Below, piece by piece: positions 1 to 64,000 of a stretch of 64,000 nt of DNA (position 1 is the stretch's first letter; each line of letters opens with the position of its first letter). Position numbers and translations under genes: made by a program. The stretch comes from a virus: IMG/VR virus record IMGVR_UViG_3300046791_000470, positions 1 through 64,000 of that record. One strand, 5' to 3'. The notes under the pieces are model-generated. The model did not search any database. It worked only from the letters and a program-made list of their open reading frames with translations, and was not told where the DNA came from.

Positions 1-312
1 GTCGCCCGCCGTCGCCGTGCCTCTGTCGCCCGCCGTCGCCGTGCCTCTGTAGCCCGCCGACGCCGAGCCGCTGTCGCCCGCCGTCGCCGTGCCTCTGTAG
101 CCCGCCGTCGCCGTGCCGCTGTCGCCCGCCGTCGCCGTGCCTCTGTCGCCCGCCGTCGCCGTGCCGCTGTCGCCCGCCGTCGCCGTGCCTCTGTAGCCCG
201 CCGTCGCCGTGCCGCTGTCGCCCGCCGTCGCCGTGCCTCTGTCGCCCGCCGTCGCCGTGCCTCTGTCGCCCGCCGTCGCCGTGCCTCTGTCGCCCGCCGT
301 CGCCGTGCCGTG
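1..312. repeat. 24-bp tandem repeat, 13 units, coding
   Basis: Thirteen head-to-tail 24-bp units with no spacing change; the array continues past the left edge. Units differ at a few positions only, mainly the bases that switch D to Y and R to S in the protein. Read on the minus strand, each unit encodes eight residues of the form [RS]-G-[TS]-A-[TS]-A-G-[DY]. The strict 24-bp period keeps the reading frame, so the array is part of the long minus-strand gene and can gain or lose units without breaking it. Confidence 0.95.
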
Positions 313-2406
313 GATGATCGCCGAGCCAACGGGGGCCGCAGCCTGGATCAGGGCAGCAGCATCCTTGGGCGATCCCACGAAGCGCACGAGCCCCCTGGGG
401 AACTTGACCTTGCCATCGAGCTCGACGATGGAGGATGCCTCCACCTCGACGATGAGCCACTTGGCGTCAGGGTCGGCGTGGACATCCCCGCACGTCCCGA
501 TGTGGCCCACGCCCCAAAGCCAGCCGTGCAGGCCGTTCCCGCACTCCTTCGTGGGGCGCCAGTCCGGTGCCTTGGCTTCCTCGCCGACGCCCGGCCACAC
601 GAAGCCGTTGCGGCTCAACATGTCGGGGTGGCAGACCCGGAGCACGAACACGTGCCCGGGTGCTGGGATGAGCGGCTCGATCAACTTGTTGTCTGCGGCG
701 TCTGTCTTCACGTTCTTGCTTCTCCTGTTCTTCAGCGGCTTTTTATTCGACGCCTTGACGAGGTAGGCGCGCGCCTCGTCGACGCTCATTGCTGGCGTGC
801 CCTCACGACGGAGCGCGATCTCGGCGGCCTCGACGGAGCGATCGTCGCCGAGGGCGGCGCGGTCCCGCATGAGCTTGCGGATCCTGCTGTCGCTGATGGC
901 AAGCGTCTCGAGCTCGGCGGTCCCGGTCAGCTTGCCGCCGTCGATGCGCACGAGGAACAGCTTCGTTTGCGAGCCTTCCGGCGAGCCTTTGTCGACGCCG
1001 AGAATCGCCCTCATCGTCTGGTGGCTGCTCACCATCTCGCGCATGACCGATTCCGTCACGACATCCCTGATGGCCGGGGTGTGCAAGATGTCAGCGAAGC
1101 GGTAGCTCCGCGCCTGCACACCAGCCTCGTGCTCGTCCATCGGCTGGTCGAACTGCGGCTCCGCCCGTTTGATCTCGAGCAGGTCGCCGTCCTGCATCGA
1201 TAGCTTCGCCGCGGTGATGCCGGTCTCGTTCTCGCTGCACCATCCCGCCGCCCGCGCGCGCCGCTCGGCGTCCAGAACGGGCGGCGGCGAGATGTCGTCG
1301 ACGATGAGCCCGGCGGCCATCCCCTTCTCGACCAGCGCCCGCGCGGCGCTCGCGGCGGCGTCGCCCGCGTGTTTGTAGATCCGCGCCGGCAGCGGTGGTG
1401 CCATCGTCGGAGGTAGCGGCGGCGCGCCTTCGATGTCGAGCACGGACTGCTCGATCCGCTGCCGTGCCTCGTGCAGGTGGCCGAGCACGGACGGCGGCGC
1501 GCCCACGGCGATGGCCTCGCGGGCGAGGTCCACGAGCCGTGCCTTGATGCGGCGCAGGATCGCCGGGACGTTGGCCCGCCTCGTCAGGGTGATCGGAACC
1601 TGGCCCGGCGGTGACATCTCGAAGCCCTCGGCTGCCTCGCGTAGATCCGCGACGAACACAGCGACCGCAGACGGGTCGGACGGTGGCCGCAGCACCTCGA
1701 GAACTTCGCGAGCCACGATGTCGGCGGTGAGCCCCACGAGACCGCTATTCCGACGCAACACCTCGCGCACCTTGGCCAGCGTTCCCACGTGGCCGGCGTC
1801 GGGCGCCGGCGGCGTGACCCGTACCAGATTGCCGACGACGTGATCGATGCGAGCTGCGCCGACCTGCCACCCGTGGCCAGCGCAGATGCCGGCCGCGCGC
1901 GCCCGCTGGGACGCGGTGAGCCCCCGGCCGTCGGCGTCCTCGCGCGGAATGCCGGTCGCGTCGAGCGCGGCTCCGATCGCGCGGATCTCCTCGTCCCGAT
2001 CGATCTCGGCGAGGCGCGCGGCCTCGAGCTGGCTGCGTTGCTCGACGATCCGCTCCTCCGCCACGCGGAGTCGGTCGCGCGCCTCGTCGAGGGCAGCGAG
2101 GATCGCGCGCGGCGTCGCCATGACCGGGATGTTCCAGCCGGCGGCCGGGTCGTACTTCTCCGCGTCGTGGATGTGCACCGGGTACGGCATCACGCAGGCG
2201 ACCGCGCGCCCGGTCGCCGCGTACTCGTCCTTGGTCATGCCGAGCTCGACACGCGCGGCGTCGGCGCCCTGGAACACGTCCTGACGATCGCCCTCGTCGA
2301 GCGCCACGACCACGGCGCCCTCGCGCACCGCGGTGCGCCCGATCAGCGACGCGCTCCACACCCGGCCCCGGTTGAGCGCGTTCGCCACCTGCTCGAAGAT
2401 CGACAT
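1..2406 (-). CDS. long repeat protein, C-terminus outside window
   Basis: Open in one frame from ATG 2406 to the window edge (802 codons, incomplete). Residues 1-565 are unrecognised; about 105-140 look like a coiled coil. Residues about 566-698 (FVLRVCHPDM, KECGNGLHGW, KWLIVEVEASSIV) resemble the DUF7666-type domain that precedes short tandem repeats in other phage and bacterial proteins. From about 699 the protein is octapeptide repeats of the A-G-[DY]-[RS]-G-[TS]-A-[TS] type, similar in period and residues to ice-nucleation-protein repeats, so a beta-solenoid is likely. A GTG at 711 preceded by AGGAGA could be an internal start that makes the repeat protein alone. The promoter at 2413-2441 leaves only 6 nt before ATG 2406. 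The function is unknown; an adhesin, fibre or surface role is possible. Confidence 0.75.
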   Translation of the reverse strand, partial: MSIFEQVANALNRGRVWSASLIGRTAVREGAVVVALDEGDRQDVFQGADAARVELGMTKDEYAATGRAVACVMPYPVHIHDAEKYDPAAGWNIPVMATPRAILAALDEARDRLRVAEERIVEQRSQLEAARLAEIDRDEEIRAIGAALDATGIPREDADGRGLTASQRARAAGICAGHGWQVGAARIDHVVGNLVRVTPPAPDAGHVGTLAKVREVLRRNSGLVGLTADIVAREVLEVLRPPSDPSAVAVFVADLREAAEGFEMSPPGQVPITLTRRANVPAILRRIKARLVDLAREAIAVGAPPSVLGHLHEARQRIEQSVLDIEGAPPLPPTMAPPLPARIYKHAGDAAASAARALVEKGMAAGLIVDDISPPPVLDAERRARAAGWCSENETGITAAKLSMQDGDLLEIKRAEPQFDQPMDEHEAGVQARSYRFADILHTPAIRDVVTESVMREMVSSHQTMRAILGVDKGSPEGSQTKLFLVRIDGGKLTGTAELETLAISDSRIRKLMRDRAALGDDRSVEAAEIALRREGTPAMSVDEARAYLVKASNKKPLKNRRSKNVKTDAADNKLIEPLIPAPGHVFVLRVCHPDMLSRNGFVWPGVGEEAKAPDWRPTKECGNGLHGWLWGVGHIGTCGDVHADPDAKWLIVEVEASSIVELDGKVKFPRGLVRFVGSPKDAAALIQAAAPVGSAIIHGTATAGDRGTATAGDRGTATAGDRGTATAGDSGTATAGYRGTATAGDSGTATAGDRGTATAGDSGTATAGYRGTATAGDSGSASAGYRGTATAGDRGTATAGD

Positions 2407-2412
2407 CCAACC

Positions 2413-2441
2413 CTTATGCGGGGATTGTCCGATTAAGTCAA
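2413..2441 (-). promoter_or_regulatory. sigma70-like promoter, leaderless spacing
   Basis: On the minus strand TTGACT, a 17-nt spacer and CATAAG, followed by 6 nt and then ATG 2406. Transcription would begin at or next to the start codon. It lies directly after the stop codon of the 2442-3065 gene, so it would give the long repeat gene its own promoter. Confidence 0.6.
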
Positions 2442-3065
2442 CTACCGACGCTCGGAGTCCGCAACCATCGCGGCGGCCCACGGGTCTTCGGCTCCGATCT
2501 CCGCGTCCCCCATCACCGCGATGTGCGCGCCGTTCAGCCGCGCGGCGTCCACGTCCCGCCGGCCGATCAGCAGCCCGTCTCGGTACACGATCACCGCATC
2601 GCTCATCGCGGCCAGCGCGATCGCCGCGGCGTCGAGCTTCGCCCGGTCGGCCGCGCCGTGGCGCACGAGGTAGGGGGAGACCGGGACCGCGCCGGGCACC
2701 TGGATCAGCGCGATGCGCGCGAGTTCCATGCCGGCCTGCCACGCCGCGTAGTGCGACGGCGCCGGTGACGTGGGCGCCGGCAGCGGCCAGGCCAGGTAGC
2801 AGATGACGGGCAGCCCCAGCGCGATCCGCGCGCCCGCCGTGAGCCGGATCGGCGTGCGTTCCCTGGCTCGACGCTCGGGCAGGTGCGGCACGATCAGCCC
2901 CTGCGCGCGCGCCGTGTAGACCGCCTTGCTCACGTTCGACGGCCTGCGCCCCATCCTGGCCGCGAGCTCGTGGTTCGTCGGCCCGCGCCCGAGCTCGGCG
3001 GCCAGCGCCGCGATCGCCTCGAGCATCACCACCTGACGGCGGGTACGTGGCAGCGGCAGCCCCAC
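2442..3065 (-). CDS. winged-HTH protein with deoxyribosyltransferase-like C-terminus
   Basis: 207 aa. GTG 3065 is chosen because it sits 2 nt after the upstream TGA and directly precedes the HTH. Residues about 10-60 (GPTNHELAARMG, SNVSKAVYTARAQGLI) form a winged helix-turn-helix of the kind that reads operators. The C-terminal half (CYLAWPLPAP, an AAWQAGMELAR helix, PYLVRHG, AMSDAVIVYRDGLLIGRRDVD) resembles the nucleoside 2-deoxyribosyltransferase-like fold of DUF4406/DUF7768 phage proteins. The product may sense or process a nucleotide and bind DNA; no activity is shown. It is the last gene of the leftward early cluster before the promoter of the repeat gene. Confidence 0.6.
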   Translation of the reverse strand: MGLPLPRTRRQVVMLEAIAALAAELGRGPTNHELAARMGRRPSNVSKAVYTARAQGLIVPHLPERRARERTPIRLTAGARIALGLPVICYLAWPLPAPTSPAPSHYAAWQAGMELARIALIQVPGAVPVSPYLVRHGAADRAKLDAAAIALAAMSDAVIVYRDGLLIGRRDVDAARLNGAHIAVMGDAEIGAEDPWAAAMVADSERR

Positions 3066-3067
3066 GC

Positions 3068-3409
3068 TCAGTTCTCCTTCAGCGGGTCTTGCCCGCCGAT
3101 GTGCACCTTGGGCTCCGTGCCGGTCTCCTCCGCGTACAGCGCGATCGCCGCGCCCATGAAGCCGCCGAGGAAGGCAACGCGATCGCGCTCGGTCGCCGCC
3201 GCGTATGCCCGGCGGATGTCGAAGTCGACGAGCAGCGCCGGCTTGCAGCACGCGAAGTCCGGCGTGCATTCGCCGCCGTCGAGGTGCGCGACGTTGCCGT
3301 CCTTGTCGGTCAGCTCGAGGGTGTTCGCCCGGTGCACGGCGTCGCCGCGCACCCACCGCTCGATCTGCTCCTCGCGCGAGATGGGCTCGCCCTTGGGCGC
3401 GGGCGTCAT
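3068..3409 (-). CDS. conserved phage protein with CTPDFACC motif
   Basis: 113 aa, from ATG 3409 overlapping the upstream stop as ATGA. A central motif, GGECTPDFACCKPAL, is of a type found in small conserved phage proteins of unknown role; the three cysteines could bind metal. An acidic region before it and GFMGAAIALYAEETG after it are otherwise unremarkable. It is translationally coupled to the PGDYG/terminase-like gene upstream. Confidence 0.6.
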   Translation of the reverse strand: MTPAPKGEPISREEQIERWVRGDAVHRANTLELTDKDGNVAHLDGGECTPDFACCKPALLVDFDIRRAYAAATERDRVAFLGGFMGAAIALYAEETGTEPKVHIGGQDPLKEN

Positions 3410-4113
3410 GGACGCGCGCACCACAGCGCCAGGAGTCGCGCCCCGGCTTCGCCAGTCACCATCTCGAACAGCACCCCGAGGATGTCGGGCTCGAGGGGGC
3501 CGCGGTTCGGAATGACCCACATCCCCGACGACATCTCAGACGCCAGCGTCGCAATGTCAGCCGCGGGCTCGAGACCTCGCCGATCGATCACCGTCGACTG
3601 GTAACGACGGCGCACGTCCTCGATCGTCGCGTCGATCTCGGATGCGGCAGTCGTCGCGTCGGCGGTTGTCACGTCGAGGAGATGCCTGCGATCGCCGTGG
3701 ATGGCGAGCGTGACGAGTGCCGTCACACCGGCACGATCGGCAACCCCGGTGATCGTCCGGTAGCCACTCGGGACCCTGGAGAGCGCCCACGCCATATCCC
3801 GGCCGTGACCCTCGCGGAGCGCGCCCAGCACCCCACGAAAGACCACGGCGCCGTAGAACGTCGGCGACTCCGACGGATCGCGCACCGGATCGTACGTCGC
3901 CCGGAACACCGTATCCTTGATCGGGTAGTAGTGCACGCCGTCGGGCTCCGGGGCGATCCAGTCCCCGGGCGACAGGTAGCAGCGCTGATCGTGAATCGTC
4001 ACGACGTATGGAGTGTCGTCCTCGGGCCGGCGGAACACGCCCGGCGGATCCTTGCTCGGGTGGCCGTCGAACTGGACAGCTTCTATCTCGGTTGGCTTCC
4101 TTCGAAATCGCAT
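3406..4113 (-). CDS. PGDYG-type domain fused to TerL nuclease-like domain
   Basis: 235 aa with a strong AAGGAGG before ATG 4113. Residues 1-75 (MRFRRKPTEIEAVQFDG, LSPGDWI, FRATYDPV) match the small phage PGDYG-type proteins. Residues about 94-234 are clearly related to residues 321-502 of this phage's own large terminase (57301-58863). Shared phrases are ALREG, AWALS-VP-GYRTITGV, LLDVT, ASEMS-G-WV-PN and ALWCA. The acidic residues expected for the nuclease, Glu410 and Asp493 in TerL, are missing or replaced (VIDRRG and GARLLAL), and a block of about 25 residues is deleted. It is probably not a working nuclease. It could bind terminase or DNA, or be a decayed copy; this is inference. Confidence 0.75.
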   Translation of the reverse strand: MRFRRKPTEIEAVQFDGHPSKDPPGVFRRPEDDTPYVVTIHDQRCYLSPGDWIAPEPDGVHYYPIKDTVFRATYDPVRDPSESPTFYGAVVFRGVLGALREGHGRDMAWALSRVPSGYRTITGVADRAGVTALVTLAIHGDRRHLLDVTTADATTAASEIDATIEDVRRRYQSTVIDRRGLEPAADIATLASEMSSGMWVIPNRGPLEPDILGVLFEMVTGEAGARLLALWCARP

Positions 4114-4137
4114 GTCGTCCTCCTTGGTGGTTGTCGT

Positions 4138-5889
4138 CTATGACGCCGCGAGCTGCGTCTGGCCGCGCCGTCGGAGCACGTCCTCGGCGAGCTTGCGGAT
4201 GTGATCGTCGCTCGCGCCGGTGAGCTCCGGCGTCCCCGCCTTGTCCGGATCCACGATGCCCTGCGCCTGCGCCTCCTTGATGCCGAGCACGTCCGCGATC
4301 ACGGGGTCGGAGCCCTCCTCGGCGACCAGGTAGTAGGCCATCACCGGATCGGTCTGGCCGTCGCGGTGCACGCGGGCATCGCACTGGTGATGGACGGCCG
4401 GGCTCCAATCGAGCTCGCCATAGACCACGGTGCGCGAGACCTGCTGCAATCCGTCGAGCCCGGCGCCGGCGCGCAGCGAGATGATCAGCACGCGCGCGAG
4501 CCCCTTCATGAAGGCTTCGCGCGCGCGATCCTTTTGGACCTCGCTCTCCTCGCCCGTGTACATCGCGTACGGGACCTCGGCGCCGCTCCGCTCGAAGGCC
4601 GAGCGCCAGATCGCGTAGACCTCGTGATGCCATCCATACAGCACGACGCGCTCGCCGGCCTCGACGAGGAGCCTAACGAAGTCGGCCACCGCGGCGGCCT
4701 TCGCGATCCCGGTCGCCTGACGGAGCCTGAAGTCGAGCTCTCCGGCGGCCTGCATCCGCTCGAGGTTCGTGCCAATGCGCTCGAGCACGCGCCGCGCGAG
4801 CTCCGCCACGTCCGCCGTGGCCTCGTTGAGCCGGCTCTCGTCGCACTCGACCACGTGACGAACGATGGTGAGCGCCGGGATTTCGCGGCCAACGTCGAGC
4901 CGCGTGCGGCGGATCATCAGCCCCGCCTCGCGCAGGTACGTGCCGAGCGCCGCCGGGTCGGAGACCCGCGCCTTGTTCTCGTCTCCTCGGAATTCGCCGC
5001 ACCACTCGTCGAGGAACTCCTTCCGCGTCCCGAGCTGGCCCGGCGCGATCGAACTAACCACGTTAAAGATCTCAACGCCGTAGTTGTAGATCGGTGTTCC
5101 GGACAGGCCGATGCGCAGGTCTGCCGCCTGCATCAGCGCGAAGACCGCGTCGTACTTGCCGGTGCCGCTGTGCCGCAGTTCCTGGCATTCGTCGGCCACC
5201 ACGGTACGGCACAGCCCGGCGAGCTTCTCCACCCACCCCTTCACCTTGTGGTAGTTGATGAGCAGAACGTCTGGGACGCCGGTCTGCTTGACCACCTTCC
5301 GGCGGCGCGTGACCGGATCGATCTCCACGCGATGCTCGCGGAAGTCGTACGGCTGCCCCTTGCGGATGCGGTGCACGCGCAGCGCCGGCGCGAACCGCGT
5401 GAGCTCGCGCTCCCACTGCCGCGTCAGGTGCGTCATCGTGATCACGACTGCCGGCAGCGCGCCGGGGGCGGTGAGCGCGCAGATGGCGGTGACCGTCTTG
5501 CCGACGCCCATCTGATCCGCGATCAGCAGACCCCCTGTCTTGATCGCCAGATCCGCGGCCAGCCTCTGGTACGCGCGCGGCGGCAGCGCCAGCTCGAACT
5601 CGCGCGGCACGTACCCCTCCGCCTCGATCGCCTCGATCGCGGCGAGCTTCCGCTCGTGCGTCGCGATGAGCTCGCGGAACCGCGCCTCGCTCGCCGGGTC
5701 GATGTCCAGCGGATGCCGCTCGCGGAACCAGTCCAGGTCGTACGCCTGCGCCGGCGTCGCCGAGAGCTTGAACACGCCGGCCTTGTACCGCTGCACCCCG
5801 CCGAACAGCCGGCGCAGCCGGATGCTCACGTGCGGCGGCGCCGCGATCGTGATCTCGTTCCCCTCGATCGTGATCTTCCCGTGCTGCAT
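4138..5889 (-). CDS. SNF2-family DNA helicase/translocase
   Basis: 583 aa; ATG 5889 overlaps the upstream TGA by one base (TGATG). Helicase motifs are in order: Q-like PPRAYQRLAADL (about 103-114), Walker A DQMGVGKT (125-132), DECQ in place of DEAH (233-236), GLSGTP (261-266) and a motif VI-like CDARVHRDGQ near 530. The layout matches small SNF2/RapA/SMARCAL1-like ATPases common in phage replication clusters, which remodel or anneal DNA rather than process long duplexes. It lies downstream of the methylase and nuclease genes and upstream of the PGDYG gene. Confidence 0.9.
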   Translation of the reverse strand: MQHGKITIEGNEITIAAPPHVSIRLRRLFGGVQRYKAGVFKLSATPAQAYDLDWFRERHPLDIDPASEARFRELIATHERKLAAIEAIEAEGYVPREFELALPPRAYQRLAADLAIKTGGLLIADQMGVGKTVTAICALTAPGALPAVVITMTHLTRQWERELTRFAPALRVHRIRKGQPYDFREHRVEIDPVTRRRKVVKQTGVPDVLLINYHKVKGWVEKLAGLCRTVVADECQELRHSGTGKYDAVFALMQAADLRIGLSGTPIYNYGVEIFNVVSSIAPGQLGTRKEFLDEWCGEFRGDENKARVSDPAALGTYLREAGLMIRRTRLDVGREIPALTIVRHVVECDESRLNEATADVAELARRVLERIGTNLERMQAAGELDFRLRQATGIAKAAAVADFVRLLVEAGERVVLYGWHHEVYAIWRSAFERSGAEVPYAMYTGEESEVQKDRAREAFMKGLARVLIISLRAGAGLDGLQQVSRTVVYGELDWSPAVHHQCDARVHRDGQTDPVMAYYLVAEEGSDPVIADVLGIKEAQAQGIVDPDKAGTPELTGASDDHIRKLAEDVLRRRGQTQLAAS

Positions 5890-6848
5890 CAGAGCGCGAA
5901 CTCCTGTTGGGGCACCGCAGCGAGGCAGTGCGGAGAGAACCAGATCCGTTCCTGCGCGCGCGACTTCGCCGAGCTCGTCGACGCCCACGCCACCGCCGTC
6001 CAGGACGGCGGCATCACGTGTTCGCCTTCAAAGCCGCAGAGCGCGATGCGGAGCTGCGGGTTGTCGCCGTTCGCGATCGCCCACTCGCGCACCAGCGCAG
6101 AGACGTGCGCGTCGTCCTCGCGGTACAGCCGCCGGTCGCGGAGCTCGTGCGTGTAGGGCGGATCGAGCAGGACGCCGCACGGAGTCATGCCGTGGGCCGT
6201 GTCGATGCCGAGCGTGGAGCGGCCGACGACGCGTGTCCAGTCGCCGCAGCACACCCGCACGTTGCGCAGCCGGTCGCTCAGGCGCTCGAAGATATCGGGC
6301 GGCGACCCGTCGCGGTGCACGCCCTTGTTGCGGTGGGTGAGCGGCTTCTTCCTCGACGGTGCGTGGATCCCGTGGCCGGGCGTGCCGACCTTGGGCAGGC
6401 TGCGATGCAGGCGCTCGTCCGAGTGACACCAGCCGTTGCCGATCCACGCGCAGATGCCCCAGATCCACCACCCGGCGATCTTCGGGTCGAACCAGTCCGG
6501 ATCTTCGATCAGCCGCTCGAGCAGCGGCGCCTGGCCCACGAGCCAGCGATGGCGGGCATGGAGATCCGCCTCGTTCACAGGCCACTCGCACCACTCGGCC
6601 ACCGCGTCGGGCGCCAGCTTGATCGCGCGCCACGCGTTTGCGATGTAGCCATCGAGATCGTTCACGGTCTCGACCTTGGCCGCGTGCGGACGGCCGAGCA
6701 GGCAGCCGAGCGACCCGGCGAACGCCTCCACGTAGTTCGGCACGTTGCCGAACGCGCGCCAGATCAGCGGGGAGGCGAGCGTCTTGCCGCCGAACCACGG
6801 GAACGGCGCCCGTAGCTCCTGACGCCAGTCGGTGTCTCGGTGCTGCAT
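5889..6848 (-). CDS. D12-class (Dam-like) adenine-N6 DNA methyltransferase
   Basis: 319 aa. AdoMet site FPWFGGK at 16-22, NDLDGYIANAWRAIK at 63-77 and catalytic DPPY at 229-232 give the order typical of D12 (alpha-class) adenine methyltransferases such as Dam. Its target cannot be read from the protein, but the GATC cluster in the initiator gene (14884-14971) makes GATC worth testing. The start ATG overlaps the stop of the nuclease-like gene (TGATG), so the two are probably made together. Confidence 0.9.
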   Translation of the reverse strand: MQHRDTDWRQELRAPFPWFGGKTLASPLIWRAFGNVPNYVEAFAGSLGCLLGRPHAAKVETVNDLDGYIANAWRAIKLAPDAVAEWCEWPVNEADLHARHRWLVGQAPLLERLIEDPDWFDPKIAGWWIWGICAWIGNGWCHSDERLHRSLPKVGTPGHGIHAPSRKKPLTHRNKGVHRDGSPPDIFERLSDRLRNVRVCCGDWTRVVGRSTLGIDTAHGMTPCGVLLDPPYTHELRDRRLYREDDAHVSALVREWAIANGDNPQLRIALCGFEGEHVMPPSWTAVAWASTSSAKSRAQERIWFSPHCLAAVPQQEFAL

Positions 6849-7273
6849 CAGAACGCCTTCAGCGTGAAGACCCGGAACGGTTTCCCGCCGAGCGTGTTGG
6901 GTTCGGCACCGCCGAGCAGCGCGTGCGCCAGCCGCGCCGAGGTCGTGACCACCGCCACCGCGTCGACGCCCGCCGTCATCGCGTAGCGCTGCGCCTGGCG
7001 CTCGACCGCCGCCGCCTGGCCGCGGACCTTGAGTTCGAGCACGACCGACGCGGCGCCGTCCGGCCCAGCGTAGGTGATCAGGATGTCGTACCGCCCCCGC
7101 TCGGCGATCACCTCGCGGTGCGCCACGATGCGTGGCTCCTGACGGAGCGCCGCGTGGACCTGGCGCTGCAGGTCGGCCTCGCAGGTCACGACGAACACGT
7201 AGCGCGCGAGCAGCGCCCGGATCGCGGTCAGCGCCACGTCCACGTTGCGCTCGAGAACGGAGGCGCCCGTCAC
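6848..7273 (-). CDS. PD-(D/E)XK nuclease-like protein
   Basis: 141 aa from GTG 7273, which overlaps the upstream TGA (GTGA). The core RYDILITY (Asp63) followed by VVLELKVRG (Glu80, Lys82) and a helix with ERQAQRYA fits the PD-(D/E)XK restriction-endonuclease-like fold. It sits directly before the D12 methyltransferase with a one-base overlap, like a small restriction-modification pair, but it could instead be a repair or recombination nuclease. Activity is inferred. Confidence 0.65.
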   Translation of the reverse strand: MTGASVLERNVDVALTAIRALLARYVFVVTCEADLQRQVHAALRQEPRIVAHREVIAERGRYDILITYAGPDGAASVVLELKVRGQAAAVERQAQRYAMTAGVDAVAVVTTSARLAHALLGGAEPNTLGGKPFRVFTLKAF

Positions 7274-7854
7274 GGCGTCCTCGTTGGAAACCAGCCGCCG
7301 GCCGGCCGCGGGCCGCAGACGATGAGCCGCTTTCGCTCGAGCTGCTGCAGCGTCTGGCTCACGTTGCGGGGGTCGAGCTGCAGCGCGTCCGCGATCTGCT
7401 TGCCCGTCGGCGAGCGCCCGTGCTCGGCGTGGAAGGCGACGAGCCACGCGAGCACGGCGGCCTGCCTCTCGCTCAGCGGCTTCGGCGGCTGCAGCACCGG
7501 CCACGGACGTGGGAGCGCGACCGGCCCCGCGTCCACCGGGCCCACGAAGCGCGCGCGCCGGGACCGAATCTCGGCGTCGCCGTCGGCGAAGTCCCCGGCC
7601 TGCACGGCCACGATCAGCGCCGCGAGCGGGCCGCTCGTGCGCGCGTCGGACGGCACCGCGCAGATCGCCGCCACCAGCGCCGCCTTCGGATCGGGCAGCG
7701 CGCTCTGGTGGTCGTGGTACGCCCCGCACAGCAGGTCGCCCACCACGCGCACGAGCGCCGGCCGCGCCGTCGTGGCCACCTCGATCAGCGCGATCAGCCG
7801 CGCGTGCAGCCGCGCCGAGGCGTCGCCGAGCTGCTTGCGGACGAGGTCACTCAT
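7270..7854 (-). CDS. HTH protein, LexA/MarR-like C-terminus
   Basis: 194 aa; ATG 7854 overlaps the upstream stop (ATGA). The N-terminal ~110 residues are helical and unrecognised. The C-terminal ~65 residues (LSERQAAVLAWLVAFHAEHG, SPTGKQIADALQL, NVSQTLQQLERKRLI) form a winged helix with the LexA-type phrase spacing. It is probably a DNA-binding regulator or a replication accessory factor. It resembles the N-terminal HTH of the 2442-3065 protein only in general layout. Confidence 0.6.
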   Translation of the reverse strand: MSDLVRKQLGDASARLHARLIALIEVATTARPALVRVVGDLLCGAYHDHQSALPDPKAALVAAICAVPSDARTSGPLAALIVAVQAGDFADGDAEIRSRRARFVGPVDAGPVALPRPWPVLQPPKPLSERQAAVLAWLVAFHAEHGRSPTGKQIADALQLDPRNVSQTLQQLERKRLIVCGPRPAGGWFPTRTP

Positions 7855-8165
7855 CGAGCCTTGGCCTCGGCGTCGCGCCGCAGCTCCTCGCCGAGCTCCG
7901 CGAGCAACGTCTCGATGAGCTTCGTGCGGTCCCCCGAGCTGGCGACGGCCAGCCGCTCCGCCCCCACCGCGAGCCGGCCGCCGGCGGCCTCGCCCCTCGG
8001 GCCGTCCGCGCCCACCGACAGGACCACGCCGCCCACGAGGTCGGGCTGCGCCTGCGGGCCGTGGACCAGCCGCCACCCCGCTGGCAGCAGCCCGGCGATG
8101 TAGTCCATCGACCACTGGCCGGGGAGCCCGGTGGTGATCGCCGCGATCGGGTCGCCGCCCTTCAT
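7851..8165 (-). CDS. hypothetical phage protein
   Basis: 104 aa, coupled by ATGA overlaps at both ends. It begins with an amphipathic segment (MDYIAGLLPAGWRLVHGP), has a basic C-terminal helix (LAELGEELRRDAEAKAR) and has no motif I can name. Position and coupling show it is a normal member of the early operon. Confidence 0.55.
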   Translation of the reverse strand: MKGGDPIAAITTGLPGQWSMDYIAGLLPAGWRLVHGPQAQPDLVGGVVLSVGADGPRGEAAGGRLAVGAERLAVASSGDRTKLIETLLAELGEELRRDAEAKAR

Positions 8166-8959
8166 GGCCGCCTCCCCAGCTTCACGCCGGGCACGTCGCC
8201 GCATTGCTCGCGCACCTCGCGGATCACGCCGGGCGCGGCGGCGAAGGTCCGATCGATGTCGGCGGCGTCGAGCGCTGGCTCGACCCGTTCGAAGCCGACA
8301 GCCCACACCCAGGGGTTCGCGGCCCACCCCGCGGACCTGTCGATCACCGTTCGCCACCGTCCGGTGGGGCCGCTCTCGTCGATCTCCTCGACTCGCGTTC
8401 GGCGCTTGCCGTTGATGCCTTCCCAGAGCTCCGCGTACGCAGCCCGGCTCGTCACGCCCTCGGCGCGCGCGTCGGCCTCGGTGATGTCCTGCAGCCGCTG
8501 CACGCGGACCTCGCCGATCTCGAGCGTGATGCGCGAGGCCCACCGGAACATGTGGATCGCGGGCGTCCACTTCGTGACGCGCAGGCGCATGGCTTCGCCG
8601 CGGCCGTTGCTGTAGTCGAATCCGCCATCGTCGTCACACGTCGCCCGGTAGGCCACGCACTCCGGCACGGGCGTGTCGATTCCCTCGCCAACCGAGAATC
8701 GCGCGTGCGTCTCGCGCACCCACAGCCGATCGCCGGGGTAGCCGTACGGGCACCGGATGCGCGGGTGCATCGCCTCGCGGTGGTCGCGCGGATAGACCTT
8801 GAGGTAGGGGCCGGGACCGAACACGTCCGTCCCGCCCGGATCGATGCAGACCTCGCCCACGTCCTCCGGCATGCGCACGGTCCGCCGCGTCTGCGTCTTC
8901 GTACCCGCGAGCAGCGCGCGCACCATCGGCGCGCTGAACAAGATCGGCCGCTCCTTCAC
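8162..8959 (-). CDS. ASCH-like conserved phage protein
   Basis: 265 aa from GTG 8959 (GTGA overlap with the upstream stop). Phrases KERPILFSAPMVRALLAGTKTQTRR, CPYGYPGDRLWVRET, IHMFRWASRITLEI, RLQDITEADARAEGV and NPWVWAVGFERV are the hallmark of a widespread phage family related to ASCH/PUA-like domains, which bind RNA or modified bases. It neighbours a DUF5131 gene and a deaminase-like gene, which hints at nucleotide or DNA-base chemistry; this is inferred. Confidence 0.7.
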   Translation of the reverse strand: MKERPILFSAPMVRALLAGTKTQTRRTVRMPEDVGEVCIDPGGTDVFGPGPYLKVYPRDHREAMHPRIRCPYGYPGDRLWVRETHARFSVGEGIDTPVPECVAYRATCDDDGGFDYSNGRGEAMRLRVTKWTPAIHMFRWASRITLEIGEVRVQRLQDITEADARAEGVTSRAAYAELWEGINGKRRTRVEEIDESGPTGRWRTVIDRSAGWAANPWVWAVGFERVEPALDAADIDRTFAAAPGVIREVREQCGDVPGVKLGRRP

Positions 8960-9303
8960 AACTTCCTCGATCCGTCCGGGCTGAACCCGCGGCCGACGTT
9001 CTCGGCGCAGGCCGGGCACCAGCTCACGCAGCCGTCAACCGAGCTCGGCACGTGCGCCAGCGTAGATGGCTCGGGCGTGGCCGGCCCGCGCGCGGTGTCG
9101 AGCTTCGGCGCGTCGCCCGCGGCGATGCGAACGCGCGAGAGCTCCTGGAACAGATCGTGCTCGATCTCGCCGGTCTCGCAGTCGTCGCCCGTCGAGTGCG
9201 ACTCGCACTGGTCGGAGTCCTGGAGGCGGCACGCCAGCACGAACACCTTGCGGAGGTCCGCGAGCGGCACGCTGAAGACCGCGAAGTCAGGTGCATCAGC
9301 CAC
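8956..9303 (-). CDS. small Cys-rich hypothetical protein
   Basis: 115 aa; the start overlaps the upstream gene by 8 nt. Cysteine pairs C-x(9)-C near 27-41 and CVSWCPAC near the C-terminus could bind zinc. No family is recognised. It is translationally linked to the DUF5131 and ASCH-like genes on either side. Confidence 0.5.
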   Translation of the reverse strand: MADAPDFAVFSVPLADLRKVFVLACRLQDSDQCESHSTGDDCETGEIEHDLFQELSRVRIAAGDAPKLDTARGPATPEPSTLAHVPSSVDGCVSWCPACAENVGRGFSPDGSRKL

Positions 9304-10195
9304 GGGTCACCTCCGGGAACGCGTCGTGGATCTTGTCGTCGAGGATCGGCAGGTGCCGCTTCCCCTTCACGCGCTCGCCGCCGATGCCGGGCGCGTCCTT
9401 GCCGGCCCACTGCTTGAAGTGGAACGCGACTCCGTGCCGGGCGGCGGCGTCGCGCGCGGTGCGCACCCACGACGGGTCAGCCGGTCGCGCGCCTCGGCCG
9501 CTCTCGTCGCCGACGATGAGCCAGTCGATCTGTGGGTCGGCGACGATGCCGCCGTCGGCGTAGTCGAGGCGCGGCTCGAGTGCGCGATCCCAGTCCTGAT
9601 CCGTGATGTGCTCGAGAAGCGGCTCGCACGAGATGAACCGGACCACGGCCGGCGTCCGGCGCAGGATCTCGACGCGCGACAGCGACGAGCGCACGCCGGC
9701 GGTGACGCCGAGCCAGACGTTCGGCCACGGCTTGGCAACCTCGGCCAGCTGCTCCTCGTCCATGTACCGGCCGCCGTCGTTCACAGGGCGCGTGATCCAC
9801 GGCAGCATCGTCGCGAAGTTCTCGGGACGCTTCGTGAGGAGGAGCCAGTCGAGCCACGGCGTTTCGTTGATCAGGCGCCACAGTCGGCGTCGTTCCTCTT
9901 CCATGCGGGCCGCGATCTCGGGCACCGGGTGACGCTCGAACAGGTCGCCCATCGACTCGCAGAACACGCGCCGCCGCTCGCCGGCTTTCTTCGCCTTGGC
10001 GTTCAACGCCAGCGGCTCGCGCCAGTGCGCGTCGCTGAAGAACTTCCGCGGTCCGGTGCGCTGCCAGTGATCGCCACCGAGTCGATGATCAAACGCCTCG
10101 GCGTAGCAGTGAGTACACTCGTCGGAGATCTTCCAGCAGCCCCACCACGGATTGAAGGTGTGGTGGGTCCACGAGATGTTGGTCTTGTCACCCAC
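9296..10195 (-). CDS. DUF5131 (phage Gp37/Gp68-like) protein
   Basis: 299 aa from GTG 10195 (8-nt overlap upstream). The N-terminal NPWWGC and ISDECTHCYAE, then RVFCESMGDLFE, LDWLLLTKRPEN and NVWLGVT, are diagnostic for the phage Gp37/Gp68 family, DUF5131. The three cysteines in C-x(6)-C-x(2)-C are the reason the family is suspected to be radical-SAM-like, but no reaction is established. It lies between the ASCH-like and deaminase-like genes. Confidence 0.8.
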   Translation of the reverse strand: MGDKTNISWTHHTFNPWWGCWKISDECTHCYAEAFDHRLGGDHWQRTGPRKFFSDAHWREPLALNAKAKKAGERRRVFCESMGDLFERHPVPEIAARMEEERRRLWRLINETPWLDWLLLTKRPENFATMLPWITRPVNDGGRYMDEEQLAEVAKPWPNVWLGVTAGVRSSLSRVEILRRTPAVVRFISCEPLLEHITDQDWDRALEPRLDYADGGIVADPQIDWLIVGDESGRGARPADPSWVRTARDAAARHGVAFHFKQWAGKDAPGIGGERVKGKRHLPILDDKIHDAFPEVTRG

Positions 10196-10739
10196 GGGGC
10201 GGCTCCTTCTCGACCAGGCCGAGGCCGTAGAGCGTGAGGTGGTGGAACTCCTCGGCGGTGTAGCGGCGCCAGCGCGGATCGCCGTCGGGGTACTCGGTGA
10301 CCTTCGGAAAGAATCCCTGACTCGGGCGATCGATCCACACCGGCTGCTCGTACAGCCACACCCCATCGAGTCCCACGTCCAGGATCGTCCGCGAGCACGT
10401 CACGCACGACGGCCCGCCGCCGGCGACGAGCTCGCCGCCCACCACCTTCACGTGGACCAGTTCGAGCGTGACAGCCCGGCCCATCCGCAGCGGCAGCGCC
10501 GCCATGATGGCCCGCTCCTCGGCGTGGACGCACAGCTTGCCGCATGCCTCGCGGCACGCCGCGTCGCCTCGGCACTGGAAGGGCGGTGGCTGGCCGTTGT
10601 GCCCGACGCCGAACACGCCGAGCGCCCGCGAGAACACGGCGGCGCCGCGGCTCGACTTGAGGCACGCCCCTTGCGCCCGGCCCTCGCGCGCCGCGCGGAT
10701 CGCGGCCTCGATCGCCTCCTGTGGTGGTGTCGACTCCAT
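10188..10739 (-). CDS. cytidine/dCMP-deaminase-like protein
   Basis: 183 aa. HAEERAIMAA at 72-81 and PSCVTC around 110-115 give the zinc-binding His/Glu and Cys-x2-Cys of the cytidine/deoxycytidylate deaminase fold. The order is right, but PSC replaces the usual PCxxC phrase. Phage dCMP deaminases feed thymidylate pools and can supply modified bases. The start overlaps the upstream stop by one base. Confidence 0.7.
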   Translation of the reverse strand: MESTPPQEAIEAAIRAAREGRAQGACLKSSRGAAVFSRALGVFGVGHNGQPPPFQCRGDAACREACGKLCVHAEERAIMAALPLRMGRAVTLELVHVKVVGGELVAGGGPSCVTCSRTILDVGLDGVWLYEQPVWIDRPSQGFFPKVTEYPDGDPRWRRYTAEEFHHLTLYGLGLVEKEPPRG

Positions 10740-11242
10740 CAGCGTCCTCCTCGGTCCAGAATGTCCTCGAGCATCCCCAGCGATTCCTCGTCGATGTTCG
10801 CCTCGCGGAGCCCGTCGGCGAGGTGCTCGAGCGCCGCCGACTCGATCTGTCGCACCCGCTCGCGCGACACGAACAGCACGCCCGCGATCTCGTCGAGCTG
10901 CGCGTCGTCGTGCAGCGTGCTCATCGCCTCGTCCAGCACGCACGACTTGACCGACGCGGAGGGCTCGTCGAACACCGCCTCCACGAAGTCCTCGATCTCG
11001 TCATAGGCGCGCTCGTCGGCCTCGCGGCCCGGCGGGATCAGGCGCGCCGCGCCGGTGCTCGCCGATCGGTACCGCGCGTTGAGCACGATCGACCCGTCGG
11101 GCAGCATGTCCAGCAGCAGGTTGAAGCGGCAGCCCACGAACGGGCACGGGCGCGGTCCCTTGCGGCAGTCGCCGACCGTCCGCGGGCGCGCGAACAGCGC
11201 GTCATCGGTGAGTATGGGCAGTCTCGTCGGGTTTCTCACCAT
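10739..11242 (-). CDS. sigma-factor-region-4-like HTH protein with Cys-rich N-terminus
   Basis: 167 aa. The C-terminal part (residues 115-141, LDEIAGVLFVSRERVRQIESAALEHL) matches the sigma-70 region 4 HTH that reads -35 boxes. The N-terminal DCRKGPRPCPFVGCRFNLLLD contains three cysteines and is typical of small myxobacterial and phage proteins with this layout. It lacks regions 2 and 3, so it is not a whole sigma factor; it may bind -35 sites or core polymerase. It is a candidate regulator of the unusual TTGAC-type promoters in this window, which is inference. Confidence 0.65.
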   Translation of the reverse strand: MVRNPTRLPILTDDALFARPRTVGDCRKGPRPCPFVGCRFNLLLDMLPDGSIVLNARYRSASTGAARLIPPGREADERAYDEIEDFVEAVFDEPSASVKSCVLDEAMSTLHDDAQLDEIAGVLFVSRERVRQIESAALEHLADGLREANIDEESLGMLEDILDRGGR

Positions 11243-11244
11243 GG

Positions 11245-11871
11245 CTACAGCAGCGCTCCCTGCGTCGTGGCTGCGGCGAGCCCCGCGGCAACGAGCTCCT
11301 CCAGCACCCACGCCGGGTCCTTGGTGATCAGGCGCGCGCGGATGAGCACGCCGGGTTTCTGCTCGGTCCACGCCTTGCCGACGTGGGCCGAGGTGATCTG
11401 CGAGTCGTCCTCGGCGAGCGCGCCCGCGAGGCCCTTCTTGGTCGCGTCGGTCAGCGCGTCGCCAACCGCGCGCGCGAGCTTGTCCCAGTCTGGCTTCGTG
11501 TCCGGGGTCGGGTGGCGCATCCCCTCCGCCGACAGCGCGCCGCGGCCGGTGTAGTGGGCGTCCGGCCGGCGGCGCAGGAACACCATGAACATCTCGAGCG
11601 CCCCTGGACGCGTCACGACCCGCGCGCCCGCGGCGTTCCGCGCGCTGATCGCGTAGACCCGGATCAACCCCTGCCACGCCTCGAGCGCCTTCCCGCCGTC
11701 GTCGGTCACCACCGCCCCGACGATGCGCCCGCCGATGCAGTTGCGCCGGCCGCACCGCTTCCCCGGCACGCACGCCGTGCAGGGTCCGCGATCGATCGGG
11801 AACGCGTCGTGGTTGCCTTTGCTCAGCGGCTCGCCCGCGACGAAGAACCGTATGTCCAGGGGCGCGCTCAT
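11245..11871 (-). CDS. rusA: RusA-family Holliday-junction resolvase
   Basis: 208 aa; ATG 11871 overlaps the upstream TGA (TGATG). The phrase PDTKPDWDKLARAVGDALTD followed by AEDDSQI carries the acidic residues and Lys of RusA resolvases, after the usual N-terminal LSKGNHDAF and an RRRPDAHYTGRG loop. A Cys-rich insert, CTACVPGKRCGRRNC, is unusual and could be a zinc finger. RusA cuts four-way junctions made in replication or recombination. It sits with helicases and methylases. Confidence 0.8.
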   Translation of the reverse strand: MSAPLDIRFFVAGEPLSKGNHDAFPIDRGPCTACVPGKRCGRRNCIGGRIVGAVVTDDGGKALEAWQGLIRVYAISARNAAGARVVTRPGALEMFMVFLRRRPDAHYTGRGALSAEGMRHPTPDTKPDWDKLARAVGDALTDATKKGLAGALAEDDSQITSAHVGKAWTEQKPGVLIRARLITKDPAWVLEELVAAGLAAATTQGALL

Positions 11872-12158
11872 CAGTTGTCGTCGCTTCCCCCGTCGCCGGT
11901 GTCCTTGACCTTGCCGACCTTGGCCTTGACCACCTCGGCGAGCGACACCTTGCGCTGGTTGCCCTCGCCGTCCTCGTAGCGGTAGCTGGTGAGGTTGTGC
12001 GAGACCATCACGGCGACGAGCGCCGCCTGCGCCTTGGTCTCCTTCTCGCCGAGCTGCATGCGCTCGTCGCGCAGCACGCGGTACTCCTCCGCTGCCGCCT
12101 CGATCTCCTCGATGACGGGCGCCGCGGTTCCTTCGATCTGCAATTGTGCTCTGGCCAT
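11871..12158 (-). CDS. small coiled-coil phage protein
   Basis: 95 aa. A heptad-rich helix (about 10-50) is followed by RYEDGEGNQRKVSLAEVVKAKVGKVK. Proteins of this type are often found beside RusA and DnaB genes in phages. The role is unknown. Confidence 0.55.
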   Translation of the reverse strand: MARAQLQIEGTAAPVIEEIEAAAEEYRVLRDERMQLGEKETKAQAALVAVMVSHNLTSYRYEDGEGNQRKVSLAEVVKAKVGKVKDTGDGGSDDN

Positions 12159-12169
12159 GTCGCTGTCTC

Positions 12170-12937
12170 CTACTGGTTAGTTGCCTGCGCCGCATCGACG
12201 CGCCGTTGCGCGTAGTCGGCCCACTTCTTCGCGAGATCGAGGCCCACGGCCCCCATCCGCAGATGCTTCGCAGCGGCGAGCAGCGTGCCCGAGCCGCAGA
12301 ACGCATCGACCACGGTCTCGCCCGGGGTCATGAAGTCGCGCGTGATCTCCTTGATCAGCTCGAGCGGCTTCTGTGCCTCGTGCACGCGGTGCTCGCCGCG
12401 CACCACGCCGGCCGTGTACACGCCGTGCTTCCCCCCGCCGTTCCACCGCATCCGCCGCCCGCGGTGGTGCGCCACCACGATCACCTCGTGGCCCGAGCTC
12501 GGCCGGTCGCCGGTCATCTGCGGCGTGGCGCTCTGCCGCGGGCGCTCGTGCGTGAGCTCGGCGTCCCCGGTCTTCACCCAGATCATCGAGCGGACGTAGA
12601 CCATGCCGGCGGCCTCGAGCGCCGTGGCCCAGTCCATCGAGCTCTCGTGATCCGAGAACACCAGCGCCCACCGCCGGCACGCGCGCGCCGCCCACGCCGC
12701 CCACCGCAGCCGCTTCTCCGTCGTCGCCGGATCGAACCCGAGCGGCATCGGCGCGCTGATCCCGTGCTTCGTCTCCTTGCCGCGCCGCGTGTTGTCCTGC
12801 GTCCGCTTGTCGTACGGCGGATCCCAGAACACGTGATCGAAGGCGCCCTCGTCCACCTGCACGTCTTCGATCGCCGCGCAGTAGGCGAGCTGCCGCCCGC
12901 GCAGGTCGGTCATGAACTGGCTATCGAGCTTGAGCAT
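12170..12937 (-). CDS. DNA methyltransferase, N4/N6 beta-class
   Basis: 255 aa. DPPY at 39-42 comes before FCGSGT at 213-218, the beta-class order in which the catalytic motif precedes the AdoMet loop. AQKPLELIKEIT and GLDLAKKWADYAQRRV complete the fold. It would add a methyl group to adenine N6 or cytosine N4; the target is not visible. ATG 12937 overlaps the stop of the helicase gene by one base (TAATG). This is the second of three methyltransferases in the window. Confidence 0.85.
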   Translation of the reverse strand: MLKLDSQFMTDLRGRQLAYCAAIEDVQVDEGAFDHVFWDPPYDKRTQDNTRRGKETKHGISAPMPLGFDPATTEKRLRWAAWAARACRRWALVFSDHESSMDWATALEAAGMVYVRSMIWVKTGDAELTHERPRQSATPQMTGDRPSSGHEVIVVAHHRGRRMRWNGGGKHGVYTAGVVRGEHRVHEAQKPLELIKEITRDFMTPGETVVDAFCGSGTLLAAAKHLRMGAVGLDLAKKWADYAQRRVDAAQATNQ

Positions 12938-14337
12938 TACCGTCCTCGCATGGCGCGTGCCTGTTGGTAGTCGAGCGCGGAGTTGTAGATGGAGTGCGTC
13001 GGGGCGTCGAGATAGAGCCGGAGTTCGCCGCCGGCAGCGCCCTGCGCGTTCTTCAGCACGAGCATGTACAGCTCCGACTCGTCGTGATTCTTCGCGTCGT
13101 ACTTACACGGGTAGTAGATCCCGTAAATCATCTTCCCGTCCTGCTCGAGCGAACCCGAGTCGCGGATGTCGCTCAGGCGCGGGCGGTGATCGTCGCGCTT
13201 CTCCACGTCGCGGTTGAGCTGGCAGAACGCCACCACCGCGAGATCGTCGGTGGACGCGAACGTCGACAGGACGCGCGAGATATGCGACACGCCCTCGTCG
13301 CGGGTGCGCGCCCATTCGGGGGTCGGCATCTTCTGGATGTAGTCGACGAGGATCTGCCGCAGCCGCGGCTTGCCGAGCGACACCCGCCGCACGTTCTCGC
13401 GCCGCACGCGCCGCACGAGCTGCTCGACCGACCAGCCGGAGCAGTCGAGGAAGCTCTCCTGGCGCGCCATCGCCCGGCCAGCGCCGCGCACGAACGCGCC
13501 GAGGTCCGCGCCGGCGTCGAGCTTGCGCGCGCGGATGCGCTCCGTCGCGAACCCGGTTTCCTGCGCGAGGGCGCGCTGGCCGAAGCTGAGCCCGGCGTCC
13601 TCGTACGAGCACAGCAGCGAGTCCATGTCCGCGATCGTCTTGGCCGCCTTGGCAAAGCTCATCGCCACCGATGTTTTGAACGTGGCCGGCCGGGCGATCA
13701 CGAGGGTCATCACCCCGATCGGGTTGCCGCCGCACCGCTCGTCGATCGCCGAGACCCCCGTGGGCACGCCGGCGTAGACCAGCTCGCCGCGCGCCCGCGC
13801 TTGCACGTCGGCCACCACGCGGTCTGCCTCGGTCGCCGCGAGTTGGCCCATCGTCAGGACCGGCGCCTCGGCGGCCACGCGGATCTGCATCAGCGACGCG
13901 TTCGTGAGGTGGATGATCTCCTCGCCGCTGGTGTCGTCGAGATAGATCTCCTCGACGATCTCGCTCAGCCGGACGGCCACGTCCCGCAGCACGCGGGCGT
14001 CCACCACGTCGGCCGCGTACGCCTCCACGTTGTCCGCCGTCGGGACGCGCAGCGCGAGCTCGCCGAGGAACGCCACGCCGCCGATCGCCTCGAGCTTCCC
14101 CATCCGCTCGATCTCGGTCTCCAGCGTCACCACGTCGATCGGCTTCGAGGCCGCCTCGAGCCCGCGGATCGCCTCGAACACGATCTTGTGTCTGGGGTCG
14201 TAGAAGTCGTCCGGCTCGAGCGTCGACAGCAGCGCCAGCACCTCGGGCCGGAGCAGCACGCCGCCGAGGATCGACGCCTCGGCGGCCGGCCGGTGCGGCA
14301 GCACGCGCCGGTCGGCTTTGCCCTCGCGCCTACCCAC
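12937..14337 (-). CDS. dnaB: DnaB-type replicative helicase with unusual P-loop
   Basis: 466 aa from GTG 14337, overlapping the upstream stop by 8 nt (GTGGGTAG pattern). The N-terminal domain (AEASILGGVLLRPEV, DFYDPRHKIVFEAI, DVVTLETEI) and C-terminal RecA-like domain (AGVPTGVSAIDE, CQLNRDVEKRDDHRPRLSDIRDSGSLEQDGKMIYGI) are typical DnaB. The P-loop reads ARPATFKTS (215-223), with Phe where GKT-type loops have Gly. This is either a tolerated variant or a sign of altered ATP use. It is downstream of the initiator and probably loaded by it. Confidence 0.85.
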   Translation of the reverse strand: MGRREGKADRRVLPHRPAAEASILGGVLLRPEVLALLSTLEPDDFYDPRHKIVFEAIRGLEAASKPIDVVTLETEIERMGKLEAIGGVAFLGELALRVPTADNVEAYAADVVDARVLRDVAVRLSEIVEEIYLDDTSGEEIIHLTNASLMQIRVAAEAPVLTMGQLAATEADRVVADVQARARGELVYAGVPTGVSAIDERCGGNPIGVMTLVIARPATFKTSVAMSFAKAAKTIADMDSLLCSYEDAGLSFGQRALAQETGFATERIRARKLDAGADLGAFVRGAGRAMARQESFLDCSGWSVEQLVRRVRRENVRRVSLGKPRLRQILVDYIQKMPTPEWARTRDEGVSHISRVLSTFASTDDLAVVAFCQLNRDVEKRDDHRPRLSDIRDSGSLEQDGKMIYGIYYPCKYDAKNHDESELYMLVLKNAQGAAGGELRLYLDAPTHSIYNSALDYQQARAMRGR

Positions 14338-15505
14338 GGCTATCACCCCACGGATCATCGGCGGTCCAGGGCTTGAACTCGGGCGCCGGTCGGTTGTCGG
14401 GGATCGAGCCGCCGCGTGGCACCGCGCGCGCCGCCGCGGACGATGTCTGGTTCCCCCGTACCGCCTGGATGCGGTCCCACTTCTCCTCGAGCGAGTCGGG
14501 GCTCTGCACCACGAACGGGCTGGCCGTAGGCTGCATCGGCTTGGACGGGTCGCGGTTGAACAGCCACGAGACGGTCCGCGCGATCTCGTCCCAGATGCCC
14601 GAGGCGCCGTCGGTGTCCAGCTCGAGCACGTTGGCCGCGCGCGCGAGCTTGGCGTGCAGCTTCGCGAACGAGCGCGCCCACGTGAGCCGGCGACGGCATC
14701 GCCCCGCCCACTGCTCGGCGGCCAGCATCGAGCCGGGGGTGCGCTCGATGATCTGCTTGCGCAGGTAGTCAGCCGCCGCCCACGCACGATCTGGAATCGA
14801 CTCTGCCTCTTGGGCTTCGCGTGTCTCCTTGTCCGGCCTCGGCTTGCGAGGCTTCTTGGGAACAGCAGCTTTGGAGGAAGGGAGATCTTTATTTAGGATC
14901 TGAGGATCTGAAGATCTCTCCGGACTCTCAGATCTAGGATCAGATCCGGATCCAGGATCAGATCTCAGATCAGAGAGGTCTCCCTCGAGAAAACTCGAAA
15001 TGGTCGGGTCGGTCATTTTCAATTGGTTGAGCTGGTCTGGTTTTGGTGGTTTTCCACCTGAGGTTTCGCCGACTTCCAAATGGTCGGGTGGAGCGGTTTC
15101 AAATGGCCGGCTCGTCGAGGAGTTTTCAGATGAATTGGTTGACCTCGGCCCGATTCGCTCGCTTTCACGAGCAGTCTCCACGACTTCCAAATGGCCGGCT
15201 GACTCGCTCGCGGATCGTCGATACGTGAGACCGATCGTCGTCTTTCCCTTTTGACCTCGGTCACTTGCGACCGAGCAGAACCCGCCAACCTCCAACGCAG
15301 CGAGCGCGCGCCGGATCACCCCGCGGTCAACGCCGCAGAGCGCGGCCAGACTATCGTGTGTAGTGACCAGCACGCGATTACCATCTCCAGTCGGAGTGGC
15401 AGTTGCGCTGATCGTGAGCGCGACGCGGAGCTGGTCGGACGGCAAGCGCCACCACCACATCTCCATCGAGCTGCGAAGCCACCGTGCTGCCGCGTCGTCG
15501 ACCAT
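14330..15505 (-). CDS. replication initiator-like protein (lambda O-type)
   Basis: 391 aa; ATG 15505 is the first start after an in-frame TGA. Residues about 1-80 (WWWRLPSDQLRVALTISA, SLAALCGVDRGVIRRALAALEVGGF) form a winged HTH of the phage replisome-organizer type. The middle (about 95-230) is low-complexity, rich in Ser, Asp, Glu and Pro. The C-terminal third is basic and helical and could contact the helicase. The middle is encoded by unusually AT-richer DNA with clustered GATC and repeats, as in lambda O, where the origin lies in the gene. The helicase gene follows directly. Confidence 0.65.
   Translation of the reverse strand: MVDDAAARWLRSSMEMWWWRLPSDQLRVALTISATATPTGDGNRVLVTTHDSLAALCGVDRGVIRRALAALEVGGFCSVASDRGQKGKTTIGLTYRRSASESAGHLEVVETARESERIGPRSTNSSENSSTSRPFETAPPDHLEVGETSGGKPPKPDQLNQLKMTDPTISSFLEGDLSDLRSDPGSGSDPRSESPERSSDPQILNKDLPSSKAAVPKKPRKPRPDKETREAQEAESIPDRAWAAADYLRKQIIERTPGSMLAAEQWAGRCRRRLTWARSFAKLHAKLARAANVLELDTDGASGIWDEIARTVSWLFNRDPSKPMQPTASPFVVQSPDSLEEKWDRIQAVRGNQTSSAAARAVPRGGSIPDNRPAPEFKPWTADDPWGDSRG
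14884..14971. other. GATC-rich cluster, candidate replication origin
   Basis: Eleven GATC sites in 88 bp, against about 0.3 expected by chance, many inside AGATCT, GGATCC or GATCAGATC contexts, in a segment clearly lower in GC than its surroundings. It lies inside the initiator gene. A phage Dam-like methylase is encoded at 5889-6848, so these sites could be methylated and used to time or mark initiation, as in bacterial oriC. No origin activity is shown. Confidence 0.55.
14998..15198. repeat. four AAATGGYCGG direct repeats
   Basis: AAATGGTCGG at 14998-15007 and 15078-15087, AAATGGCCGG at 15101-15110 and 15189-15198. The last three are each preceded by C. They lie in the low-complexity part of the initiator gene, next to the GATC cluster, and have the look of short iterons for initiator binding. 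Their coding constraint (HLEV and FET phrases) is an alternative explanation. Confidence 0.45.
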
Positions 15506-15704
15506 GGGTCATGCGGGCCGGAGGGGGAGACACCCAACCGAGCGCCAGAGCCGCTCGTGGATCCCCGCCAAGAGCTCGCACGTGGCCAGCTCTGGCGATC
15601 GGTTCGATGTCTCGGTGTGGCGATCCTTGGCGGGGACCATGCCCTCCGCTCTAGCAAATTCCGGAGTTCACCCGCAAGCAAATTAAACGGGGATTGTCGC
15701 AGAA
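15506..15704 (-). promoter_or_regulatory. leader of the replication operon with inverted repeat
   Basis: Gene-free 199 bp between the regulator and the initiator. An 11-bp perfect inverted repeat, TCCCCGCCAAG at 15562-15572 and its complement at 15626-15636, could form a long hairpin in the leader. Within it lies the smaller AGAGCT...AGCTCT at about 15571-15593. On the minus strand TTTAAT near 15684-15679 is a good -10 box, preceded by GACAATCCCCG, a block also found in the promoter at 2413-2441; its -35 is weak. Confidence 0.4.
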
Positions 15705-16094
15705 TCAGCGATCGGAGAAGAGGTCGTGGTGCCAGTGCTCGAGGTCCACATCCCCAGCGGTGACGTGCTTGATCAGCAGCATCACGGGCACCTGGGGGCA
15801 GTGCCGGCCGTTGACGGCGTCCAGCAGGGTCTTCGCGGGGGGTGCGAACGCCGCGTCCACGCCGGCGCTCGGCGCGATCTCCCTGAGCTTGTCGGCGAGC
15901 TCGGAGACGGTCCAGCCGCGGGCGCGAATCCAGCGGGCCAGCGCGGTGCGCGGCGGCAGCGGCGGGCGCCCGCGCTTCTTGGTAGGAGCCGCCGGCGGCG
16001 GCACCGCAGGCGCGCTGTCGGTCGCCGGCGCCGCAGATCTCATTGGCTTCGAAGCCTTCGGTGGCTTCGTCGCGCGCAATTTCTTCGCGGCCAT
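15705..16094 (-). CDS. small DNA-binding regulator with AT-hook-like motif
   Basis: 129 aa from ATG 16094. The N-terminal half is Lys/Ala/Pro-rich and holds KKRGRPPLPPR (an AT-hook core). The C-terminal half (ALARWIRARGWTVSELADKLRE, KTLLDAVNGRHCPQVPVMLLIKHVTAGDV) looks like a Cro/XRE-type HTH. It lies between the leftward replication operon and the rightward recombination operon, the usual place for a phage switch regulator. The promoter at 16101-16129 leaves 6 nt before its ATG. Confidence 0.6.
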   Translation of the reverse strand: MAAKKLRATKPPKASKPMRSAAPATDSAPAVPPPAAPTKKRGRPPLPPRTALARWIRARGWTVSELADKLREIAPSAGVDAAFAPPAKTLLDAVNGRHCPQVPVMLLIKHVTAGDVDLEHWHHDLFSDR

Positions 16095-16100
16095 GCCCGC

Positions 16101-16129
16101 ACGGTATGGGATCACCCGCAAAGGGACAA
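16101..16129 (-). promoter_or_regulatory. sigma70-like promoter, leaderless spacing
   Basis: On the minus strand TTGTCC, 17 nt, TACCGT, then 6 nt to ATG 16094. The spacing is the same as that of the other leaderless promoters in this window, though the boxes are weaker. Confidence 0.45.
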
Positions 16130-16163
16130 GCGTCAGTTCACTGGCGAAACCCGGAAATTATCC

Positions 16164-16201
16164 TGGACAGGCACACCCGCTTTCGGATAGACGGGATAGA
16201 C
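16164..16201 (+). promoter_or_regulatory. candidate promoter of the rightward recombination operon
   Basis: TGGACA, 17 nt and ATAGAC on the plus strand, followed by a second copy of GGATAGAC (16185-16192 and 16194-16201). The doubled 8-mer could be an operator. The first gene starts at 16221 with AGGAG in front, so this transcript would carry a normal ribosome binding site. Confidence 0.4.
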
Positions 16202-16220
16202 GCCCTCGCCAGGAGTTGCA

Positions 16221-17351
16221 GTGGAACACCCGATGATCATCGCCGGTCGGCCGTGGCTTGTCCCGGTCTGGCTGGACCCCGAGTCACAGCGCGAGGAGTG
16301 GCTCCTGTCGCGGCTCGCGGGCATCGGCGGCAGCGACGCGGCAGCCGTCGTTGGCGAGCATCCGTTCAAGAGCGCGATCGATGTCTGGGGCGAGCGCGTG
16401 ACCGGCGTCGTCGACGAGCGCGAGATGGAGCGCGCCACCGTCGGCCGGATGTTCGAGCCGGTCGTGATGGACTGGTACGCCGCGGGCGCGCCGCGGTGGC
16501 CGCGCGACGGGCACCCCTTCCGGATCGTGAAGCCGCCGACGGCGTACCACCGCGATCGGCCGTGGCAGCGCGGCTCCGCCGACGGCCTGGTCTACCTGCC
16601 CGAAGTGATCGCGCACCTCGGCGAGGGCGTGGACCTGCTCGCGCACGCGCCGGCCGCCTCGCTCGATCACATCGTCGAGGTGAAGACTCACGGCTGGTTC
16701 ATGGGTAAGACCTACGGCAGCGGCGGCGAGGGCGCCCGGCTGGACAACGGGGACGGCGCGCTCCTCCTGCTCCCACCCGACAAGCGCATCCAGTGCGCGT
16801 GGTACATGGCGCTCTACGACGCGCCGGCGTGCCGGCTGATCGCGCTGATCGACACGCACATCCGGCGAACCTACGAGGTGCCGCGGGACCGCGAGCTGGA
16901 GGACACACTCCTCGAGCAGGTGGACGACTTCTGGCGCCACCACGTGCTCACGGGTGAGCCGCCGCCCCCCGACGGCTCCGAGAGCTACCGGCGCTACCTC
17001 GCGGGCCGGTTCAAGACGCACAACGCCGAGCTCGTGCCGACGACGCCCGAGATCGACGAGGCCATTCGCCAGCACACCGAGATCAAGTCGGCCAAGCGCG
17101 AGCTGGCCGCGCTCGAGGAGAAGGCCGAGCAGGCGATCAAGGCGCACATCGGCGACAAGCTCGGCGTGGCGACGCGGCTCGGGAACGTGACGTGGAAGGC
17201 GCAGCGCAGCGGGAAGCTGCGCGAGGCCGACGCGCGCGCCGAGCTCTACAAGGCCGTCGGCTGGACCGACGGCGAGATCCTTGAGTTCGAGGGGCGTCAT
17301 GCGATGCCCGATCACCGCGTGCTGCGCACGCCCAACCCCAAGCGGAAGTGA
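16221..17351 (+). CDS. YqaJ-type viral recombinase exonuclease
   Basis: 376 aa from GTG 16221, with AGGAG 5 nt upstream. Motifs GIGGSDAAAVVG (start of the fold), GRMFEPVVMDWY, RGSADGLVYL and HIVEVKTHGWF (catalytic Asp, Glu and Lys), and IQCAWYMALYDAPACRLIALI match the YqaJ/lambda Exo-like 5'-3' exonuclease family. The C-terminal region is helical. It precedes recT with a GTGA overlap, the classical exonuclease/annealing pair for single-strand annealing recombination. Confidence 0.9.
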   Translation: MEHPMIIAGRPWLVPVWLDPESQREEWLLSRLAGIGGSDAAAVVGEHPFKSAIDVWGERVTGVVDEREMERATVGRMFEPVVMDWYAAGAPRWPRDGHPFRIVKPPTAYHRDRPWQRGSADGLVYLPEVIAHLGEGVDLLAHAPAASLDHIVEVKTHGWFMGKTYGSGGEGARLDNGDGALLLLPPDKRIQCAWYMALYDAPACRLIALIDTHIRRTYEVPRDRELEDTLLEQVDDFWRHHVLTGEPPPPDGSESYRRYLAGRFKTHNAELVPTTPEIDEAIRQHTEIKSAKRELAALEEKAEQAIKAHIGDKLGVATRLGNVTWKAQRSGKLREADARAELYKAVGWTDGEILEFEGRHAMPDHRVLRTPNPKRK

Positions 17352-18493
17352 GACCCGACGCCATGGCTACCCCTGCACCCGCCACCACCAGCTCGACGCT
17401 CGCCGACACGCTCAACGCGCCCGGCGTGAAGGAAGCGATGGGCGCCGCGGCGGCCGACGCGCCGCCGGCAGACCCCGACGCGCGCCCGAGCGGCGACTCG
17501 CCGAACGCGCCGCCGGCACCACCGCCGCCCGACCCGGCCGCTCAGGCAGCCGCAGCCGCTCAGGCAGCCGCACAGGCCCCGCCGATCAAGCGCGACCCGG
17601 TTCCCTACGAGCCGACGAACGTTGACGAGATGTACCGCTACGCGCGGATGCTGGCCGGCGCGAGCTTGCTGCCTCGCGCGTACTACGACCGCGACGACAA
17701 GGAGCGCAAGCACCCCAGGATCGCGGATGTCCACTTCGTGCTCCTCAAGGGACAGGCGCTCGCGCTGCACCCGACGGTCTCGATCTCGACCATCAACATC
17801 ATCGACGGGAAGGCGGAGATCGGCGCGAGCTTGATGGTGGCGCTCTGCCTCAAGTCGGGGCTCTGCGAATACTTCGATCTCGTCCACTCCGACGAGCGCT
17901 CGGCCACGTTCGCGACGAAGCGCCGCGGCGGCCGGCGCGAGATCTCGTTCACGTACACCATCGAGGAGGCCGACCAGATGGGGCTCCTCGACAAGGGGAA
18001 GTCCGAGTGGGCGCAGGCCAACAACCAGTGGAAGAAACAGCCGCGCACGATGCTGCGCCGCCGCGCGCAGTCGATGCTGGCGCGCGAGGTGTTCCCGGAC
18101 GTGGTGATGGGGCTCTACGACCACGGCGAGATCAGCGAGATGCGCGAGCGCGAGCTGGCGCTCGGCATCGACCCGGACCGCGTGATCCCGGTGGATCCCG
18201 TCGTCGAGTACGAGGGGGCGCCGTCGCTGCCGGCGTTGCCGCCGCCGGGCGAGCGGATCAACCTGCGCCCGGAGCCCCAGCCGGCCGACCTGCGCGAGCC
18301 GGTGCCGGCGAAGCGCGCCGACCCGCTCAAGCAGCGGTTGGGCTCGCGCGCCCGCGAGCGTGAGGCGGCGCAGCAGCCGCTCATCGACGACAGCGGCGGG
18401 CCGGTGCTGCAGCCGGGCGAGGTGTTCTGCGCGTGCGGCGTGCCGATTCTCGGCAAGCGCGGCGACCAGTGCCAGGCGTGCAAGGGCTCCTGA
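17348..18493 (+). CDS. recT: RecT-family ssDNA-annealing protein
   Basis: 381 aa. GTG 17348 overlaps the upstream stop; ATG 17363 is an alternative. After an Ala/Pro-rich N-terminal tail of about 75 residues, the core YRYARMLAGASLLP, LLKGQALALHPTVSISTINIIDGKAEIGASLM, ATKRRGG and KKQPRTMLRRRAQSMLAREVFPDVVMGLYD is typical of phage RecT. A C-terminal tail with CACGVPILGKRGDQCQAC may be a zinc ribbon, which is not usual for RecT. It would pair with the YqaJ nuclease. Confidence 0.9.
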   Translation: MRPDAMATPAPATTSSTLADTLNAPGVKEAMGAAAADAPPADPDARPSGDSPNAPPAPPPPDPAAQAAAAAQAAAQAPPIKRDPVPYEPTNVDEMYRYARMLAGASLLPRAYYDRDDKERKHPRIADVHFVLLKGQALALHPTVSISTINIIDGKAEIGASLMVALCLKSGLCEYFDLVHSDERSATFATKRRGGRREISFTYTIEEADQMGLLDKGKSEWAQANNQWKKQPRTMLRRRAQSMLAREVFPDVVMGLYDHGEISEMRERELALGIDPDRVIPVDPVVEYEGAPSLPALPPPGERINLRPEPQPADLREPVPAKRADPLKQRLGSRAREREAAQQPLIDDSGGPVLQPGEVFCACGVPILGKRGDQCQACKGS

Positions 18494-18496
18494 ACC

Positions 18497-19990
18497 ATGA
18501 CGCAGGCTGATCTCTTCGCGCCGCCCGCGCCGGTGCAGATCGACACGCCGCAGCAGGTGGCGGTGCTCGATCACTTCCGCGATGGCACCGGCGATCTATG
18601 CGGGACCGCGCGCGCGGGCGCGGGCAAGACGAGCACGATCATCAAGGGGATCGCGGTTCGCCCACGCCGATCGCGCGCGATGCTGTGCGCCTTCTCGAAG
18701 CTGATCGCCGACGAGCTGGCCGCGCGCATCAAGAGCAACGGCGATCCGTGGGCGGAGGCGCGCACGCTTCACGCCGTGGGGAACCGGGCGATCACGCGCG
18801 CGCTCGGGCGTCAGGTGCCGAACAGCCGGCGTGAACTCGAGCTCGCGGTGCGGTTCTGCGGCGAGGAGAGCGAGGCCGTCGAGGAGATCGCGAAGCTGGC
18901 CGCGCTCGCGAAGGAGAGCGCCCCGGAGGCGGCCGACGACATCGATCGGCTGGAGGAGATCGCGCTGGACTTCGGGCTCGCCGGGGACGAGGAGGACGAC
19001 AAGGGGTGGTCCATCACCGCCCGCGCCGGCGCCGCGGCCGAGGTCGTGCGCGCGTCGCTGCAGCCGACCGGCGCGATCAGCTTCTCGGACATGCTCTATC
19101 TACCGCTCGCGCTGGACCTGCAGCCGGACCAGTACGATCTGGTCGTCGTCGACGAAGCGCAGGACCTCTCGGAGTCGCAGCTCCGGCTCGCGGCGCGGAT
19201 GCGCGCGCCGGGCGGGCGGATCGTCGTGGTCGGCGATCCGCGACAGGCAATCTTCTCGTGGCGCGGCGCGGCGCCGGGCGCGCTCGAACGGACCGCACAG
19301 CAGCTCCGGGCGAAGCGGTTGGCGCTCACGGTGAGCTTCCGGTGTGGCCGCGCGATCATCGCCGAGGCGCGCCAGATCGTGCCGGACATCGAGGCGGCGC
19401 CGGGCGCGGCGCAGGGCCGGGTCTGGAGGTGCGGCGAGACGCAGCTCCCCACGCTCGCGCAGCCCGGGGACTTCATCCTCTCGCGAACGAACGCGCCGCT
19501 CGCGCGCACGTGCCTCGCGATCCTGCGCCAGGGGAAGCGCGCACGGATCGCCGGACGCGACCTGGCCGGCGGGCTCATCAAGCTGATCTCGAACCTCGGC
19601 CGCGGCGGCGCCACGCTGGACGTGTTCCGCGTGCGGCTCGAGGGGTGGCGCGAGCGCGAGGTAGCGCGGGCGGTGGCGGCGAAGCGCCAGGCGCGCGCGG
19701 ACCTGGTGGCCGACCAGGCCGACATGATCGCGGAGATCGCGCGCGACGCGCAGACTGTGGACGGGCTGATCGCGTTCATCCGGCGCCTGTTCGACGACAC
19801 CGATACGGCGCCGCGCGTGACGTGCTCGACGATCCACCGGGCCAAGGGGCTCGAGGCGGATCGGGTGTTCGTGCTGCAGGAGACGCTCGACGCCATGCGG
19901 CCCTCGACGCCGCTCGAGGAAGTCGAGGAAGCCAACCTAAAGTACGTCGCGATCACCCGCGCGCGGCGTGAGCTGATCTGGACCACGTAG
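18497..19990 (+). CDS. UvrD/Rep-like superfamily 1 helicase
   Basis: 497 aa. Walker A GTARAGAGKTST (36-47), VVVDEAQDLSESQ (motif II), GDPRQAIFSWRGA (motif III), HRAKGLEADRVFVL (motif V) and YVAITRARREL (motif VI) are present in order. At this size it is a compact single-polypeptide 3'-5' helicase with few accessory insertions. Its place between recT and parB suggests a part in recombination or replication restart. Confidence 0.9.
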   Translation: MTQADLFAPPAPVQIDTPQQVAVLDHFRDGTGDLCGTARAGAGKTSTIIKGIAVRPRRSRAMLCAFSKLIADELAARIKSNGDPWAEARTLHAVGNRAITRALGRQVPNSRRELELAVRFCGEESEAVEEIAKLAALAKESAPEAADDIDRLEEIALDFGLAGDEEDDKGWSITARAGAAAEVVRASLQPTGAISFSDMLYLPLALDLQPDQYDLVVVDEAQDLSESQLRLAARMRAPGGRIVVVGDPRQAIFSWRGAAPGALERTAQQLRAKRLALTVSFRCGRAIIAEARQIVPDIEAAPGAAQGRVWRCGETQLPTLAQPGDFILSRTNAPLARTCLAILRQGKRARIAGRDLAGGLIKLISNLGRGGATLDVFRVRLEGWREREVARAVAAKRQARADLVADQADMIAEIARDAQTVDGLIAFIRRLFDDTDTAPRVTCSTIHRAKGLEADRVFVLQETLDAMRPSTPLEEVEEANLKYVAITRARRELIWTT

Positions 19991-20009
19991 TCGGGGGAGG
20001 AGAGAACCA

Positions 20010-21524
20010 ATGACAATCAGCGTGCTACAGGCCAACGCGAAGCTGGAGAGTCTCCACGTCGCCGCGTACCACCACCGCGAGCTCTGGGGGAACATCCAGG
20101 CGCTGGCCGACTCGATCCGCGCCCACGGGATCCTCGTCCCGTTGCTCGTGCGCGAGCGCCCGCGATCGCTAGGGGGCTACGAGATCATCCACGGCGCGCG
20201 GCGCCGGCGGGCCGCCGAGATCGCCGAGGTCAAGCTCGTGCCGATCCGGATCATCGACGTGGACGACGCGACCGCGATCGCGATGCAGCTCGACGAGAAC
20301 CTCCAGCGAGAGAACCTCCACCCCATCGACGAGGCGGGGTACTTCAAGGAGCTCTCCGATCGCGGGCAGGACATCGCGACGATCGCGAAGCGGTTCGGCA
20401 AGAAGCGGACGGAGGTGGTGCGGCGGCTGGCGCTCCTCGGCCTCTCGGACCGGGCGCGCGCGGCGTTCGTGAAGGGCACGATCGACGAGCCGGCGGCGCT
20501 GGCGATCGCGACCCTCGACGTGCAGGCGCGGCAGCACGACATCCTCTCGGCGATCGCGGCGGGCTCGCTGCAGGTGGAGGAGGTGCCGAGCTACGTCGCG
20601 CGCGAGCTGCAGGCGTCGCTCGAGGATGTGCCGTGGCGCGTGTCGGACGCCGAGCTCGACGCGAAGGCGGGCGCGTGCACGGCCTGCCCGAAGCGGACGA
20701 GCGTGCAGCGGGACCTGTTCGCCGAGGGGCGCGGGGACCGCTGCCGTGACCTCGGGTGCTTCCGGAAGAAGATGGACGCGACGTTCGCGATCGCGGCGTC
20801 GAAATCCGGGGTGACGGTGCTCGAGGAGGACGCCCCGGCCGTGTTCATGCCCACGTCGGGCGGCCGGCCGTCGGTGATGCGCTCCTCGGGGATGGTGGAC
20901 GCCGAGTCGCCCTGCCCGCACCTCGTCGGCAGCACGTGGCGGACGGCGGTGGAGGAGGCGTCGGACCCCGAGAGCCCGCCGACGCTGTACCTCGCGCGGG
21001 ACCAGGACCGGCGCCCGCGCTACCTATTCCGCGAGCCGCTGGTGACGCGCCTCGTGAAGCGGTCCGAGGCCGCCGTGGCGCAGGCCAAGGTGCGCGAGGA
21101 GGCCGATCCGGCGAAGCCGGACGTGTCCGCGCGCGCCGAGGCCCGGGTCCGGAAGGCCGTGATCGCGCAGCTCGCCGAGGCGGTGGCGGCCGGGGACCAC
21201 GACACCTGGCCGTGGATCGCCGGCCGGCTGCTCGAGAGCGCCTCGGCTCGCTCCATCGCGCAGACGGCGGACCAGTTCGAGGAGGTGTCCAAGGAGGAGG
21301 CCCCAGGGCTCGAGGGCAAGGCGGCGCTCCTCATGCTGATCTCGAGGTCCACCCGGTGGGCCAAGCGCGTGGCGGTGTCGGTGCAGATCCGCGAGGAGGC
21401 CGACTTCGTGGGCGAGGTCCCCGCGACCCTGCGCCAGCTCGCCGAGCTCTGCGGGGTGGACGTGGGCGCGATCGAGCGCCAGGTGCGCGGCGGTGACGCG
21501 CCGGCGGCGGGCGAGGCGGCGTGA
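20010..21524 (+). CDS. ParB/RepB-like DNA-binding protein with Cys-rich middle
   Basis: 504 aa, with GGGAGGAGAG before ATG 20010. The N-terminal ParB domain includes LADSIRAHGILVPLLVRER, YEIIHGARRRRAAEIA and LDENLQRENLHPIDEAGYF, then the HTH IATIAKRFGKKRTEVVRRLALL. The middle has a Cys cluster (CTACPKR, CRDLGCFRKK). The C-terminal half is acidic and helical. Phages use such proteins for partition or, more often, as regulators or ParB-type nucleases. No ParA gene is next to it. Confidence 0.75.
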   Translation: MTISVLQANAKLESLHVAAYHHRELWGNIQALADSIRAHGILVPLLVRERPRSLGGYEIIHGARRRRAAEIAEVKLVPIRIIDVDDATAIAMQLDENLQRENLHPIDEAGYFKELSDRGQDIATIAKRFGKKRTEVVRRLALLGLSDRARAAFVKGTIDEPAALAIATLDVQARQHDILSAIAAGSLQVEEVPSYVARELQASLEDVPWRVSDAELDAKAGACTACPKRTSVQRDLFAEGRGDRCRDLGCFRKKMDATFAIAASKSGVTVLEEDAPAVFMPTSGGRPSVMRSSGMVDAESPCPHLVGSTWRTAVEEASDPESPPTLYLARDQDRRPRYLFREPLVTRLVKRSEAAVAQAKVREEADPAKPDVSARAEARVRKAVIAQLAEAVAAGDHDTWPWIAGRLLESASARSIAQTADQFEEVSKEEAPGLEGKAALLMLISRSTRWAKRVAVSVQIREEADFVGEVPATLRQLAELCGVDVGAIERQVRGGDAPAAGEAA

Positions 21525-21709
21525 CGCTCCTCGGGCCAGCGGAGAGCGCTATCTACGGCTCGGCGGTGGTGGCGGTCTACGTCGAGCTGCTCGCGGAGCC
21601 GACCGACCGGGCACAGGCCGAGAACGAGCAGTCGTGCATGCTCGAGGCGATCAAGGAGGCCGAGGAGATCGTGAAGCTCCACCGCCGTCTCGTGGGGCCA
21701 TCGACGTGA
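21521..21709 (+). CDS. small hypothetical protein
   Basis: 62 aa; GTG 21521 overlaps the ParB-like stop (GTGA) and its own stop overlaps the next GTG. Mostly one acidic helix (AENEQSCMLEAIKEAEEIVKLHRRL). The tight overlaps support it as a real gene. No function is recognised. Confidence 0.55.
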   Translation: MTLLGPAESAIYGSAVVAVYVELLAEPTDRAQAENEQSCMLEAIKEAEEIVKLHRRLVGPST

Positions 21710-22125
21710 AGCGGGGCGCACCGCTCGCGCGGCGGACGCAGATGGCGCGCACGCCGATGCGCCGCAGCCGCGGCGACGATCGGAACAGCTACGCGCGGCG
21801 CGATCGCGACTTCCCGTACATGGGCTTCATCAAGACGCAGCGCTGCGTGGTCGCCGAGCTGGACCCCACGCACGTATGCGATGGGCCGAGCGAGGCCGAC
21901 CACATCGGGGGCATCGGGGAGCGGGGCAAGGGGATGAAGTGTCCCGACGACGAGACCATCCCGCTCTGCCCGAGCGCGCACCGCGATCGCGGCGGCCGGG
22001 CGGGGTACTTCGAGGGATGGTCAACCGTCGACATGCGGGCGTGGGCGGACACGCAGATCGCCCGGTACCAGCTCCGCTATCGCGAGCTCGGCGCCGGCGC
22101 GGACCAGCTCGCGATCCTGTTCTGA
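21706..22125 (+). CDS. HNH-like nuclease or zinc protein
   Basis: 139 aa from GTG 21706. A basic N-terminus (RRTQMARTPMRRSRGDDRNSYARRDRD) precedes CVVAELDPTHVCDGPSEADHIGG and KCPDDETIPLCPSAHRDRGG. The pattern fits the HNH/His-Me finger family of small phage nucleases, with Cys and His ligands for metal. It is the last gene of the plus operon and ends one base before the opposing gene's stop. Confidence 0.6.
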   Translation: MKRGAPLARRTQMARTPMRRSRGDDRNSYARRDRDFPYMGFIKTQRCVVAELDPTHVCDGPSEADHIGGIGERGKGMKCPDDETIPLCPSAHRDRGGRAGYFEGWSTVDMRAWADTQIARYQLRYRELGAGADQLAILF

Positions 22126-22126
22126 G

Positions 22127-23059
22127 CTACGCGGGCGATGCCGGGACCGTGACGGGTCCGCTGCCGCTGCCGCTGTCGCTCGGCGTGGAGCTCGGCGGCG
22201 GCGCGCTCGGCGTGAAGGTGTGCGATCCGCCGTAGCGCATGCGCGAGCGGAGAACGCTGGCCACGAGCTTCCCGATCGCCTCCTCGACGTTCGATGCGTC
22301 GGTCGAGATCCCGAACACGGCATCGTCGCCGACGTTGTGCGCGTCCTCGCCCTTGCCGGGGTGGCCGATGCCCTTGGGGATGTCGATCTGCACGCCGTAG
22401 CTCTCGCGCGAGACCGGGTACCAGGGGAAGCGGGGGCGGACCCACCTCGAGAGCGTGCGCTTGGCGATGGCGTCGTGGACGCCCTCGGGCATCGGGATCG
22501 AGACTGGCCGCGTCTCCAGCACCTGATGGGAGTAGGCGATCTTCCCGAACACGATGTCCGCCACGTCGTCGAGGCCGACGCGCCCGCGCATCCACCACGG
22601 GTCCTTGGAGCGCCACTCCATCTCGTCCTCCCAGAAGGCGAACCACGCGGCGCCGTTGTGGAACCGGAGGCCGATGCGGCGCTCGTGCGGGTACTTCCGC
22701 CCGGGGCGGTGGGCGTTCATGGGCAGCAGCTCGAACAGCCGCGCCGGCAGCGCGGTGAGCGAGATCCAGTAGTGCGCGCCCAGAAGTCCGAACGCGACCG
22801 TGACCTCGCGGTCCTCCGGATCGAACGCGATCTCGGCGCCCCAGCCGACGCGCTTGCCGTGCACCCACTCGACGCGGATGGCGCCCGGCTTGTAGTCCTC
22901 GCCATCGGCGGTCAGACGCCGGAGCCAGGCTCTGCCGTTGGCGAGCATCGAGCCGTAGCGCTCGGCGCCCGCGGCGCCGGGCTTCTCGTTGAGGTTCTGC
23001 GTGGAGAGGCTCACGCCGTGATCGAGGAGCCAGGAGCGGGCGCGTTGTAAGATCGACAT
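22127..23059 (-). CDS. conserved phage protein of unknown function
   Basis: 310 aa. ATG 23059 is chosen over ATG 23068 because a promoter with 7-nt spacing fits it. Phrases GLRFHNGAAWFAFWEDEMEWRSKDPWW, IPMPEGVHDA, IDIPKGIGHPGKGEDAHNVGDDAVFGIS and VASVLRSRMRYGG recur in phage proteins that have no assigned role. The C-terminal tail is Ser/Pro-rich. It lies apart from the structural cluster and opposes the recombination operon. Confidence 0.65.
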   Translation of the reverse strand: MSILQRARSWLLDHGVSLSTQNLNEKPGAAGAERYGSMLANGRAWLRRLTADGEDYKPGAIRVEWVHGKRVGWGAEIAFDPEDREVTVAFGLLGAHYWISLTALPARLFELLPMNAHRPGRKYPHERRIGLRFHNGAAWFAFWEDEMEWRSKDPWWMRGRVGLDDVADIVFGKIAYSHQVLETRPVSIPMPEGVHDAIAKRTLSRWVRPRFPWYPVSRESYGVQIDIPKGIGHPGKGEDAHNVGDDAVFGISTDASNVEEAIGKLVASVLRSRMRYGGSHTFTPSAPPPSSTPSDSGSGSGPVTVPASPA

Positions 23060-23066
23060 GGGCGCC

Positions 23067-23095
23067 ATGATGTATGGCGCCGCCCGTCAATTCAA
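23067..23095 (-). promoter_or_regulatory. sigma70-like promoter, leaderless spacing
   Basis: On the minus strand TTGAAT, 17 nt and CATCAT, then 7 nt to ATG 23059. The block TGACGGGCGGCGCC inside the spacer is also present at the promoter of the 27467-27790 gene. Confidence 0.5.
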
Positions 23096-23653
23096 CGCGG
23101 AGCTCGGCGGCTCACCTGAGGAGCCAGGGCGGACGAGCGAGACGGTGGCGACACCGGCCTTGTCGCCCGCGATGCCGCTGCCGGTGACGAGAATCGACAT
23201 CGCGCAGGTGGCGGTGACCACGCTGTCCGGGATGGCCAGCTCGAGCACGACGGGGCCGGGGAAGAACGAGGGCGCCGTCACGGGCAGGGTCAGATCGACG
23301 TGCCGGGCGTGGCTCGACGAGGCCAGGCACTGCAGCTTCGCCGAGGCGTTCGCCGCGATGTTGCTGCGCTGGAGGTAGACCCGGAAGCTCTGGATGAAGT
23401 CGCCCACGCGGAGCTGCAGCGGGTAGCGCAGCGGGCGCGAACTCGTGCCGAGCACCCAGTGGTCGCCGTCGAAGGATGGCGCGAGCGGATCGCCGGTCGG
23501 CACGGCGGCCTGCGCGGGGTGCAGGATCTCCGTGAAGTAGGTATCCGGCGTGGGCTCCGCGACGATGGCGCCGGCGAGGGCGGCCTCAGAGTCATCGCAG
23601 GCCGGGCAGATGCTGAGCGCGAGGAGGAGCGGGATCAGGAGTCGGTTCGACAT
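23087..23653 (-). CDS. phage-encoded lipoprotein, FDG-W/RYP family
   Basis: 188 aa. An N-terminal hydrophobic stretch, LLIPLLLALSICPACDDS, with Cys19 is a lipoprotein-type signal, although the lipobox is not perfect. The core FDGDHWVLG, LRYPLQLRVGDFIQSFRVYLQR, QCLASSSHA and SFFPGPVVLEL is also found, in the same order, in the 28179-28782 and 59867-60388 lipoproteins. Beta-rich and probably exported to the outer membrane. A role in surface modification or in exclusion of other phages is possible but unproven. Confidence 0.65.
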   Translation of the reverse strand: MSNRLLIPLLLALSICPACDDSEAALAGAIVAEPTPDTYFTEILHPAQAAVPTGDPLAPSFDGDHWVLGTSSRPLRYPLQLRVGDFIQSFRVYLQRSNIAANASAKLQCLASSSHARHVDLTLPVTAPSFFPGPVVLELAIPDSVVTATCAMSILVTGSGIAGDKAGVATVSLVRPGSSGEPPSSALN

Positions 23654-23659
23654 GTCGCG

Positions 23660-23688
23660 AACCTATCCCGGGGTGCCCGCCTATTCAA
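23660..23688 (-). promoter_or_regulatory. promoter of the first lipoprotein gene, leaderless spacing
   Basis: On the minus strand TTGAAT, 17 nt and TAGGTT, then 6 nt to ATG 23653. It gives this lipoprotein its own transcription unit. Confidence 0.5.
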
Positions 23689-23728
23689 CGCGGCGAGACG
23701 TTCGCCGGCTTCACATCGCGGTGGCCGA

Positions 23729-24178
23729 TCAGGGGTCGCCGCGACCGGCCGCGAAGTAGGACGTGGGGACCTTGTCGAGCCGGAGCCGCGGGCGCGCGTC
23801 GGCGTCTCCGAAGATCGGCAGTCCGTCCACGTCGGACATCAGGCCGAGCTGGAACTGGAAGTCGATCCGCGAGTGGTGCTTGGGCTGCCAGCGCGCGCCC
23901 CACCGTCGCGTGAGCCGGCGCGACTGCTTGAGCTCCTCGCGGTGCAGCGCGAACTGCGCCGGTGACCATTCCGCGCCCACACGGCCAGCGTCCTCGCCGA
24001 ACATCGCCTCCGCGTCCTCGCGAGTCAGCATGCAGCGGATGTCGATGTCGCCGGGCTCCGCGCTCGTGAGCATGGAGCCGACGAGGTAGAGCGGCCCGCC
24101 GAACATCATCGCGAGGCCGTTGGCCTGGCCCTGGAAGATGCTCGCGAAGCTCTCGGCGCTCTGGAGATGGTCGGTCAC
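23729..24178 (-). CDS. nucleotidyltransferase-like protein
   Basis: 149 aa from GTG 24178 (GTGA overlap). GGPLYLVGSMLTSAEPGDIDIRCML has the Gly-Ser and Asp-x-Asp of the polymerase-beta nucleotidyltransferase fold, and HHSRIDFQFQLGL could supply the third Asp. Fold members modify tRNA, antibiotics or proteins; the target here is unknown. It is coupled to the membrane-protein gene upstream. Confidence 0.6.
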   Translation of the reverse strand: MTDHLQSAESFASIFQGQANGLAMMFGGPLYLVGSMLTSAEPGDIDIRCMLTREDAEAMFGEDAGRVGAEWSPAQFALHREELKQSRRLTRRWGARWQPKHHSRIDFQFQLGLMSDVDGLPIFGDADARPRLRLDKVPTSYFAAGRGDP

Positions 24179-25275
24179 GGGCCAGCGGCCCGGTACTCGG
24201 CGCCGTCCGCGACTTCGGCGCGGAACCTCTCGAAGGTCGCGCGCGCCCCGGCCTTGTCGGTGGGGCTGCCGTCGACGCCCATCTCCGGTCGCGCGAGGTA
24301 GTCGCTCATCAACCGCTGGAGGGCGCATCCGCCGACGGCCATGCCCGCGGCCTTGGCGCGATCGTAGACGGCCTCCCACGCCGGCGTGGCGCCCTCGGCG
24401 AGGGGGCGCAGATCGGCGGCGAGGTCCGCGATCGCCTCCTGGCTCGCGGCGGCGCAGTCGATGGTCGCCTTCCCTGCGCCGGCCTTGGGCCACGGGCCAC
24501 AGCCGGCGGCGGACGACACGATCACGGCGGACGCGAGCACGGAGACCGCCGTGATCAGCAGCATCGTGGCGATGTGCGCGCCTCGAGCTCGTGCGGCGAG
24601 GAGGACATCGCGCGCGGCCTCGTGCTGGCCGCTGGCCGCGAACCCGGTAGCGAGCGCGTCGGCCACGATGTCGAACGAGATCGACATGTCCGCGCCGAGC
24701 GCGCCGCCGAGGTAGAGCAGGGCGCTGGATCCGAAGCCCGCGACGTAGCCGCCGAGCTGCGTGCGGAACCAGGGGACGCGGCGGAACCCGTGGCGGCGGA
24801 GGAGCCACACCAGGAGGACGACGGCGGCGCCGATGGCCAGGCGGCCCTTGCCGCTCCGCGCGAAGGTCACGAGATCGGCGAGCGTGCCGGCCGGATCGTC
24901 GATGCTGGGCAGCGGCAGCGCGGGCGCAGGCTGGGCAGGCGCGGTGATGGCGTCGGGTTCGAGCGCCGACCCGGCGGCGGCCGGCGGCTCGCTCGCGGGC
25001 GGGGGGGCTGGACGGGCTACGCCTCCGGCTGGCTTGGCGGGCGGGGGAACCGCGAGCCCGGTCACGTCGCTCACCAGGAGGTCGTTATCGATCGGCTTGG
25101 CCGAGGCGACGGCGGGCGCGGCGGCCACGGCCGAGCCGGCGGCGAACGGCGCGGCGATCGCGTGGGCGCTGGCCTCGCCGGCGGTGTGGACGAGATCATC
25201 CGTGACGACGCCGAGGCCGAGGCCGAGGGCGATCACACCGACGAGCGAGGCTGCGGCTCGGAACTTGGCTCTCAT
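24175..25275 (-). CDS. multi-pass membrane protein
   Basis: 366 aa; ATG 25275 overlaps the upstream stop (ATGA). An N-terminal hydrophobic segment (ASLVGVIALGLGLGVV) is followed by an Ala/Pro-rich stretch. Three more hydrophobic segments come near 148-165, 180-205 and 240-262; the last ends in SSAAGC, a lipobox-like phrase that could also start a nested lipoprotein at an internal ATG. The soluble C-terminus is helical. Holin, spanin or envelope roles are possible; none is established. Confidence 0.55.
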   Translation of the reverse strand: MRAKFRAAASLVGVIALGLGLGVVTDDLVHTAGEASAHAIAAPFAAGSAVAAAPAVASAKPIDNDLLVSDVTGLAVPPPAKPAGGVARPAPPPASEPPAAAGSALEPDAITAPAQPAPALPLPSIDDPAGTLADLVTFARSGKGRLAIGAAVVLLVWLLRRHGFRRVPWFRTQLGGYVAGFGSSALLYLGGALGADMSISFDIVADALATGFAASGQHEAARDVLLAARARGAHIATMLLITAVSVLASAVIVSSAAGCGPWPKAGAGKATIDCAAASQEAIADLAADLRPLAEGATPAWEAVYDRAKAAGMAVGGCALQRLMSDYLARPEMGVDGSPTDKAGARATFERFRAEVADGAEYRAAGP

Positions 25276-25742
25276 TGTGGTCTCCATGGTGGCGGCTTGT
25301 CGCCGAGGAGATTTTGGAGCTGGCGCCCGACGCGGCGCAACTCCTCCTCAGCGTCACGGATGATCTTCGCCTGCGCCTCGTTGCGGCGCTTCAGCTCGGC
25401 CACGTCATCGAGCAGCCGCGCTCGCTCGATCTTCTCGAGCGTCGAGGTCTCGACGCGATCGTAGAGCTGCGTGACCGCGATCTTGCCGAACGCGATCAGC
25501 GGGATCACGAGGGCGGCGATCGCCCACCGGATGTTCCGCAGCGCGCGGACGATGCCGACGAGCGGATCGGGGTCCTGGCCGAGCTGCTGCACGACCGGGC
25601 CGGTGGGCTGCCGGCGGACGTAGACATCGGGGACGCCGTCCACCGGCGTGACGCGCACCATGCGCCGCCCGCTGGACTCCTTGGCGCGCCCGTCGTCCTC
25701 GGCGAGCTGCTGGAGGAGCTTCTCGCGATCGCGTGGCCGCAT
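25272..25742 (-). CDS. membrane-anchored coiled-coil protein (spanin-like?)
   Basis: 156 aa. After about 75 polar residues, a single TM segment (IRWAIAALVIPLIAFGKIAV) is followed by a long heptad helix (VETSTLEKIERARLLDDVAEL, RRNEAQAKIIRDAEEELRRV). The type II-like TM plus coiled coil fits an i-spanin or holin accessory protein in a lysis cassette, but no endolysin is adjacent. Confidence 0.5.
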   Translation of the reverse strand: MRPRDREKLLQQLAEDDGRAKESSGRRMVRVTPVDGVPDVYVRRQPTGPVVQQLGQDPDPLVGIVRALRNIRWAIAALVIPLIAFGKIAVTQLYDRVETSTLEKIERARLLDDVAELKRRNEAQAKIIRDAEEELRRVGRQLQNLLGDKPPPWRPQ

Positions 25743-25747
25743 CCGGG

Positions 25748-26158
25748 TCAGGCTCCTCCGAGCGATGATCGGGCGATCACGAGCTCGGACATGGGAACGA
25801 GGATCGATCGCGCGTCGCCGCGGATCGCGAACAGGTCGTGGCAGGCGCGGCCGACGGGGAGCAGCCGGGTCTCGGCGGTGGTGAGCGTGAGCACGTAGCG
25901 GCCGGAGCCGGTCGCGCCGGCGGTGGCCTGCTTGGCGAGGAGCTTCCGGCTCGCCGGCGTGGCGAGCGACTTGGCCATCCACGCGAGGTACTCGCCAGCG
26001 CCGAGGACGACGGGCGCGCCGGCGGTGGTGACCAGCTCGACGCGGACGATCACGGTGTCGCCGGTGACGATGCGCAGCGGGCGGCGCTGGTCCTCCGGGA
26101 TGCCCGGAGCGTAGGGCCGCTCGCCGTCGTCGTAGACGCATCGCCAGTCGACGTACAT
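25748..26158 (-). CDS. beta-rich structural protein, unknown
   Basis: 136 aa. Predicted beta strands (RIVTGDTVIVRVELVTTAG, GRYVLTLTTAETRLL) suggest an Ig-like or BppU-type fold, as in baseplate and host-contact proteins. It lies between the membrane cluster and a fibre-like protein. Confidence 0.45.
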   Translation of the reverse strand: MYVDWRCVYDDGERPYAPGIPEDQRRPLRIVTGDTVIVRVELVTTAGAPVVLGAGEYLAWMAKSLATPASRKLLAKQATAGATGSGRYVLTLTTAETRLLPVGRACHDLFAIRGDARSILVPMSELVIARSSLGGA

Positions 26159-26194
26159 TCCGATAGCGATGGTGGCGCCGGCGCGCCGTGGGCG

Positions 26195-27421
26195 CTAGGT
26201 GACGGGCCGGACGATGGCCGTGGCGCCGGTGATGTACCGCGTGGTGGCCGCGGCGCCGGTGGTGGTGAGCGAGATCCAGACCTTCTCGCCGGCCAGAACC
26301 TTGACCGGGATCTCGAGGGTCGTGAAGACGGGCGTCCACACCTGATCGCCGGCGCTGGCCGCCGAGGCGGCCGGATCGCTGAGCGTGTTCGTGCTGTTCG
26401 TGCCGGAGATGAGGGTGGCGACGAACTGCGCCGCGGCGAGGCCCTGCGCCACCTCGAGCACCACGCCCTCGAGCACCTCGCCGGGATGCACCTTGAGCGG
26501 GATCAGGAGCGGCGCGGCGGCCACGGTGTTGGCGTGCCAGCGACACGGCCCGGCGTCCGAGTGCCCGGCGAGGGTCCACGCGGCGCCGCTGTCGATCATG
26601 TCGAACGGCTGCGTGGTGCGGGTCTCCGTCGCGAACAGCGTCCCGTAGACGGTCCAGCGCCACGTCGCGCCGAAGACGTACGACACGCGGCCGACGACGC
26701 GCGGGTAGGTCCCAGCGGTGAGCGACGGCTGGCCGGAGTCGTCCACGAACACGGCGTCCCCGATCGTCGGCGTCCCCGCGCCCGCGATCGGCGCGATCCC
26801 GAACACGCGGACGATCGCCAGCGCGCCGGCCGTGAGGACGCCCGGCTCCACGCCGTCGATGATCACGCCGAGCTGGCCGCGGACGGCATCCTCGGAGCCG
26901 GTGGCGGGGGTGATGACCGGCACCTCGTGGAGCCCGCTGACCGTCGTCGTCATACCGCTGACCTTGACGATGGTTCCGGCCGCGAGGCCGCCGGGGGTCT
27001 CGGCGGTGATGAGCGGGCCGCCGCACGCCAGATCGTCGAGCGCCTTGATCATGTTGCGGTTCACCGCGAGCGCCCACCCCTTCACGGAGCTCGCCTCGGT
27101 GGTCTCGGACGCCGCGGGGATGCGCGCGTAGTCCAGCTCGCGGAGCACGCTGATCGCGCAGGTGTCGATCGCCTCGGAGCCGAGGCCGGCGTCCACCACG
27201 AGCCGGAGCTGGTAGGTGCCCTCCTTGAGCGGCGTGAACTGCGGGTTCTCGATCGTCGTGTTCGAGAGCGCGTCGGCGGCGCCCTCGGGCTGATCGACGA
27301 TGCTCCACGCGTAGGAGACCTCGTCGCCCACGTCGTCGTTCGAGAGGAGCACGGGCGTGGCGGTCTGGACGTTCACGGCCGAGACGGAGACGGTGTTCAC
27401 TTCGATTCTTGCTCTGGACAT
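26195..27421 (-). CDS. tail or fibre structural protein with Ig-like start
   Basis: 408 aa. Residues about 1-100 (EVSYAWSIVDQPEGA, ENPQFTPLKEGTYQLRLVV) are a PKD/Ig-like domain. The rest is Thr/Ala/Gly-rich beta sequence with repeated short loops, typical of phage fibre or decoration proteins. It is preceded by small regulators and followed by the membrane cluster. Confidence 0.55.
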   Translation of the reverse strand: MSRARIEVNTVSVSAVNVQTATPVLLSNDDVGDEVSYAWSIVDQPEGAADALSNTTIENPQFTPLKEGTYQLRLVVDAGLGSEAIDTCAISVLRELDYARIPAASETTEASSVKGWALAVNRNMIKALDDLACGGPLITAETPGGLAAGTIVKVSGMTTTVSGLHEVPVITPATGSEDAVRGQLGVIIDGVEPGVLTAGALAIVRVFGIAPIAGAGTPTIGDAVFVDDSGQPSLTAGTYPRVVGRVSYVFGATWRWTVYGTLFATETRTTQPFDMIDSGAAWTLAGHSDAGPCRWHANTVAAAPLLIPLKVHPGEVLEGVVLEVAQGLAAAQFVATLISGTNSTNTLSDPAASAASAGDQVWTPVFTTLEIPVKVLAGEKVWISLTTTGAAATTRYITGATAIVRPVT

Positions 27422-27466
27422 GCCCCGGAAATTACATGCTCGGGGCGCGCCGTGGGAGCCGAAGCG

Positions 27467-27790
27467 TCAGGACGCCGCGGTCGCCGCAGCTTCGTCGCGC
27501 CGCGGCCGGCGCACGTAGCCGTCCCCGAGCTTCGTCGCGTGATCGCGCGCGATCAGCCACGCGATGGCGTCTGCGACCTGGTGGCGCTTCGTCGGTCCGC
27601 TCTCCGCCTCCACCAGCCGGATCACCTGGATCTGCCGCTTGGGGATGGTCTCGTGGAGCTTCCCGAGGACGAGCGCCCGGAACCAGGACATCTCCTCGTC
27701 GGAGCGGACGGGTCGCGCGGCCTCGGCGGCGAGGCGCGCGGCTTGGGCCTTGAAGAATCGGGCGGCGGACGCGGCGGAGGTGTCGTGCAT
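27467..27790 (-). CDS. small helical protein, paralogue A
   Basis: 107 aa. The N-terminus DTSAASAARFFKAQAARL and the later HQVADAIAWLIARDHATK are shared with the next gene (27806-28120), so the two are tandem paralogues. Helical with a possible wHTH-like C-terminus (RRHHVMNAIDWL in B, KRHQVADAIAWL here). It has its own promoter at 27798-27826. Confidence 0.55.
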   Translation of the reverse strand: MHDTSAASAARFFKAQAARLAAEAARPVRSDEEMSWFRALVLGKLHETIPKRQIQVIRLVEAESGPTKRHQVADAIAWLIARDHATKLGDGYVRRPRRDEAAATAAS

Positions 27791-27797
27791 CCGTCTA

Positions 27798-27826
27798 GCC
27801 TCGCTTTACCGGGCGCCGCCCGTCAA
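27798..27826 (-). promoter_or_regulatory. promoter-like element of paralogue A
   Basis: On the minus strand TTGACG, 17 nt and CGAGGC, then 7 nt to ATG 27790. The -10 position is CGAG rather than TA-rich, as at the next promoter; this may mark a different sigma factor or a weak site. Confidence 0.35.
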
Positions 27827-28120
27827 GACAGAACAGGCAGCAGCGAGCGTCTCGCGCACGAAGCCTGCGCCCCGCCTGGCGAGCTCGCCGCGAGCTGCGA
27901 GCCAGTCGATCGCGTTCATGACGTGGTGCCGAGGCGTCCCGGGCCGCTCTGCGCAGACGAGGCGGAGCACCTCGGAGCGCCGGCGGGGGACGGTCGGATC
28001 GAACATCGCGAGCACCCACAGGCGGTACTCGTTAACCTCGTCGTCGGTGCGGTTCCCGCGGGCAGCGAGGAGCCTGAAGAACCGGGCCGCGGAGGCCGCC
28101 GACGTGTCGCGCTGTGACAT
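27806..28120 (-). CDS. small helical protein, paralogue B
   Basis: 104 aa. ATG 28120 is chosen over an upstream ATG because the paralogue's start and the promoter both fit it. It shares DTSAASAARFF and RRHHVMNAIDWLAARGEL with paralogue A. Probably a DNA-binding or adaptor protein; the role is unknown. Confidence 0.55.
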   Translation of the reverse strand: MSQRDTSAASAARFFRLLAARGNRTDDEVNEYRLWVLAMFDPTVPRRRSEVLRLVCAERPGTPRHHVMNAIDWLAARGELARRGAGFVRETLAAACSVLTGGAR

Positions 28121-28129
28121 GAGCGCCCA

Positions 28130-28158
28130 CTCTCGCCTTTGCGGGGACACCCGGTCAA
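28130..28158 (-). promoter_or_regulatory. promoter-like element of paralogue B
   Basis: On the minus strand TTGACC, 17 nt and CGAGAG, then 9 nt to ATG 28120. The sequence around it (GCAAAG-GCGAG against GTAAAG-CGAG at paralogue A) is conserved between the two promoters. Confidence 0.35.
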
Positions 28159-28178
28159 CGGCAGTAAGCGGCAGCCGG

Positions 28179-28782
28179 TCAGTGTCGGATGTCGACTTCG
28201 GCATTCATGGCGCGGTCACCAGGCTGCCAGTTGCCGTACACCCTGATCGAGTAGGCAGTACCGGACTGCACCGGCACCGAGAGCCCGCCCGCTTCGAGGG
28301 TGACGATTCCGCTGGGGTGCGTCGTGGACACCTGATCGCCGATGGACTCGTGGTAGCCACGCACGCCAACGTGCTGCTCGAGGAACGCGGAGACGGGGTT
28401 CGGAGGTGTGCTTGTCGACGAACACGCGGAACCCGACGATCGTGTCTCCGGCCTGCACGTGGAACGGGTACCGCACCGGGATCAGGCCGGTGCCGAACGT
28501 CCACGAGTTCCCGTCGAACACCGGGCCGTTCGCGTAGCCGGCACCAACGTGCCCTTCAGCCGCATCGATCTGGATCGAGATCGGCGCGGGCGGCGGGGGA
28601 GGAGGTGCCGGCTCACAGCACCCGTCCGCCGTGACACCGGCCGATTCGCAGATGGCGGGGCATCCGTCGTCCGCGGCGGTCTGTGTTTGGGAGCTGGTGG
28701 CGGTCGCCGTATCGGCGACGCAGGCGCCGGCCAGCGCGAGGAGGATGGCTGCGAGGGTGAACTTGATCGGTGGGCTGAACAT
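28179..28782 (-). pseudogene. lipoprotein of the FDG-W/RYP family, frameshifted
   Basis: The first reading frame (from ATG 28782) begins with a clean lipoprotein signal, LAAILLALAGACVADT, then a Cys-rich spacer and FDGNSWTFG, RYPFHVQAGDTIVGFRVFVDKH. It then leaves frame near 28396-28410. The frame shifted by one base (28179 to about 28400) continues the family with FLEQHVGVRGYHESIGDQV and VYGNWQPGDRAMNAEVDI. It is either a disrupted gene or an assembly error; the short C and G runs there favour the latter slightly. Confidence 0.55.
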
Positions 28783-28829
28783 GCGGTGCGCATGTTGACC
28801 CAGCGCCACGCGTGATCGCCAGCCCAAGA

Positions 28830-29423
28830 TCAGAAGGCGGCGGCGCCGAACGTGAGCGAGCCGCTCGCCCAGATCATCGCGTCCTCGAGCGCCGGATCGG
28901 TGTCGTTCACCGTCCCGGTGTTCGTGATCATTCGCGAGATGATCCGGCCCTGGAGAGCCAGGGAGCCGAGCGGCGCGCTGATCGGCGGCGAAGCTGCGGC
29001 GAGCCGAGCTTGAACCAGCGCGTCCACCGTCACGAGCTGGCTGCCCATCCCGGCAGCCGCCTGGAGGCCGAGGCTCACCCGGTCGAGGTAGTCGTGGCCG
29101 TGGTTGTGCGCTGCGTGCAGCAGCACGGTGCCGCCGTTGGTCTCATCCGCGCTGACCGCGTAGAACGAGGCGGCACCGCGGAGCCCGAGCTGGCCAAGAC
29201 CGATCTGGACGCCGGCCGGTGCATCGAGAGCCAGCGGTGTGATGATCGGAGAGCCGGCGTTCCACTGCACGCGCCAGGTGCCCGTGAAGTGAGCCGGGCC
29301 AGCGGCGTGGGGCGACACGACCGGCGATTGGACGATCGTGTCGGTGTCGTCGGTGACGCAGGCACCAGCGAGCGTCAGAAGGAGAAGGAGGGCCGCGGCG
29401 GGGATTTTCTGGTCGGTGGTCAT
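28830..29423 (-). CDS. lipoprotein carrying a tail-fibre-type domain
   Basis: 197 aa. Signal and lipobox LLLLLTLAGACVT at about 12-24. From about residue 48 to the end it is closely related to residues about 245-394 of the next protein (29477-30661). Shared phrases include WRVQWNAG-PI-T-LALDAPAG-Q, LRGA-SFY, GLQ, VTVDA-LQ, LAAA-PPI and LQGRIISR--TNTG. A tail-protein domain attached to the cell envelope could be a decoy or receptor mask. This is inference. Confidence 0.7.
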   Translation of the reverse strand: MTTDQKIPAAALLLLLTLAGACVTDDTDTIVQSPVVSPHAAGPAHFTGTWRVQWNAGSPIITPLALDAPAGVQIGLGQLGLRGAASFYAVSADETNGGTVLLHAAHNHGHDYLDRVSLGLQAAAGMGSQLVTVDALVQARLAAASPPISAPLGSLALQGRIISRMITNTGTVNDTDPALEDAMIWASGSLTFGAAAF

Positions 29424-29476
29424 GTGCGTGTATTTCTAATCCACGCAAAACCAGATGGCTAGCCCTGCATGTATTC

Positions 29477-30661
29477 TTACGCCAGGTAAGATACCGTAGC
29501 GACTCCCTGAACGATTGCGTCCTCAAGCGAGGTGTCGGTGTTGTCCGAGGCGCCGGTGTTGGTCAGGTAGCGCGAGATGATCCGGCCCTGGAGAACCTTG
29601 GTTCCGATTCCCACGTCGATCGGCGGGGTTGCGGCTGCCAGCGCCGTCTGGAGGCTCGCATCGACCGTCGTCACCGGCACGCCAGTGCCAACCACACCCT
29701 GTAGGCCGATGGCGTACGCGTTGGTGTTCGAGTGTCCGGTCTGGTGTGATGCGGTCAGGTTGCAGGTGCCGCGCGTGATCTCGCCGCCGACGACGTAGAA
29801 CGAACCAGCTCCGCGCAGCGACAGCGGCCCGAGCGCGACCTGAAGGCCGGCCGGCGCGTCGAGCGCGAGCAGGGTGTGGATCGGAGCCCCGGCGTTCCAC
29901 TGGACGCGCCACGAGGCGCCCACGGGCAGCATGCCGCCATGGCCGAGCAGCGGGCGGCGGTCCACGAGCGCGTCCGTGTCGATCGTGACCACGCTCGGCG
30001 CGACGTTGATCCGTCCGATCTTGACGTAGCCGGAGGTAGTCGACGGCTCGACCTCGGCGCCAGTAGCCGCCTCCGCGCCGATCTTGTAGCTGAGCCCCAC
30101 CGTCGAGGCGCTCGGGCTGGAGACGAAGCCGGTCCGGCCGTCGAGGCTGAACGCGAGCGTCTTGTAGAACATGTGGTCCAGGAAGGACTTCGTGGCCGTG
30201 TCGAGCTGTCGACGCGTCACCAGGTTCTCGAGCCGCCGGTCCACCTTGACCTCGATGATGTCGATGCGCGACAGGCCGGGGCCGGGCGCCGTCGGGACCG
30301 TGAAGATCGCAGGCGCGTTGAGGTAGACCGGCTTGAAGCTCGACCGATCGTCAACGCCCTCGAGGTCCGTCGCGCCGATGTCGAACGGCAGATCGAGCGC
30401 GTCGTAGATGAAGCCGAAGCCCGCACTGACCTGCACGGACATCGCGATCGGGCTCGCGGGGACGACGCGCATCCCGTCGCCGATGAAGCCGCTGTGCGAG
30501 GTGATCGCGGAGGTGCCTCCACCGGCGACACCGGAGCCGCCGACGAGCGCGCGCAGCACGTCGCGGAGCGTCCGGTCGAGCTGCGACTCGAGGCGGTTGA
30601 AGTCGCTGGAAAGGGGCCGCTCGCGCAGGCCGAGATTGACGCGGTCAAATGGATTGTTCAC
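29477..30661 (-). CDS. tail fibre or tail-tip protein
   Basis: 394 aa from GTG 30661 with GGAGAG upstream. The N-terminal half (FDRVNLGLRERPLSSDFNRLESQLDRTLRDVL, VSAGFGFIYDA) resembles baseplate-attached proteins. The C-terminal ~150 residues form the beta domain also present on the neighbouring lipoprotein. Located directly after the baseplate genes, as host-recognition proteins usually are. Confidence 0.6.
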   Translation of the reverse strand: MNNPFDRVNLGLRERPLSSDFNRLESQLDRTLRDVLRALVGGSGVAGGGTSAITSHSGFIGDGMRVVPASPIAMSVQVSAGFGFIYDALDLPFDIGATDLEGVDDRSSFKPVYLNAPAIFTVPTAPGPGLSRIDIIEVKVDRRLENLVTRRQLDTATKSFLDHMFYKTLAFSLDGRTGFVSSPSASTVGLSYKIGAEAATGAEVEPSTTSGYVKIGRINVAPSVVTIDTDALVDRRPLLGHGGMLPVGASWRVQWNAGAPIHTLLALDAPAGLQVALGPLSLRGAGSFYVVGGEITRGTCNLTASHQTGHSNTNAYAIGLQGVVGTGVPVTTVDASLQTALAAATPPIDVGIGTKVLQGRIISRYLTNTGASDNTDTSLEDAIVQGVATVSYLA

Positions 30662-30665
30662 GGGG

Positions 30666-31808
30666 TTAGCTCTCCTGCTCTTGAATGTGGATGACCCAGT
30701 AGACGCCCCCGGCCGCGATCTTCTCGAGCAGGGTCGCGAGGTCGAACATCAGTTGCTCCGCCACGAAGTCGACGCCATCGAGCGCAGGCTCGATCACCGG
30801 CTCGGGGAGACCGTCGGGCACGTCGAACGCCGAGAACGCCATCTCGCCGTCGTGCTCGTAGGGTGGCGTCGGCGCGGACATCGGATCGTCGAAGGCGAAG
30901 CCGTAGTCCTCCATCACGCGCGGCGACTCCATCTCGAGGATGAACGAGCCGAGGTGATCCTGCTCGCCGAGGAGCCGGTTCTGGATCGGCGTGCGCGGGC
31001 GCGGATCGTCGAAGCTGAAGAGGTTGGCGTCGTACGCCTCGTAGATCGTGGCCGGCTCGTCGGGCGCGTCGAAGCACTCCTGATACTCGTGCTCGCACGG
31101 CTCGACCAGGCGCCACGCGAGACCGTAGGGCCGGAAGAAGTTGGTGAGCTCCAACGTGATCGCGGCGGGCGTCACCGCGTTGGGCACGGCGCGGATCCGG
31201 AGCCGATAGCTGTGGTCGCTCTCGAGCGGCTGCCGCAGCACCTCGCGCTCGGCCCCGATCGCGTCGAGGGTGGCGGGCCGTCCGAGCCCGTCGGCGTCGG
31301 CGTCGTTCCTCACCAGGACCGTGCGATCCCAGTAGGGCGGATCCATGAGCGGCAGATCGATCGTGTCGAGCTCGCCGGGCCACACCGCGCCGGCCGGATC
31401 GGTGAACGGCCCCTTGATGTTCCACTCGTAGCCGTAGCCGATGGCCACGGCATCCACGCTGACCTCGAGGTCCAACGCGCCGAAGATGGCGTCCTCGGTC
31501 GTGCGGAACACCTGCCCGCCCCGCGAGCAGCGGACGAGCGACCCGATCAGCACGGTGCCCGCGCCGGCCGCGGCGTGCTCGCGGTAGAACGTCGCCACCA
31601 CGGTGGCCTGCGCTGGCCCCTGCGACGAGCGGATGTAGCCGTCGTCCTCGAACCGCTGCACCGCGAGCGAGGCGCGCGCCCCGATCGCCGCCTGGCCGCG
31701 GATCATCTCGTAGCCGTCACCCGTGACCTTCATCGGGTCCAGGTACGAGTCCGGGATCGCCCGGTCGATCGCGTCTAGGAAGTCCTGGTCGGTGAGCTGC
31801 TTGGCCAC
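30666..31808 (-). CDS. baseplate-associated protein, unknown
   Basis: 380 aa. Located next to the baseplate J homologue. Mixed alpha/beta, with phrases TIDLPLMDPPYWDRTVLVR and SYRLRIRAVPNAVTPAAITLELTNFFRPYG. It probably corresponds to a wedge-tip protein such as the gpI/DUF2313 neighbourhood, but I do not recognise a specific family. Confidence 0.45.
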   Translation of the reverse strand: MAKQLTDQDFLDAIDRAIPDSYLDPMKVTGDGYEMIRGQAAIGARASLAVQRFEDDGYIRSSQGPAQATVVATFYREHAAAGAGTVLIGSLVRCSRGGQVFRTTEDAIFGALDLEVSVDAVAIGYGYEWNIKGPFTDPAGAVWPGELDTIDLPLMDPPYWDRTVLVRNDADADGLGRPATLDAIGAEREVLRQPLESDHSYRLRIRAVPNAVTPAAITLELTNFFRPYGLAWRLVEPCEHEYQECFDAPDEPATIYEAYDANLFSFDDPRPRTPIQNRLLGEQDHLGSFILEMESPRVMEDYGFAFDDPMSAPTPPYEHDGEMAFSAFDVPDGLPEPVIEPALDGVDFVAEQLMFDLATLLEKIAAGGVYWVIHIQEQES

Positions 31809-31815
31809 GGGGTCC

Positions 31816-33012
31816 TCACTGGATCAGCGAGGCGGCCTGGCTCTGAAGGGTCGCCTGCGAGTCGAACGTGATGTTGGAGAGCGCGGTGCGGAGCACCTGG
31901 TACTTCGAGACCGGGATGATCGGGCCGACGGGCGAGGCCACCTCGTCGCCGAACGTCTCGAGGCCGGGCACGCCGCGCAGCAGCGTCGTGATCGCCGCCG
32001 GGTCGAACGTCGCGCCGGGCGCCAGCTCGTTGATGTGCTGCACCACCAGCACCCGCACGTAGAGCGCGAGCGCGTCGGTGTTGCTCACGTCGGCGGTGAA
32101 CCGCAGCCGGAGCACGACCTGGATCATCCGCACCGCCGCCACGACGACGGTCACCGGGATCCCATACGCCCGGTACTCGATGAGGGCGTTCTTCACGACG
32201 TGCGCGAGCGCCTGGCTCTGCGTCTCGTACGCCGGCACCTCGATCCCCTGCTTGACCAGCGCGTCCGTGAAGGCGTCCGCGATCACAAGCGTGACCGAGC
32301 GCGTCGGGTAGCCGTACGACTGCAACCCCTCGAACGCGAGCACGCGCTGCACGCCGGGGACCGCGAGCGCGCCGGTCTCGATCGCGCCCTTGGTCCCGCG
32401 GCGCAGCGAGGCCCAGAAGCGCCGCCCGCGCGCCTTGTAGTCGTCGTCGCTCTCGACGTTCGCGGCGCCGCTCGAGGCTTCAGCGTTCGTCACCGTGAGC
32501 CCGACCGGCGACAGCTCGATGGAGGTCGTGATGCTCTTGATCGCCCCCGGCCCGATCGCCTGATCGATCCCCGCGAGCAGCGAGCGCGCGAGCACCTGAA
32601 CCGGCCCGACGGAGGCCGCCGGATAGGTCGTGGTGACGAGCGTCGTGAACTCGCGCCCGTCCGAGGTCGCCACGCGCGTCCCCGAGGGGATCGAGAACGC
32701 CACGCTGGGGGCCGGGCTGCACGAGAACTGGACGTAGACGAACGCCGGCGCGGCCGGCTTGCGGGTGAGTCCCCACCGATCGGACATCCACTTGTCGAGC
32801 TTCGCGCCGCGCGCCGAGTCGAGCCAGAAGCCCTCCTCCACGTCGGCGAGCTGGCCGATCACTTCCTCGCCGACGACGGCGGCGCCGGCGGCCATGATGT
32901 TCGCGTCGGTGCCGTCGCGATCCACGGCGTTGACGGTCAGACGCTCCGATCGGCTCACCGCCTCGTCACGGAACGTGCGGTGGAAGTCGGCGAACTTCGG
33001 GAAGTCGGGCAC
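31816..33012 (-). CDS. baseplate J-like protein
   Basis: 398 aa. Hallmarks of the Mu gp47/P2 J family are LDKWMSDRWGLTRKPA, PSGTRVATSDGREFTT, SDDDYKARGRRFWASLRRGTKGAIETGAL and VPGVQRVLAFEG. It builds the wedge of the contractile baseplate. Together with the gp25-like and V-like genes this shows a simple myovirus baseplate. Confidence 0.85.
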   Translation of the reverse strand: MPDFPKFADFHRTFRDEAVSRSERLTVNAVDRDGTDANIMAAGAAVVGEEVIGQLADVEEGFWLDSARGAKLDKWMSDRWGLTRKPAAPAFVYVQFSCSPAPSVAFSIPSGTRVATSDGREFTTLVTTTYPAASVGPVQVLARSLLAGIDQAIGPGAIKSITTSIELSPVGLTVTNAEASSGAANVESDDDYKARGRRFWASLRRGTKGAIETGALAVPGVQRVLAFEGLQSYGYPTRSVTLVIADAFTDALVKQGIEVPAYETQSQALAHVVKNALIEYRAYGIPVTVVVAAVRMIQVVLRLRFTADVSNTDALALYVRVLVVQHINELAPGATFDPAAITTLLRGVPGLETFGDEVASPVGPIIPVSKYQVLRTALSNITFDSQATLQSQAASLIQ

Positions 33013-33013
33013 G

Positions 33014-33835
33014 TCAGAACTCCACGAGCCGGCCGTTGGCCGCCCCCATGCGGATGGTGAACGCCGCGCCGACCTTCGGGCGCGCGTTGAGCTGCACGAT
33101 CAGCACGCCGGAGCGGTCCATCACGAGCCGCGCCTGCGCGGCTGCCACGTCTGGCTCCTCGAGCGACTGGCTCTCGATCTCGGTGCGCAGCGCCACGAGG
33201 TCGCCCGAGCTCGCGACCGGCTCCTTGACGATCAGCCCCACGCCGTAGTTGGGCAGGTGGCGGATCGCGCCGCGCGGCGTCCCCAGCCTACGCAGCAGCA
33301 GCTTGCGGATCAGCGCCGGCCCGGCCTCGGTGTCGTAGTCGCCGTCCGGGCCGATCATCAGCGCGCCGGCGGCGCCGAGCCCGCGGCCGAGCTGGAACGG
33401 CGGGTTGGCGAGGTCCCGATCGCGGAACCCCTCGACGGTCACCGCGTCGATCGGATCCATCGTCTGCACGACGCCAAGGAAGGTCGCGGCGTACGGCGAG
33501 GTGATCGCGAGGCCGTCGACGCTCAAGAGGCCGATCGCCGTCACCTCGTGCAGCACGGTGTGATTCCCGAGCGGCTCGAGCAGCGTCAGGTTCAGCGCGG
33601 TGTCGCTGTGCATCTCGACGCCGATCACCGTGCGCGGCACGCCGCCGATCGTGTCGACGGTCCACGTCTGCGTGTTGAACGCGTCGCCCTCGACGAACGG
33701 GCTGGAGTGCATCGGCTCGCCCGTGAGGTTCACCCGGACGCCGTGCGTCGAGATCGCCCACGCGCTCGCCACGGAGATCGAGCCCAGCACGCCGCCGTAC
33801 GAGCTGAGACCGTAGGGAGAGAGGCCGTACCCCAT
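33014..33835 (-). CDS. gp25-like baseplate wedge protein with extra N-terminal domain
   Basis: 273 aa. The C-terminal ~110 residues (ALIRKLLLRRLGTPRGAIRHLPNYGVGLI, LRTEIESQSLEEPDVAAAQARL) match the gpW/gp25 family of wedge proteins. The first ~160 residues are a beta-rich extension, longer than usual for the family, beginning with MGYGLSPYGLSSYGG. Confidence 0.7.
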   Translation of the reverse strand: MGYGLSPYGLSSYGGVLGSISVASAWAISTHGVRVNLTGEPMHSSPFVEGDAFNTQTWTVDTIGGVPRTVIGVEMHSDTALNLTLLEPLGNHTVLHEVTAIGLLSVDGLAITSPYAATFLGVVQTMDPIDAVTVEGFRDRDLANPPFQLGRGLGAAGALMIGPDGDYDTEAGPALIRKLLLRRLGTPRGAIRHLPNYGVGLIVKEPVASSGDLVALRTEIESQSLEEPDVAAAQARLVMDRSGVLIVQLNARPKVGAAFTIRMGAANGRLVEF

Positions 33836-33880
33836 CGCCGTCGATGGTCCGCGTGCGGATCCGACCGCACAAGGCGACGC

Positions 33881-34507
33881 TCAGGCGAGCTTGACGAGCA
33901 GGGACTTGTAGCTCGCGGCGGCGTTCTGGAACGTCGTGAGCGCCGTCGTGATCGCCGTCGCCGCCGCCCCGCCGCCGGGGATGGTGCCCACCGCCGTGCT
34001 GATCGCCGCCACCAGCACGCCGAGCTGCGCGAGGAACGTGGTGGTCAGGAGCGCCTGGTGGGACGCGGACTCGTCGCCGAGCTTCACGAGCCCGCCGGCC
34101 GCCGCGATCACCGCGTCGCCGCCGCCGCTCACCAGGATCCGGATCGTGCGGCCCGGCTCGACCACGAGCGCCACGTCCTGGGGGTTGGCGACCGCCTCGT
34201 CCGGCGGCGGCGTCCCCTCGTCCCAGACCTGCGCGAGGATGCGCGCGCCGGCGTTCCAGTCCCCCTCCGGGATCCCGATTAACACCCAGTCGTCGACAGC
34301 GACCGGGCAGTAGAAGCCGAAGCCCGCGCCGCCGTACGCCGTGGGCAGGGAGACCGTCTCCTCGGCGCCGGCGATCGTCGTCACGTCGCAGTAGATGCCC
34401 TTCGCGGTCACGTTCACCGCGGTCACGATCGCCAGCGTCGTCCACGTGCGCGGATCGATGCCCGGCCTCGAGACAGCTTCGCCGATGCGCAGCGGATCGA
34501 TCGTCAT
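33881..34507 (-). CDS. baseplate spike/assembly protein (gpV-like)
   Basis: 208 aa; ATG 34507 overlaps the hub stop (ATGA). An OB-fold-type N-terminal half (YGGAGFGFYCPVAVDDWVLIGIPEGDW) and an Ala/Gly-rich C-terminal stalk are typical of gpV/gp45-like baseplate assembly proteins. It should sit at the tip of the tail tube. Confidence 0.65.
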   Translation of the reverse strand: MTIDPLRIGEAVSRPGIDPRTWTTLAIVTAVNVTAKGIYCDVTTIAGAEETVSLPTAYGGAGFGFYCPVAVDDWVLIGIPEGDWNAGARILAQVWDEGTPPPDEAVANPQDVALVVEPGRTIRILVSGGGDAVIAAAGGLVKLGDESASHQALLTTTFLAQLGVLVAAISTAVGTIPGGGAAATAITTALTTFQNAAASYKSLLVKLA

Positions 34508-36621
34508 GGGACGCCGAACTCCTCGTCCTCGTCGGCCCTGGCCTTGCCCACGGACACGGTGGGCTGGAGGTTCCGCGGGCGCGTGGGCTTGTCGCAGTTC
34601 GCGAGCGGACCTGCCTTGATACAGCCGGTTACGTTGCCCGCGTCGTAGTCGCCGAAGTTGTGATTTTCGGGCGCGGGTTCCTCGATCATCCGCGCGTTGA
34701 GGATCGAGGAGCTGCTCACCGGCGTGACCTTGGCCTTGTTGTGATCGCCCGCCTTGTCGACGGGGGCGGTCCGCACGATGCGCTTCTTTGGGATCTCCTG
34801 CGCCATCACGCCATGGCGCGGCACGATGTAATTCTGGAACGCGATCGAGGTGCGGATGCCCGTGGACCACTCGTACTCGACGCCCGAGACCTGGTAGACG
34901 GCGAGCAGCTCGTGCACCGCGCCGCGCGCGAGCGCGACCAGCGCGCGCGCCACCAGCCGATCGCCGAGGCGCCGGTGGAGCACGTCCACCTCCTCCGAGA
35001 ACGTGCGCCGCGCGGCGTCGTTCACCTCGGACACGACGGGCGCGATCGAGCGCAGCGCCGTCGCGTCCACCACGAACTCGATCGGCTCGGTGGGGCGCAG
35101 GCGCAGGATGTCCGGATCGGTGTTGTCGCCGCCGAACGTCGCCAGGTTCCGGGTCTCGGCCTGGCCGCCGGTCTCGCCGCGGCCGATCTCCTCGTAGATG
35201 CCGTGTGCGATCCGCGTGAGCTGCTCCACCGATCGCACGCCGTACATCGGCACGCGGAGCACCTCGTCGGCGCCCTTGGTCTTCGCGGTCACGGTGTCGG
35301 TGGTGGGCCACTGCCCGAAGATCAGCCGCTGCTTACCGGCCGCGCGATCGTCGTACGAGATGCACTGGATGGTAGGGACCACGGCGCCGGCGAACTTCCG
35401 CTCAAACGAGAGCCGCTTCACGTCGCGGCCATACACCAGCCGGCGGATCCGGATCGACTCGCTGCCGACCTGACGCGCGAGCCCGCCGGCGAACGGCGTG
35501 GCGATCGTGGAGCGCTTCGAGGCGATGTCGAAGATCCGCCGCACGGGCCGGATCCACAGCGTGGAGCCGACGATCTGAGGCATCGCGCCGACGATCGTGC
35601 AGTAGTTCGTGATGAGGTCCCAGTAGCTCGTCTTGTTGCCGGTGGACGGCGTGGAGCTCGAGCCACCGCCGGCGGCCTTCTGGCGCACGCGCGTCATGCC
35701 CTCGGCGTCGCCCGGGGACGGCACCTCGCCGTCCTCCCACTCGGCGGTGTCGACGGCGACCGCCATGCGGAGATCCGCGTCGGTGCCCATCGTCCGGAGG
35801 ATCTGCTGGACCACCTCGTGGATCGGCTTGGTGAGATCGAGCGCCGAGATCTTGGCGGGCGGCGGCTTGCCATCGATGAGGATGCCGCGGATGTCCCGGC
35901 CCTTGATCTGGATCGTCGAGCGCCCCTCGTCGAGGTCCACGCTCCACGTGTCGGCGGTCCCGTAGAACAGCAGGGTGGCGTTGTTGACGCCGGCGCGGCC
36001 GGTCACCGGGTCTACCTGATCTGTCGTCGTCTTGAGGATCGAGAACGGGCGCCCGGTCGGATCCTTGTCGCCACGCATGCCGCGCGCGTAGTCGTCGGCG
36101 GACACCGTGCCGAGGTGGATCTCGACGCCCACGGCCCGGATCATCCGCGGGTCCACCGGGAACTCGAGGAAGTCGAACACGAGCGTGAAGGTGGCGGCGG
36201 TGCGGATGTGCGGCAGCGTGAACACGCCGCGCTTCGGAACGCGGTTGGCGATCACCGTGAAACGATCCGTGCCGTACGTGAGCGGCACGCCGTCACCCGG
36301 CCGGCCTGGGATGTCGCCGCCGGTGACCGCCGGAGAGTCGTTGCCCGGCAGCCCCACCGCCGAGAACTCCGGCCGGGTCTCGTCGAGCTCGGCCAGCGCG
36401 TCGTTCGCGATCGCGCGCGCCACGCCGATGGTCACCGTCGGCTCGTGGACGCCGCGGCGCGGGCGCTTGCCCTGCTGGGCACGGCTCTCCTGCGTCGTGG
36501 CGTCGATCTGGCGCGCCGTGACGGACTCGCCGGTGCCCGAGATCTGGAGGCTCTCGTCGAAGCGGATCGTGAGCTTCACGACGCAGCTCGGGAACCACGA
36601 GTTGTCCAGCGGGTTCATCAT
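34504..36621 (-). CDS. baseplate hub protein (large, gp27-like region)
   Basis: 705 aa. ATGA overlap with the upstream gene. Phrases STIQIKGRDIRGILIDGKPP, KPIHEVVQQILRTMG, SYWDLITNYCTIVGAMPQIVGSTLWIRPVR and RRLVYGRDVKRLSFERKF are typical of phage late-control D/hub proteins. The ends carry the phrase EPTVTIG (N-terminal) and QPTVSVG (C-terminal), also present in the neighbouring 36618-37856 gene. Confidence 0.65.
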   Translation of the reverse strand: MMNPLDNSWFPSCVVKLTIRFDESLQISGTGESVTARQIDATTQESRAQQGKRPRRGVHEPTVTIGVARAIANDALAELDETRPEFSAVGLPGNDSPAVTGGDIPGRPGDGVPLTYGTDRFTVIANRVPKRGVFTLPHIRTAATFTLVFDFLEFPVDPRMIRAVGVEIHLGTVSADDYARGMRGDKDPTGRPFSILKTTTDQVDPVTGRAGVNNATLLFYGTADTWSVDLDEGRSTIQIKGRDIRGILIDGKPPPAKISALDLTKPIHEVVQQILRTMGTDADLRMAVAVDTAEWEDGEVPSPGDAEGMTRVRQKAAGGGSSSTPSTGNKTSYWDLITNYCTIVGAMPQIVGSTLWIRPVRRIFDIASKRSTIATPFAGGLARQVGSESIRIRRLVYGRDVKRLSFERKFAGAVVPTIQCISYDDRAAGKQRLIFGQWPTTDTVTAKTKGADEVLRVPMYGVRSVEQLTRIAHGIYEEIGRGETGGQAETRNLATFGGDNTDPDILRLRPTEPIEFVVDATALRSIAPVVSEVNDAARRTFSEEVDVLHRRLGDRLVARALVALARGAVHELLAVYQVSGVEYEWSTGIRTSIAFQNYIVPRHGVMAQEIPKKRIVRTAPVDKAGDHNKAKVTPVSSSSILNARMIEEPAPENHNFGDYDAGNVTGCIKAGPLANCDKPTRPRNLQPTVSVGKARADEDEEFGVP

Positions 36622-37856
36622 CGGTTGGCGTCCAGCGCCGGGATGATGACGATGGTCCCCGCGGGGGCCGTGTTCGAGTCGAGGGCGTTGAACAGCCGGA
36701 TGCGCGCCGCCTCCTCCGGGGTCCCGTAGAAGCGCATCGAGAGCGCCTGGCAGTCCTCGTCCTGCTTGAGGAGCACGATCGCGATCACGTGCGCGTCCAT
36801 CTCGCGGAGCGTGTCGTAGCGCTGGCGCGCGGCCAGGTGCTTGACGGAGCGCGCGGCGCGGACCGACTGTCGGATCGCGCACGCGGCCTGGATCATCTTG
36901 CCGATCGGGACCGTCAGGAGGTCCGCCGGATCCTCCACCGCCGTCATCGCCGCGTAGGAGAGCCCGTCGAGCTCGCCGATCAGCGTGGCCGCCTCGTCGC
37001 GCACGAGCGAGCTGATCGACATCAGCCGCCGCAGCGCATCGGCCGTGCCGGTCACGCTCTCGATGCGGGTCCGCGCCGCCTCCTGCGCCCGGAGGATGCC
37101 GCGCTTGATCCGACCCACGCGGTTATCGATCCGGTCCGCGAGCGACGGCTCGAGGTCCACGCCGTCCAGGGCCGTCTTGTCGTAGAGGTTCGTGAACGCG
37201 GCGGACATCCGCTGCGAGAACTCCAGCGATCCCGTGCCGACGCCGCCGAGCGCCGGCACGCCGGCGTCCTCGTCGCGGCCGATCCACTTGAACTTGATCG
37301 TCCACTCGCAGTCGTGCGCCGTGAGCCAGTTCGGGACGAACTGCTCGATGCGGCCGACGCGCACGATGTGGCGCCACTGCACGCGGAGCACCTGCCCCTT
37401 GAGCGCGATGTCCTCGAACAGCGCGACTACCTCCTCCGTCGTGCGGAGCCGGCTGTTGTCGACGCTGATCGCCTCCACGCCGTCCACGATCTCGGACGCC
37501 GCCTGGCCGACCTCGACCATGCGGGCGCTCGTCTCGCCGATGAACCGCGTTTTCCAACACCCCTTGATCTCGGTCGGGTCCCACTTCCCGCCGAGCGCCT
37601 GCTGGCTGGTCTGGGAGAATCCGGGGTAGTCGGTCTCGTCGATCCGGTGCGAGATGCCGAACGCGACGCCCTTGTAGGGAAGCGCGCGCTCGGTGAGCCG
37701 CACGGTCCGCTGATCGGGGCCGGTGAGTTCCTTGAACGTGAAGGCGGCGGCGCCGTTGTCGGTCTGGCCGTAGGCGCGGCCGACCGTGACCTTTGGGATC
37801 TTCTGGCCGGTCCCTGTGGCCTGGCCGATCGTGACGGTGGGCGTGCGTCCGGCCAT
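36618..37856 (-). CDS. tail protein with LysM-like C-terminus
   Basis: 412 aa. N-terminal TPTVTIGQATG and PKVTVGRAYG, then a beta domain (LPYKGVAFGISHRIDETDYPG, CEWTIKFKWIG). The C-terminal ~60 residues (LKQDEDCQALSMRFYGTPEEAARIRLFNALDS, GTIVIIPAL) look like the LysM-type/gpX proteins that bind the tail tube to the hub. It is coupled to the hub gene by an overlap. Confidence 0.55.
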   Translation of the reverse strand: MAGRTPTVTIGQATGTGQKIPKVTVGRAYGQTDNGAAAFTFKELTGPDQRTVRLTERALPYKGVAFGISHRIDETDYPGFSQTSQQALGGKWDPTEIKGCWKTRFIGETSARMVEVGQAASEIVDGVEAISVDNSRLRTTEEVVALFEDIALKGQVLRVQWRHIVRVGRIEQFVPNWLTAHDCEWTIKFKWIGRDEDAGVPALGGVGTGSLEFSQRMSAAFTNLYDKTALDGVDLEPSLADRIDNRVGRIKRGILRAQEAARTRIESVTGTADALRRLMSISSLVRDEAATLIGELDGLSYAAMTAVEDPADLLTVPIGKMIQAACAIRQSVRAARSVKHLAARQRYDTLREMDAHVIAIVLLKQDEDCQALSMRFYGTPEEAARIRLFNALDSNTAPAGTIVIIPALDANR

Positions 37857-37859
37857 GGA

Positions 37860-39497
37860 TCACCGCATCGAGTAGAGCGGCCGGAGCCCGCTGTCGAGGC
37901 GGCGCTCGCCGAGCGCGGCGAGCTCGTCGCCGAACGCGACCGCGACGCGCCCGCCGTCGATGCCCTCGGGGAAGTTGTTGTTGATGTCGAAGCTCGAGCC
38001 GCGGAAGTCCTGGTAGACCGCCGCCGCCGGCTTGCCCTCGGGGTCCTTGCCGCTGCCGGCCACCTTGGCTTTCGTCCCACCCCCCATGTCGATGTAGTCG
38101 ATCTTCAGTCCTGGGATCTGGTTGATCGCCCAGATCACGCCGTTCAGCAGCGCCACGAGGCCGATCATCACCTTTTCGACTACCCACATCAGCTTGTCCA
38201 TCCACCAGGCGAACATCAGCAGCGTCACCAGCAGCGCGCCGCCGAGGATCGCGAGGATCGGCTTGATGGCCTCGAACAGCTTCCCGAGGACGCCGAACAC
38301 CATCATCGCGATGTTCTTCATCTTCTCGATGAGCGGCCCGAGGACACTCACGAACATGTCGCGAATGCCAAAGACGTTGCGGCGCAGCAGCTCGAACGCG
38401 GCGATCACGATGCTGATCACCAGGCCGATGACGCCGAGGCGCCCCACCACCGTGCTCAGGATGCGCATCATCGGCCCGCCGGCGGAGGCGAACATGCCGA
38501 TGCCTGGATTGGCCGCCTTCGCGGCGAAGTAGTCCATGCCGCCGGACGCCGCGGCCTTGCCGGCCATCATCCGGTTTGCGCCGCCGATCACCTGCTTGCC
38601 GCGATCGAGGAGCCCCATCGAGCCGCCGGGCATGAAGACGTTGGCCGCCTTCGCGGCGAGCATCAACGCGAGGTAGGTCTTCGCGAGCCCGACGACGATT
38701 CCCATGTGCTCGGCGAGGAAGCGGCCGATGCTGGCCGTGATCGGCTCGATCGCTTTGAACGCCGAGGTGATCTCGTTGAGGATCATCGTCACGGCGGGCA
38801 TCAGGTTCTTGTAGAGCGTGCCGATCATCGAGCTCCACGCGCTCGCGAGCCCGCGCCGGACGGCCAGCATCTCCTTGTGCATGGCCAGCGCGCGCCCGTC
38901 GATCAGGTTGGCGCCGCCGAGGGTCTCCGTCTTGATCTTGCGCAGCCGCTCCGCGCCGCCCTGCAGCATCTCCATCATCTGGCCGGCCTGCGTCGCCGGG
39001 ATGTTGAAGCTCTTGATCAGGTCGTGGATGTGCAGCCGGCCGGCCTTCGCGGCGTCGGCCATCTGGTAGAGCCGCTGCTCGGGGCCGGCCTTCACGCTCA
39101 CCCCGAGCCTGGTCATGAGCTGGGAGAGGGTCTGCGACTGCGTGCCGGCCATGGCCAGCTTCGCCGAGAGCCTCGACATGCTGAGGATCGTTTTCTCGGC
39201 CGCCTCCTGACCGATCCCGCTGCTCTCGAACATCTCGAACATCGAGTGCGCCGAGGACGCGGCCATGCCGGTCATGGCGTGCACGCGGCCGACGGCCTGG
39301 TAGAGCCGATCGGTGTCCTGGATCGCGGTGCCGACCTGCCAGATCCCAGCGAGCCCGCCGACCGCGCCGCCCCACGCGCCGACCGCCCCGAAGCCCTTGG
39401 CCAGCCGATCGGCGGCGCCGGCGAGCCCGTTCAGCTTGCGCGTCCCGTCCTCGGCGCCCTCGATCTTGATCCGCTGGTTGAGCTCGGTCTCGGTCAT
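37860..39497 (-). CDS. tail tape measure protein
   Basis: 545 aa. Helical N-terminus with repeated Ala/Met-rich segments, several hydrophobic segments (LGVIGLVISIVIAAFELL, LLVTLLMFAWWMDKLMW) and a soluble C-terminus. Its position directly after the tail chaperone pair identifies it. At about 1.5 angstrom per residue it predicts a short tail of about 80 nm. Its start overlaps the upstream stop. Confidence 0.85.
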   Translation of the reverse strand: MTETELNQRIKIEGAEDGTRKLNGLAGAADRLAKGFGAVGAWGGAVGGLAGIWQVGTAIQDTDRLYQAVGRVHAMTGMAASSAHSMFEMFESSGIGQEAAEKTILSMSRLSAKLAMAGTQSQTLSQLMTRLGVSVKAGPEQRLYQMADAAKAGRLHIHDLIKSFNIPATQAGQMMEMLQGGAERLRKIKTETLGGANLIDGRALAMHKEMLAVRRGLASAWSSMIGTLYKNLMPAVTMILNEITSAFKAIEPITASIGRFLAEHMGIVVGLAKTYLALMLAAKAANVFMPGGSMGLLDRGKQVIGGANRMMAGKAAASGGMDYFAAKAANPGIGMFASAGGPMMRILSTVVGRLGVIGLVISIVIAAFELLRRNVFGIRDMFVSVLGPLIEKMKNIAMMVFGVLGKLFEAIKPILAILGGALLVTLLMFAWWMDKLMWVVEKVMIGLVALLNGVIWAINQIPGLKIDYIDMGGGTKAKVAGSGKDPEGKPAAAVYQDFRGSSFDINNNFPEGIDGGRVAVAFGDELAALGERRLDSGLRPLYSMR

Positions 39498-39767
39498 TTC
39501 TTCCTCGCGTTCTCAGCAGCTTGGCGTTCTTCGTCGAGGATCTCGTCCAGCGCTTCGATCCATCCCAGCACGGTCACGGTCGGGGTGTTCTCGATCACCG
39601 CCATGTCCTGGCGCCCGTAGCGTGCGAGCCAGGCCGTCCGCTTGTTGATCCGTCGGATGTACTGGCCTACGTCGTTGCCGTACTGCCGCACGAACTCGAT
39701 CGCGTACAGGGGGCCGAATGGCACCCTGATTCGGTTTACGCTCGGGTCCGCCGGCTCTTGAGAAAAA
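39494..39767 (-). CDS. tail assembly chaperone, frameshift-extended part (GT-like)
   Basis: This open frame has no good start of its own; GTG 39724 is a weak alternative. It continues from the upstream chaperone if the ribosome slips by -1 on a run of five T. Content is helical (IEFVRQYGNDVGQYIRRINKR, LGWIEALDEILDEERQAAENARKK). G/GT-type frameshift pairs sit exactly here, between tail tube and tape measure, in many phages. Confidence 0.6.
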
Positions 39768-40155
39768 CCTGCTGGGAGTTCTCCGACGGCGCGGCGATGT
39801 CCGCGTAGCCCTGCATGACGAGCGAGCGGATCGCCGGGTGCATCTGCGACCACAGCGAGTCGAGGCCGCCGTCGTGCGAGCGGACCTCGAACTCCTTGCC
39901 GTCGGCGTTGATGACGCCCGCGATCGAGGCGCGGCTCAGCTCGTAGGGCACCTGGATCGCATCGCCCTTGGCGCGGGACGCGGCGTGCTTCTCCTCGAGC
40001 GGCTTCAGCAGCTTGAGGAGGATGGTGCGCAGCTCGCCGTAGGTCTCCGTGGAGCTCTGCGGATAGAGCTCCTCGGGGATGTCGAACTCCTCGAGCGCGC
40101 GGGGGGCCCCGGATCGGTCGGGGATGGGAAGTGCGGTGGGGCGTGCGGTGGACAT
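39736..40155 (-). CDS. tail assembly chaperone (G-like)
   Basis: 139 aa. Lies between the tube and tape measure genes, as tail chaperones do. A small, mostly helical protein (TYGELRTILLKLLKPLEEKH, DSLWSQMHPAIRSLVMQGY). Its C-terminal end contains the slippery T run that would extend it into the next frame. Confidence 0.65.
   Translation of the reverse strand: MSTARPTALPIPDRSGAPRALEEFDIPEELYPQSSTETYGELRTILLKLLKPLEEKHAASRAKGDAIQVPYELSRASIAGVINADGKEFEVRSHDGGLDSLWSQMHPAIRSLVMQGYADIAAPSENSQQVFLKSRRTRA
39763..39769 (-). other. candidate -1 frameshift slippery site
   Basis: On the minus strand the codons read GTT TTT CTC. A slip by one base inside the T run lets TTT re-pair and opens the frame of the 39494-39767 part, 27 bases before the chaperone stop. 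The sequence is not one of the best canonical heptamers, so efficiency is uncertain. Confidence 0.5.
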
Positions 40156-40205
40156 GGTGATTTCTCCTTGCCGGCGTGGGTCGCGGCCGGCGGCGCGTTG
40201 GTGCC

Positions 40206-40643
40206 TCAGCGCGAGATGACGGCGGCGTCGCTCGCTTCGTACGAGAGCGTCATCCGGCCGTACTCGGTGCGCCCGCCGATGGTGAGCGGGATGTCCGAGA
40301 AGAACGCGTCGGGGACGTTGATCATCGCCCGATCGCCGTTGGGGAACTGCAGGACCGTCTTGAACCCGATCCGGACGCTGATGTTCCGGTTCTGCGCGCG
40401 GGTCTTGATGGCCTCGGCCAGCTCGAGCGCCTCCTGGCCCTCGAGATCGATCTCCATGCGGCCGGACACGCCCGAGAAGAACTCGTCATACCGAGGGGCG
40501 GTCTCGCCCAGGTACTCCTCGTTCTTCAGCGTGAACTTCCACGTGAAGTCGCACGACTTCACGGCGGTGACGTTGAGTACCGCCTCGTTGTCGACGGTGA
40601 CGGTGATTTCGGTGTCCTGACCGGAGAGGCGTGGGCTGGCCAT
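40206..40643 (-). CDS. tail tube protein
   Basis: 145 aa, with GGAGGA upstream of ATG 40643. Phrases VTAVKSCDFTWKFTLKNEEYLGE, FFSGVSGRMEIDLEGQEALEL and GGRTEYGRMTLSYEASD match the beta-barrel tube proteins of contractile tails. It follows the sheath region and precedes the chaperone. Confidence 0.75.
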   Translation of the reverse strand: MASPRLSGQDTEITVTVDNEAVLNVTAVKSCDFTWKFTLKNEEYLGETAPRYDEFFSGVSGRMEIDLEGQEALELAEAIKTRAQNRNISVRIGFKTVLQFPNGDRAMINVPDAFFSDIPLTIGGRTEYGRMTLSYEASDAAVISR

Positions 40644-40666
40644 GATGTGAGTCCTCCGAAACGACG

Positions 40667-40709
40667 TAGGGCGCGCTCTGCGGCCGACTGCCGCGGGGAG
40701 CGCGCCCTA
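40667..40709. terminator. strong inverted repeat, candidate terminator or processing hairpin
   Basis: 12-bp perfect arms, TAGGGCGCGCTC at 40667-40678 and its complement at 40698-40709, with a further GCGG/CCGC pairing in the 19-nt loop. It lies between the 55-aa gene and the tail tube gene. No T run follows on either strand, so it may tune tube expression relative to sheath rather than stop transcription. Confidence 0.5.
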
Positions 40710-40767
40710 TCCCTGCTCGTGTGAGTGGTGCGGCGCTGTCGATCGGACGCCCCGATCTGCGGTCAGG

Positions 40768-40935
40768 CTACCGCTCGGCCGCCGGCTGCCGCAAGGCGCC
40801 GCGCGGGCGCCAGTCTCCGCTCGGCCCGTCCACCAAGAGCTCGACGGCCATCGCCCGAACGGCGCGGCGGTGGCGCAGCCGGCGGAACCAGCCGGCCCAC
40901 CGGGGCTCGCGCTCGAGGAAGTCCGCCCGGCTCAC
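40768..40935 (-). CDS. 55-aa protein in the tail operon
   Basis: GTG 40935 overlaps the stop of the upstream gene (GTGA), and the frame runs to TAG at 40768. Basic, Trp- and Arg-rich N-terminal half (SRADFLEREPRWAGWFRRLR). The coupling and codon pattern support a real small gene. The role is unknown. Confidence 0.5.
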   Translation of the reverse strand: MSRADFLEREPRWAGWFRRLRHRRAVRAMAVELLVDGPSGDWRPRGALRQPAAER

Positions 40936-41240
40936 GAGTCGACGTGGACGATTTCGCTCAGGCAGACCACGGCGTTCGTGCCGCCCTCGCGGATCACCGA
41001 GACGGCGGTGCGCGTGGCGATCGCGGCGATCTCGACCACGCCGCCGGGCGCCAGGTAGTGGCTGCCCGCGGTGGCCACGGCGGCGATGTTAACCAGATCG
41101 CCGGGGGTCACGATCCGGAACCAGATGCCCGCCGCCGGGGACGCTGCCAGCCGGTACTGGCGCTTGCCCATCGCGAGCGCGATCTCCGAGGCGGAGGAGC
41201 CCGCCGTCGCGACCGCCGAGGTATCGAGGGAGAAGATCAT
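40932..41240 (-). CDS. small beta-rich structural protein
   Basis: 102 aa from ATG 41240, 8 nt after the sheath stop. Alternating short hydrophobic strands (LVNIAAVATAGSHYLAPGGVVEIAAIATRTAVSVI) suggest a beta-sandwich. Located between sheath and tube, where decoration, tail-terminator or chaperone-like proteins may occur. Confidence 0.5.
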   Translation of the reverse strand: MIFSLDTSAVATAGSSASEIALAMGKRQYRLAASPAAGIWFRIVTPGDLVNIAAVATAGSHYLAPGGVVEIAAIATRTAVSVIREGGTNAVVCLSEIVHVDS

Positions 41241-41248
41241 GGGGCTCC

Positions 41249-43255
41249 TTACGCGGACGCGTCGGTGATGTCGATGACGCCGAGGCCGATCCGCGCCTGC
41301 TGCACGATGGTCCGTGCGATCGGGATCATCTCGACGGCGTACTTGACCACGAAGATGCCGGCCTGCTCGGTGGCCGGGGTGTTGCCGCTCTTGGCGTCGA
41401 CGATGAACGCCCGGATGCGGGCGGCGCCCTTGTTGGGCACCGACGCCATCCCCATGAAGAACCCGTGGAGGCCGGTCGTGATCTGGTCCTTGAACTGCTC
41501 CGAGACCGGCTCCTTGCTGAAGGGCAGCAGGAACGCGGCCACCGAGTCCTCGACGAAGAACGAGAACCGGCGGACGTTGATCTCCTTCTCGCCGGCCTGC
41601 AGCGAGCGGGTCACGCCGCTCTGGAAGATCCGGCCGACCTGGCGATCGTTGCGCGGACCCATCACGCCCGACCGCTTCAGCGCCTTGTACGCCTCGATCC
41701 CGAGGCCGGTCACGCCGCGCTGGATGCCGAGGGTGAGCGCCATCGTGGTCTTCACGGGGTCGCGTGCCTGGCCCGGATCGCGCTCCGGCACGAGCTTGCT
41801 CATGATCGCGCAGGCCCACGAGGCCGAGGGCGTGTCGAGGATGCCGTCCGTGTAGAGCAGCCCGTCCGCGCCCTTCACGGAGATGCCGACGGCCTCGCGA
41901 ACGAACGTCGTGAGACCGGGCCAGCAGTAGATCCCCTCGCGGTAGCGGTTCGAGCCGACGCCCACGCCGGTGTCCGCGATCGCGGTGGCCAGCACGAGCG
42001 TGTCGAGGGGCGGCGAGAACACCGCGATCCGGCCCACGCCGTTCGCCTTCTGGGCGAGCGCGTGCGCCTTCAGCGTGGTGTCGATCGTCGTGGAGCTCCG
42101 CGAGCACCACACGATGTTGACCTCGCGCTCGGGGAGATCGTCGTCGATCAGCGACTCGATCGCGGTGACGTACAGCGCGTCGAGGGCCGAGCTGTTCACG
42201 GCGTTGGCCGCCTGGACGGCGGCGGTGTAGACGATGCCCGTCGTCGGCGCGCTGCGGAGCGCGAGCCCGGACAGCGGATCGGCGCCCTGCGCGGTCAGCG
42301 CCTCGGGGACCGTCACCGGCGTCAGGTTCACGTCCACGGCGATCGACGCGTCCAGCGCGCGGACCGGGATCCGGTAGCCGGCCTGCGTCCCGATGTGATT
42401 CTCGCCGCCGGTGTCGGCGCACTCGGCCGGGTGGATGCGCCACGGCTGCGCGGTGCCCGTCGTCCAGTCGAACGAGGCCCCGTTCATCTTCTCGACGACG
42501 ATCGCCGTAGCGCCGGTGACCGACCGGACGCGGTAGGTATCGGCGTTCGCGCCGAGCGCGCCCGCGCCGTCGATCACGCCGAGCACGAGGATGTCCCCCA
42601 CCTGGACGCCGGTGTTGATGCCGTCGGGGCGAAGCCGCGTGGTGAACAGGCCGCCCGCGGAGCTGAAGGACTGGAACGCCGCGGGCGCGCCGGCCGCCGT
42701 GATCGCGCCGTCGACGCCCGACGCGAACTCGCCGAGCTCGGAGAACTGGACGCGCTGCGCGAGGTGGACGCGATCGGATCCGCTCACGAACTCGCGCCCG
42801 GCGGTGACGACGCCGCCGACGAGCGGCACGACCGGCGATGGGTCCGTGGCGCTCGTGTTCGTGGGCAGCTTCCGCCACACCCGGGCGCCCTGCGAGCTGC
42901 ACAGGTTGATCGCCACGATCACGAGCCGGGCGAACGTCTTGTTGACGGTGTCCAGGAAGCCGGATCCGCCGTCGCCGCCAAACTCGCCGATCGTCGAGTC
43001 GAAGCCACCGAACCGATCGCGCAGGTCCTGCCCCGAGAGCACCTCCGTGGGCTGGGGACTGGTGGAGACCACGCCGTTGCTCGTGATGGCGACGGCGTGG
43101 GTCATGTCGGCGAACTCACCGACGCAGCACGCCACGCCGGCGCTGATGCCGTCGATGGTGCCGGGCGGATCGCCATCGACCGTGACGACACCCTCGATCT
43201 CCTGCAGAACCTCGATCGAGGGGAAGTCGCTATAACGACGCGTGAACCCAGCCAT
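41249..43255 (-). CDS. tail sheath protein
   Basis: 668 aa, with GGAGG upstream of ATG 43255. The C-terminal region (INVRRFSFFVEDSVAAFLLPFSKEP, FFMGMASVPNKGAARIRAFIVDAKSGNTPATEQAGIFVVKYAVEMIPIARTIVQQ) is the conserved sheath core. The middle holds the variable outer domain. Its presence shows the tail is contractile. Confidence 0.9.
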   Translation of the reverse strand: MAGFTRRYSDFPSIEVLQEIEGVVTVDGDPPGTIDGISAGVACCVGEFADMTHAVAITSNGVVSTSPQPTEVLSGQDLRDRFGGFDSTIGEFGGDGGSGFLDTVNKTFARLVIVAINLCSSQGARVWRKLPTNTSATDPSPVVPLVGGVVTAGREFVSGSDRVHLAQRVQFSELGEFASGVDGAITAAGAPAAFQSFSSAGGLFTTRLRPDGINTGVQVGDILVLGVIDGAGALGANADTYRVRSVTGATAIVVEKMNGASFDWTTGTAQPWRIHPAECADTGGENHIGTQAGYRIPVRALDASIAVDVNLTPVTVPEALTAQGADPLSGLALRSAPTTGIVYTAAVQAANAVNSSALDALYVTAIESLIDDDLPEREVNIVWCSRSSTTIDTTLKAHALAQKANGVGRIAVFSPPLDTLVLATAIADTGVGVGSNRYREGIYCWPGLTTFVREAVGISVKGADGLLYTDGILDTPSASWACAIMSKLVPERDPGQARDPVKTTMALTLGIQRGVTGLGIEAYKALKRSGVMGPRNDRQVGRIFQSGVTRSLQAGEKEINVRRFSFFVEDSVAAFLLPFSKEPVSEQFKDQITTGLHGFFMGMASVPNKGAARIRAFIVDAKSGNTPATEQAGIFVVKYAVEMIPIARTIVQQARIGLGVIDITDASA

Positions 43256-43299
43256 GGCGTGTGCCTCCGTGTAGCGGGCCGCCGGCGGGGCGCGCGCCG

Positions 43300-44031
43300 C
43301 TACGTGATGGTGCCCGACGCGATCGGACGGGCCAAGGGCAGCACGTGGGGGCGGTACGTCGGGCAGTGCGCGCGGAGCCGGAGCCGGAGCGGCCACAGGC
43401 TCTGCTGCGCCGTGAGCTCGGAGTCCGGGAACGCCGCGGCGAGCAGGAGGAAGCTGGCGACCGCGCTGTGGTAGCGCGGCAGCACGAGCCGGAACCCGGC
43501 CATCCACGTGACGGGCGAGAACCCCTGCTCGAGCATGCGGCGCACGCCAGCTCGGAGCACCTTGTCGGGGCACATCACGTCCACGCGGACCTCGAGCTCG
43601 AAGTTCCCCGTGCCCGTGACGGTGACCATCTGACCGCGATCGGTGCCGATGGTGAGCGGCTTGCCCACGCTCAGGCCGGAGTCCGTCTTGTAGTCGCCCT
43701 CCTCGGTGCTGTACACGGCAGCCGAGGGGAGCGGGCGCTGGCCGGTGGCGTGATCGGCCCAGTCGGGCACCACCGACTGCAACATGCACGACCGGCCCGC
43801 GATCGCACCGTCGAGATCGAGGAGGTAGTTCGCGAGCCCGTGCGTGATCGCCGTGTGCACGTCGGTGTCCTGGCGCTCGGTCAGCGGGTACTTCCGCGTG
43901 GGGAACTCGACGAGGAACGAGACCTCCGGATCGGGCACGTCGAGCCAGTCCTCGCCGACGCCCTCGAGCTGGGGCTCCTCGCGCTCAACCTGGCCAGCGG
44001 CGCATTCCGGGTTGCCGTCGAGGTCGCTCAC
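43300..44031 (-). CDS. tail/neck protein, unknown
   Basis: 243 aa between the sheath and the HK97 gp10-like gene. Phrases FLVEFPTRKYPLTERQDTDV, AITHGLANYLLDLDGAIAG and NFELEVRVDVMCPDKVLRAGVRR suggest a tail terminator or completion protein. The family is not certain. Confidence 0.45.
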   Translation of the reverse strand: MSDLDGNPECAAGQVEREEPQLEGVGEDWLDVPDPEVSFLVEFPTRKYPLTERQDTDVHTAITHGLANYLLDLDGAIAGRSCMLQSVVPDWADHATGQRPLPSAAVYSTEEGDYKTDSGLSVGKPLTIGTDRGQMVTVTGTGNFELEVRVDVMCPDKVLRAGVRRMLEQGFSPVTWMAGFRLVLPRYHSAVASFLLLAAAFPDSELTAQQSLWPLRLRLRAHCPTYRPHVLPLARPIASGTIT

Positions 44032-44062
44032 CCGCGGATCGTCCGCGGTCCGCGCCGCGCGC

Positions 44063-44584
44063 TCAAGGTCGGCGCTTCAGCTCGAGGTTGATCTCATGGA
44101 TGATCTCATTGCGGATCAGCCACTCGATCCGGGTCTGCGCCTCGGGGGCGGTCATGATCTTCCGACCGATGAGCCCCCGGCGGCCGATGGCGCGCGCGAC
44201 GAGGAACGCCACGCTCATCGCCTCGGTCTCCGACAGCCCGAGCCGGCGGCGCGCCCACTGCGCGATCGGATCCCGCGGCGGACGCTTCCCGGGCCGGCGC
44301 CCGTGCTCGATCGTCGGGGACGCCGGGTGATCGTTCGTGACGACGGCGCCGTCCGGCAGCGGCCGAGCTCGCCAGCGCCGGCGGAAGTCGCCGGTGTTCA
44401 CGGCCCCGCCGCCGCCGATGCCCGCGGGGTTCGCCGGCGGCGCGCTCGTCGTCCGCTCGATCATGAGCGCCACCACGCGCTGCGCGCCGGCCTGCACGCC
44501 ACGGAGCAGGATGGGCGTGAAGCGCTGCGCTAGCTTGTGCTGGTACAGCGCGAACTGCTTGGGGTCCATCCGCAGGACCGCCAT
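44063..44584 (-). CDS. head-tail joining protein, HK97 gp10-like
   Basis: 173 aa; ATG 44584 overlaps the upstream stop (TGATG). LYQHKLAQRFTPILLRGVQAGAQRVVALMIERT, HGRRPGKRPPRDPIAQWARR and MTAPEAQTRIEWLIRNEIIHEI are typical of gp10/gpG-like tail completion proteins that act at the neck. Confidence 0.65.
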   Translation of the reverse strand: MAVLRMDPKQFALYQHKLAQRFTPILLRGVQAGAQRVVALMIERTTSAPPANPAGIGGGGAVNTGDFRRRWRARPLPDGAVVTNDHPASPTIEHGRRPGKRPPRDPIAQWARRRLGLSETEAMSVAFLVARAIGRRGLIGRKIMTAPEAQTRIEWLIRNEIIHEINLELKRRP

Positions 44585-45147
44585 CAGCGCGGCGCTCCTC
44601 GCCGATCGCGATCGATCGGCGCGCGGGCGAGGGTGATCACCCACTCGGCGGTCTCGCTGCGCGCGAACGGCGCCGAGGCCGGCACGAACCGCCGGCGCTG
44701 CGTCTCGCGGCCCTGGCTGTCGAGGAACCGCACCTCGTAGAACACCACCTCGTCGGACGGGATCGGCGATCCGTCGGGGCCGCGGCCGAGGAGCACGTCC
44801 TCGCTGTACGTGAGCGAGATCTCCGAGAGCAAGATCGTCCCCATCTCGCGGAGCTGATCGGACGCCACCACCTCCTGCAGCCCGGTGAGGTCGCCCATCT
44901 TCGGCGTGGGGAGGATCGGCCACTCGTGGACCACGTCCGTGATGCCGTCGCCGCGGCGGCGCGCGCCGGCGGAGCGCACGCGGACGATCGCCACCGAGTA
45001 GGGTCGCAGCCCGGCGCGGGTCTTCATGTCGCGCGCGCGGTCCCACATCCGGTTGATCCGGCACGCCTTCGCCGCGGCTCGGCCCGCCGGCGTGAAGCGC
45101 TGGCAGCCCGTGCCCGAGCTGCAGCCGGTGCAGCCGCAGCCGCTCAC
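44584..45147 (-). CDS. neck protein with Cys-rich start
   Basis: 187 aa. The N-terminus MSGCGCTGCSSGTGC carries five cysteines. The rest is mixed alpha/beta with VVFYEVRFLDSQGRETQRRRF. Position suggests a head completion or connector role. The Cys cluster could bind metal. Confidence 0.45.
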   Translation of the reverse strand: MSGCGCTGCSSGTGCQRFTPAGRAAAKACRINRMWDRARDMKTRAGLRPYSVAIVRVRSAGARRRGDGITDVVHEWPILPTPKMGDLTGLQEVVASDQLREMGTILLSEISLTYSEDVLLGRGPDGSPIPSDEVVFYEVRFLDSQGRETQRRRFVPASAPFARSETAEWVITLARAPIDRDRRGAPR

Positions 45148-45150
45148 GAG

Positions 45151-45558
45151 CTATCGCCCGATCCGGATGTTGCCGACGCCGCCGCCCATGAGCGACTTGA
45201 ACCGGGGCGCGAACGGGTAGGGCATCACGCCGAGCATGTCGGCCAGGCGCTGCGCCCACCGCGCGTACTCGATCTCGAGGGCGTCGGGCTGGCCGAGGTT
45301 CATCTCCAGGTCAGCGACGCGCACCGCGAACAGATCGCCGTGGGCCTGGAACAGCGCCTCGTCGATGCAGTCGAGCCGATCGAGCAGCTTCACCACGTCC
45401 GCCTCGGCGACGGCCATCACGCGCTCGATCGCGCTCTCGAGCATGTACTGCGTGGTGGTGAGCTGCGGCACCCCGAACGCGAAGGAGCTCGCGACGGTCA
45501 CACCCATGTAGCCGAGGTGCTTCCGGGCGCGCTGCTTGTCGGCGTCGGAGATCGCCAT
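45151..45558 (-). CDS. head-tail connector-like protein
   Basis: 135 aa. Helical; begins AISDADKQRARKHLGYMGVTVASS and has LESAIERVMAVAEADVVKLLDRLDCIDEALFQA. The layout fits gp6-like or gp15-like connector proteins, small helical proteins at the portal ring. Assignment is by position and fold only. Confidence 0.5.
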   Translation of the reverse strand: MAISDADKQRARKHLGYMGVTVASSFAFGVPQLTTTQYMLESAIERVMAVAEADVVKLLDRLDCIDEALFQAHGDLFAVRVADLEMNLGQPDALEIEYARWAQRLADMLGVMPYPFAPRFKSLMGGGVGNIRIGR

Positions 45559-45561
45559 GGC

Positions 45562-46137
45562 TCAGACCTCGTCCGGCTCGAGCGCTTCGAGCTCCACGCC
45601 CTGATCCGCCATCGAGTCGACGGCGCCGGCGTTGTAGTGGCGCTGATCGATGATGGAGCCGGGGCGGAGGTTGCAGACCTGGCCGCCCACGGAGATCTGC
45701 TTGGTGGTCTGGTTGACCACGCGCCACTTCCCCGTCTGGCTCTCCGGGGCGCCCGGCGGGCGACGCTTGCCGGGCGCCGGCGGCGCGGGCGGCTGCAGCG
45801 GCACCGGCGGCGACGGCGCGATCGGGCGGGCGCCGATGCCCACGCTGATGTGCGGCTGGCTGACGAGCTTGAGGTGACCCCAGTGCAGCACGAGGCGCAG
45901 CTCCTCGGCGGTGTAGAGCGGCCCGAACGGCATCTGCGCCGTGGCCGCGAGCTGCAGCATCGCGTCCCGATCGAGCTTCGCGATCGGCGAGTCCTCGGGC
46001 ACGCCACGGGGCAGATCGGACTGCACGCGCCCGAGGAACTCGGCGGCCTGCGCGCGTGGATCGCCGGAGTCCAAGGGCGCGCCGTCGCCCTTGATCTTCG
46101 CCGCCTCGAGCGGGTCTTTAGCGGTGTTCTTCGCCAT
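45562..46137 (-). CDS. Pro-rich structural protein, unknown
   Basis: 191 aa from ATG 46137. Contains a helical region (DRDAMLQLAATAQMPFGPLYTAEELRLVLHWGHLKL), a Pro-rich linker (PIAPSPPVPLQPPAPPAPGK) and a short beta C-terminus. Located between capsid and connector genes. No family is recognised. Confidence 0.45.
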   Translation of the reverse strand: MAKNTAKDPLEAAKIKGDGAPLDSGDPRAQAAEFLGRVQSDLPRGVPEDSPIAKLDRDAMLQLAATAQMPFGPLYTAEELRLVLHWGHLKLVSQPHISVGIGARPIAPSPPVPLQPPAPPAPGKRRPPGAPESQTGKWRVVNQTTKQISVGGQVCNLRPGSIIDQRHYNAGAVDSMADQGVELEALEPDEV

Positions 46138-46260
46138 GCCGTCGATGATGCGTGGCGGCCAACGGAGGCACAACCCGACGTCCGGAACGGCGAAGGCCGC
46201 CACCTTGCGATGACGGCCTTCGAACTCCATCCGCGCTGGGCGGCCGAGCTGGGGCGCTGA

Positions 46261-47667
46261 CTACTCGGTGAATTCCAAGACGCACGCGCGCTTGTAGACC
46301 GCGGAGTCCCCGGTCGCGCCGTCGGTGCGGACCGTGAAGTCGCCCTGGAACTTCCAGGTCTGCGCGACCCACTCCTGCAGGCGGTCCTGCGGAGCGCGCA
46401 TCACGACGTGGATCCGCGCCACGTCCATCTCGATCCCGTTGTTGACGATGCGCGCGCCCGACTCCATCCGACCCGACACGCCGGCCTCGGTGATCATCTG
46501 GCCCTGGTTGAAGTAGTACTCCTTCAGGCACTCCGAGCCGATGATCAGCGCCCGGCGCACGCGCGCGCCGGCGGTGGTGCCGCCCACGTAGAGCTCGCCC
46601 GCGAACGGCTCGTCCTGCGTGAAGGTCGCCGTGGAGCCGCCCTCGACGTTCTCGACCACGGGGCACTCGTTGTTGCGCATCACGATGCAGCCGAGGATCC
46701 GCTTGATGACGAAGTCCTTGTAGGCCATGCCCTCGGGCAGCGACTCCTGCAGCCGCTGGAACTCGTTGTCCGAGTAGAGCTGCTTGATGCCCGTGGGATC
46801 GACGTGCATGTGGTAGCTGCCGTCGCCGAGCGGCATCACGTTGGTGCTCTGCAGCCGCGCCACGCCGTCGCGGATGTCGCTCAGGTGCAGGAGGTCCGTG
46901 CCGGCGGTCAGCGCGTCGACGCTGTTGCCGCCGCCCGCGCGCACGATGTACGTCCGCGAGGAGGCGTAGACCGGATCGCGGCTGGCGACCGTGATCGCCG
47001 TGTCGATCGTGAGCGAGCCCGGCCCGGTCTCGTCACCGGCGGTGTCCGGCGTGAAGCCGGTGACGTTGACGACGACGGCGCCGCCGACGGTGCGGACGAC
47101 GGTGATCGGCAGCGGGTTGCTGGTCGAGACCGGCTCGTAGCGGACCGGCGATCCGGTGCTGAGATCCGGGCGCCGCGCGCGGGTGAAGCCGTTCAGCCGC
47201 TTGACCGGCAGCGTGGTGGCCGTGGTGATCGCCGCCGAGGCGACGGTCCAGCCGGCGACGCCCGCGTTGTACAGCGCGAGGCGCGTCAGGCGGTTCAGCG
47301 TCTGGCCGGCGTTGAGCCCCAAGGTCTTCAGATCCTCGGTGACCTTGTTGACCGGCGTGACCGTCGCGCTCGCGAGGTTCGTGTCGATCGTGTCGGCCCA
47401 CTTGTGCATGACCGCGCGCCACTGCTCGAGGCGGTAGTCGCTCGGCGCGGGGTCCTGGCCCGGGGTGAGGGGCCGCAGCTTGGGCTTCATCAGGCCCTTG
47501 CCGGAGAAGAACTTCTCGTCCCCCTCGTTCGCGGCCCACTCCTCGTCGGCGGCCTCCGCGCGGAACTGCATGAGGGGGAAGAGGGCGTCGTGGAAAAAGC
47601 GGTCCAACGCCTTCTCCTGGACGAGCTGTCGCATCGCGGGGGTCTGGAGAATGACGCTGAAGTCCAT
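46261..47667 (-). CDS. major capsid protein (N4-gp56-like)
   Basis: 468 aa, with AAAAGGAG upstream of ATG 47667. Phrases SYHMHVDPTGIKQLYSDNEFQRLQESLPEG and RALIIGSECLKEYYFNQGQ match N4-gp56-type major capsid proteins. An inserted beta domain (about 170-260) is rich in Val and Thr. HK97 fold is expected. Confidence 0.75.
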   Translation of the reverse strand: MDFSVILQTPAMRQLVQEKALDRFFHDALFPLMQFRAEAADEEWAANEGDEKFFSGKGLMKPKLRPLTPGQDPAPSDYRLEQWRAVMHKWADTIDTNLASATVTPVNKVTEDLKTLGLNAGQTLNRLTRLALYNAGVAGWTVASAAITTATTLPVKRLNGFTRARRPDLSTGSPVRYEPVSTSNPLPITVVRTVGGAVVVNVTGFTPDTAGDETGPGSLTIDTAITVASRDPVYASSRTYIVRAGGGNSVDALTAGTDLLHLSDIRDGVARLQSTNVMPLGDGSYHMHVDPTGIKQLYSDNEFQRLQESLPEGMAYKDFVIKRILGCIVMRNNECPVVENVEGGSTATFTQDEPFAGELYVGGTTAGARVRRALIIGSECLKEYYFNQGQMITEAGVSGRMESGARIVNNGIEMDVARIHVVMRAPQDRLQEWVAQTWKFQGDFTVRTDGATGDSAVYKRACVLEFTE

Positions 47668-47756
47668 GGTGTGTCGTAGCTCCTTTTACAAAACGCTACC
47701 GACGTGTCCGCCGGCTGCGCAAGGGCAGCCACACCAGCGCGAGCCCCGCGGGCGGG

Positions 47757-48713
47757 CTACGAGCGCATCGGGGGGCCGCCGCCGCGCGACGCCGACCCGA
47801 TGTTCCGGTACCGCTCCTCGAGCTGCTGCGGCGTCAGGGTGCGTGCGTCGACGGCGGACGCGTCACCCGCGGCGCCGGCGACGGCGCTCGGCGCGGGGAC
47901 CGGCGGTGCGCCGTTGCCGGCCGTTGCCGCCGCGGTCTGCGCCGGGACGACGGCCTCGCCGTAGAGGTACGGGCGCGCCTTGCGGAGATCGGCGGACCAC
48001 GCGGCGAGATCGAACGCCTTGAGCGCGGCCTCGCCGGCGGGCGTCTTGTCGGCGGCGAGCTGGCCGAGGTGCTGCTGCAGGAGGTGCCACGAGAAGTCGA
48101 GCTCCTTGACGCCGGCGCGGATCAAGTCCTCGCGCATGCTCTGCTGCGCCTGGAACTGCGCGAGCTGCGCCTGGTAGGTGGCCGCCTGCGCCTCGGCGGC
48201 GATCCGCTGCTGATCGGCCGCGCTGGTCTTCTGGCGCATCTCCTCGCGGGCGGCGCGGAGCTTCTTGCGGACGGCGTCTGGGATGCGGCGATCGTCCTCG
48301 GGCGCTTCGCCGGGCGCGGGCGGGACGACGGGCGGCGGCGCCGCTGCTGCGGCCGGCGGGATGGGTGCGGGCGGGACGTACGCGGGCGCGGGCGGAACGT
48401 ACGGCGCCGGGGCAGGCGCGACCGGCGGCGGAGCGGCGGCGGCCGGAGCCGGAGCGGCGGGCGGGGTGGCGGCGGGCGCCGGCGGGGTGCCAGCGGCGGG
48501 GGTCGGGACGATCGGATCGGGCATGAGGTTCTCCTTGGGGTCAGTATCGCTGCCACGCTCCGCTTCCTCCAAGGCGTCCAGCACGTCCTGGAGGGAGGTG
48601 AAGCCCAGCGCGAGCGCGCGCCGGTCCATGTCGCTTACCGGAGGACTGGCTACCTCCGGTCCGTTACCCGGGACCGGCTGTTCTTCTGGAGTGGGAGTGA
48701 TCGGATCAGGCAT
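47757..48713 (-). CDS. scaffold-like protein with two possible starts
   Basis: 318 aa from ATG 48713. A second in-frame ATG at 48524 is preceded by AAGGAGAAC and begins with nearly the same residues (MPDPIVPTP against MPDPITPTP), so a 255-aa form is likely. The body is a long Ala/Pro/Tyr linker and a helical domain (KKLRAAREEMRQKTSAADQQR, AATYQAQLAQFQAQQS). Low complexity plus helices directly upstream of the capsid gene fits a scaffold. Confidence 0.6.
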   Translation of the reverse strand: MPDPITPTPEEQPVPGNGPEVASPPVSDMDRRALALGFTSLQDVLDALEEAERGSDTDPKENLMPDPIVPTPAAGTPPAPAATPPAAPAPAAAAPPPVAPAPAPYVPPAPAYVPPAPIPPAAAAAPPPVVPPAPGEAPEDDRRIPDAVRKKLRAAREEMRQKTSAADQQRIAAEAQAATYQAQLAQFQAQQSMREDLIRAGVKELDFSWHLLQQHLGQLAADKTPAGEAALKAFDLAAWSADLRKARPYLYGEAVVPAQTAAATAGNGAPPVPAPSAVAGAAGDASAVDARTLTPQQLEERYRNIGSASRGGGPPMRS

Positions 48714-48747
48714 GGCCCGATCATCCTCGGTCGCCGCCGGCCGGCGA

Positions 48748-49224
48748 TCAATCCTGACGCCGACGAGCCGCGCGCGTCGCAGTCACCTTCTCGACGAGCG
48801 AACTGGCCGCGTCGGATCTGCTTGGTGGCGCCGTCGTCGCGTCGGAGCCATCGAGCGCGCCGGATCTGTGGAGGTCTTTGGCCGCGTTCCTGAGCAGCGC
48901 GCCCACCGGCATGTCCAGCTTTGAACGCACGCTCGCACCCGCCCGGATCAACTGCTCCTGGCTGAGCCCGGTCGCCTCGCGGATCTGCTTGTCAGTCTTC
49001 TTGGTCGCGAGCGCGACCATCATCTTGTGCTCGTCGGGGGTGAACTTGGACACGGGTCCGCCGGCGGCAGGCGCGGTGCGCTTCTCGCGGACCTTCGCGA
49101 TCAGCGTGCGAGCCTTCGCGGAACGCGCCGGCTTGTCGCCAGCGCCTCCGTCGGATCCGCCGCTGCCCTCGCCGAACTTGCCGTTCTCGGCGCGCGGATG
49201 CTTGCTCTCGTCCCAGTCACCCAT
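48748..49224 (-). CDS. head gene product with LuxR-type HTH
   Basis: 158 aa. The N-terminus WDESKHPRAENGKFGEGSGG is the tail phrase of many phage head-maturation proteins. The middle (FTPDEHKMMVALATKKTDKQIREATGLSQEQLIRAGASVRSKLD) reads as a LuxR/sigma-4-type HTH. It is an unusual combination among structural genes; a DNA-binding capsid or regulator role is possible. Confidence 0.5.
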   Translation of the reverse strand: MGDWDESKHPRAENGKFGEGSGGSDGGAGDKPARSAKARTLIAKVREKRTAPAAGGPVSKFTPDEHKMMVALATKKTDKQIREATGLSQEQLIRAGASVRSKLDMPVGALLRNAAKDLHRSGALDGSDATTAPPSRSDAASSLVEKVTATRAARRRQD

Positions 49225-49287
49225 CGTGGACTCCGCTGTCGGGTTGGACCGGCAGCGCGGACCGCGGGCGCCGGTGAAGCTGCGAGA

Positions 49288-49749
49288 TCAGGCCGAGGGC
49301 GCGAACTCGGCGTCCCACTGCGTCGTCGACAGCACGCGCGGGATGTACTCGATCACGAACGCGGTCACGTCCGTGGACAGGAACGTGATCGTCTTGCCGT
49401 CGTCGGACAGCTTCGCGAGCCCCACCACCGTGCTGTTCAGCGGGTTGAGCCCGGTGCCGCTGGCGTCGGTGATCGCGTACGAGCCGGTCGCGTCCGTGCC
49501 CGTGGTTTCGGCGGTCACGCGGAGCGAGGTGACGGTCAGCGCCGCGAGGCGGTTGGTGTTCGCCGCCCCGGTGGTCTCGCCGGTGCCGTCGATCGTGGTC
49601 AGGTCGAACTCCCCGGCGGCGGTGAGCCCGGTGAACGTCCGCTTGAGCGGGTACAGCGTGGTCCCGAGCAGCGTCTTGTGGAGCGCGTCGGGAACATCGT
49701 TCGGGTTGGCGTCGTCGAGAACGGAGCGGACGGTGCGGGGAGTCGTCAT
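49288..49749 (-). CDS. small beta-rich structural protein
   Basis: 153 aa from ATG 49749. Thr/Ala/Gly-rich beta strands (RLAALTVTSLRVTAETTG, GKTITFLSTDVTAFVIEYI) suggest a decoration or head-fibre protein. The role is not identified. Confidence 0.45.
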   Translation of the reverse strand: MTTPRTVRSVLDDANPNDVPDALHKTLLGTTLYPLKRTFTGLTAAGEFDLTTIDGTGETTGAANTNRLAALTVTSLRVTAETTGTDATGSYAITDASGTGLNPLNSTVVGLAKLSDDGKTITFLSTDVTAFVIEYIPRVLSTTQWDAEFAPSA

Positions 49750-49753
49750 CGGA

Positions 49754-50110
49754 TCATGCCTCCTGGCCAAGGGTGAGAGTCACCGTCGCGCTCTGGCCAG
49801 CAACGCGAACGAGGGAGAGCGCCGTGATCGGCGTCGCCCTGGAAACAAGCAGGAGGAGATCGTCGACGGGGATGTCCTTGTCGGTCCCGTCGGCGCTGGT
49901 GATGCGCGCGGTGATCTTGGTGTCGCTCTCGATCACCAGCACGTTGATGCCCGTCCATCCGTCGAGGTTCACGACCACGGCGGAGTCGCTCGTCAGGGGA
50001 ATCACGCGCCGCTCGGCCGCGCGGGCGAGCGCGACGCGCAGATCGATCACGCGCGCCACGCCGGCGGCGGGCAGCTCCGTGATCGTCCCCTCGATGGCAA
50101 GCGTCGACAT
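49754..50110 (-). CDS. small beta-rich protein
   Basis: 118 aa. Regular alternating beta strands (VARVIDLRVALARAAERRVIPLTSD, SADGTDKDIPVDDLLLLV) end just before the start of the decoration-like gene, so the two may act together. No family is recognised. Confidence 0.45.
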   Translation of the reverse strand: MSTLAIEGTITELPAAGVARVIDLRVALARAAERRVIPLTSDSAVVVNLDGWTGINVLVIESDTKITARITSADGTDKDIPVDDLLLLVSRATPITALSLVRVAGQSATVTLTLGQEA

Positions 50111-50116
50111 CGGGGC

Positions 50117-50506
50117 TCAGTCTTCGTCGCCGCTGACCATCTTGGCGTGCTCGCCGGCCGCGGCCTCGAGCCCCTCGCAGAGCGCCTCGCACTCCTCGTC
50201 GAGGGTGGTCAGCATCTCGGCGGCCTTCGCGATCGTCTTCTCGGACTTCGGATCGACGGTCTCCGCCATCTCGGCGAAGGCGCTCAGATCGTCGAACGCC
50301 GCGCGGGCGGCGGCGAGCGCCTCCTTCGCCTTCGCGGCGAGCTCGGCGAGCTGCTCGGGCTCCGACTTCGCGGGCTCCGCGCCCGGTGCGCCGCCCGGCG
50401 CTGGGGGCGCCGGCGGTCCGCCACGATCCACGGGGTTCGGCGGCGAGCCCGGGTAGGCGGTCGGGTTGGCGGCGATCGCGCGCAGCGTGCTCGGGTCGTA
50501 GGCCAT
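50117..50506 (-). CDS. helical head-region protein
   Basis: 129 aa from ATG 50506. Short Pro-rich N-terminal part, then a helix-rich acidic region (AELAAKAKEALAAARAAFDDLSAF). The stop is 7 bp from the next gene's start. The role is unknown. Confidence 0.45.
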   Translation of the reverse strand: MAYDPSTLRAIAANPTAYPGSPPNPVDRGGPPAPPAPGGAPGAEPAKSEPEQLAELAAKAKEALAAARAAFDDLSAFAEMAETVDPKSEKTIAKAAEMLTTLDEECEALCEGLEAAAGEHAKMVSGDED

Positions 50507-50544
50507 GAGCGGATGGTAGGCGCGGCGCGCGCGCTGCTGCAACC

Positions 50545-51534
50545 TCACCCCGCGCGGCGGCGCTGGCGCTGGCCGGTCATCTCCTCCACCAGCTTCTCGG
50601 TGGCGGGTGTGCGCCGACCCTCCAGCCAGATCCAGCCTGGCACGCCCCAGTGCGCGCGCCACGGCATGAGCACGCTGCGATCATTCGGACGGTTCGGAGG
50701 GTGGCTCCACGACTGCCCGGCGAGCCCGGCCGCCACGTCCTCGCCGTCGGGCGCGGCCGGCGGCTGCGTGAACATCCCGCCGGGCGGCGTCACCTGGCCG
50801 TGCATCGCCTCGGAGTCGACGCCCACGCGATCGTCCAGCGCCTGGCCGTCGTCGCTCACGTGCTCGGTCCAGCGCATCCAGAGATCGCCGTCGAGTTCCT
50901 CGCTCTGCGCCTCGATGGCCTCGCGGGTGCTCGCGCTCGTGCTGTACGCCAGCTCGGTTCGCACGATGCGCTCGCCCTGCCACCACTCCATCTCGCCGGT
51001 CGCCGTGATCCGGTCGATCGCCTGCGTCGTGGTCTCGCCGGCGGCGATGGACGCGCCGAGCGCCTGCTCCATGCGGCCGACCATCCGCGTCCCGTACCGA
51101 GCGATCGAGATCTCGTGGGCGGTGAGCAAGCTGGAGGTCTGCCCCTTCACCAGGCCGTTGAGCCGCGCCGTCTCGAGGAGCGGCAGCGGGACGAGCGCGC
51201 CGGTGAACTGGCGCTCGAGCCGGGCCACGGCCTCGAGCGAGGCGCGCGCGCCGGCGAGCGCCGTCTGGAACGCGGCCTCGTTGAGCGCGCCGGCGGCCGG
51301 GTGCTGGATGGTGGCGAGCCCGAGCTTGATCTGCGCGAGCATCCCGCGGAGCTGCACGTCCGAGAACGAGCCGGCGGCGCTCACGCCGAGCTTGCGGGTG
51401 ACCTCGGCGAGCATGTCCTCGTAGAGCTTCTTGATCGGCGCGATGCCGTTCTGCCGGACGAGGCGCGCGAGCTGGCGCTGCTGGTCCAGCACGAAGGCTC
51501 GGTAGGTGTCAGGCAGCGCCATCGGCGGGGCCAC
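50545..51534 (-). CDS. phage head morphogenesis protein (SPP1 gp7/Mu F-like)
   Basis: 329 aa. MVGRMEQALGASIAAGETTTQAIDRITATGEMEWWQGERIVRTELAYSTSASTREAIEAQ and LWMRWTEHVSDDGQALDDRVGVDS are typical of the head-morphogenesis family. It is normally made with the portal protein, but here a regulatory cassette (52.1-54.5 kb) separates them. Confidence 0.75.
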   Translation of the reverse strand: MAPPMALPDTYRAFVLDQQRQLARLVRQNGIAPIKKLYEDMLAEVTRKLGVSAAGSFSDVQLRGMLAQIKLGLATIQHPAAGALNEAAFQTALAGARASLEAVARLERQFTGALVPLPLLETARLNGLVKGQTSSLLTAHEISIARYGTRMVGRMEQALGASIAAGETTTQAIDRITATGEMEWWQGERIVRTELAYSTSASTREAIEAQSEELDGDLWMRWTEHVSDDGQALDDRVGVDSEAMHGQVTPPGGMFTQPPAAPDGEDVAAGLAGQSWSHPPNRPNDRSVLMPWRAHWGVPGWIWLEGRRTPATEKLVEEMTGQRQRRRAG

Positions 51535-51558
51535 GATCGCACGCGGCGGCGGCGCGGG

Positions 51559-51789
51559 CTACGCGCGGCGCTTCGGTCGGATCTCGTCCAGCGCCGCCTT
51601 CATCTCCTTCGCCTCGTCCTTCGTGATCGCGGCGAGGTAGGCGGCGAGGTACACGTCCATCTCGCTCGGGCTCACTCCGCCGCTGGCCACGGCGCTCGCG
51701 CGGGCACGCTCCTCGGCGGTCCGCAACCGCTCGGCCGCGGCGTCGAGCCGACGGATCGCGGCCTCGAGCCGGGCGCGGGCGGCGGTCAC
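51559..51789 (-). CDS. small helical protein
   Basis: 76 aa from GTG 51789, overlapping the upstream stop (GTGA). One heptad-rich helix (ARARLEAAIRRLDAAAERLRTAEERAR), then MDVYLAAYLAAITKDEAKEMKAAL. The role is unknown. Confidence 0.45.
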   Translation of the reverse strand: MTAARARLEAAIRRLDAAAERLRTAEERARASAVASGGVSPSEMDVYLAAYLAAITKDEAKEMKAALDEIRPKRRA

Positions 51790-52097
51790 GCGGACCTCTT
51801 GGCGCGACGCGGGCGGAACATATCGGCGAGCGCGGCCACGCCGGCGCGGGCGATCGCGATGTCGGCGCCGAGCCGGCCGGCGATGAACGCGTACCGCTCG
51901 AACGCGCCCACCGCGGACTCGTCGGCGGCAGCCGCGGCGCGCTTCTCGGCGGTCGCGAGCCGCTCGTCGATCCTCGCCAGCTCCTCGAGCGCCATCGTGC
52001 GGAGGCTCATCCTCGGCACGCGCGGCTTGCGCACCGGCGCCGCGATCGCGCGCTCCCACGGGCCGTCGATGCCGTCCTCGTCGGTGAGGCGCGCCAT
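51786..52097 (-). CDS. small helical protein
   Basis: 103 aa; stop and start overlap with neighbours. Helical centre (LEELARIDERLATAEKRAAAAADES) and basic ends (VRKPRVPRMSLR, FRPRRAKR). The role is unknown. Confidence 0.45.
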   Translation of the reverse strand: MARLTDEDGIDGPWERAIAAPVRKPRVPRMSLRTMALEELARIDERLATAEKRAAAAADESAVGAFERYAFIAGRLGADIAIARAGVAALADMFRPRRAKRSA

Positions 52098-52099
52098 GA

Positions 52100-52525
52100 C
52101 TACGCTCCCTTCAGGTGACGCGCCCCGACACAGACGGTGTGCGGCGGAGCAGTCGGATCGAGAACGAGATGATCGGCGCACGCCAGCGACACGCGTCCGG
52201 AGCCATCCAGCCACACGATTCGATGCGTGGCTGCGGAGCCACACCGCGGGCCAGTCGGGACGTCGCGCTCCACGTCGTGGTCAGGGTGCCAGTCGCATGT
52301 CAGATCGGGCTCCACCGTCGCCATGACCGTGAGCCCGAGACCCGCAATCGCGACCACGCGGTAGCCGAGCGCCTCGAGCTGCGCCTGCGCGCTCTCGAGC
52401 GGGGCGAAGTCGTCGGGCACCTCGTCCGGCGCGACCGCGATCCGCGCCAGCTCCTCGGCGGTCCATGCTCGGCCCTGCTCGGTCACGTGGAGGGTGATGG
52501 CCGGCGGCGCGTCGGGTGTCTGCAT
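52100..52525 (-). CDS. small accessory protein under the shared promoter
   Basis: 141 aa. Starts 6 nt after the promoter at 52532-52560. Mixed alpha/beta (RVVAIAGLGLTVMATVEPDL) and several Cys and His residues (CDWHPDHDVERDVPTGPRCG, CADHLV) suggest metal binding. Its promoter and operator link it to the genes at 54.2, 60.9 and 63.7 kb. Confidence 0.5.
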   Translation of the reverse strand: MQTPDAPPAITLHVTEQGRAWTAEELARIAVAPDEVPDDFAPLESAQAQLEALGYRVVAIAGLGLTVMATVEPDLTCDWHPDHDVERDVPTGPRCGSAATHRIVWLDGSGRVSLACADHLVLDPTAPPHTVCVGARHLKGA

Positions 52526-52531
52526 GCCGTG

Positions 52532-52560
52532 AGTGTGCACATTCACGTGCACATCGTCAA
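52532..52560 (-). promoter_or_regulatory. shared promoter-operator cassette, copy 1
   Basis: On the minus strand TTGACG, spacer ATGTGCACGTGAATGTG, CACACT, then 6 nt to ATG 52525. The spacer is the most divergent of the four related copies, but it keeps TGTGCAC and a second half, TGTGCAC. Confidence 0.5.
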
Positions 52561-52574
52561 GCACGCGGCATGCG

Positions 52575-52973
52575 TCAGACGATGAGACCGGGCACGGACA
52601 CGAGCGGCTTCTCGGCGCCCGGGGAGCGCATGATGTCCACGATCGCGTACGACGGCCCCCGCGCGGCGGCGCGCTCGGCGGCGGGCGAGCAGAGCCGGCA
52701 CGCGTGCACGCGGCTGTACATGATCGCCATCCCCGTCGCGAGCTTCACCGGCTTGATCATCCCGAGCCGGATGCCCTCCTCCACCGCGATCCGCTCGCTC
52801 GGGTTCATGTCCACGATCCGGATGAACACCTGGATCCGGATCGACACGTGCGGGCTCTTGCAGCCGTCGCAGGCGGCGCCGTGGAACGCGAGCTTGGCGT
52901 GGAGCTCCTCGGCGGTGGCGCGCCCGCCGAACAGCTTCTCGCGATGGATGATCGGGGTCGAAGCGTTGCCCAT
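52575..52973 (-). CDS. CxxC zinc-ribbon-like protein
   Basis: 132 aa. Two cysteine pairs (CDGCKSPHVSIRIQV and CRLCSPA) at about 35-40 and 92-95. Between them a helix and MNPSERIAVEEGIRLGMI. Small, likely metal-binding; the role is unknown. Confidence 0.5.
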   Translation of the reverse strand: MGNASTPIIHREKLFGGRATAEELHAKLAFHGAACDGCKSPHVSIRIQVFIRIVDMNPSERIAVEEGIRLGMIKPVKLATGMAIMYSRVHACRLCSPAAERAAARGPSYAIVDIMRSPGAEKPLVSVPGLIV

Positions 52974-53012
52974 GGCCGATCATGCTCAGCGGCGGGCTGC
53001 GGAGGCGCAAGG

Positions 53013-53282
53013 CTACGAGCTGCGAGCTCCGGCCTCCGCCATGGCCCTCGCCACCCGCGCGGTCACGCGCCCGGCGCCGCAGCACCACTCGCAGTGCCCG
53101 TTGGCATCACGACCGCTGGCCGGGCACGGACACGGGACCAGGAACGCGACGCATGGACCATGCGAGTGCGCCCCGCCTGGCACCTTGGCGTTCCAGATCT
53201 TCTCGACGAGTTGCATCACCCGGCCGTAACCGATGCGCTCGCCGAGATCGCGCACCGCTCGCTCCTCGTCGTTCGAACTCAT
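53013..53282 (-). CDS. small Cys-rich protein
   Basis: 89 aa; ATG 53282 overlaps the upstream stop (ATGA). A helical half (AVRDLGERIGYGRVMQLVEKIW) and a Cys-rich half (CVAFLVPCPCPASGRDANGHCEWCCGAG) of the DnaJ zinc-finger style. It is coupled to the adenine methyltransferase gene. Confidence 0.5.
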   Translation of the reverse strand: MSSNDEERAVRDLGERIGYGRVMQLVEKIWNAKVPGGAHSHGPCVAFLVPCPCPASGRDANGHCEWCCGAGRVTARVARAMAEAGARSS

Positions 53283-54058
53283 ACGCTCTCCTGGCGCAGC
53301 CTCACCACGACGGTCTCGACGCCAGTGCCGCTCTCCTTGAACGAGCCCGAGGGCAGCGGCCGGATCCCGCCGCGCTCCTCGCACCACTCGCGGAACTCGA
53401 GGTAGCGCCGATCGCGGCGGAACGTGACCGAGGCCGGCAGCACGCTCACCAGGATACCGCCCTCGACGAGCATGCCGAACGCGTGGCGCACGTGGTCCAG
53501 GTGATCGCCGAGGCCGACGCGGCAGAACGGCGGGTTCATGACCACGCGGTCGAAGCCGCCCGTGGCGGGGTACGTCATGAAGTCCTCGCACTGCCCGACG
53601 TGCAGGGCTCCGCGGTGCCCCATGGCGCCGGCGCGATCGCTCAGGCTCTGCCGTCGCGCGGCGTCGCGCTCGACCGCGTACACCTGCACGTCGCCGATCT
53701 CGAGCACCGCGTCCACGATCCGGCCGGTGCCAGCGCTCGGCTCAAGCACGTGCTGCTTGGGACGCACGTCGGCCATCTCGACGAGCCGGCGCGCCAGCGG
53801 CGCGGGCGTTGGGAAGTGCCCAACGTCCTGGCCGGTCTCCACCTCGCCGGTGGTGATCGCGATCTCGATGCGCGCGCGGGCGTCCGAGTCGAACACGTGC
53901 GCCTTCGCGCTGCGGTTCCACTTCCCGCCGAGTGCCTCGAGCACCTTGTTGACGCGCGCGTACGTCGCGCGGTCGAGCTGCTCGGCGATTCGCACGGAGG
54001 TCGCGCTCGGATACTCGAGCATCGAGAGGAACGAGAGCACCTGAGGATCAATGCGCAT
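53279..54058 (-). CDS. adenine-N6 DNA methyltransferase-like protein
   Basis: 259 aa. EPSAGTG (106-112) and NPPF (175-178) give the AdoMet loop and catalytic motif of gamma-class N6-adenine methyltransferases. The N-terminal ~70 residues (TSVRIAEQLDRATYARVNKVLEALG) are an HTH-like extension. It is the third methyltransferase in the window and is part of the cassette inserted between portal and head-morphogenesis genes. Confidence 0.75.
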   Translation of the reverse strand: MRIDPQVLSFLSMLEYPSATSVRIAEQLDRATYARVNKVLEALGGKWNRSAKAHVFDSDARARIEIAITTGEVETGQDVGHFPTPAPLARRLVEMADVRPKQHVLEPSAGTGRIVDAVLEIGDVQVYAVERDAARRQSLSDRAGAMGHRGALHVGQCEDFMTYPATGGFDRVVMNPPFCRVGLGDHLDHVRHAFGMLVEGGILVSVLPASVTFRRDRRYLEFREWCEERGGIRPLPSGSFKESGTGVETVVVRLRQESV

Positions 54059-54205
54059 CAGATGGCTCCGGCAGGGTCTCGATCGCGGCCTCGATGAGCT
54101 TGGCCATCGGCATGCCGCGCCGCTCGGCCTCGGCCTTCAGCCGCACGTAGAATGCGGCGCTTACCGACACCTTGCACCCGTTGGGCTTCTTGGGGGGGGG
54201 CTCAT
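54048..54205 (-). pseudogene. RHH-type protein, frame broken at poly-C
   Basis: ATG 54205 overlaps the upstream stop (TGATG), but the frame is shifted by one base after a run of nine C (minus strand). Downstream codons read KKPNGCKVSVSAAFYVRLKAEAERRGMPMAKLIEAAIETL, a ribbon-helix-helix-like sequence of about 50 aa. With ten C the gene would be intact from the coupled ATG. Confidence 0.5.
54192..54200. repeat. 9-bp homopolymer tract at a gene start
   Basis: Nine G on the plus strand (nine C on the coding strand), just after the start codon of the RHH-like gene. Such tracts change length by slippage, so the gene could be phase-variable. A read or assembly error is the main alternative. Confidence 0.5.
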
Positions 54206-54495
54206 CACGCCGCCGCCATCAGGAGCTGCTCGACCAGATTCTCCGGGGAGATGCCCTGGCGCTCGGCCGCGGCGCGGAGTCGGTCGGACACGTGGCGACC
54301 CAGCGTGACCGGGCCGTCCGCCTGATCCTCCGCAGCGGCGCGCAGCGAGTGGGCGAGCATCCAGCTCGAGCGGTCGCTACCCGCCTGCGCGGCGGCCTCG
54401 GCGAGGATCTTGGCCTGCTCGGCGGAGGCCAGAACCTGGATGCGGGCGGGTGGGGTGACGGCCGGGCGGCCGGACTTACGTGGCTTCTTGGGCAT
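54205..54495 (-). CDS. ribbon-helix-helix-like DNA-binding protein
   Basis: 96 aa from ATG 54495. A basic N-terminus (PKKPRKSGRPAVTPPARIQV) precedes helices (SAEQAKILAEAAAQAG, SWMLAHSLRAAAEDQA, VSDRLRAAAERQGISPENLVEQLLMAAA). Related in style to the broken gene downstream. It lies right at a shared promoter-operator copy and may regulate it. Confidence 0.55.
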   Translation of the reverse strand: MPKKPRKSGRPAVTPPARIQVLASAEQAKILAEAAAQAGSDRSSWMLAHSLRAAAEDQADGPVTLGRHVSDRLRAAAERQGISPENLVEQLLMAAA

Positions 54496-54501
54496 GCACT
54501 G

Positions 54502-54530
54502 ACTATGCACATGCGCGTGCACAGTGTCAA
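54502..54530 (-). promoter_or_regulatory. shared promoter-operator cassette, copy 2
   Basis: On the minus strand TTGACA, spacer CTGTGCACGCGCATGTG, CATAGT, then 6 nt to ATG 54495. The spacer includes TGCAC-GCGCAT-GTGCA, an inverted repeat. Confidence 0.65.
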
Positions 54531-54562
54531 CCGGGCGACCGTGCACCCGACCGAGTGAGCGG

Positions 54563-55099
54563 TCAGATCGGGTGGTCGTAGGTCAGCCGCACGGCGCCGA
54601 TGCAGAGCCCGGCCTGGTCCGCGGCGAGCTCGAACCAGTGCACGGCGCCGCCCTCGACGATCGTGTCCACCAGATCGAACGGCACGTCGTGCCACAGGTC
54701 CGGCACGTTGAAGACCGAGACCGGAGCCAGTGGACCGGGCACGCTGCCGCCGTTCGGGGCGATGCTGACCGACCGGATCGCCAGATCGGCCGAGCGGTTG
54801 CCGGCCATCGCGATCGTCATCGACAGCATCCGATCGCCCTCGACGAGGGTTGGCAGGACGGCGAACCGGCCGGCGCCGTAGCTCAGCATGCAGCCGTCGG
54901 AGGTGCCCGTGAAGCCGTTGAAATCCGGCGTCCAGTTGGTGTGCACGACACCACCGATCGCGCTGATCACCTCGGTGGCCGGCGGTTTGGGCGCGGGCGG
55001 CGGCGCGACGGCCTGATCCGGCGGCGCGGCGGTGGCGCTCGGCGTGGCCGTGCAGGCGGGGGCGAGGAGGAGGGCGAGGAACAGAAGGGAGGCGCGCAT
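54563..55099 (-). CDS. phage-encoded lipoprotein, different family
   Basis: 178 aa from ATG 55099. Signal and lipobox LLFLALLLAPAC at about 5-16. The mature part starts Ala/Pro-rich, then a beta domain (RFAVLPTLVEGDRMLSMTIAMAGN, HWFELAADQAGLCIGAVRLTY). The ends RF-V/VEGD resemble the RYP/VGD core of the other lipoproteins, but the match is weak. Confidence 0.65.
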   Translation of the reverse strand: MRASLLFLALLLAPACTATPSATAAPPDQAVAPPPAPKPPATEVISAIGGVVHTNWTPDFNGFTGTSDGCMLSYGAGRFAVLPTLVEGDRMLSMTIAMAGNRSADLAIRSVSIAPNGGSVPGPLAPVSVFNVPDLWHDVPFDLVDTIVEGGAVHWFELAADQAGLCIGAVRLTYDHPI

Positions 55100-55143
55100 G
55101 CACCAGAGCGTACAGCGCGCCGATCCGACGCTACAGGCGGGCG

Positions 55144-55323
55144 TCAGGCGGGCGGGACGATGCGGACGCTCATCCCGGCGATCCGCCCGGCGAGCTGCAC
55201 GAGCTTCAGCGCGATCCACCGGCGCCAGCGGCGGCGCGGCGCGGGCGCCACGAACTGGATCTCCAGCACGGCGCACGGGCCGGCGAGCCGCACGATCTCC
55301 GTCCGAACCACGCGCTCCTTCAT
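55144..55323 (-). CDS. 59-aa protein after the portal gene
   Basis: ATG 55323 overlaps the portal stop (ATGA). Basic and hydrophobic (RRRWRRWIALKLVQLAGRIAGMSVRIVPP), possibly membrane-active. The role is unknown. Confidence 0.45.
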   Translation of the reverse strand: MKERVVRTEIVRLAGPCAVLEIQFVAPAPRRRWRRWIALKLVQLAGRIAGMSVRIVPPA

Positions 55324-57260
55324 GCGGGCGGGGCCTCGGCGGGCGGGACGGCGGGCGGAGCGACCGGCGATGCCGGCGCGGGCTTCACGAGCATCGACTG
55401 CGCCTCCACGATCGAGATCGCCACGTCGAGCGGCATGCCGGCGAGGAACGCGAGCAGGTGCGCCGCGGCAGCGGGCGCGAGCTCGCCGCCGGTGACGCGC
55501 ACGACCAGCGCCACGAGCGCCTCCATCTGCGGCCCGGCGATCATGGCGTCGGCGGCCTTCCCCGACGGCGGATGGCCGGCTGGCGCTGCTGGCGCCGACG
55601 GAGGGGCGGCGATGTCCGCGGGCGCGCCGGGGCTCGATACCTGTCGCCCGAGCAGGTCCGCCATCAGCGCCTCGTCGCCGCCGGCGCGCTCCATGCGGAT
55701 GCGCTTCAGCGCCTCGGCCGGGTCGGACACGCCGAAGAACGGCGCCAGGTACTGGACCGCGCTCTCGAGATCGATCGCCTGCGCCAGCCGCGCCTGCGAG
55801 ATCGCGCTCGCGGCGTCGCCGGCGTCGGACGGGCCGCGCTGCACCCACTCGGGCCACACGAGCTCGAGATCATCGGCCGTGATCGTCGTGACCGTCGGCG
55901 GCAGCTCGCGCTCGACCGGCTGACCGTCCGGCCCCTCCACCGGAGGCAGGCTCACGGCTCCGACCAGCCGGAGCCCGGTCTGCGGATCCGTCGGCCCGGA
56001 CGTGCGCACTTTGATCGCGGCGCGGATCATCTTCGCGAGGAGCGGCTTCACGCCCTGCTCTCCGTACTGCTCGCGGAACAGGTCCCCGCGCTCGTGCATC
56101 GACGAGTAGCGCCGCTCCACCTCGGTGGCCGTCATCGGGCCGGCGGTCTGCTCGGCATCGAGCACGCACTGCACCACCTCCAGGAAGTTGCGGCGGTGGA
56201 CCTCCACCATCTTCAGCCCGGCCTCGATGCCGGCGCCGACGATCTCGAGGTACGTGGCGCCGGCGCCCTTCTCGACCTGGATCGCGTTGCGCGAGCCCTT
56301 TTTCAGGCTCGCCAGCTTGAGCTGATCGCTCTCGATGAGGAGCGTCGGATCGAGGTTCTCGACGGCGGCCTGATCGGCCTGGCTCAGGAGCCGATCGATC
56401 GCCTCCTGCGTGTCGTACTCGCCGAGGCAGTCCGGATCGCCGTCCTGCTGATCGGTGAGCGTGTTGCGGATCCACACGCCGGGGAACTCTCCGAGGCCGT
56501 GGTCCACGCGGGTCTGCGCTTGCCACACTGGCTCGTCGCCCTCGCCGACGGGCGCCGGCACGAACACCACGTCCGAGGTCTGATCGATGATCCGCCGGTA
56601 CCAGAACCACACCTCGCGGAGGATGCCGTCGCCGCCGTACTGCTCCGTCGGGAACATGTAGCGGATCTCGAGCGCGCTCACCTCGCCGCTCGAGCGGTTG
56701 ATGAAGGTCGGCGTGCACCACCGCGGATCGTGCACCTCGACGACGGGCCGCCCGCCCTGGAACGCGAAGGTCATCACCGCCGTGCCCTGGCCGCCGCCGA
56801 ACATCCGGCCGTGCGCGAATCTGATCCACATCCGGCACGACGCGATGACGCCCTCGATCCACGCCTGGACCGCGGGGTTCCGGTGCTTCACCGACGGGTG
56901 TTTCTTCGCCGAGAACAGGAGCCCGGTGAATCGGTTGACCACGGCGCGCACGAGGTGGAACGGCGCCGTGGGCCGGCGCATCGAGAGCGGCATGTCGTCG
57001 GTGCCGCTCGGATCCCAGAATCCCGGCGGCAGCACCTGCGTGCGCGCGATGTTCTCGCGCTCGAGCTCGCCCATCACCTTCCGGCCGTCCCAGCCGACGG
57101 AGCGCGCGGCATACGGCTCGGCCTCGTAGAAGGACCAATAGCGGTTGAGCTCGAGCTGCCGGGCCGTCATGCCCTGGCGCTGGAGGCGCGCCATCTGCTG
57201 ATCGTGCAGCGCGACGCCCGCCTGGAAGGCATTCCCCGGTCCGTACGCGAGCATCGGCAT
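55320..57260 (-). CDS. portal protein
   Basis: 646 aa. RPTAPFHLVRAVVNRFTGLLFSAKKHP, VVEVHDPRWCTPTFINRSSGEVSALEIRYMF, EYDTQEAIDRLLSQADQAAVENLDPTLLI and TATEVERRYSSMHERGDLF are typical of SPP1 gp6-like portals. The C-terminal tail is Pro/Ala-rich. It forms the dodecameric vertex that the terminase docks on. Confidence 0.75.
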   Translation of the reverse strand: MPMLAYGPGNAFQAGVALHDQQMARLQRQGMTARQLELNRYWSFYEAEPYAARSVGWDGRKVMGELERENIARTQVLPPGFWDPSGTDDMPLSMRRPTAPFHLVRAVVNRFTGLLFSAKKHPSVKHRNPAVQAWIEGVIASCRMWIRFAHGRMFGGGQGTAVMTFAFQGGRPVVEVHDPRWCTPTFINRSSGEVSALEIRYMFPTEQYGGDGILREVWFWYRRIIDQTSDVVFVPAPVGEGDEPVWQAQTRVDHGLGEFPGVWIRNTLTDQQDGDPDCLGEYDTQEAIDRLLSQADQAAVENLDPTLLIESDQLKLASLKKGSRNAIQVEKGAGATYLEIVGAGIEAGLKMVEVHRRNFLEVVQCVLDAEQTAGPMTATEVERRYSSMHERGDLFREQYGEQGVKPLLAKMIRAAIKVRTSGPTDPQTGLRLVGAVSLPPVEGPDGQPVERELPPTVTTITADDLELVWPEWVQRGPSDAGDAASAISQARLAQAIDLESAVQYLAPFFGVSDPAEALKRIRMERAGGDEALMADLLGRQVSSPGAPADIAAPPSAPAAPAGHPPSGKAADAMIAGPQMEALVALVVRVTGGELAPAAAAHLLAFLAGMPLDVAISIVEAQSMLVKPAPASPVAPPAVPPAEAPPA

Positions 57261-57300
57261 CGCCCGAGGATCACGCCCGGCCCGAGGCCGAGCAACCCGC

Positions 57301-58863
57301 TCACGTCCGGCGCGGGCGCTTGCCCTGCTGGATGCCGGTCGCCAGCCGCACGCCCTCGCGAGCGAACCACATCGCCATGAGCCGATCGCCGGTGTGGCTC
57401 CGGGGGTCGTAGCGCAGCATCTCGTTGATCAGCGCCAGCACCTCCGGATCGATGGTGCCCTCGAGCGTGCCGCCCTGGTTCGGCAACACCCACTTGCCGG
57501 CGGACATCTCGACGGCGATCGACTCGAGCCCGAAGGTGGGATCCACCTTGTTCTTGCCCGTGTAGAAGGCGCGAACCGGGACCGCGCTCCCCTCCTCCAC
57601 GAACTGCTTGATGTACGCCTGCGCCGCGTTCGACTCGACGATCATCAAGGAGTTGTACCGGCGGTGCAGGTCCTTGATCGCCGCCACGATCTCGGGGCCG
57701 CTGAGCTTGCCCGAGGTCACGTCGAGGAGCTGGCGCCGGCCGGTCCGCTCCTCGACGGCGATCGTCACGAACGCTGTGAGGTCGGACTTTTTCTTCTTGG
57801 TGGCGCCGAGGTCAACGCCGGTGATCGTGCGGTACCCCGGCGGCACCACTGACAGCGCCCACGCCAGCTCGAGGCCGTTCCCCTCGCGCAGCGCGCGCAG
57901 GATGTACGCCGCCTTGAACCGGCGCTCCGCGTCGGCGACCGGATCGCAGAACAGCGAGCGGCGCGACTCGATGGGTCCGCGGTTCGCGATCTCCTTGTCG
58001 ATGCGCGCGTCCGGCCACACCTCCGGCCACGAGCTCCGCCCCTCGGCGTCGCGCACCGGATACTTGCGGTGCGCGGTCGCGGGCTCCTTCGCGTAGCGGT
58101 GCGCGGCGTCGTCGTGGTGCCACGCGTTGCCGATGAACCACAGCCGCGCGCTGTCGGTTCGCCGGCCCTCGATCGTGCTCTTGAGCCAGGAGTGGTACTT
58201 CTCCCTGAGGTGCTCTGAATACGTGTTCTCGGGCGTGAGGTAGTCGTCAATGATGATCAGGTCGTAGCGGGCACCGAGGATCGCACCCTCGAAGCCCGAC
58301 GCCTGGACCGTTGGATCTTTCGAGATCGTCGAGCGCGCGACGTGGAACGCGTCGGCGCGCCACAGCCCGGTGGTGTCGCTCTTGTCGGGGCGAACGTGCG
58401 GGAACACGGCTCGGTACTCGGCCGAGTTCTCGATGTACGTCTTGAGCGTCTTGACGATCCGCTTCGACGCCCCGGCCGCCGACGACAGGATCAGGATCCG
58501 GATGTTCGGGTTGGTCCCGATCTCCCACAGCACGCGGCCGACGGAGAGCTGGCTCGTTTTCCCGCTCTCCGTGTGACACGTGAGGACCACGCGCTCGCTG
58601 GAGTCGATGAGGTCGTGCCACTCGACGTGCATCGGCGCGAGCAAGATCGGCGCGCCGGTCTGCTCGTGCCTGAGCACGAACTGGCAGAACACCGCCGGGT
58701 CGGTGCGCGAGACCTCGGCCAGCTTCGCCATCGCCGGCGCGAGATCGGCGGCGGCCTTGGTCAGCGCGTGGCGGCGCTTGAAGTTCCCGCCACCGCGGCG
58801 CGCCGTCTCCCTGCGCTCCGCCCGCGGCTGAATGGCCGCTCGTCTCGCGGGTCTAGTTCGCAT
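57301..58863 (-). CDS. terL: terminase large subunit
   Basis: 520 aa. Walker A CHTESGKTS (96-104), Walker B LIIIDDY (202-208) and the nuclease domain with GVDLG (Asp351), IVESNAAQ (Glu410) and TGDRLMAMWFA (Asp493). A run of lysines (TKKKKS) follows Asp351. The start overlaps the small-subunit stop by 11 nt. Its nuclease domain is the source or sister of the domain in the 3406-4113 protein. Confidence 0.9.
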   Translation of the reverse strand: MRTRPARRAAIQPRAERRETARRGGGNFKRRHALTKAAADLAPAMAKLAEVSRTDPAVFCQFVLRHEQTGAPILLAPMHVEWHDLIDSSERVVLTCHTESGKTSQLSVGRVLWEIGTNPNIRILILSSAAGASKRIVKTLKTYIENSAEYRAVFPHVRPDKSDTTGLWRADAFHVARSTISKDPTVQASGFEGAILGARYDLIIIDDYLTPENTYSEHLREKYHSWLKSTIEGRRTDSARLWFIGNAWHHDDAAHRYAKEPATAHRKYPVRDAEGRSSWPEVWPDARIDKEIANRGPIESRRSLFCDPVADAERRFKAAYILRALREGNGLELAWALSVVPPGYRTITGVDLGATKKKKSDLTAFVTIAVEERTGRRQLLDVTSGKLSGPEIVAAIKDLHRRYNSLMIVESNAAQAYIKQFVEEGSAVPVRAFYTGKNKVDPTFGLESIAVEMSAGKWVLPNQGGTLEGTIDPEVLALINEMLRYDPRSHTGDRLMAMWFAREGVRLATGIQQGKRPRRT

Positions 58864-59431
58864 CTGCGGGCCGCTCCGCCGGTGGCTCGTCCTCGGACTC
58901 CTCCGGCGAGGGCTCGATGTCGATCACCGTGGGCTGCGCCGGCGCTACGAGCGACCCGCGCGCGCGCGCCAGCGCCAGCGTCGCCGCGGCGTGATCGATC
59001 AGGCGCGCCGCCTCGGCCTCGGTACTGGACGAGGTGATCGCTGGTCCGCTGATCGAGCTGGGGTCATAGCTGCCGTCGATCTTGCAGATCTGGTCGGCCG
59101 CCTTGATCGCCGCTCGGAGCGCGTCGACGGAGCCGATCGCGAGCAGCCGCTGGACGATCATCATGTGCAGCCCGCGGTTCCGCGCGCGCTTCCGATCGGT
59201 CAGCTCCGCATCGGCGTCGCCGAGCTCCTCGAGCGCCTTGTTGACGTAGACGCGAGCCTGCTGCCGGTTGACGGTCCACGTCTTGGCCGGGATGTTCTTG
59301 TCGGGGTCGGCCTCCTGCGTGGTCTGGCACCAGTCGATCACCCACTTCGGATCAGAGCCGGTGACGAGCAGGCTCTTGATCGCGACGATCCGCGCGGACA
59401 CCTCCGGCGTGTGCTTGCCCTTGGCCATCAC
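58853..59431 (-). CDS. terS: terminase small subunit
   Basis: 192 aa next to terL. Helical N-terminal region with HTH-like phrases (VSARIVAIKSLLVTGSDPKWVIDWC, VNRQQARVYVNKALEELG), then a Ser/Pro-rich acidic tail (IEPSPEESEDEPPAE). It should select the DNA to be packaged. Confidence 0.7.
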   Translation of the reverse strand: MMAKGKHTPEVSARIVAIKSLLVTGSDPKWVIDWCQTTQEADPDKNIPAKTWTVNRQQARVYVNKALEELGDADAELTDRKRARNRGLHMMIVQRLLAIGSVDALRAAIKAADQICKIDGSYDPSSISGPAITSSSTEAEAARLIDHAAATLALARARGSLVAPAQPTVIDIEPSPEESEDEPPAERPADAN

Positions 59432-59685
59432 CGCACCCGGGGCACGGCAGCGGAGGCGAGCAGCTCACGCCGCGCAGCGTCCGTGCGGATCGTCCAGCCG
59501 ACGAGCTCGGCCAGCCAAACCGCGTGGAGCTCGCAGTATCCGGCGCGCGCGGCGGCCAGGATCGCCTCGGCCTGGACCATGGCCACGTCCACCACCTGGC
59601 GCCAGCACGGGCCGACGATCGCGCCGATCAGACCCTCGAGGTCGGGATACTCACGCGTCCGGCAGGTGCTGCACGTGTATCCCAC
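59428..59685 (-). CDS. small Cys-rich protein at the head of the late operon
   Basis: 85 aa from GTG 59685. N-terminal CSTCRTREYP, then helices (VVDVAMVQAEAILAAARAG). It overlaps the terminase small-subunit start. The promoter box at 59695-59700 leaves 9 nt before the start codon. Confidence 0.5.
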   Translation of the reverse strand: MGYTCSTCRTREYPDLEGLIGAIVGPCWRQVVDVAMVQAEAILAAARAGYCELHAVWLAELVGWTIRTDAARRELLASAAVPRVR

Positions 59686-59694
59686 GACCCGGCC

Positions 59695-59700
59695 ACTATA
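59695..59700 (-). promoter_or_regulatory. -10 box of the late operon, leaderless spacing
   Basis: A perfect TATAGT on the minus strand, 9 nt before GTG 59685. No good -35 box is seen at 17 nt, so an activator may be needed, as for many phage late promoters. The terminase, portal and following genes would all be downstream. Confidence 0.5.
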
Positions 59701-59866
59701 CCCGGGCAGGTCACGGAAATCGTAGGTGGCGCGCCGGCGGGGCCGTGACCGGCCGGAGAAACGGAGACGGCTCGGGCCGCCGCCGGCGTCGTCACGGTCC
59801 GAGGCTACCGCGCGAGCTGGCCGGGCGTCAGGCGCTCACCGGAGTGGCGTGTGCTACCAGATCTGC

Positions 59867-60388
59867 ATGTTCCGACTCCTGAGCGCGCTCGTCGTCCTCC
59901 TCGCCGCCTGCAATCAGCCCGATCTCCACTCGGAGCCGAGCGCGCTCATCGCCCCGGCGCCCCCGCCCGCCGGCACCCTCACGATCCTACCGATCAGCCC
60001 GGCGGCTGCGATCACTACGGCCTTCGGTCCCTCGTGGGACGGCGATGTCTGGTCCATCACCAAGAGCGGCGACGCGCTCCGATACCCGGTGCCGGTGATC
60101 GTCGGCGACACCCTCACGGAGTGGGCCGTGTTCGCGCGCCGATCCACGGTGGGCGCCGTCCTGTCGGCGCAGCTACAGGTGTTCGACGCGGTGGACCTGC
60201 GTCACTACGACGTTGGGCCGATGGTCACGAACGGCGATCCGGTCACCGGCTACTTCCCGCTCGAGACCGCGATCCCGCCGGTGTTCGTGCACGAGGACTT
60301 CTCGGTCTCGGTGCTCGTGATCGGCGAGGGCACGCCCGGCGACATCGTGGGGACCGCGAACGTTTACGTGATGCGGCAGTGGCAGTGA
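59867..60388 (+). CDS. phage-encoded lipoprotein, FDG-W/RYP family, plus strand
   Basis: 173 aa from ATG 59867. Signal and lipobox LLSALVVLLAACN at about 4-16. The core SWDGDVWSITKSGDALRYPVPVIVGDTLTEWAVFARRST and YFPLETAIPPVFV follows the order of the 23087-23653 and 28179-28782 proteins. It is the only plus-strand gene in the right third of the window, between the late operon and the right-end operons. Confidence 0.7.
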   Translation: MFRLLSALVVLLAACNQPDLHSEPSALIAPAPPPAGTLTILPISPAAAITTAFGPSWDGDVWSITKSGDALRYPVPVIVGDTLTEWAVFARRSTVGAVLSAQLQVFDAVDLRHYDVGPMVTNGDPVTGYFPLETAIPPVFVHEDFSVSVLVIGEGTPGDIVGTANVYVMRQWQ

Positions 60389-60462
60389 CGGGCGCGCGCG
60401 AACCGTTCAGCCCAGGCGAACAGTTCACGTAGGCGGCCGGGGCGAGCCCCGGAAGGCGGGGA

Positions 60463-60852
60463 TCAGGGAGCGGACCGCGACGCGTGGCGCTCGTTCCAGC
60501 GCTGCACCTCGGCGATCCGCTCGGCGCCGGCGGCGTACTCCTCGGTGGAGGTCCAGGCGAGCACCTCGGCCTCGGTCGCCGGACGCGCCGCATCGGGGCA
60601 GTAGTCGGCCACGTGCTCGATGCACGCCGCGAGATCGTCGCGCGTCACGTGGCAGCGCGGACCGTCCGGGGCGAGGTAGGTCACGCGGATCCGGCCCGGC
60701 TCGGACGGATCGCCGGAGCGGATCGCGAGGTCGCTGGGGCTGCCGCGGTAGGTCAGGAGGATCGCGGGCGAGGAGGCGAAGGCGGCGGCGATCGTCTCGA
60801 TCGTGGCGGATCGCCTCGAGAGGGTCTCGTCGGCGAGGGCGTCGAGATCCAT
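60463..60852 (-). CDS. hypothetical protein
   Basis: 129 aa from ATG 60852, overlapping the upstream stop. Mixed alpha/beta (AILLTYRGSPSDLAIRSG, TSTEEYAAGAERIAEVQRW). No family is recognised; it is cotranscribed with the next gene. Confidence 0.45.
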   Translation of the reverse strand: MDLDALADETLSRRSATIETIAAAFASSPAILLTYRGSPSDLAIRSGDPSEPGRIRVTYLAPDGPRCHVTRDDLAACIEHVADYCPDAARPATEAEVLAWTSTEEYAAGAERIAEVQRWNERHASRSAP

Positions 60853-61283
60853 CACTGCGCCTCCGCGTGCGCCGCCTCGTAGCCGCGCTTGAACGCCGCG
60901 ATCCACTCGTCGCTGATGTCGTCCCACGCGTCCGCGTAGAGACCGCACGCCTCGCAGATGCCGCTCGGCATGACCGCGTTGATGTAGGCTTCGTCGGCAC
61001 CGACGAGCGGCCACGCCCACGACTCGGGCTCGGCGCCGCGGTCCACGTCGGCCGCGCGCCCCTCGTAGTCTTCGCGACCTTCCCGCTCGCCGTGCGCCGA
61101 GACCACGGCGGCCACGGCCAGGTACACGAGCGACGGATCATGCTTGGCGATCTCGTACGCCTTGCTGACCGACAACCCCTCGCGAGCGTCCTCCGTGGGA
61201 TCGGCGTGCTTGGAGAGCGTGAGGCCGAGATCCTCGGCGATCTCGATAGCGGCGGTGCCGGTGATGGTCGCGGTGTTCGTCAT
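60852..61283 (-). CDS. hypothetical protein under the shared promoter
   Basis: 143 aa from ATG 61283. Helical and acidic (LTLSKHADPTEDAREGLSVSKAYEIAKHD, AFKRGYEAAHAEAQ). It has one Cys-x2-Cys (ICEAC). The promoter at 61293-61321 leaves 9 nt before its ATG. Confidence 0.5.
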   Translation of the reverse strand: MTNTATITGTAAIEIAEDLGLTLSKHADPTEDAREGLSVSKAYEIAKHDPSLVYLAVAAVVSAHGEREGREDYEGRAADVDRGAEPESWAWPLVGADEAYINAVMPSGICEACGLYADAWDDISDEWIAAFKRGYEAAHAEAQ

Positions 61284-61292
61284 CTTGAAGCC

Positions 61293-61321
61293 AGGATACG
61301 CATGCTCGTGCACACTGTCAA
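61293..61321 (-). promoter_or_regulatory. shared promoter-operator cassette, copy 3
   Basis: On the minus strand TTGACA, spacer GTGTGCACGAGCATGCG, TATCCT, then 9 nt to ATG 61283. The spacer differs from copy 4 at one position only. Confidence 0.65.
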
Positions 61322-61365
61322 GCGCATGGCCATGCGCCTCGTAAACGCGCGTCAGGATGTCCGGA

Positions 61366-61749
61366 TTACCCGGCCAGATCGTCGACAGTGATCTCCGAGG
61401 TGCGCCGCCACCCCTCGCCCCGGCGGCCCCCGGCGAAGATCTGCGCGATCAGCGGGTCGGCCTCGAGCTGGAACCCGCCCTCCTGGTCCACCAGGCGGAA
61501 CGTGATGGATGGCCGGCCGAGATCGAGGGCGTCCCGGATCCCGAAGTAGCGGAACGCCCCGCCCTCGGCGAGCGCCGCGAGATCGAGCTGCATGGCGGAC
61601 TCCGCCCGCGCGAGGCCGGCGTGGTCGGCGTCGAGGCCGGCGAGCGGGGCCATGGCGTGGCGGAACGCGGCGTGGAGCAGCGCGTAGAGCGGCGGGCGGG
61701 CGGTGGCGCGCCGCTGCTGCCGCAGCCGGCGCAGGTCCGCGGCGATCAC
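61366..61749 (-). CDS. hypothetical protein
   Basis: 127 aa from GTG 61749 (GTGA overlap). Begins with basic helices (RRLRQQRRATARPPLYALLHAAFRH), then beta strands (FRYFGIRDALDLG, SITFRLVDQEGGFQLEAD). No family is recognised. Confidence 0.45.
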   Translation of the reverse strand: MIAADLRRLRQQRRATARPPLYALLHAAFRHAMAPLAGLDADHAGLARAESAMQLDLAALAEGGAFRYFGIRDALDLGRPSITFRLVDQEGGFQLEADPLIAQIFAGGRRGEGWRRTSEITVDDLAG

Positions 61750-61973
61750 GGCGCGCGCTTCCCCAGCCGCGCGCGGCGCTCGAGGGCGGACGCATCGACG
61801 ATGCGCTGGAGGTACGCCGAGCTGATGACGCCGTCCCCGTGCGACCGGGGCTCCGGCAGCTCGATCTCCGGCTCGGGCGCCAGCATCCGGGCGAGGTAGT
61901 CGGCGTCGACGATCATCGTCTCGCCCTCCTCGTAGGCGGCGAACGGCGGGGAGATGGTCGGGGCCGGCCTCAT
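61746..61973 (-). CDS. 75-aa hypothetical protein
   Basis: Coupled by overlaps at both ends. Acidic N-terminal half, then helix (SSAYLQRIVDASALERRARLGKR). The role is unknown. Confidence 0.45.
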   Translation of the reverse strand: MRPAPTISPPFAAYEEGETMIVDADYLARMLAPEPEIELPEPRSHGDGVISSAYLQRIVDASALERRARLGKRAP

Positions 61974-62359
61974 CGGGTGATCGCCCCGATCCGCGCGTAG
62001 TGCTCGGCCTGCGCCCGGCTGTCGGCCTGGCCGTCCCAGCGCGCGCCGGTCCAGTAGTACCAGCCCGGCGCGGTCTGCCCGATCGCGTCCGTGGGGCAGT
62101 CGGCGTCGGCCGCGGTGAACTCGCGGACCGTGCCGGTGGCGATCGGCGGCTCCGTGGGCTCGACCCTCGCGCTCGCGGCCAGGACCCGCAACGGCTTGGC
62201 GTCGCAGTCGTGATCGTTGATGGCGTCCTGGAACACCCCGGCGTCCAGAACAGCATCGACCACGTGCTGTGCCGAGGCCGGGTCGCCGAGCAGCTCGAGG
62301 GTGACGATGACCCGGACGGGACGACGGGCGAGGCGGACGGTGGTGGATGTGTCGATCAC
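61970..62359 (-). CDS. hypothetical protein
   Basis: 129 aa from GTG 62359, overlapping the membrane-protein stop. RRPVRVIVTLELLGDPASAQHVVDAVLDAG and a C-terminal YYWTGARWDG; the latter looks like a small fold that binds a short peptide or nucleotide. No family is recognised. Confidence 0.45.
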   Translation of the reverse strand: MIDTSTTVRLARRPVRVIVTLELLGDPASAQHVVDAVLDAGVFQDAINDHDCDAKPLRVLAASARVEPTEPPIATGTVREFTAADADCPTDAIGQTAPGWYYWTGARWDGQADSRAQAEHYARIGAITR

Positions 62360-63072
62360 GGGCACTCCTTGGTGGTGGTGGTGGTGGTCCGCCCGGCCAT
62401 CCGTCGCTCGATGTCGGCCGCGGCCCCGCGCAGCGCCGCCGCGGCGTGGTCGTGCTGCTCCGATTCGGCCTCCTGGCGCTCGTGAGCTGCCGCCATCAAG
62501 CACGACGCCGCGGCGCGCTCCTCCAGGTCCGCCAGTTCGCGTAGGTGGGCGACCGCCTCATCCATCGTGAGCCCGCGGCCGGTCACCGCGCGGCGCCGGC
62601 GTTCCTTGGCGCCCTCCGACGCGCCGGCCAGGTAGGCCCGCCGCCACCGCGCGTAGAGCTCGCTGACCACGAGCTGGACGATCGCGACCCACGCGCCCGC
62701 GAGGATCGCCGCGAGCCCGCCGAGCGCCATCGCGCCCCACGTGTACCAGCGCTGGACGGCGAGGCACTCCACGGCGTGCGCGTCCCCGCCGGGCAGCGCG
62801 ACGAGCCGCGCGTAGGCGGTCCCGACGCGGGCGCCGATCGAGGCGCGCCCGTGCGCGAGTAGCGCCGCGCCGTAGGCGATCCAGCCGATCGGGGTGTCGG
62901 CCGCGGCGCGCGTGGCCAGCGCGAAGATGATCCCGACCACGACCGTCTCGAGCTGCCACGTCTGCAGCTCGAGTCCGACGATGAGGCGCCGGACCACGGA
63001 CCAGAGGAGCACGAACCAGGGCACGATGGCGGCGGCGATGGAGAGGAGCGCGAGGGCGTCGGATGTGGTCAT
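62356..63072 (-). CDS. multi-pass membrane protein with coiled-coil tail
   Basis: 238 aa. Three hydrophobic segments (LLSIAAAIVPWFVLLWSVV, LETVVVGIIFALATRAAA, WGAMALGGLAAILAGAWVAIVQLVV), then a charged helical tail. Could be a holin-like or exclusion protein; the former would need an endolysin outside the window. Confidence 0.55.
   Translation of the reverse strand: MTTSDALALLSIAAAIVPWFVLLWSVVRRLIVGLELQTWQLETVVVGIIFALATRAAADTPIGWIAYGAALLAHGRASIGARVGTAYARLVALPGGDAHAVECLAVQRWYTWGAMALGGLAAILAGAWVAIVQLVVSELYARWRRAYLAGASEGAKERRRRAVTGRGLTMDEAVAHLRELADLEERAAASCLMAAAHERQEAESEQHDHAAAALRGAAADIERRMAGRTTTTTTKECP
62371..62388. repeat. short trinucleotide repeat (GGT)6
   Basis: Six GGT units on the plus strand, which encode six Thr at the C-terminus of the membrane protein. 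A length change would keep the frame. Confidence 0.7.
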
Positions 63073-63093
63073 GATGGTCTCGGTGGTGAAGGG

Positions 63094-63516
63094 TTAGGCG
63101 GGGGAGCGCGGCGGCGGATCGAGCTGCAGCGTCGGGTGCTCGTGGTAGGTCACGTCGTACCGGCGGGTCACGCGCCAGCCGCGGGTCAGCGCCAGCTTGC
63201 GGATCGTGTGCTGCTCGCTCACCGAGCAGCACTCCTCGAGCACGAGCGGTCCGCCGATCATGGCGGCGGCCAGCTCGTGGATCTGCGAGCCGTAGCCGCG
63301 CGCGCGATGCCGCTCGAGGACGTGCACGAAGCCGATGAAGGCGACGGGCGCGGCGGCGGAGATCGCGAGCACGATCTCTCCGATCTCCTCTCCGGCGAAC
63401 TCGAATCGGTACCGTGCCTGGGAGGCCGGCCCGAACCCGGCGAGGGCGGACCACCCGTATCCTCGGGGCCAGAGGGGCATCGGCTCCACGCTGGCGACCG
63501 AGAGCACGGAGGTCAC
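63094..63516 (-). CDS. GNAT-like acetyltransferase
   Basis: 140 aa. The phrase HVLERHRARGYGSQIHELAAAM is the acetyl-CoA-binding loop (R-x-x-G-x-G/S) of GNAT enzymes, with VAFIGFV before it and IRKLALTRGWR after it. The substrate is unknown. Confidence 0.6.
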   Translation of the reverse strand: MTSVLSVASVEPMPLWPRGYGWSALAGFGPASQARYRFEFAGEEIGEIVLAISAAAPVAFIGFVHVLERHRARGYGSQIHELAAAMIGGPLVLEECCSVSEQHTIRKLALTRGWRVTRRYDVTYHEHPTLQLDPPPRSPA

Positions 63517-63707
63517 GACCGCGCCGCCTGGTCCGCGGCGGCGGCCATCATGGAGAGGGCGAGCGAGCCGGTCTGGACGGCGGCGGCGTGGAGCCGGGTC
63601 GCCATGGCGCGGTGCCAGCGGGCCGACAGCGCGGCGCCGCGGCGAGCGGCGCTCTGCATGCCGGCGGTCCAGCGGGCGGCGGCGAGAGTGACGTAGGGGG
63701 CGTGCAC
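63513..63707 (-). CDS. 64-aa helical protein
   Basis: Ala-rich helices (AARWTAGMQSAARRGAALSARWHRAMATRL). Overlaps the GNAT gene by 4 nt. The role is unknown. Confidence 0.45.
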   Translation of the reverse strand: MHAPYVTLAAARWTAGMQSAARRGAALSARWHRAMATRLHAAAVQTGSLALSMMAAAADQAARS

Positions 63708-63721
63708 GGCGGGCTCCGGGA

Positions 63722-63940
63722 TCAGGCGCAGTTGGCGGCGAGAGACGTGTACGCGGCGCGGAAGCGCGCCGGCAGGCAGGGGACCGCGGCGGCCTTGGTC
63801 GCGAACGTCCGCACGTCGTCGCTGGACTTCGCCCCCTCGGCGAGGGCGACCGTCAGGCAGCCGTAGACCTCGGCGTCCCGGAAGGCTTCCTGGCTACGCC
63901 ACTGGAAGGGGTGCGGTGCGGCTGCGGTGCTCGTTTCCAT
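63722..63940 (-). CDS. 72-aa protein under the shared promoter
   Basis: ATG 63940 is 7 nt downstream of a perfect TATAGT. Helical (SQEAFRDAEVYGCLTVALAEG). First gene of the right-end operon. The role is unknown. Confidence 0.5.
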   Translation of the reverse strand: METSTAAAPHPFQWRSQEAFRDAEVYGCLTVALAEGAKSSDDVRTFATKAAAVPCLPARFRAAYTSLAANCA

Positions 63941-63947
63941 GCACAAG

Positions 63948-63976
63948 ACTATACGCACGCTCGTGCACACTGTCAA
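63948..63976 (-). promoter_or_regulatory. shared promoter-operator cassette, copy 4
   Basis: On the minus strand TTGACA, spacer GTGTGCACGAGCGTGCG, TATAGT, then 7 nt to ATG 63940. Both boxes are near consensus, and the spacer contains the palindrome GCACG-AG-CGTGC. Confidence 0.7.
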
Positions 63977-64000
63977 GCGCTCGGACATCAGGCCGTGATC

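Follow-up and report, generated by a model that had tools for sequence, protein, structure and literature searches.

A gene in the early region of an uncultivated bacterial virus encodes a disarmed copy of the nuclease domain of the phage's own terminase, TerL, joined to a small domain that is widespread in phages. The gene lies in a window of 64,000 nucleotides (positions 1 to 64,000 of IMG/VR record IMGVR_UViG_3300046791_000470, an uncultivated virus record with a length of 87,516 bases). With moderate confidence, the product is regarded as an expressed and folded TerL paralogue that does not cut but binds DNA or packaging partners. Such a binding paralogue is supported by the homology, the loss of the catalytic acids, the fold prediction, the retention of the core, the in-frame gaps, the ribosome site, the ATGA coupling and the precedent of phi29 gp16. 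Against it are its occurrence in one genome only, the loss of two invariant residues from the N-terminal domain, a lower third-position GC content and a structural model that leans on TerL sequences.

The fusion gene and its neighbors

The fusion gene occupies positions 3406 to 4113 on the minus strand, the coordinates given in the original prediction, and encodes a protein of 235 residues in a frame that is intact, as had been claimed. The gene for the phage's own TerL (57301 to 58863) is also on the minus strand. It encodes 520 residues, belongs to phrog_38 (E=1.5e-62) and has its nuclease residues intact (GVDLG, IVESN and HTGDRL).

Upstream of the fusion gene is a gene for an SNF2-type DNA helicase (4138 to 5988, minus strand; phrog_62), whose stop codon is about 25 nt from the fusion start. 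A strong ribosome site, a Shine-Dalgarno-like AAGGAGG read from the sequence, is located 5' of the fusion ATG (4119 to 4125, minus strand). The fusion stop codon overlaps the start of the downstream 113-aa gene (3068 to 3409, minus strand) as ATGA; no family was found for this downstream gene. The proposed placement in an operon is consistent with these three features. No sigma-70-like promoter was found, and terminator-like sites (one) were no more frequent than by chance. PADLOC gave zero matches. Beyond the helicase are genes for a D12 DNA methyltransferase, a LexA-like DNA-binding protein, a sigma-like protein and a DnaB helicase. Because of this content the fusion gene is placed among replication or early-type genes, outside the packaging and head module. 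Its third-position GC is about 0.80, versus 0.9 in the adjoining genes.

The C-terminal domain is homologous to the TerL nuclease

The C-terminal domain consists of residues 87-235 (3409 to 3855, minus strand). The original alignment of residues ~94-234 with the nuclease domain of the phage's own TerL is borne out by BLASTP (E=2e-28). In a tblastn search of the phage's own genome, TerL is 54% identical to residues 89-178 of the copy (E=2.7e-17) and 39% identical to residues 178-234. Over 139 aligned codons the amino-acid identity is 47.5%, and at the sequence level chance resemblance is ruled out. No ATPase domain match was found in the 235-aa protein, so it is not a TerL by domain content. 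A deletion of 25 residues had been described; the deletion is present but is 27 residues long, and it is the largest of several differences, the others being gaps of 6, 2, 5 and 4 residues and a 2-residue insertion. All six internal gaps are in frame.

A tree built from 41 nuclease domains places the copy as sister to the TerL of the same phage; the support is mixed (SH-aLRT 57, ultrafast bootstrap 95). The branch of the copy is six times longer than that of its sister (1.19 versus 0.20). The identity at fourfold sites is 0.45 between the copy and the phage's TerL, compared with 0.67 between that TerL and its nearest relative, L015. Because of this greater divergence, the copy may be somewhat older than the split between these two TerLs, may come from a close relative, or may have evolved faster.

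Loss of the active site

The two Asp and the Glu that form the active site of the TerL nuclease are each 100% conserved in 40 TerLs of related phages. None of the three is retained in the copy. At the first position GVDLG is changed to GVADR, replacing both the D and the L, each of which is 100% conserved in the 40 TerLs. The catalytic Glu falls within the 27-residue deletion. At the third position HTGDRL has become EAGARL, a change of Asp to Ala. The original prediction had recognized the loss of the Glu and the last Asp and had overlooked that of the first Asp. Thus the catalytic Asp-Glu-Asp of an active TerL nuclease is absent from the copy. There are 59 TerL columns with a conservation of at least 90%; in the copy 28 of them are unchanged, 17 carry another residue and 14 are missing, whereas TerLs scored likewise keep 42-50 of 50-54 conserved columns.

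A nuclease that remains active through rearranged ligands, with an Asp displaced one residue downstream where strand 1 ends and another near the end of strand 4, is extremely improbable. Residues D126 and D177 do appear, by sequence, close to two of the lost ligand positions. The third ligand however is an Ala (HTGD to EAGA) and the helix that follows the Glu is missing, and all of these features are near-invariant in the 40 TerLs. Judged by its sequence, then, the fusion protein is homologous to the nuclease domains of TerLs yet cannot be classed as an active TerL, having neither the ATPase domain nor the catalytic acids.

Predicted fold of the C-terminal domain

The two domains were modeled apart. 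AlphaFold2, given residues 87-235 with 40 TerL rows in the alignment, predicts a compact RNase H-like core (pLDDT 92.8, pTM 0.88) in the order strands 1-3, helix, strand 4 and C-terminal helices. In the model, the 27-residue deletion took out the stretch carrying the Glu together with the helix and the strand that follow it, and a compact core remains. The best structural matches in the PDB are the terminase nuclease domains of P74-26, G20c, RB49, D6E and T4. The comparison with 5tge gave E=5.2e-5 and a TMq of 0.64, the maximum TMq among the matches, which also include 8dgc, a terminase bound to Avs3. Terminases were again matched in a viral structure library. The original prediction had been staked on a structural match to the RNase H-like terminase fold, and such a match was obtained from the model. 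Because AlphaFold2 leans on the TerL rows, the model shows that the C-terminal sequence is compatible with this fold rather than proving that it folds so. The sole PDB sequence match of the C-terminal profile, a 60S L17-A entry (E=5e-4), was disregarded; no single stretch of it passed.

The N-terminal domain

The N-terminal domain comprises residues 1-79 (3877 to 4113, minus strand). Residues 1-87 match phrog_419 (7.6e-17) and residues 2-81 match phrog_1810 (2.2e-9), both families without an assigned function. The domain had been called PGDYG-type. The fusion protein itself has no match to Pfam PGDYG (PF14083) at E<=1, but 12 of 37 close relatives of the domain match PF14083 weakly (best E 0.0026); the relationship to PGDYG is thus a distant one, and no mention of PGDYG was found in the literature searched. 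The claim that the domain is found in many phages agrees with a count of at least 210 confirmed loci. The family is large and its members are mostly stand-alone small phage proteins, the close relatives being ~76-113 aa long (L004, L005 and L006 are 72%, 69% and 65% identical, respectively). Nearly all of the ~80 relatives examined stop at the end of the domain and none has a TerL-like extension. Since phrog_4159, a nucleotide pyrophosphohydrolase by name, is matched by 25 of the 37 relatives, the domain probably has other partners elsewhere.

The fusion keeps 15 of the 19 near-invariant positions of the family. However, P67 and D68, invariant in 36 relatives, are replaced, KPDIF having become KDTVF. 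By its residues, the first half of the protein is a divergent member of the phrog_419/phrog_1810 family, set apart from its nearly always stand-alone relatives by the TerL extension and by this motif. The fold prediction for the domain is confident. Comparison of the model with PDB structures gave nothing significant (best E 1.3), and its profile had no matches among PDB sequences. An alignment of mixed N- and C-terminal sequences, in which the two domains had been aligned to each other, was discarded.

The junction

The junction, or linker, spans residues ~75-94 (3832 to 3891, minus strand). The sequence GATCCGGT occurs in both genes at this point, in the reading frame of the DPV codons of TerL; the small domain ends in TYDPV and TerL has FCDPV. 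A few bases past GATCCGGT is GTCGCCGACG, a 10-base match to TerL in a different frame. The junction DNA match beats 300 of 300 codon shuffles. A frameshifted protein alignment scores marginally above the in-frame one (255 versus 253). These features tentatively suggest that the TerL homology may start in a shifted frame, with the correct frame restored at VLGALREG.

A short repeat at the junction of a single metagenomic contig could also arise if the reads of two phages had been assembled into one chimera. This is very improbable: the deletions and active-site losses of the C-terminal half have no counterpart among the TerLs of the related records, and this half ends in phase with the next gene.

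Distribution and the variable cargo site

A search for the same fusion in other phages had been proposed as a check. The fusion is absent from 61 records with related TerLs or N-terminal domains, in which every convincing match to the C-terminal domain is a TerL ORF, and from 15 further records with the N-terminal domain; the ~80 N-terminal relatives likewise gave no second example. No copy was found in the bacterial genomes searched. The fusion is therefore seen in one genome only, a single metagenomic contig. Two other TerL-like matches were rejected, one in G014 (90774 to 91016) as a chance match that overlaps other reading frames and one in G039 (38887 to 39072) as part of an unrelated 371-aa ORF.

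Homologues of the helicase mark the corresponding site in two relatives. In the syntenic phage G005 the helicase is 69% identical and is followed by a short gap and then by a homologue of the window gene at 2442 to 3356. In the syntenic phage G016 a methyltransferase gene occupies the place of the fusion gene. Because G005 has nothing there and G016 a methyltransferase, the site is, on gene order, a variable cargo site among the early genes, and the fusion is an insertion relative to both phages. The D12-type methyltransferase of the window (5889 to 6848) has a 70% identical homologue in G005 at another position relative to the helicase, which indicates that the gene order around the cargo site has been reshuffled.

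Constraint or decay

The synonymous sites of the copy and the phage's TerL are near saturation, as their fourfold identity indicates, and dN/dS by NG86 is unreliable here because dS saturates. The identities at codon positions 1, 2 and 3 are 0.63, 0.76 and 0.52. When unconstrained decay was simulated to the observed fourfold identity, about 14% amino-acid identity was left, usually with stop codons, compared with the 47.5% observed. Hydrophobic residues that have changed are still hydrophobic in 74% of cases versus ~42% expected (P<=0.001). In addition, 34 of 38 family-hydrophobic columns keep their class, versus 20 of 36 invariant polar columns kept (P about 0.02). This signal of constraint may in part predate the capture and come from the time when the sequence was a working TerL. 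Many of these figures could also be fitted if a working TerL had been captured from a relative and had then undergone ~0.2 neutral substitutions per site. Long overlapping ORFs are numerous in this genome, and for this reason the open frame is weak evidence alone.

These considerations bear on the main rival account, which is a substantial, though still doubtful, possibility: that a TerL fragment was caught behind the small-domain gene by illegitimate recombination and is decaying without a function, the frame staying open since GC-rich sequence has few stops. It would explain the single occurrence, the different content of the site in relatives, the short repeats and possible compensated frameshift at the junction and the long branch. 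The substitution or deletion of 31 of 59 near-invariant TerL columns and the loss of the two invariant N-terminal residues point the same way, and the many overlapping ORFs weaken the open frame as evidence. Debris of this kind is harder to reconcile with the retained hydrophobic core, six gaps all in frame, a good ribosome site with ATGA coupling, and a confident fold prediction.

Proposed mechanism and relation to known systems

For a binding paralogue, the following sequence of events is proposed. A partial TerL copy, the 3' part, would have been joined behind the small-domain gene at the cargo site beside the early-region helicase. All three metal-binding acids have disappeared from the copy, as has the helix-strand unit that follows the Glu, while the hydrophobic core of the RNase H-like fold has been kept. 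The fusion protein, if expressed, would most likely act through binding instead of cutting. Its minimal terminase-nuclease module may still contact DNA or a partner in packaging (TerL, portal or TerS), and might in this way compete with or modulate packaging, either the phage's own or that of a co-infecting relative, in a direction that is conjectural. Titration of packaging factors and regulation of TerL, both put forward in the original prediction, are likewise hypothetical roles.

The closest precedent comes from phi29, in which the C-terminal domain of gp16 is a vestigial terminase nuclease; its Asp and a helix have been lost, yet it still binds DNA and has been proposed to help the motor switch modes (PMC7672431). 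By its sequence and predicted fold the fusion fits this kind. In both, active-site acids and a helix of an RNase H-like terminase nuclease are lost and a minimal core is kept, the fold being predicted in the present case. The gp16 domain however is part of the sole packaging ATPase, whereas the copy is encoded by a second gene, lacks an ATPase domain, is fused to another domain and coexists with an intact TerL. DNA binding was measured for gp16; for the fusion protein it is suggested by analogy. Compared with the TerL nuclease domains of this phage and its relatives (phrog_38), the copy is alike in sequence and predicted fold but differs by the missing catalytic D/E/D, the 27-residue deletion, the missing ATPase domain and the early-region location. 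The literature searched yielded no duplicated dead TerL nuclease, nor a disarmed terminase nuclease that exists as its own protein next to an intact TerL.

The bacterial immune proteins Avs1-4 recognize TerL, portal or another phage protein (PMC12931631). If produced along with the early genes, a TerL-like fragment might act as a decoy that fills a TerL-sensing protein (Avs1-3) without triggering it. The recognition of TerL or portal by Avs proteins (PMC12931631), the Avs3-bound terminase 8dgc among the structural matches and the location of the gene with early and replication genes, away from the packaging module, are compatible with such a role. It is nevertheless improbable, and a weaker idea than competition with TerL; a TerL-like fragment might activate the sensor rather than block it, and the ATPase domain is absent.

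Regulators commonly arise from dead copies of enzymes. In its broadest form, the proposal is that the phage makes, with its early genes, a separate protein that is a disarmed duplicate of part of its packaging motor, attached to a domain common among phages, and that controls its own or a competitor's packaging or blocks TerL-sensing immunity; as a whole this is unlikely. If the protein is expressed and binds, the packaging motor would have a natural dominant-negative or decoy version, which might also serve in phage competition or immune evasion. Such a protein would also help to tell which surfaces of the nuclease domain serve binding and which serve cutting.

Other features of the window and related records

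In G016, the cargo site holds a 560-aa DNA methyltransferase ORF (56967 to 58649, in L272) with an internal homing-endonuclease-like insertion (MLDAEGCLFIHKRK...). The TerL ORF of this relative (L162, 2086 to 4785) is 900 aa long; its nuclease homology breaks off close to the last catalytic Asp and is taken up again ~350 residues further on, as an intein would cause. In L030, an ORF (9938 to 12571) encodes an 877-aa TerL in which the ATPase domain is interrupted by a Hint/intein-like stretch (CVTPDSEVVTETG ... GFAVSHNC). On the plus strand of the window, positions 209 to 330 contain a short tandem repeat, one frame of which reads PLSPAVAV.
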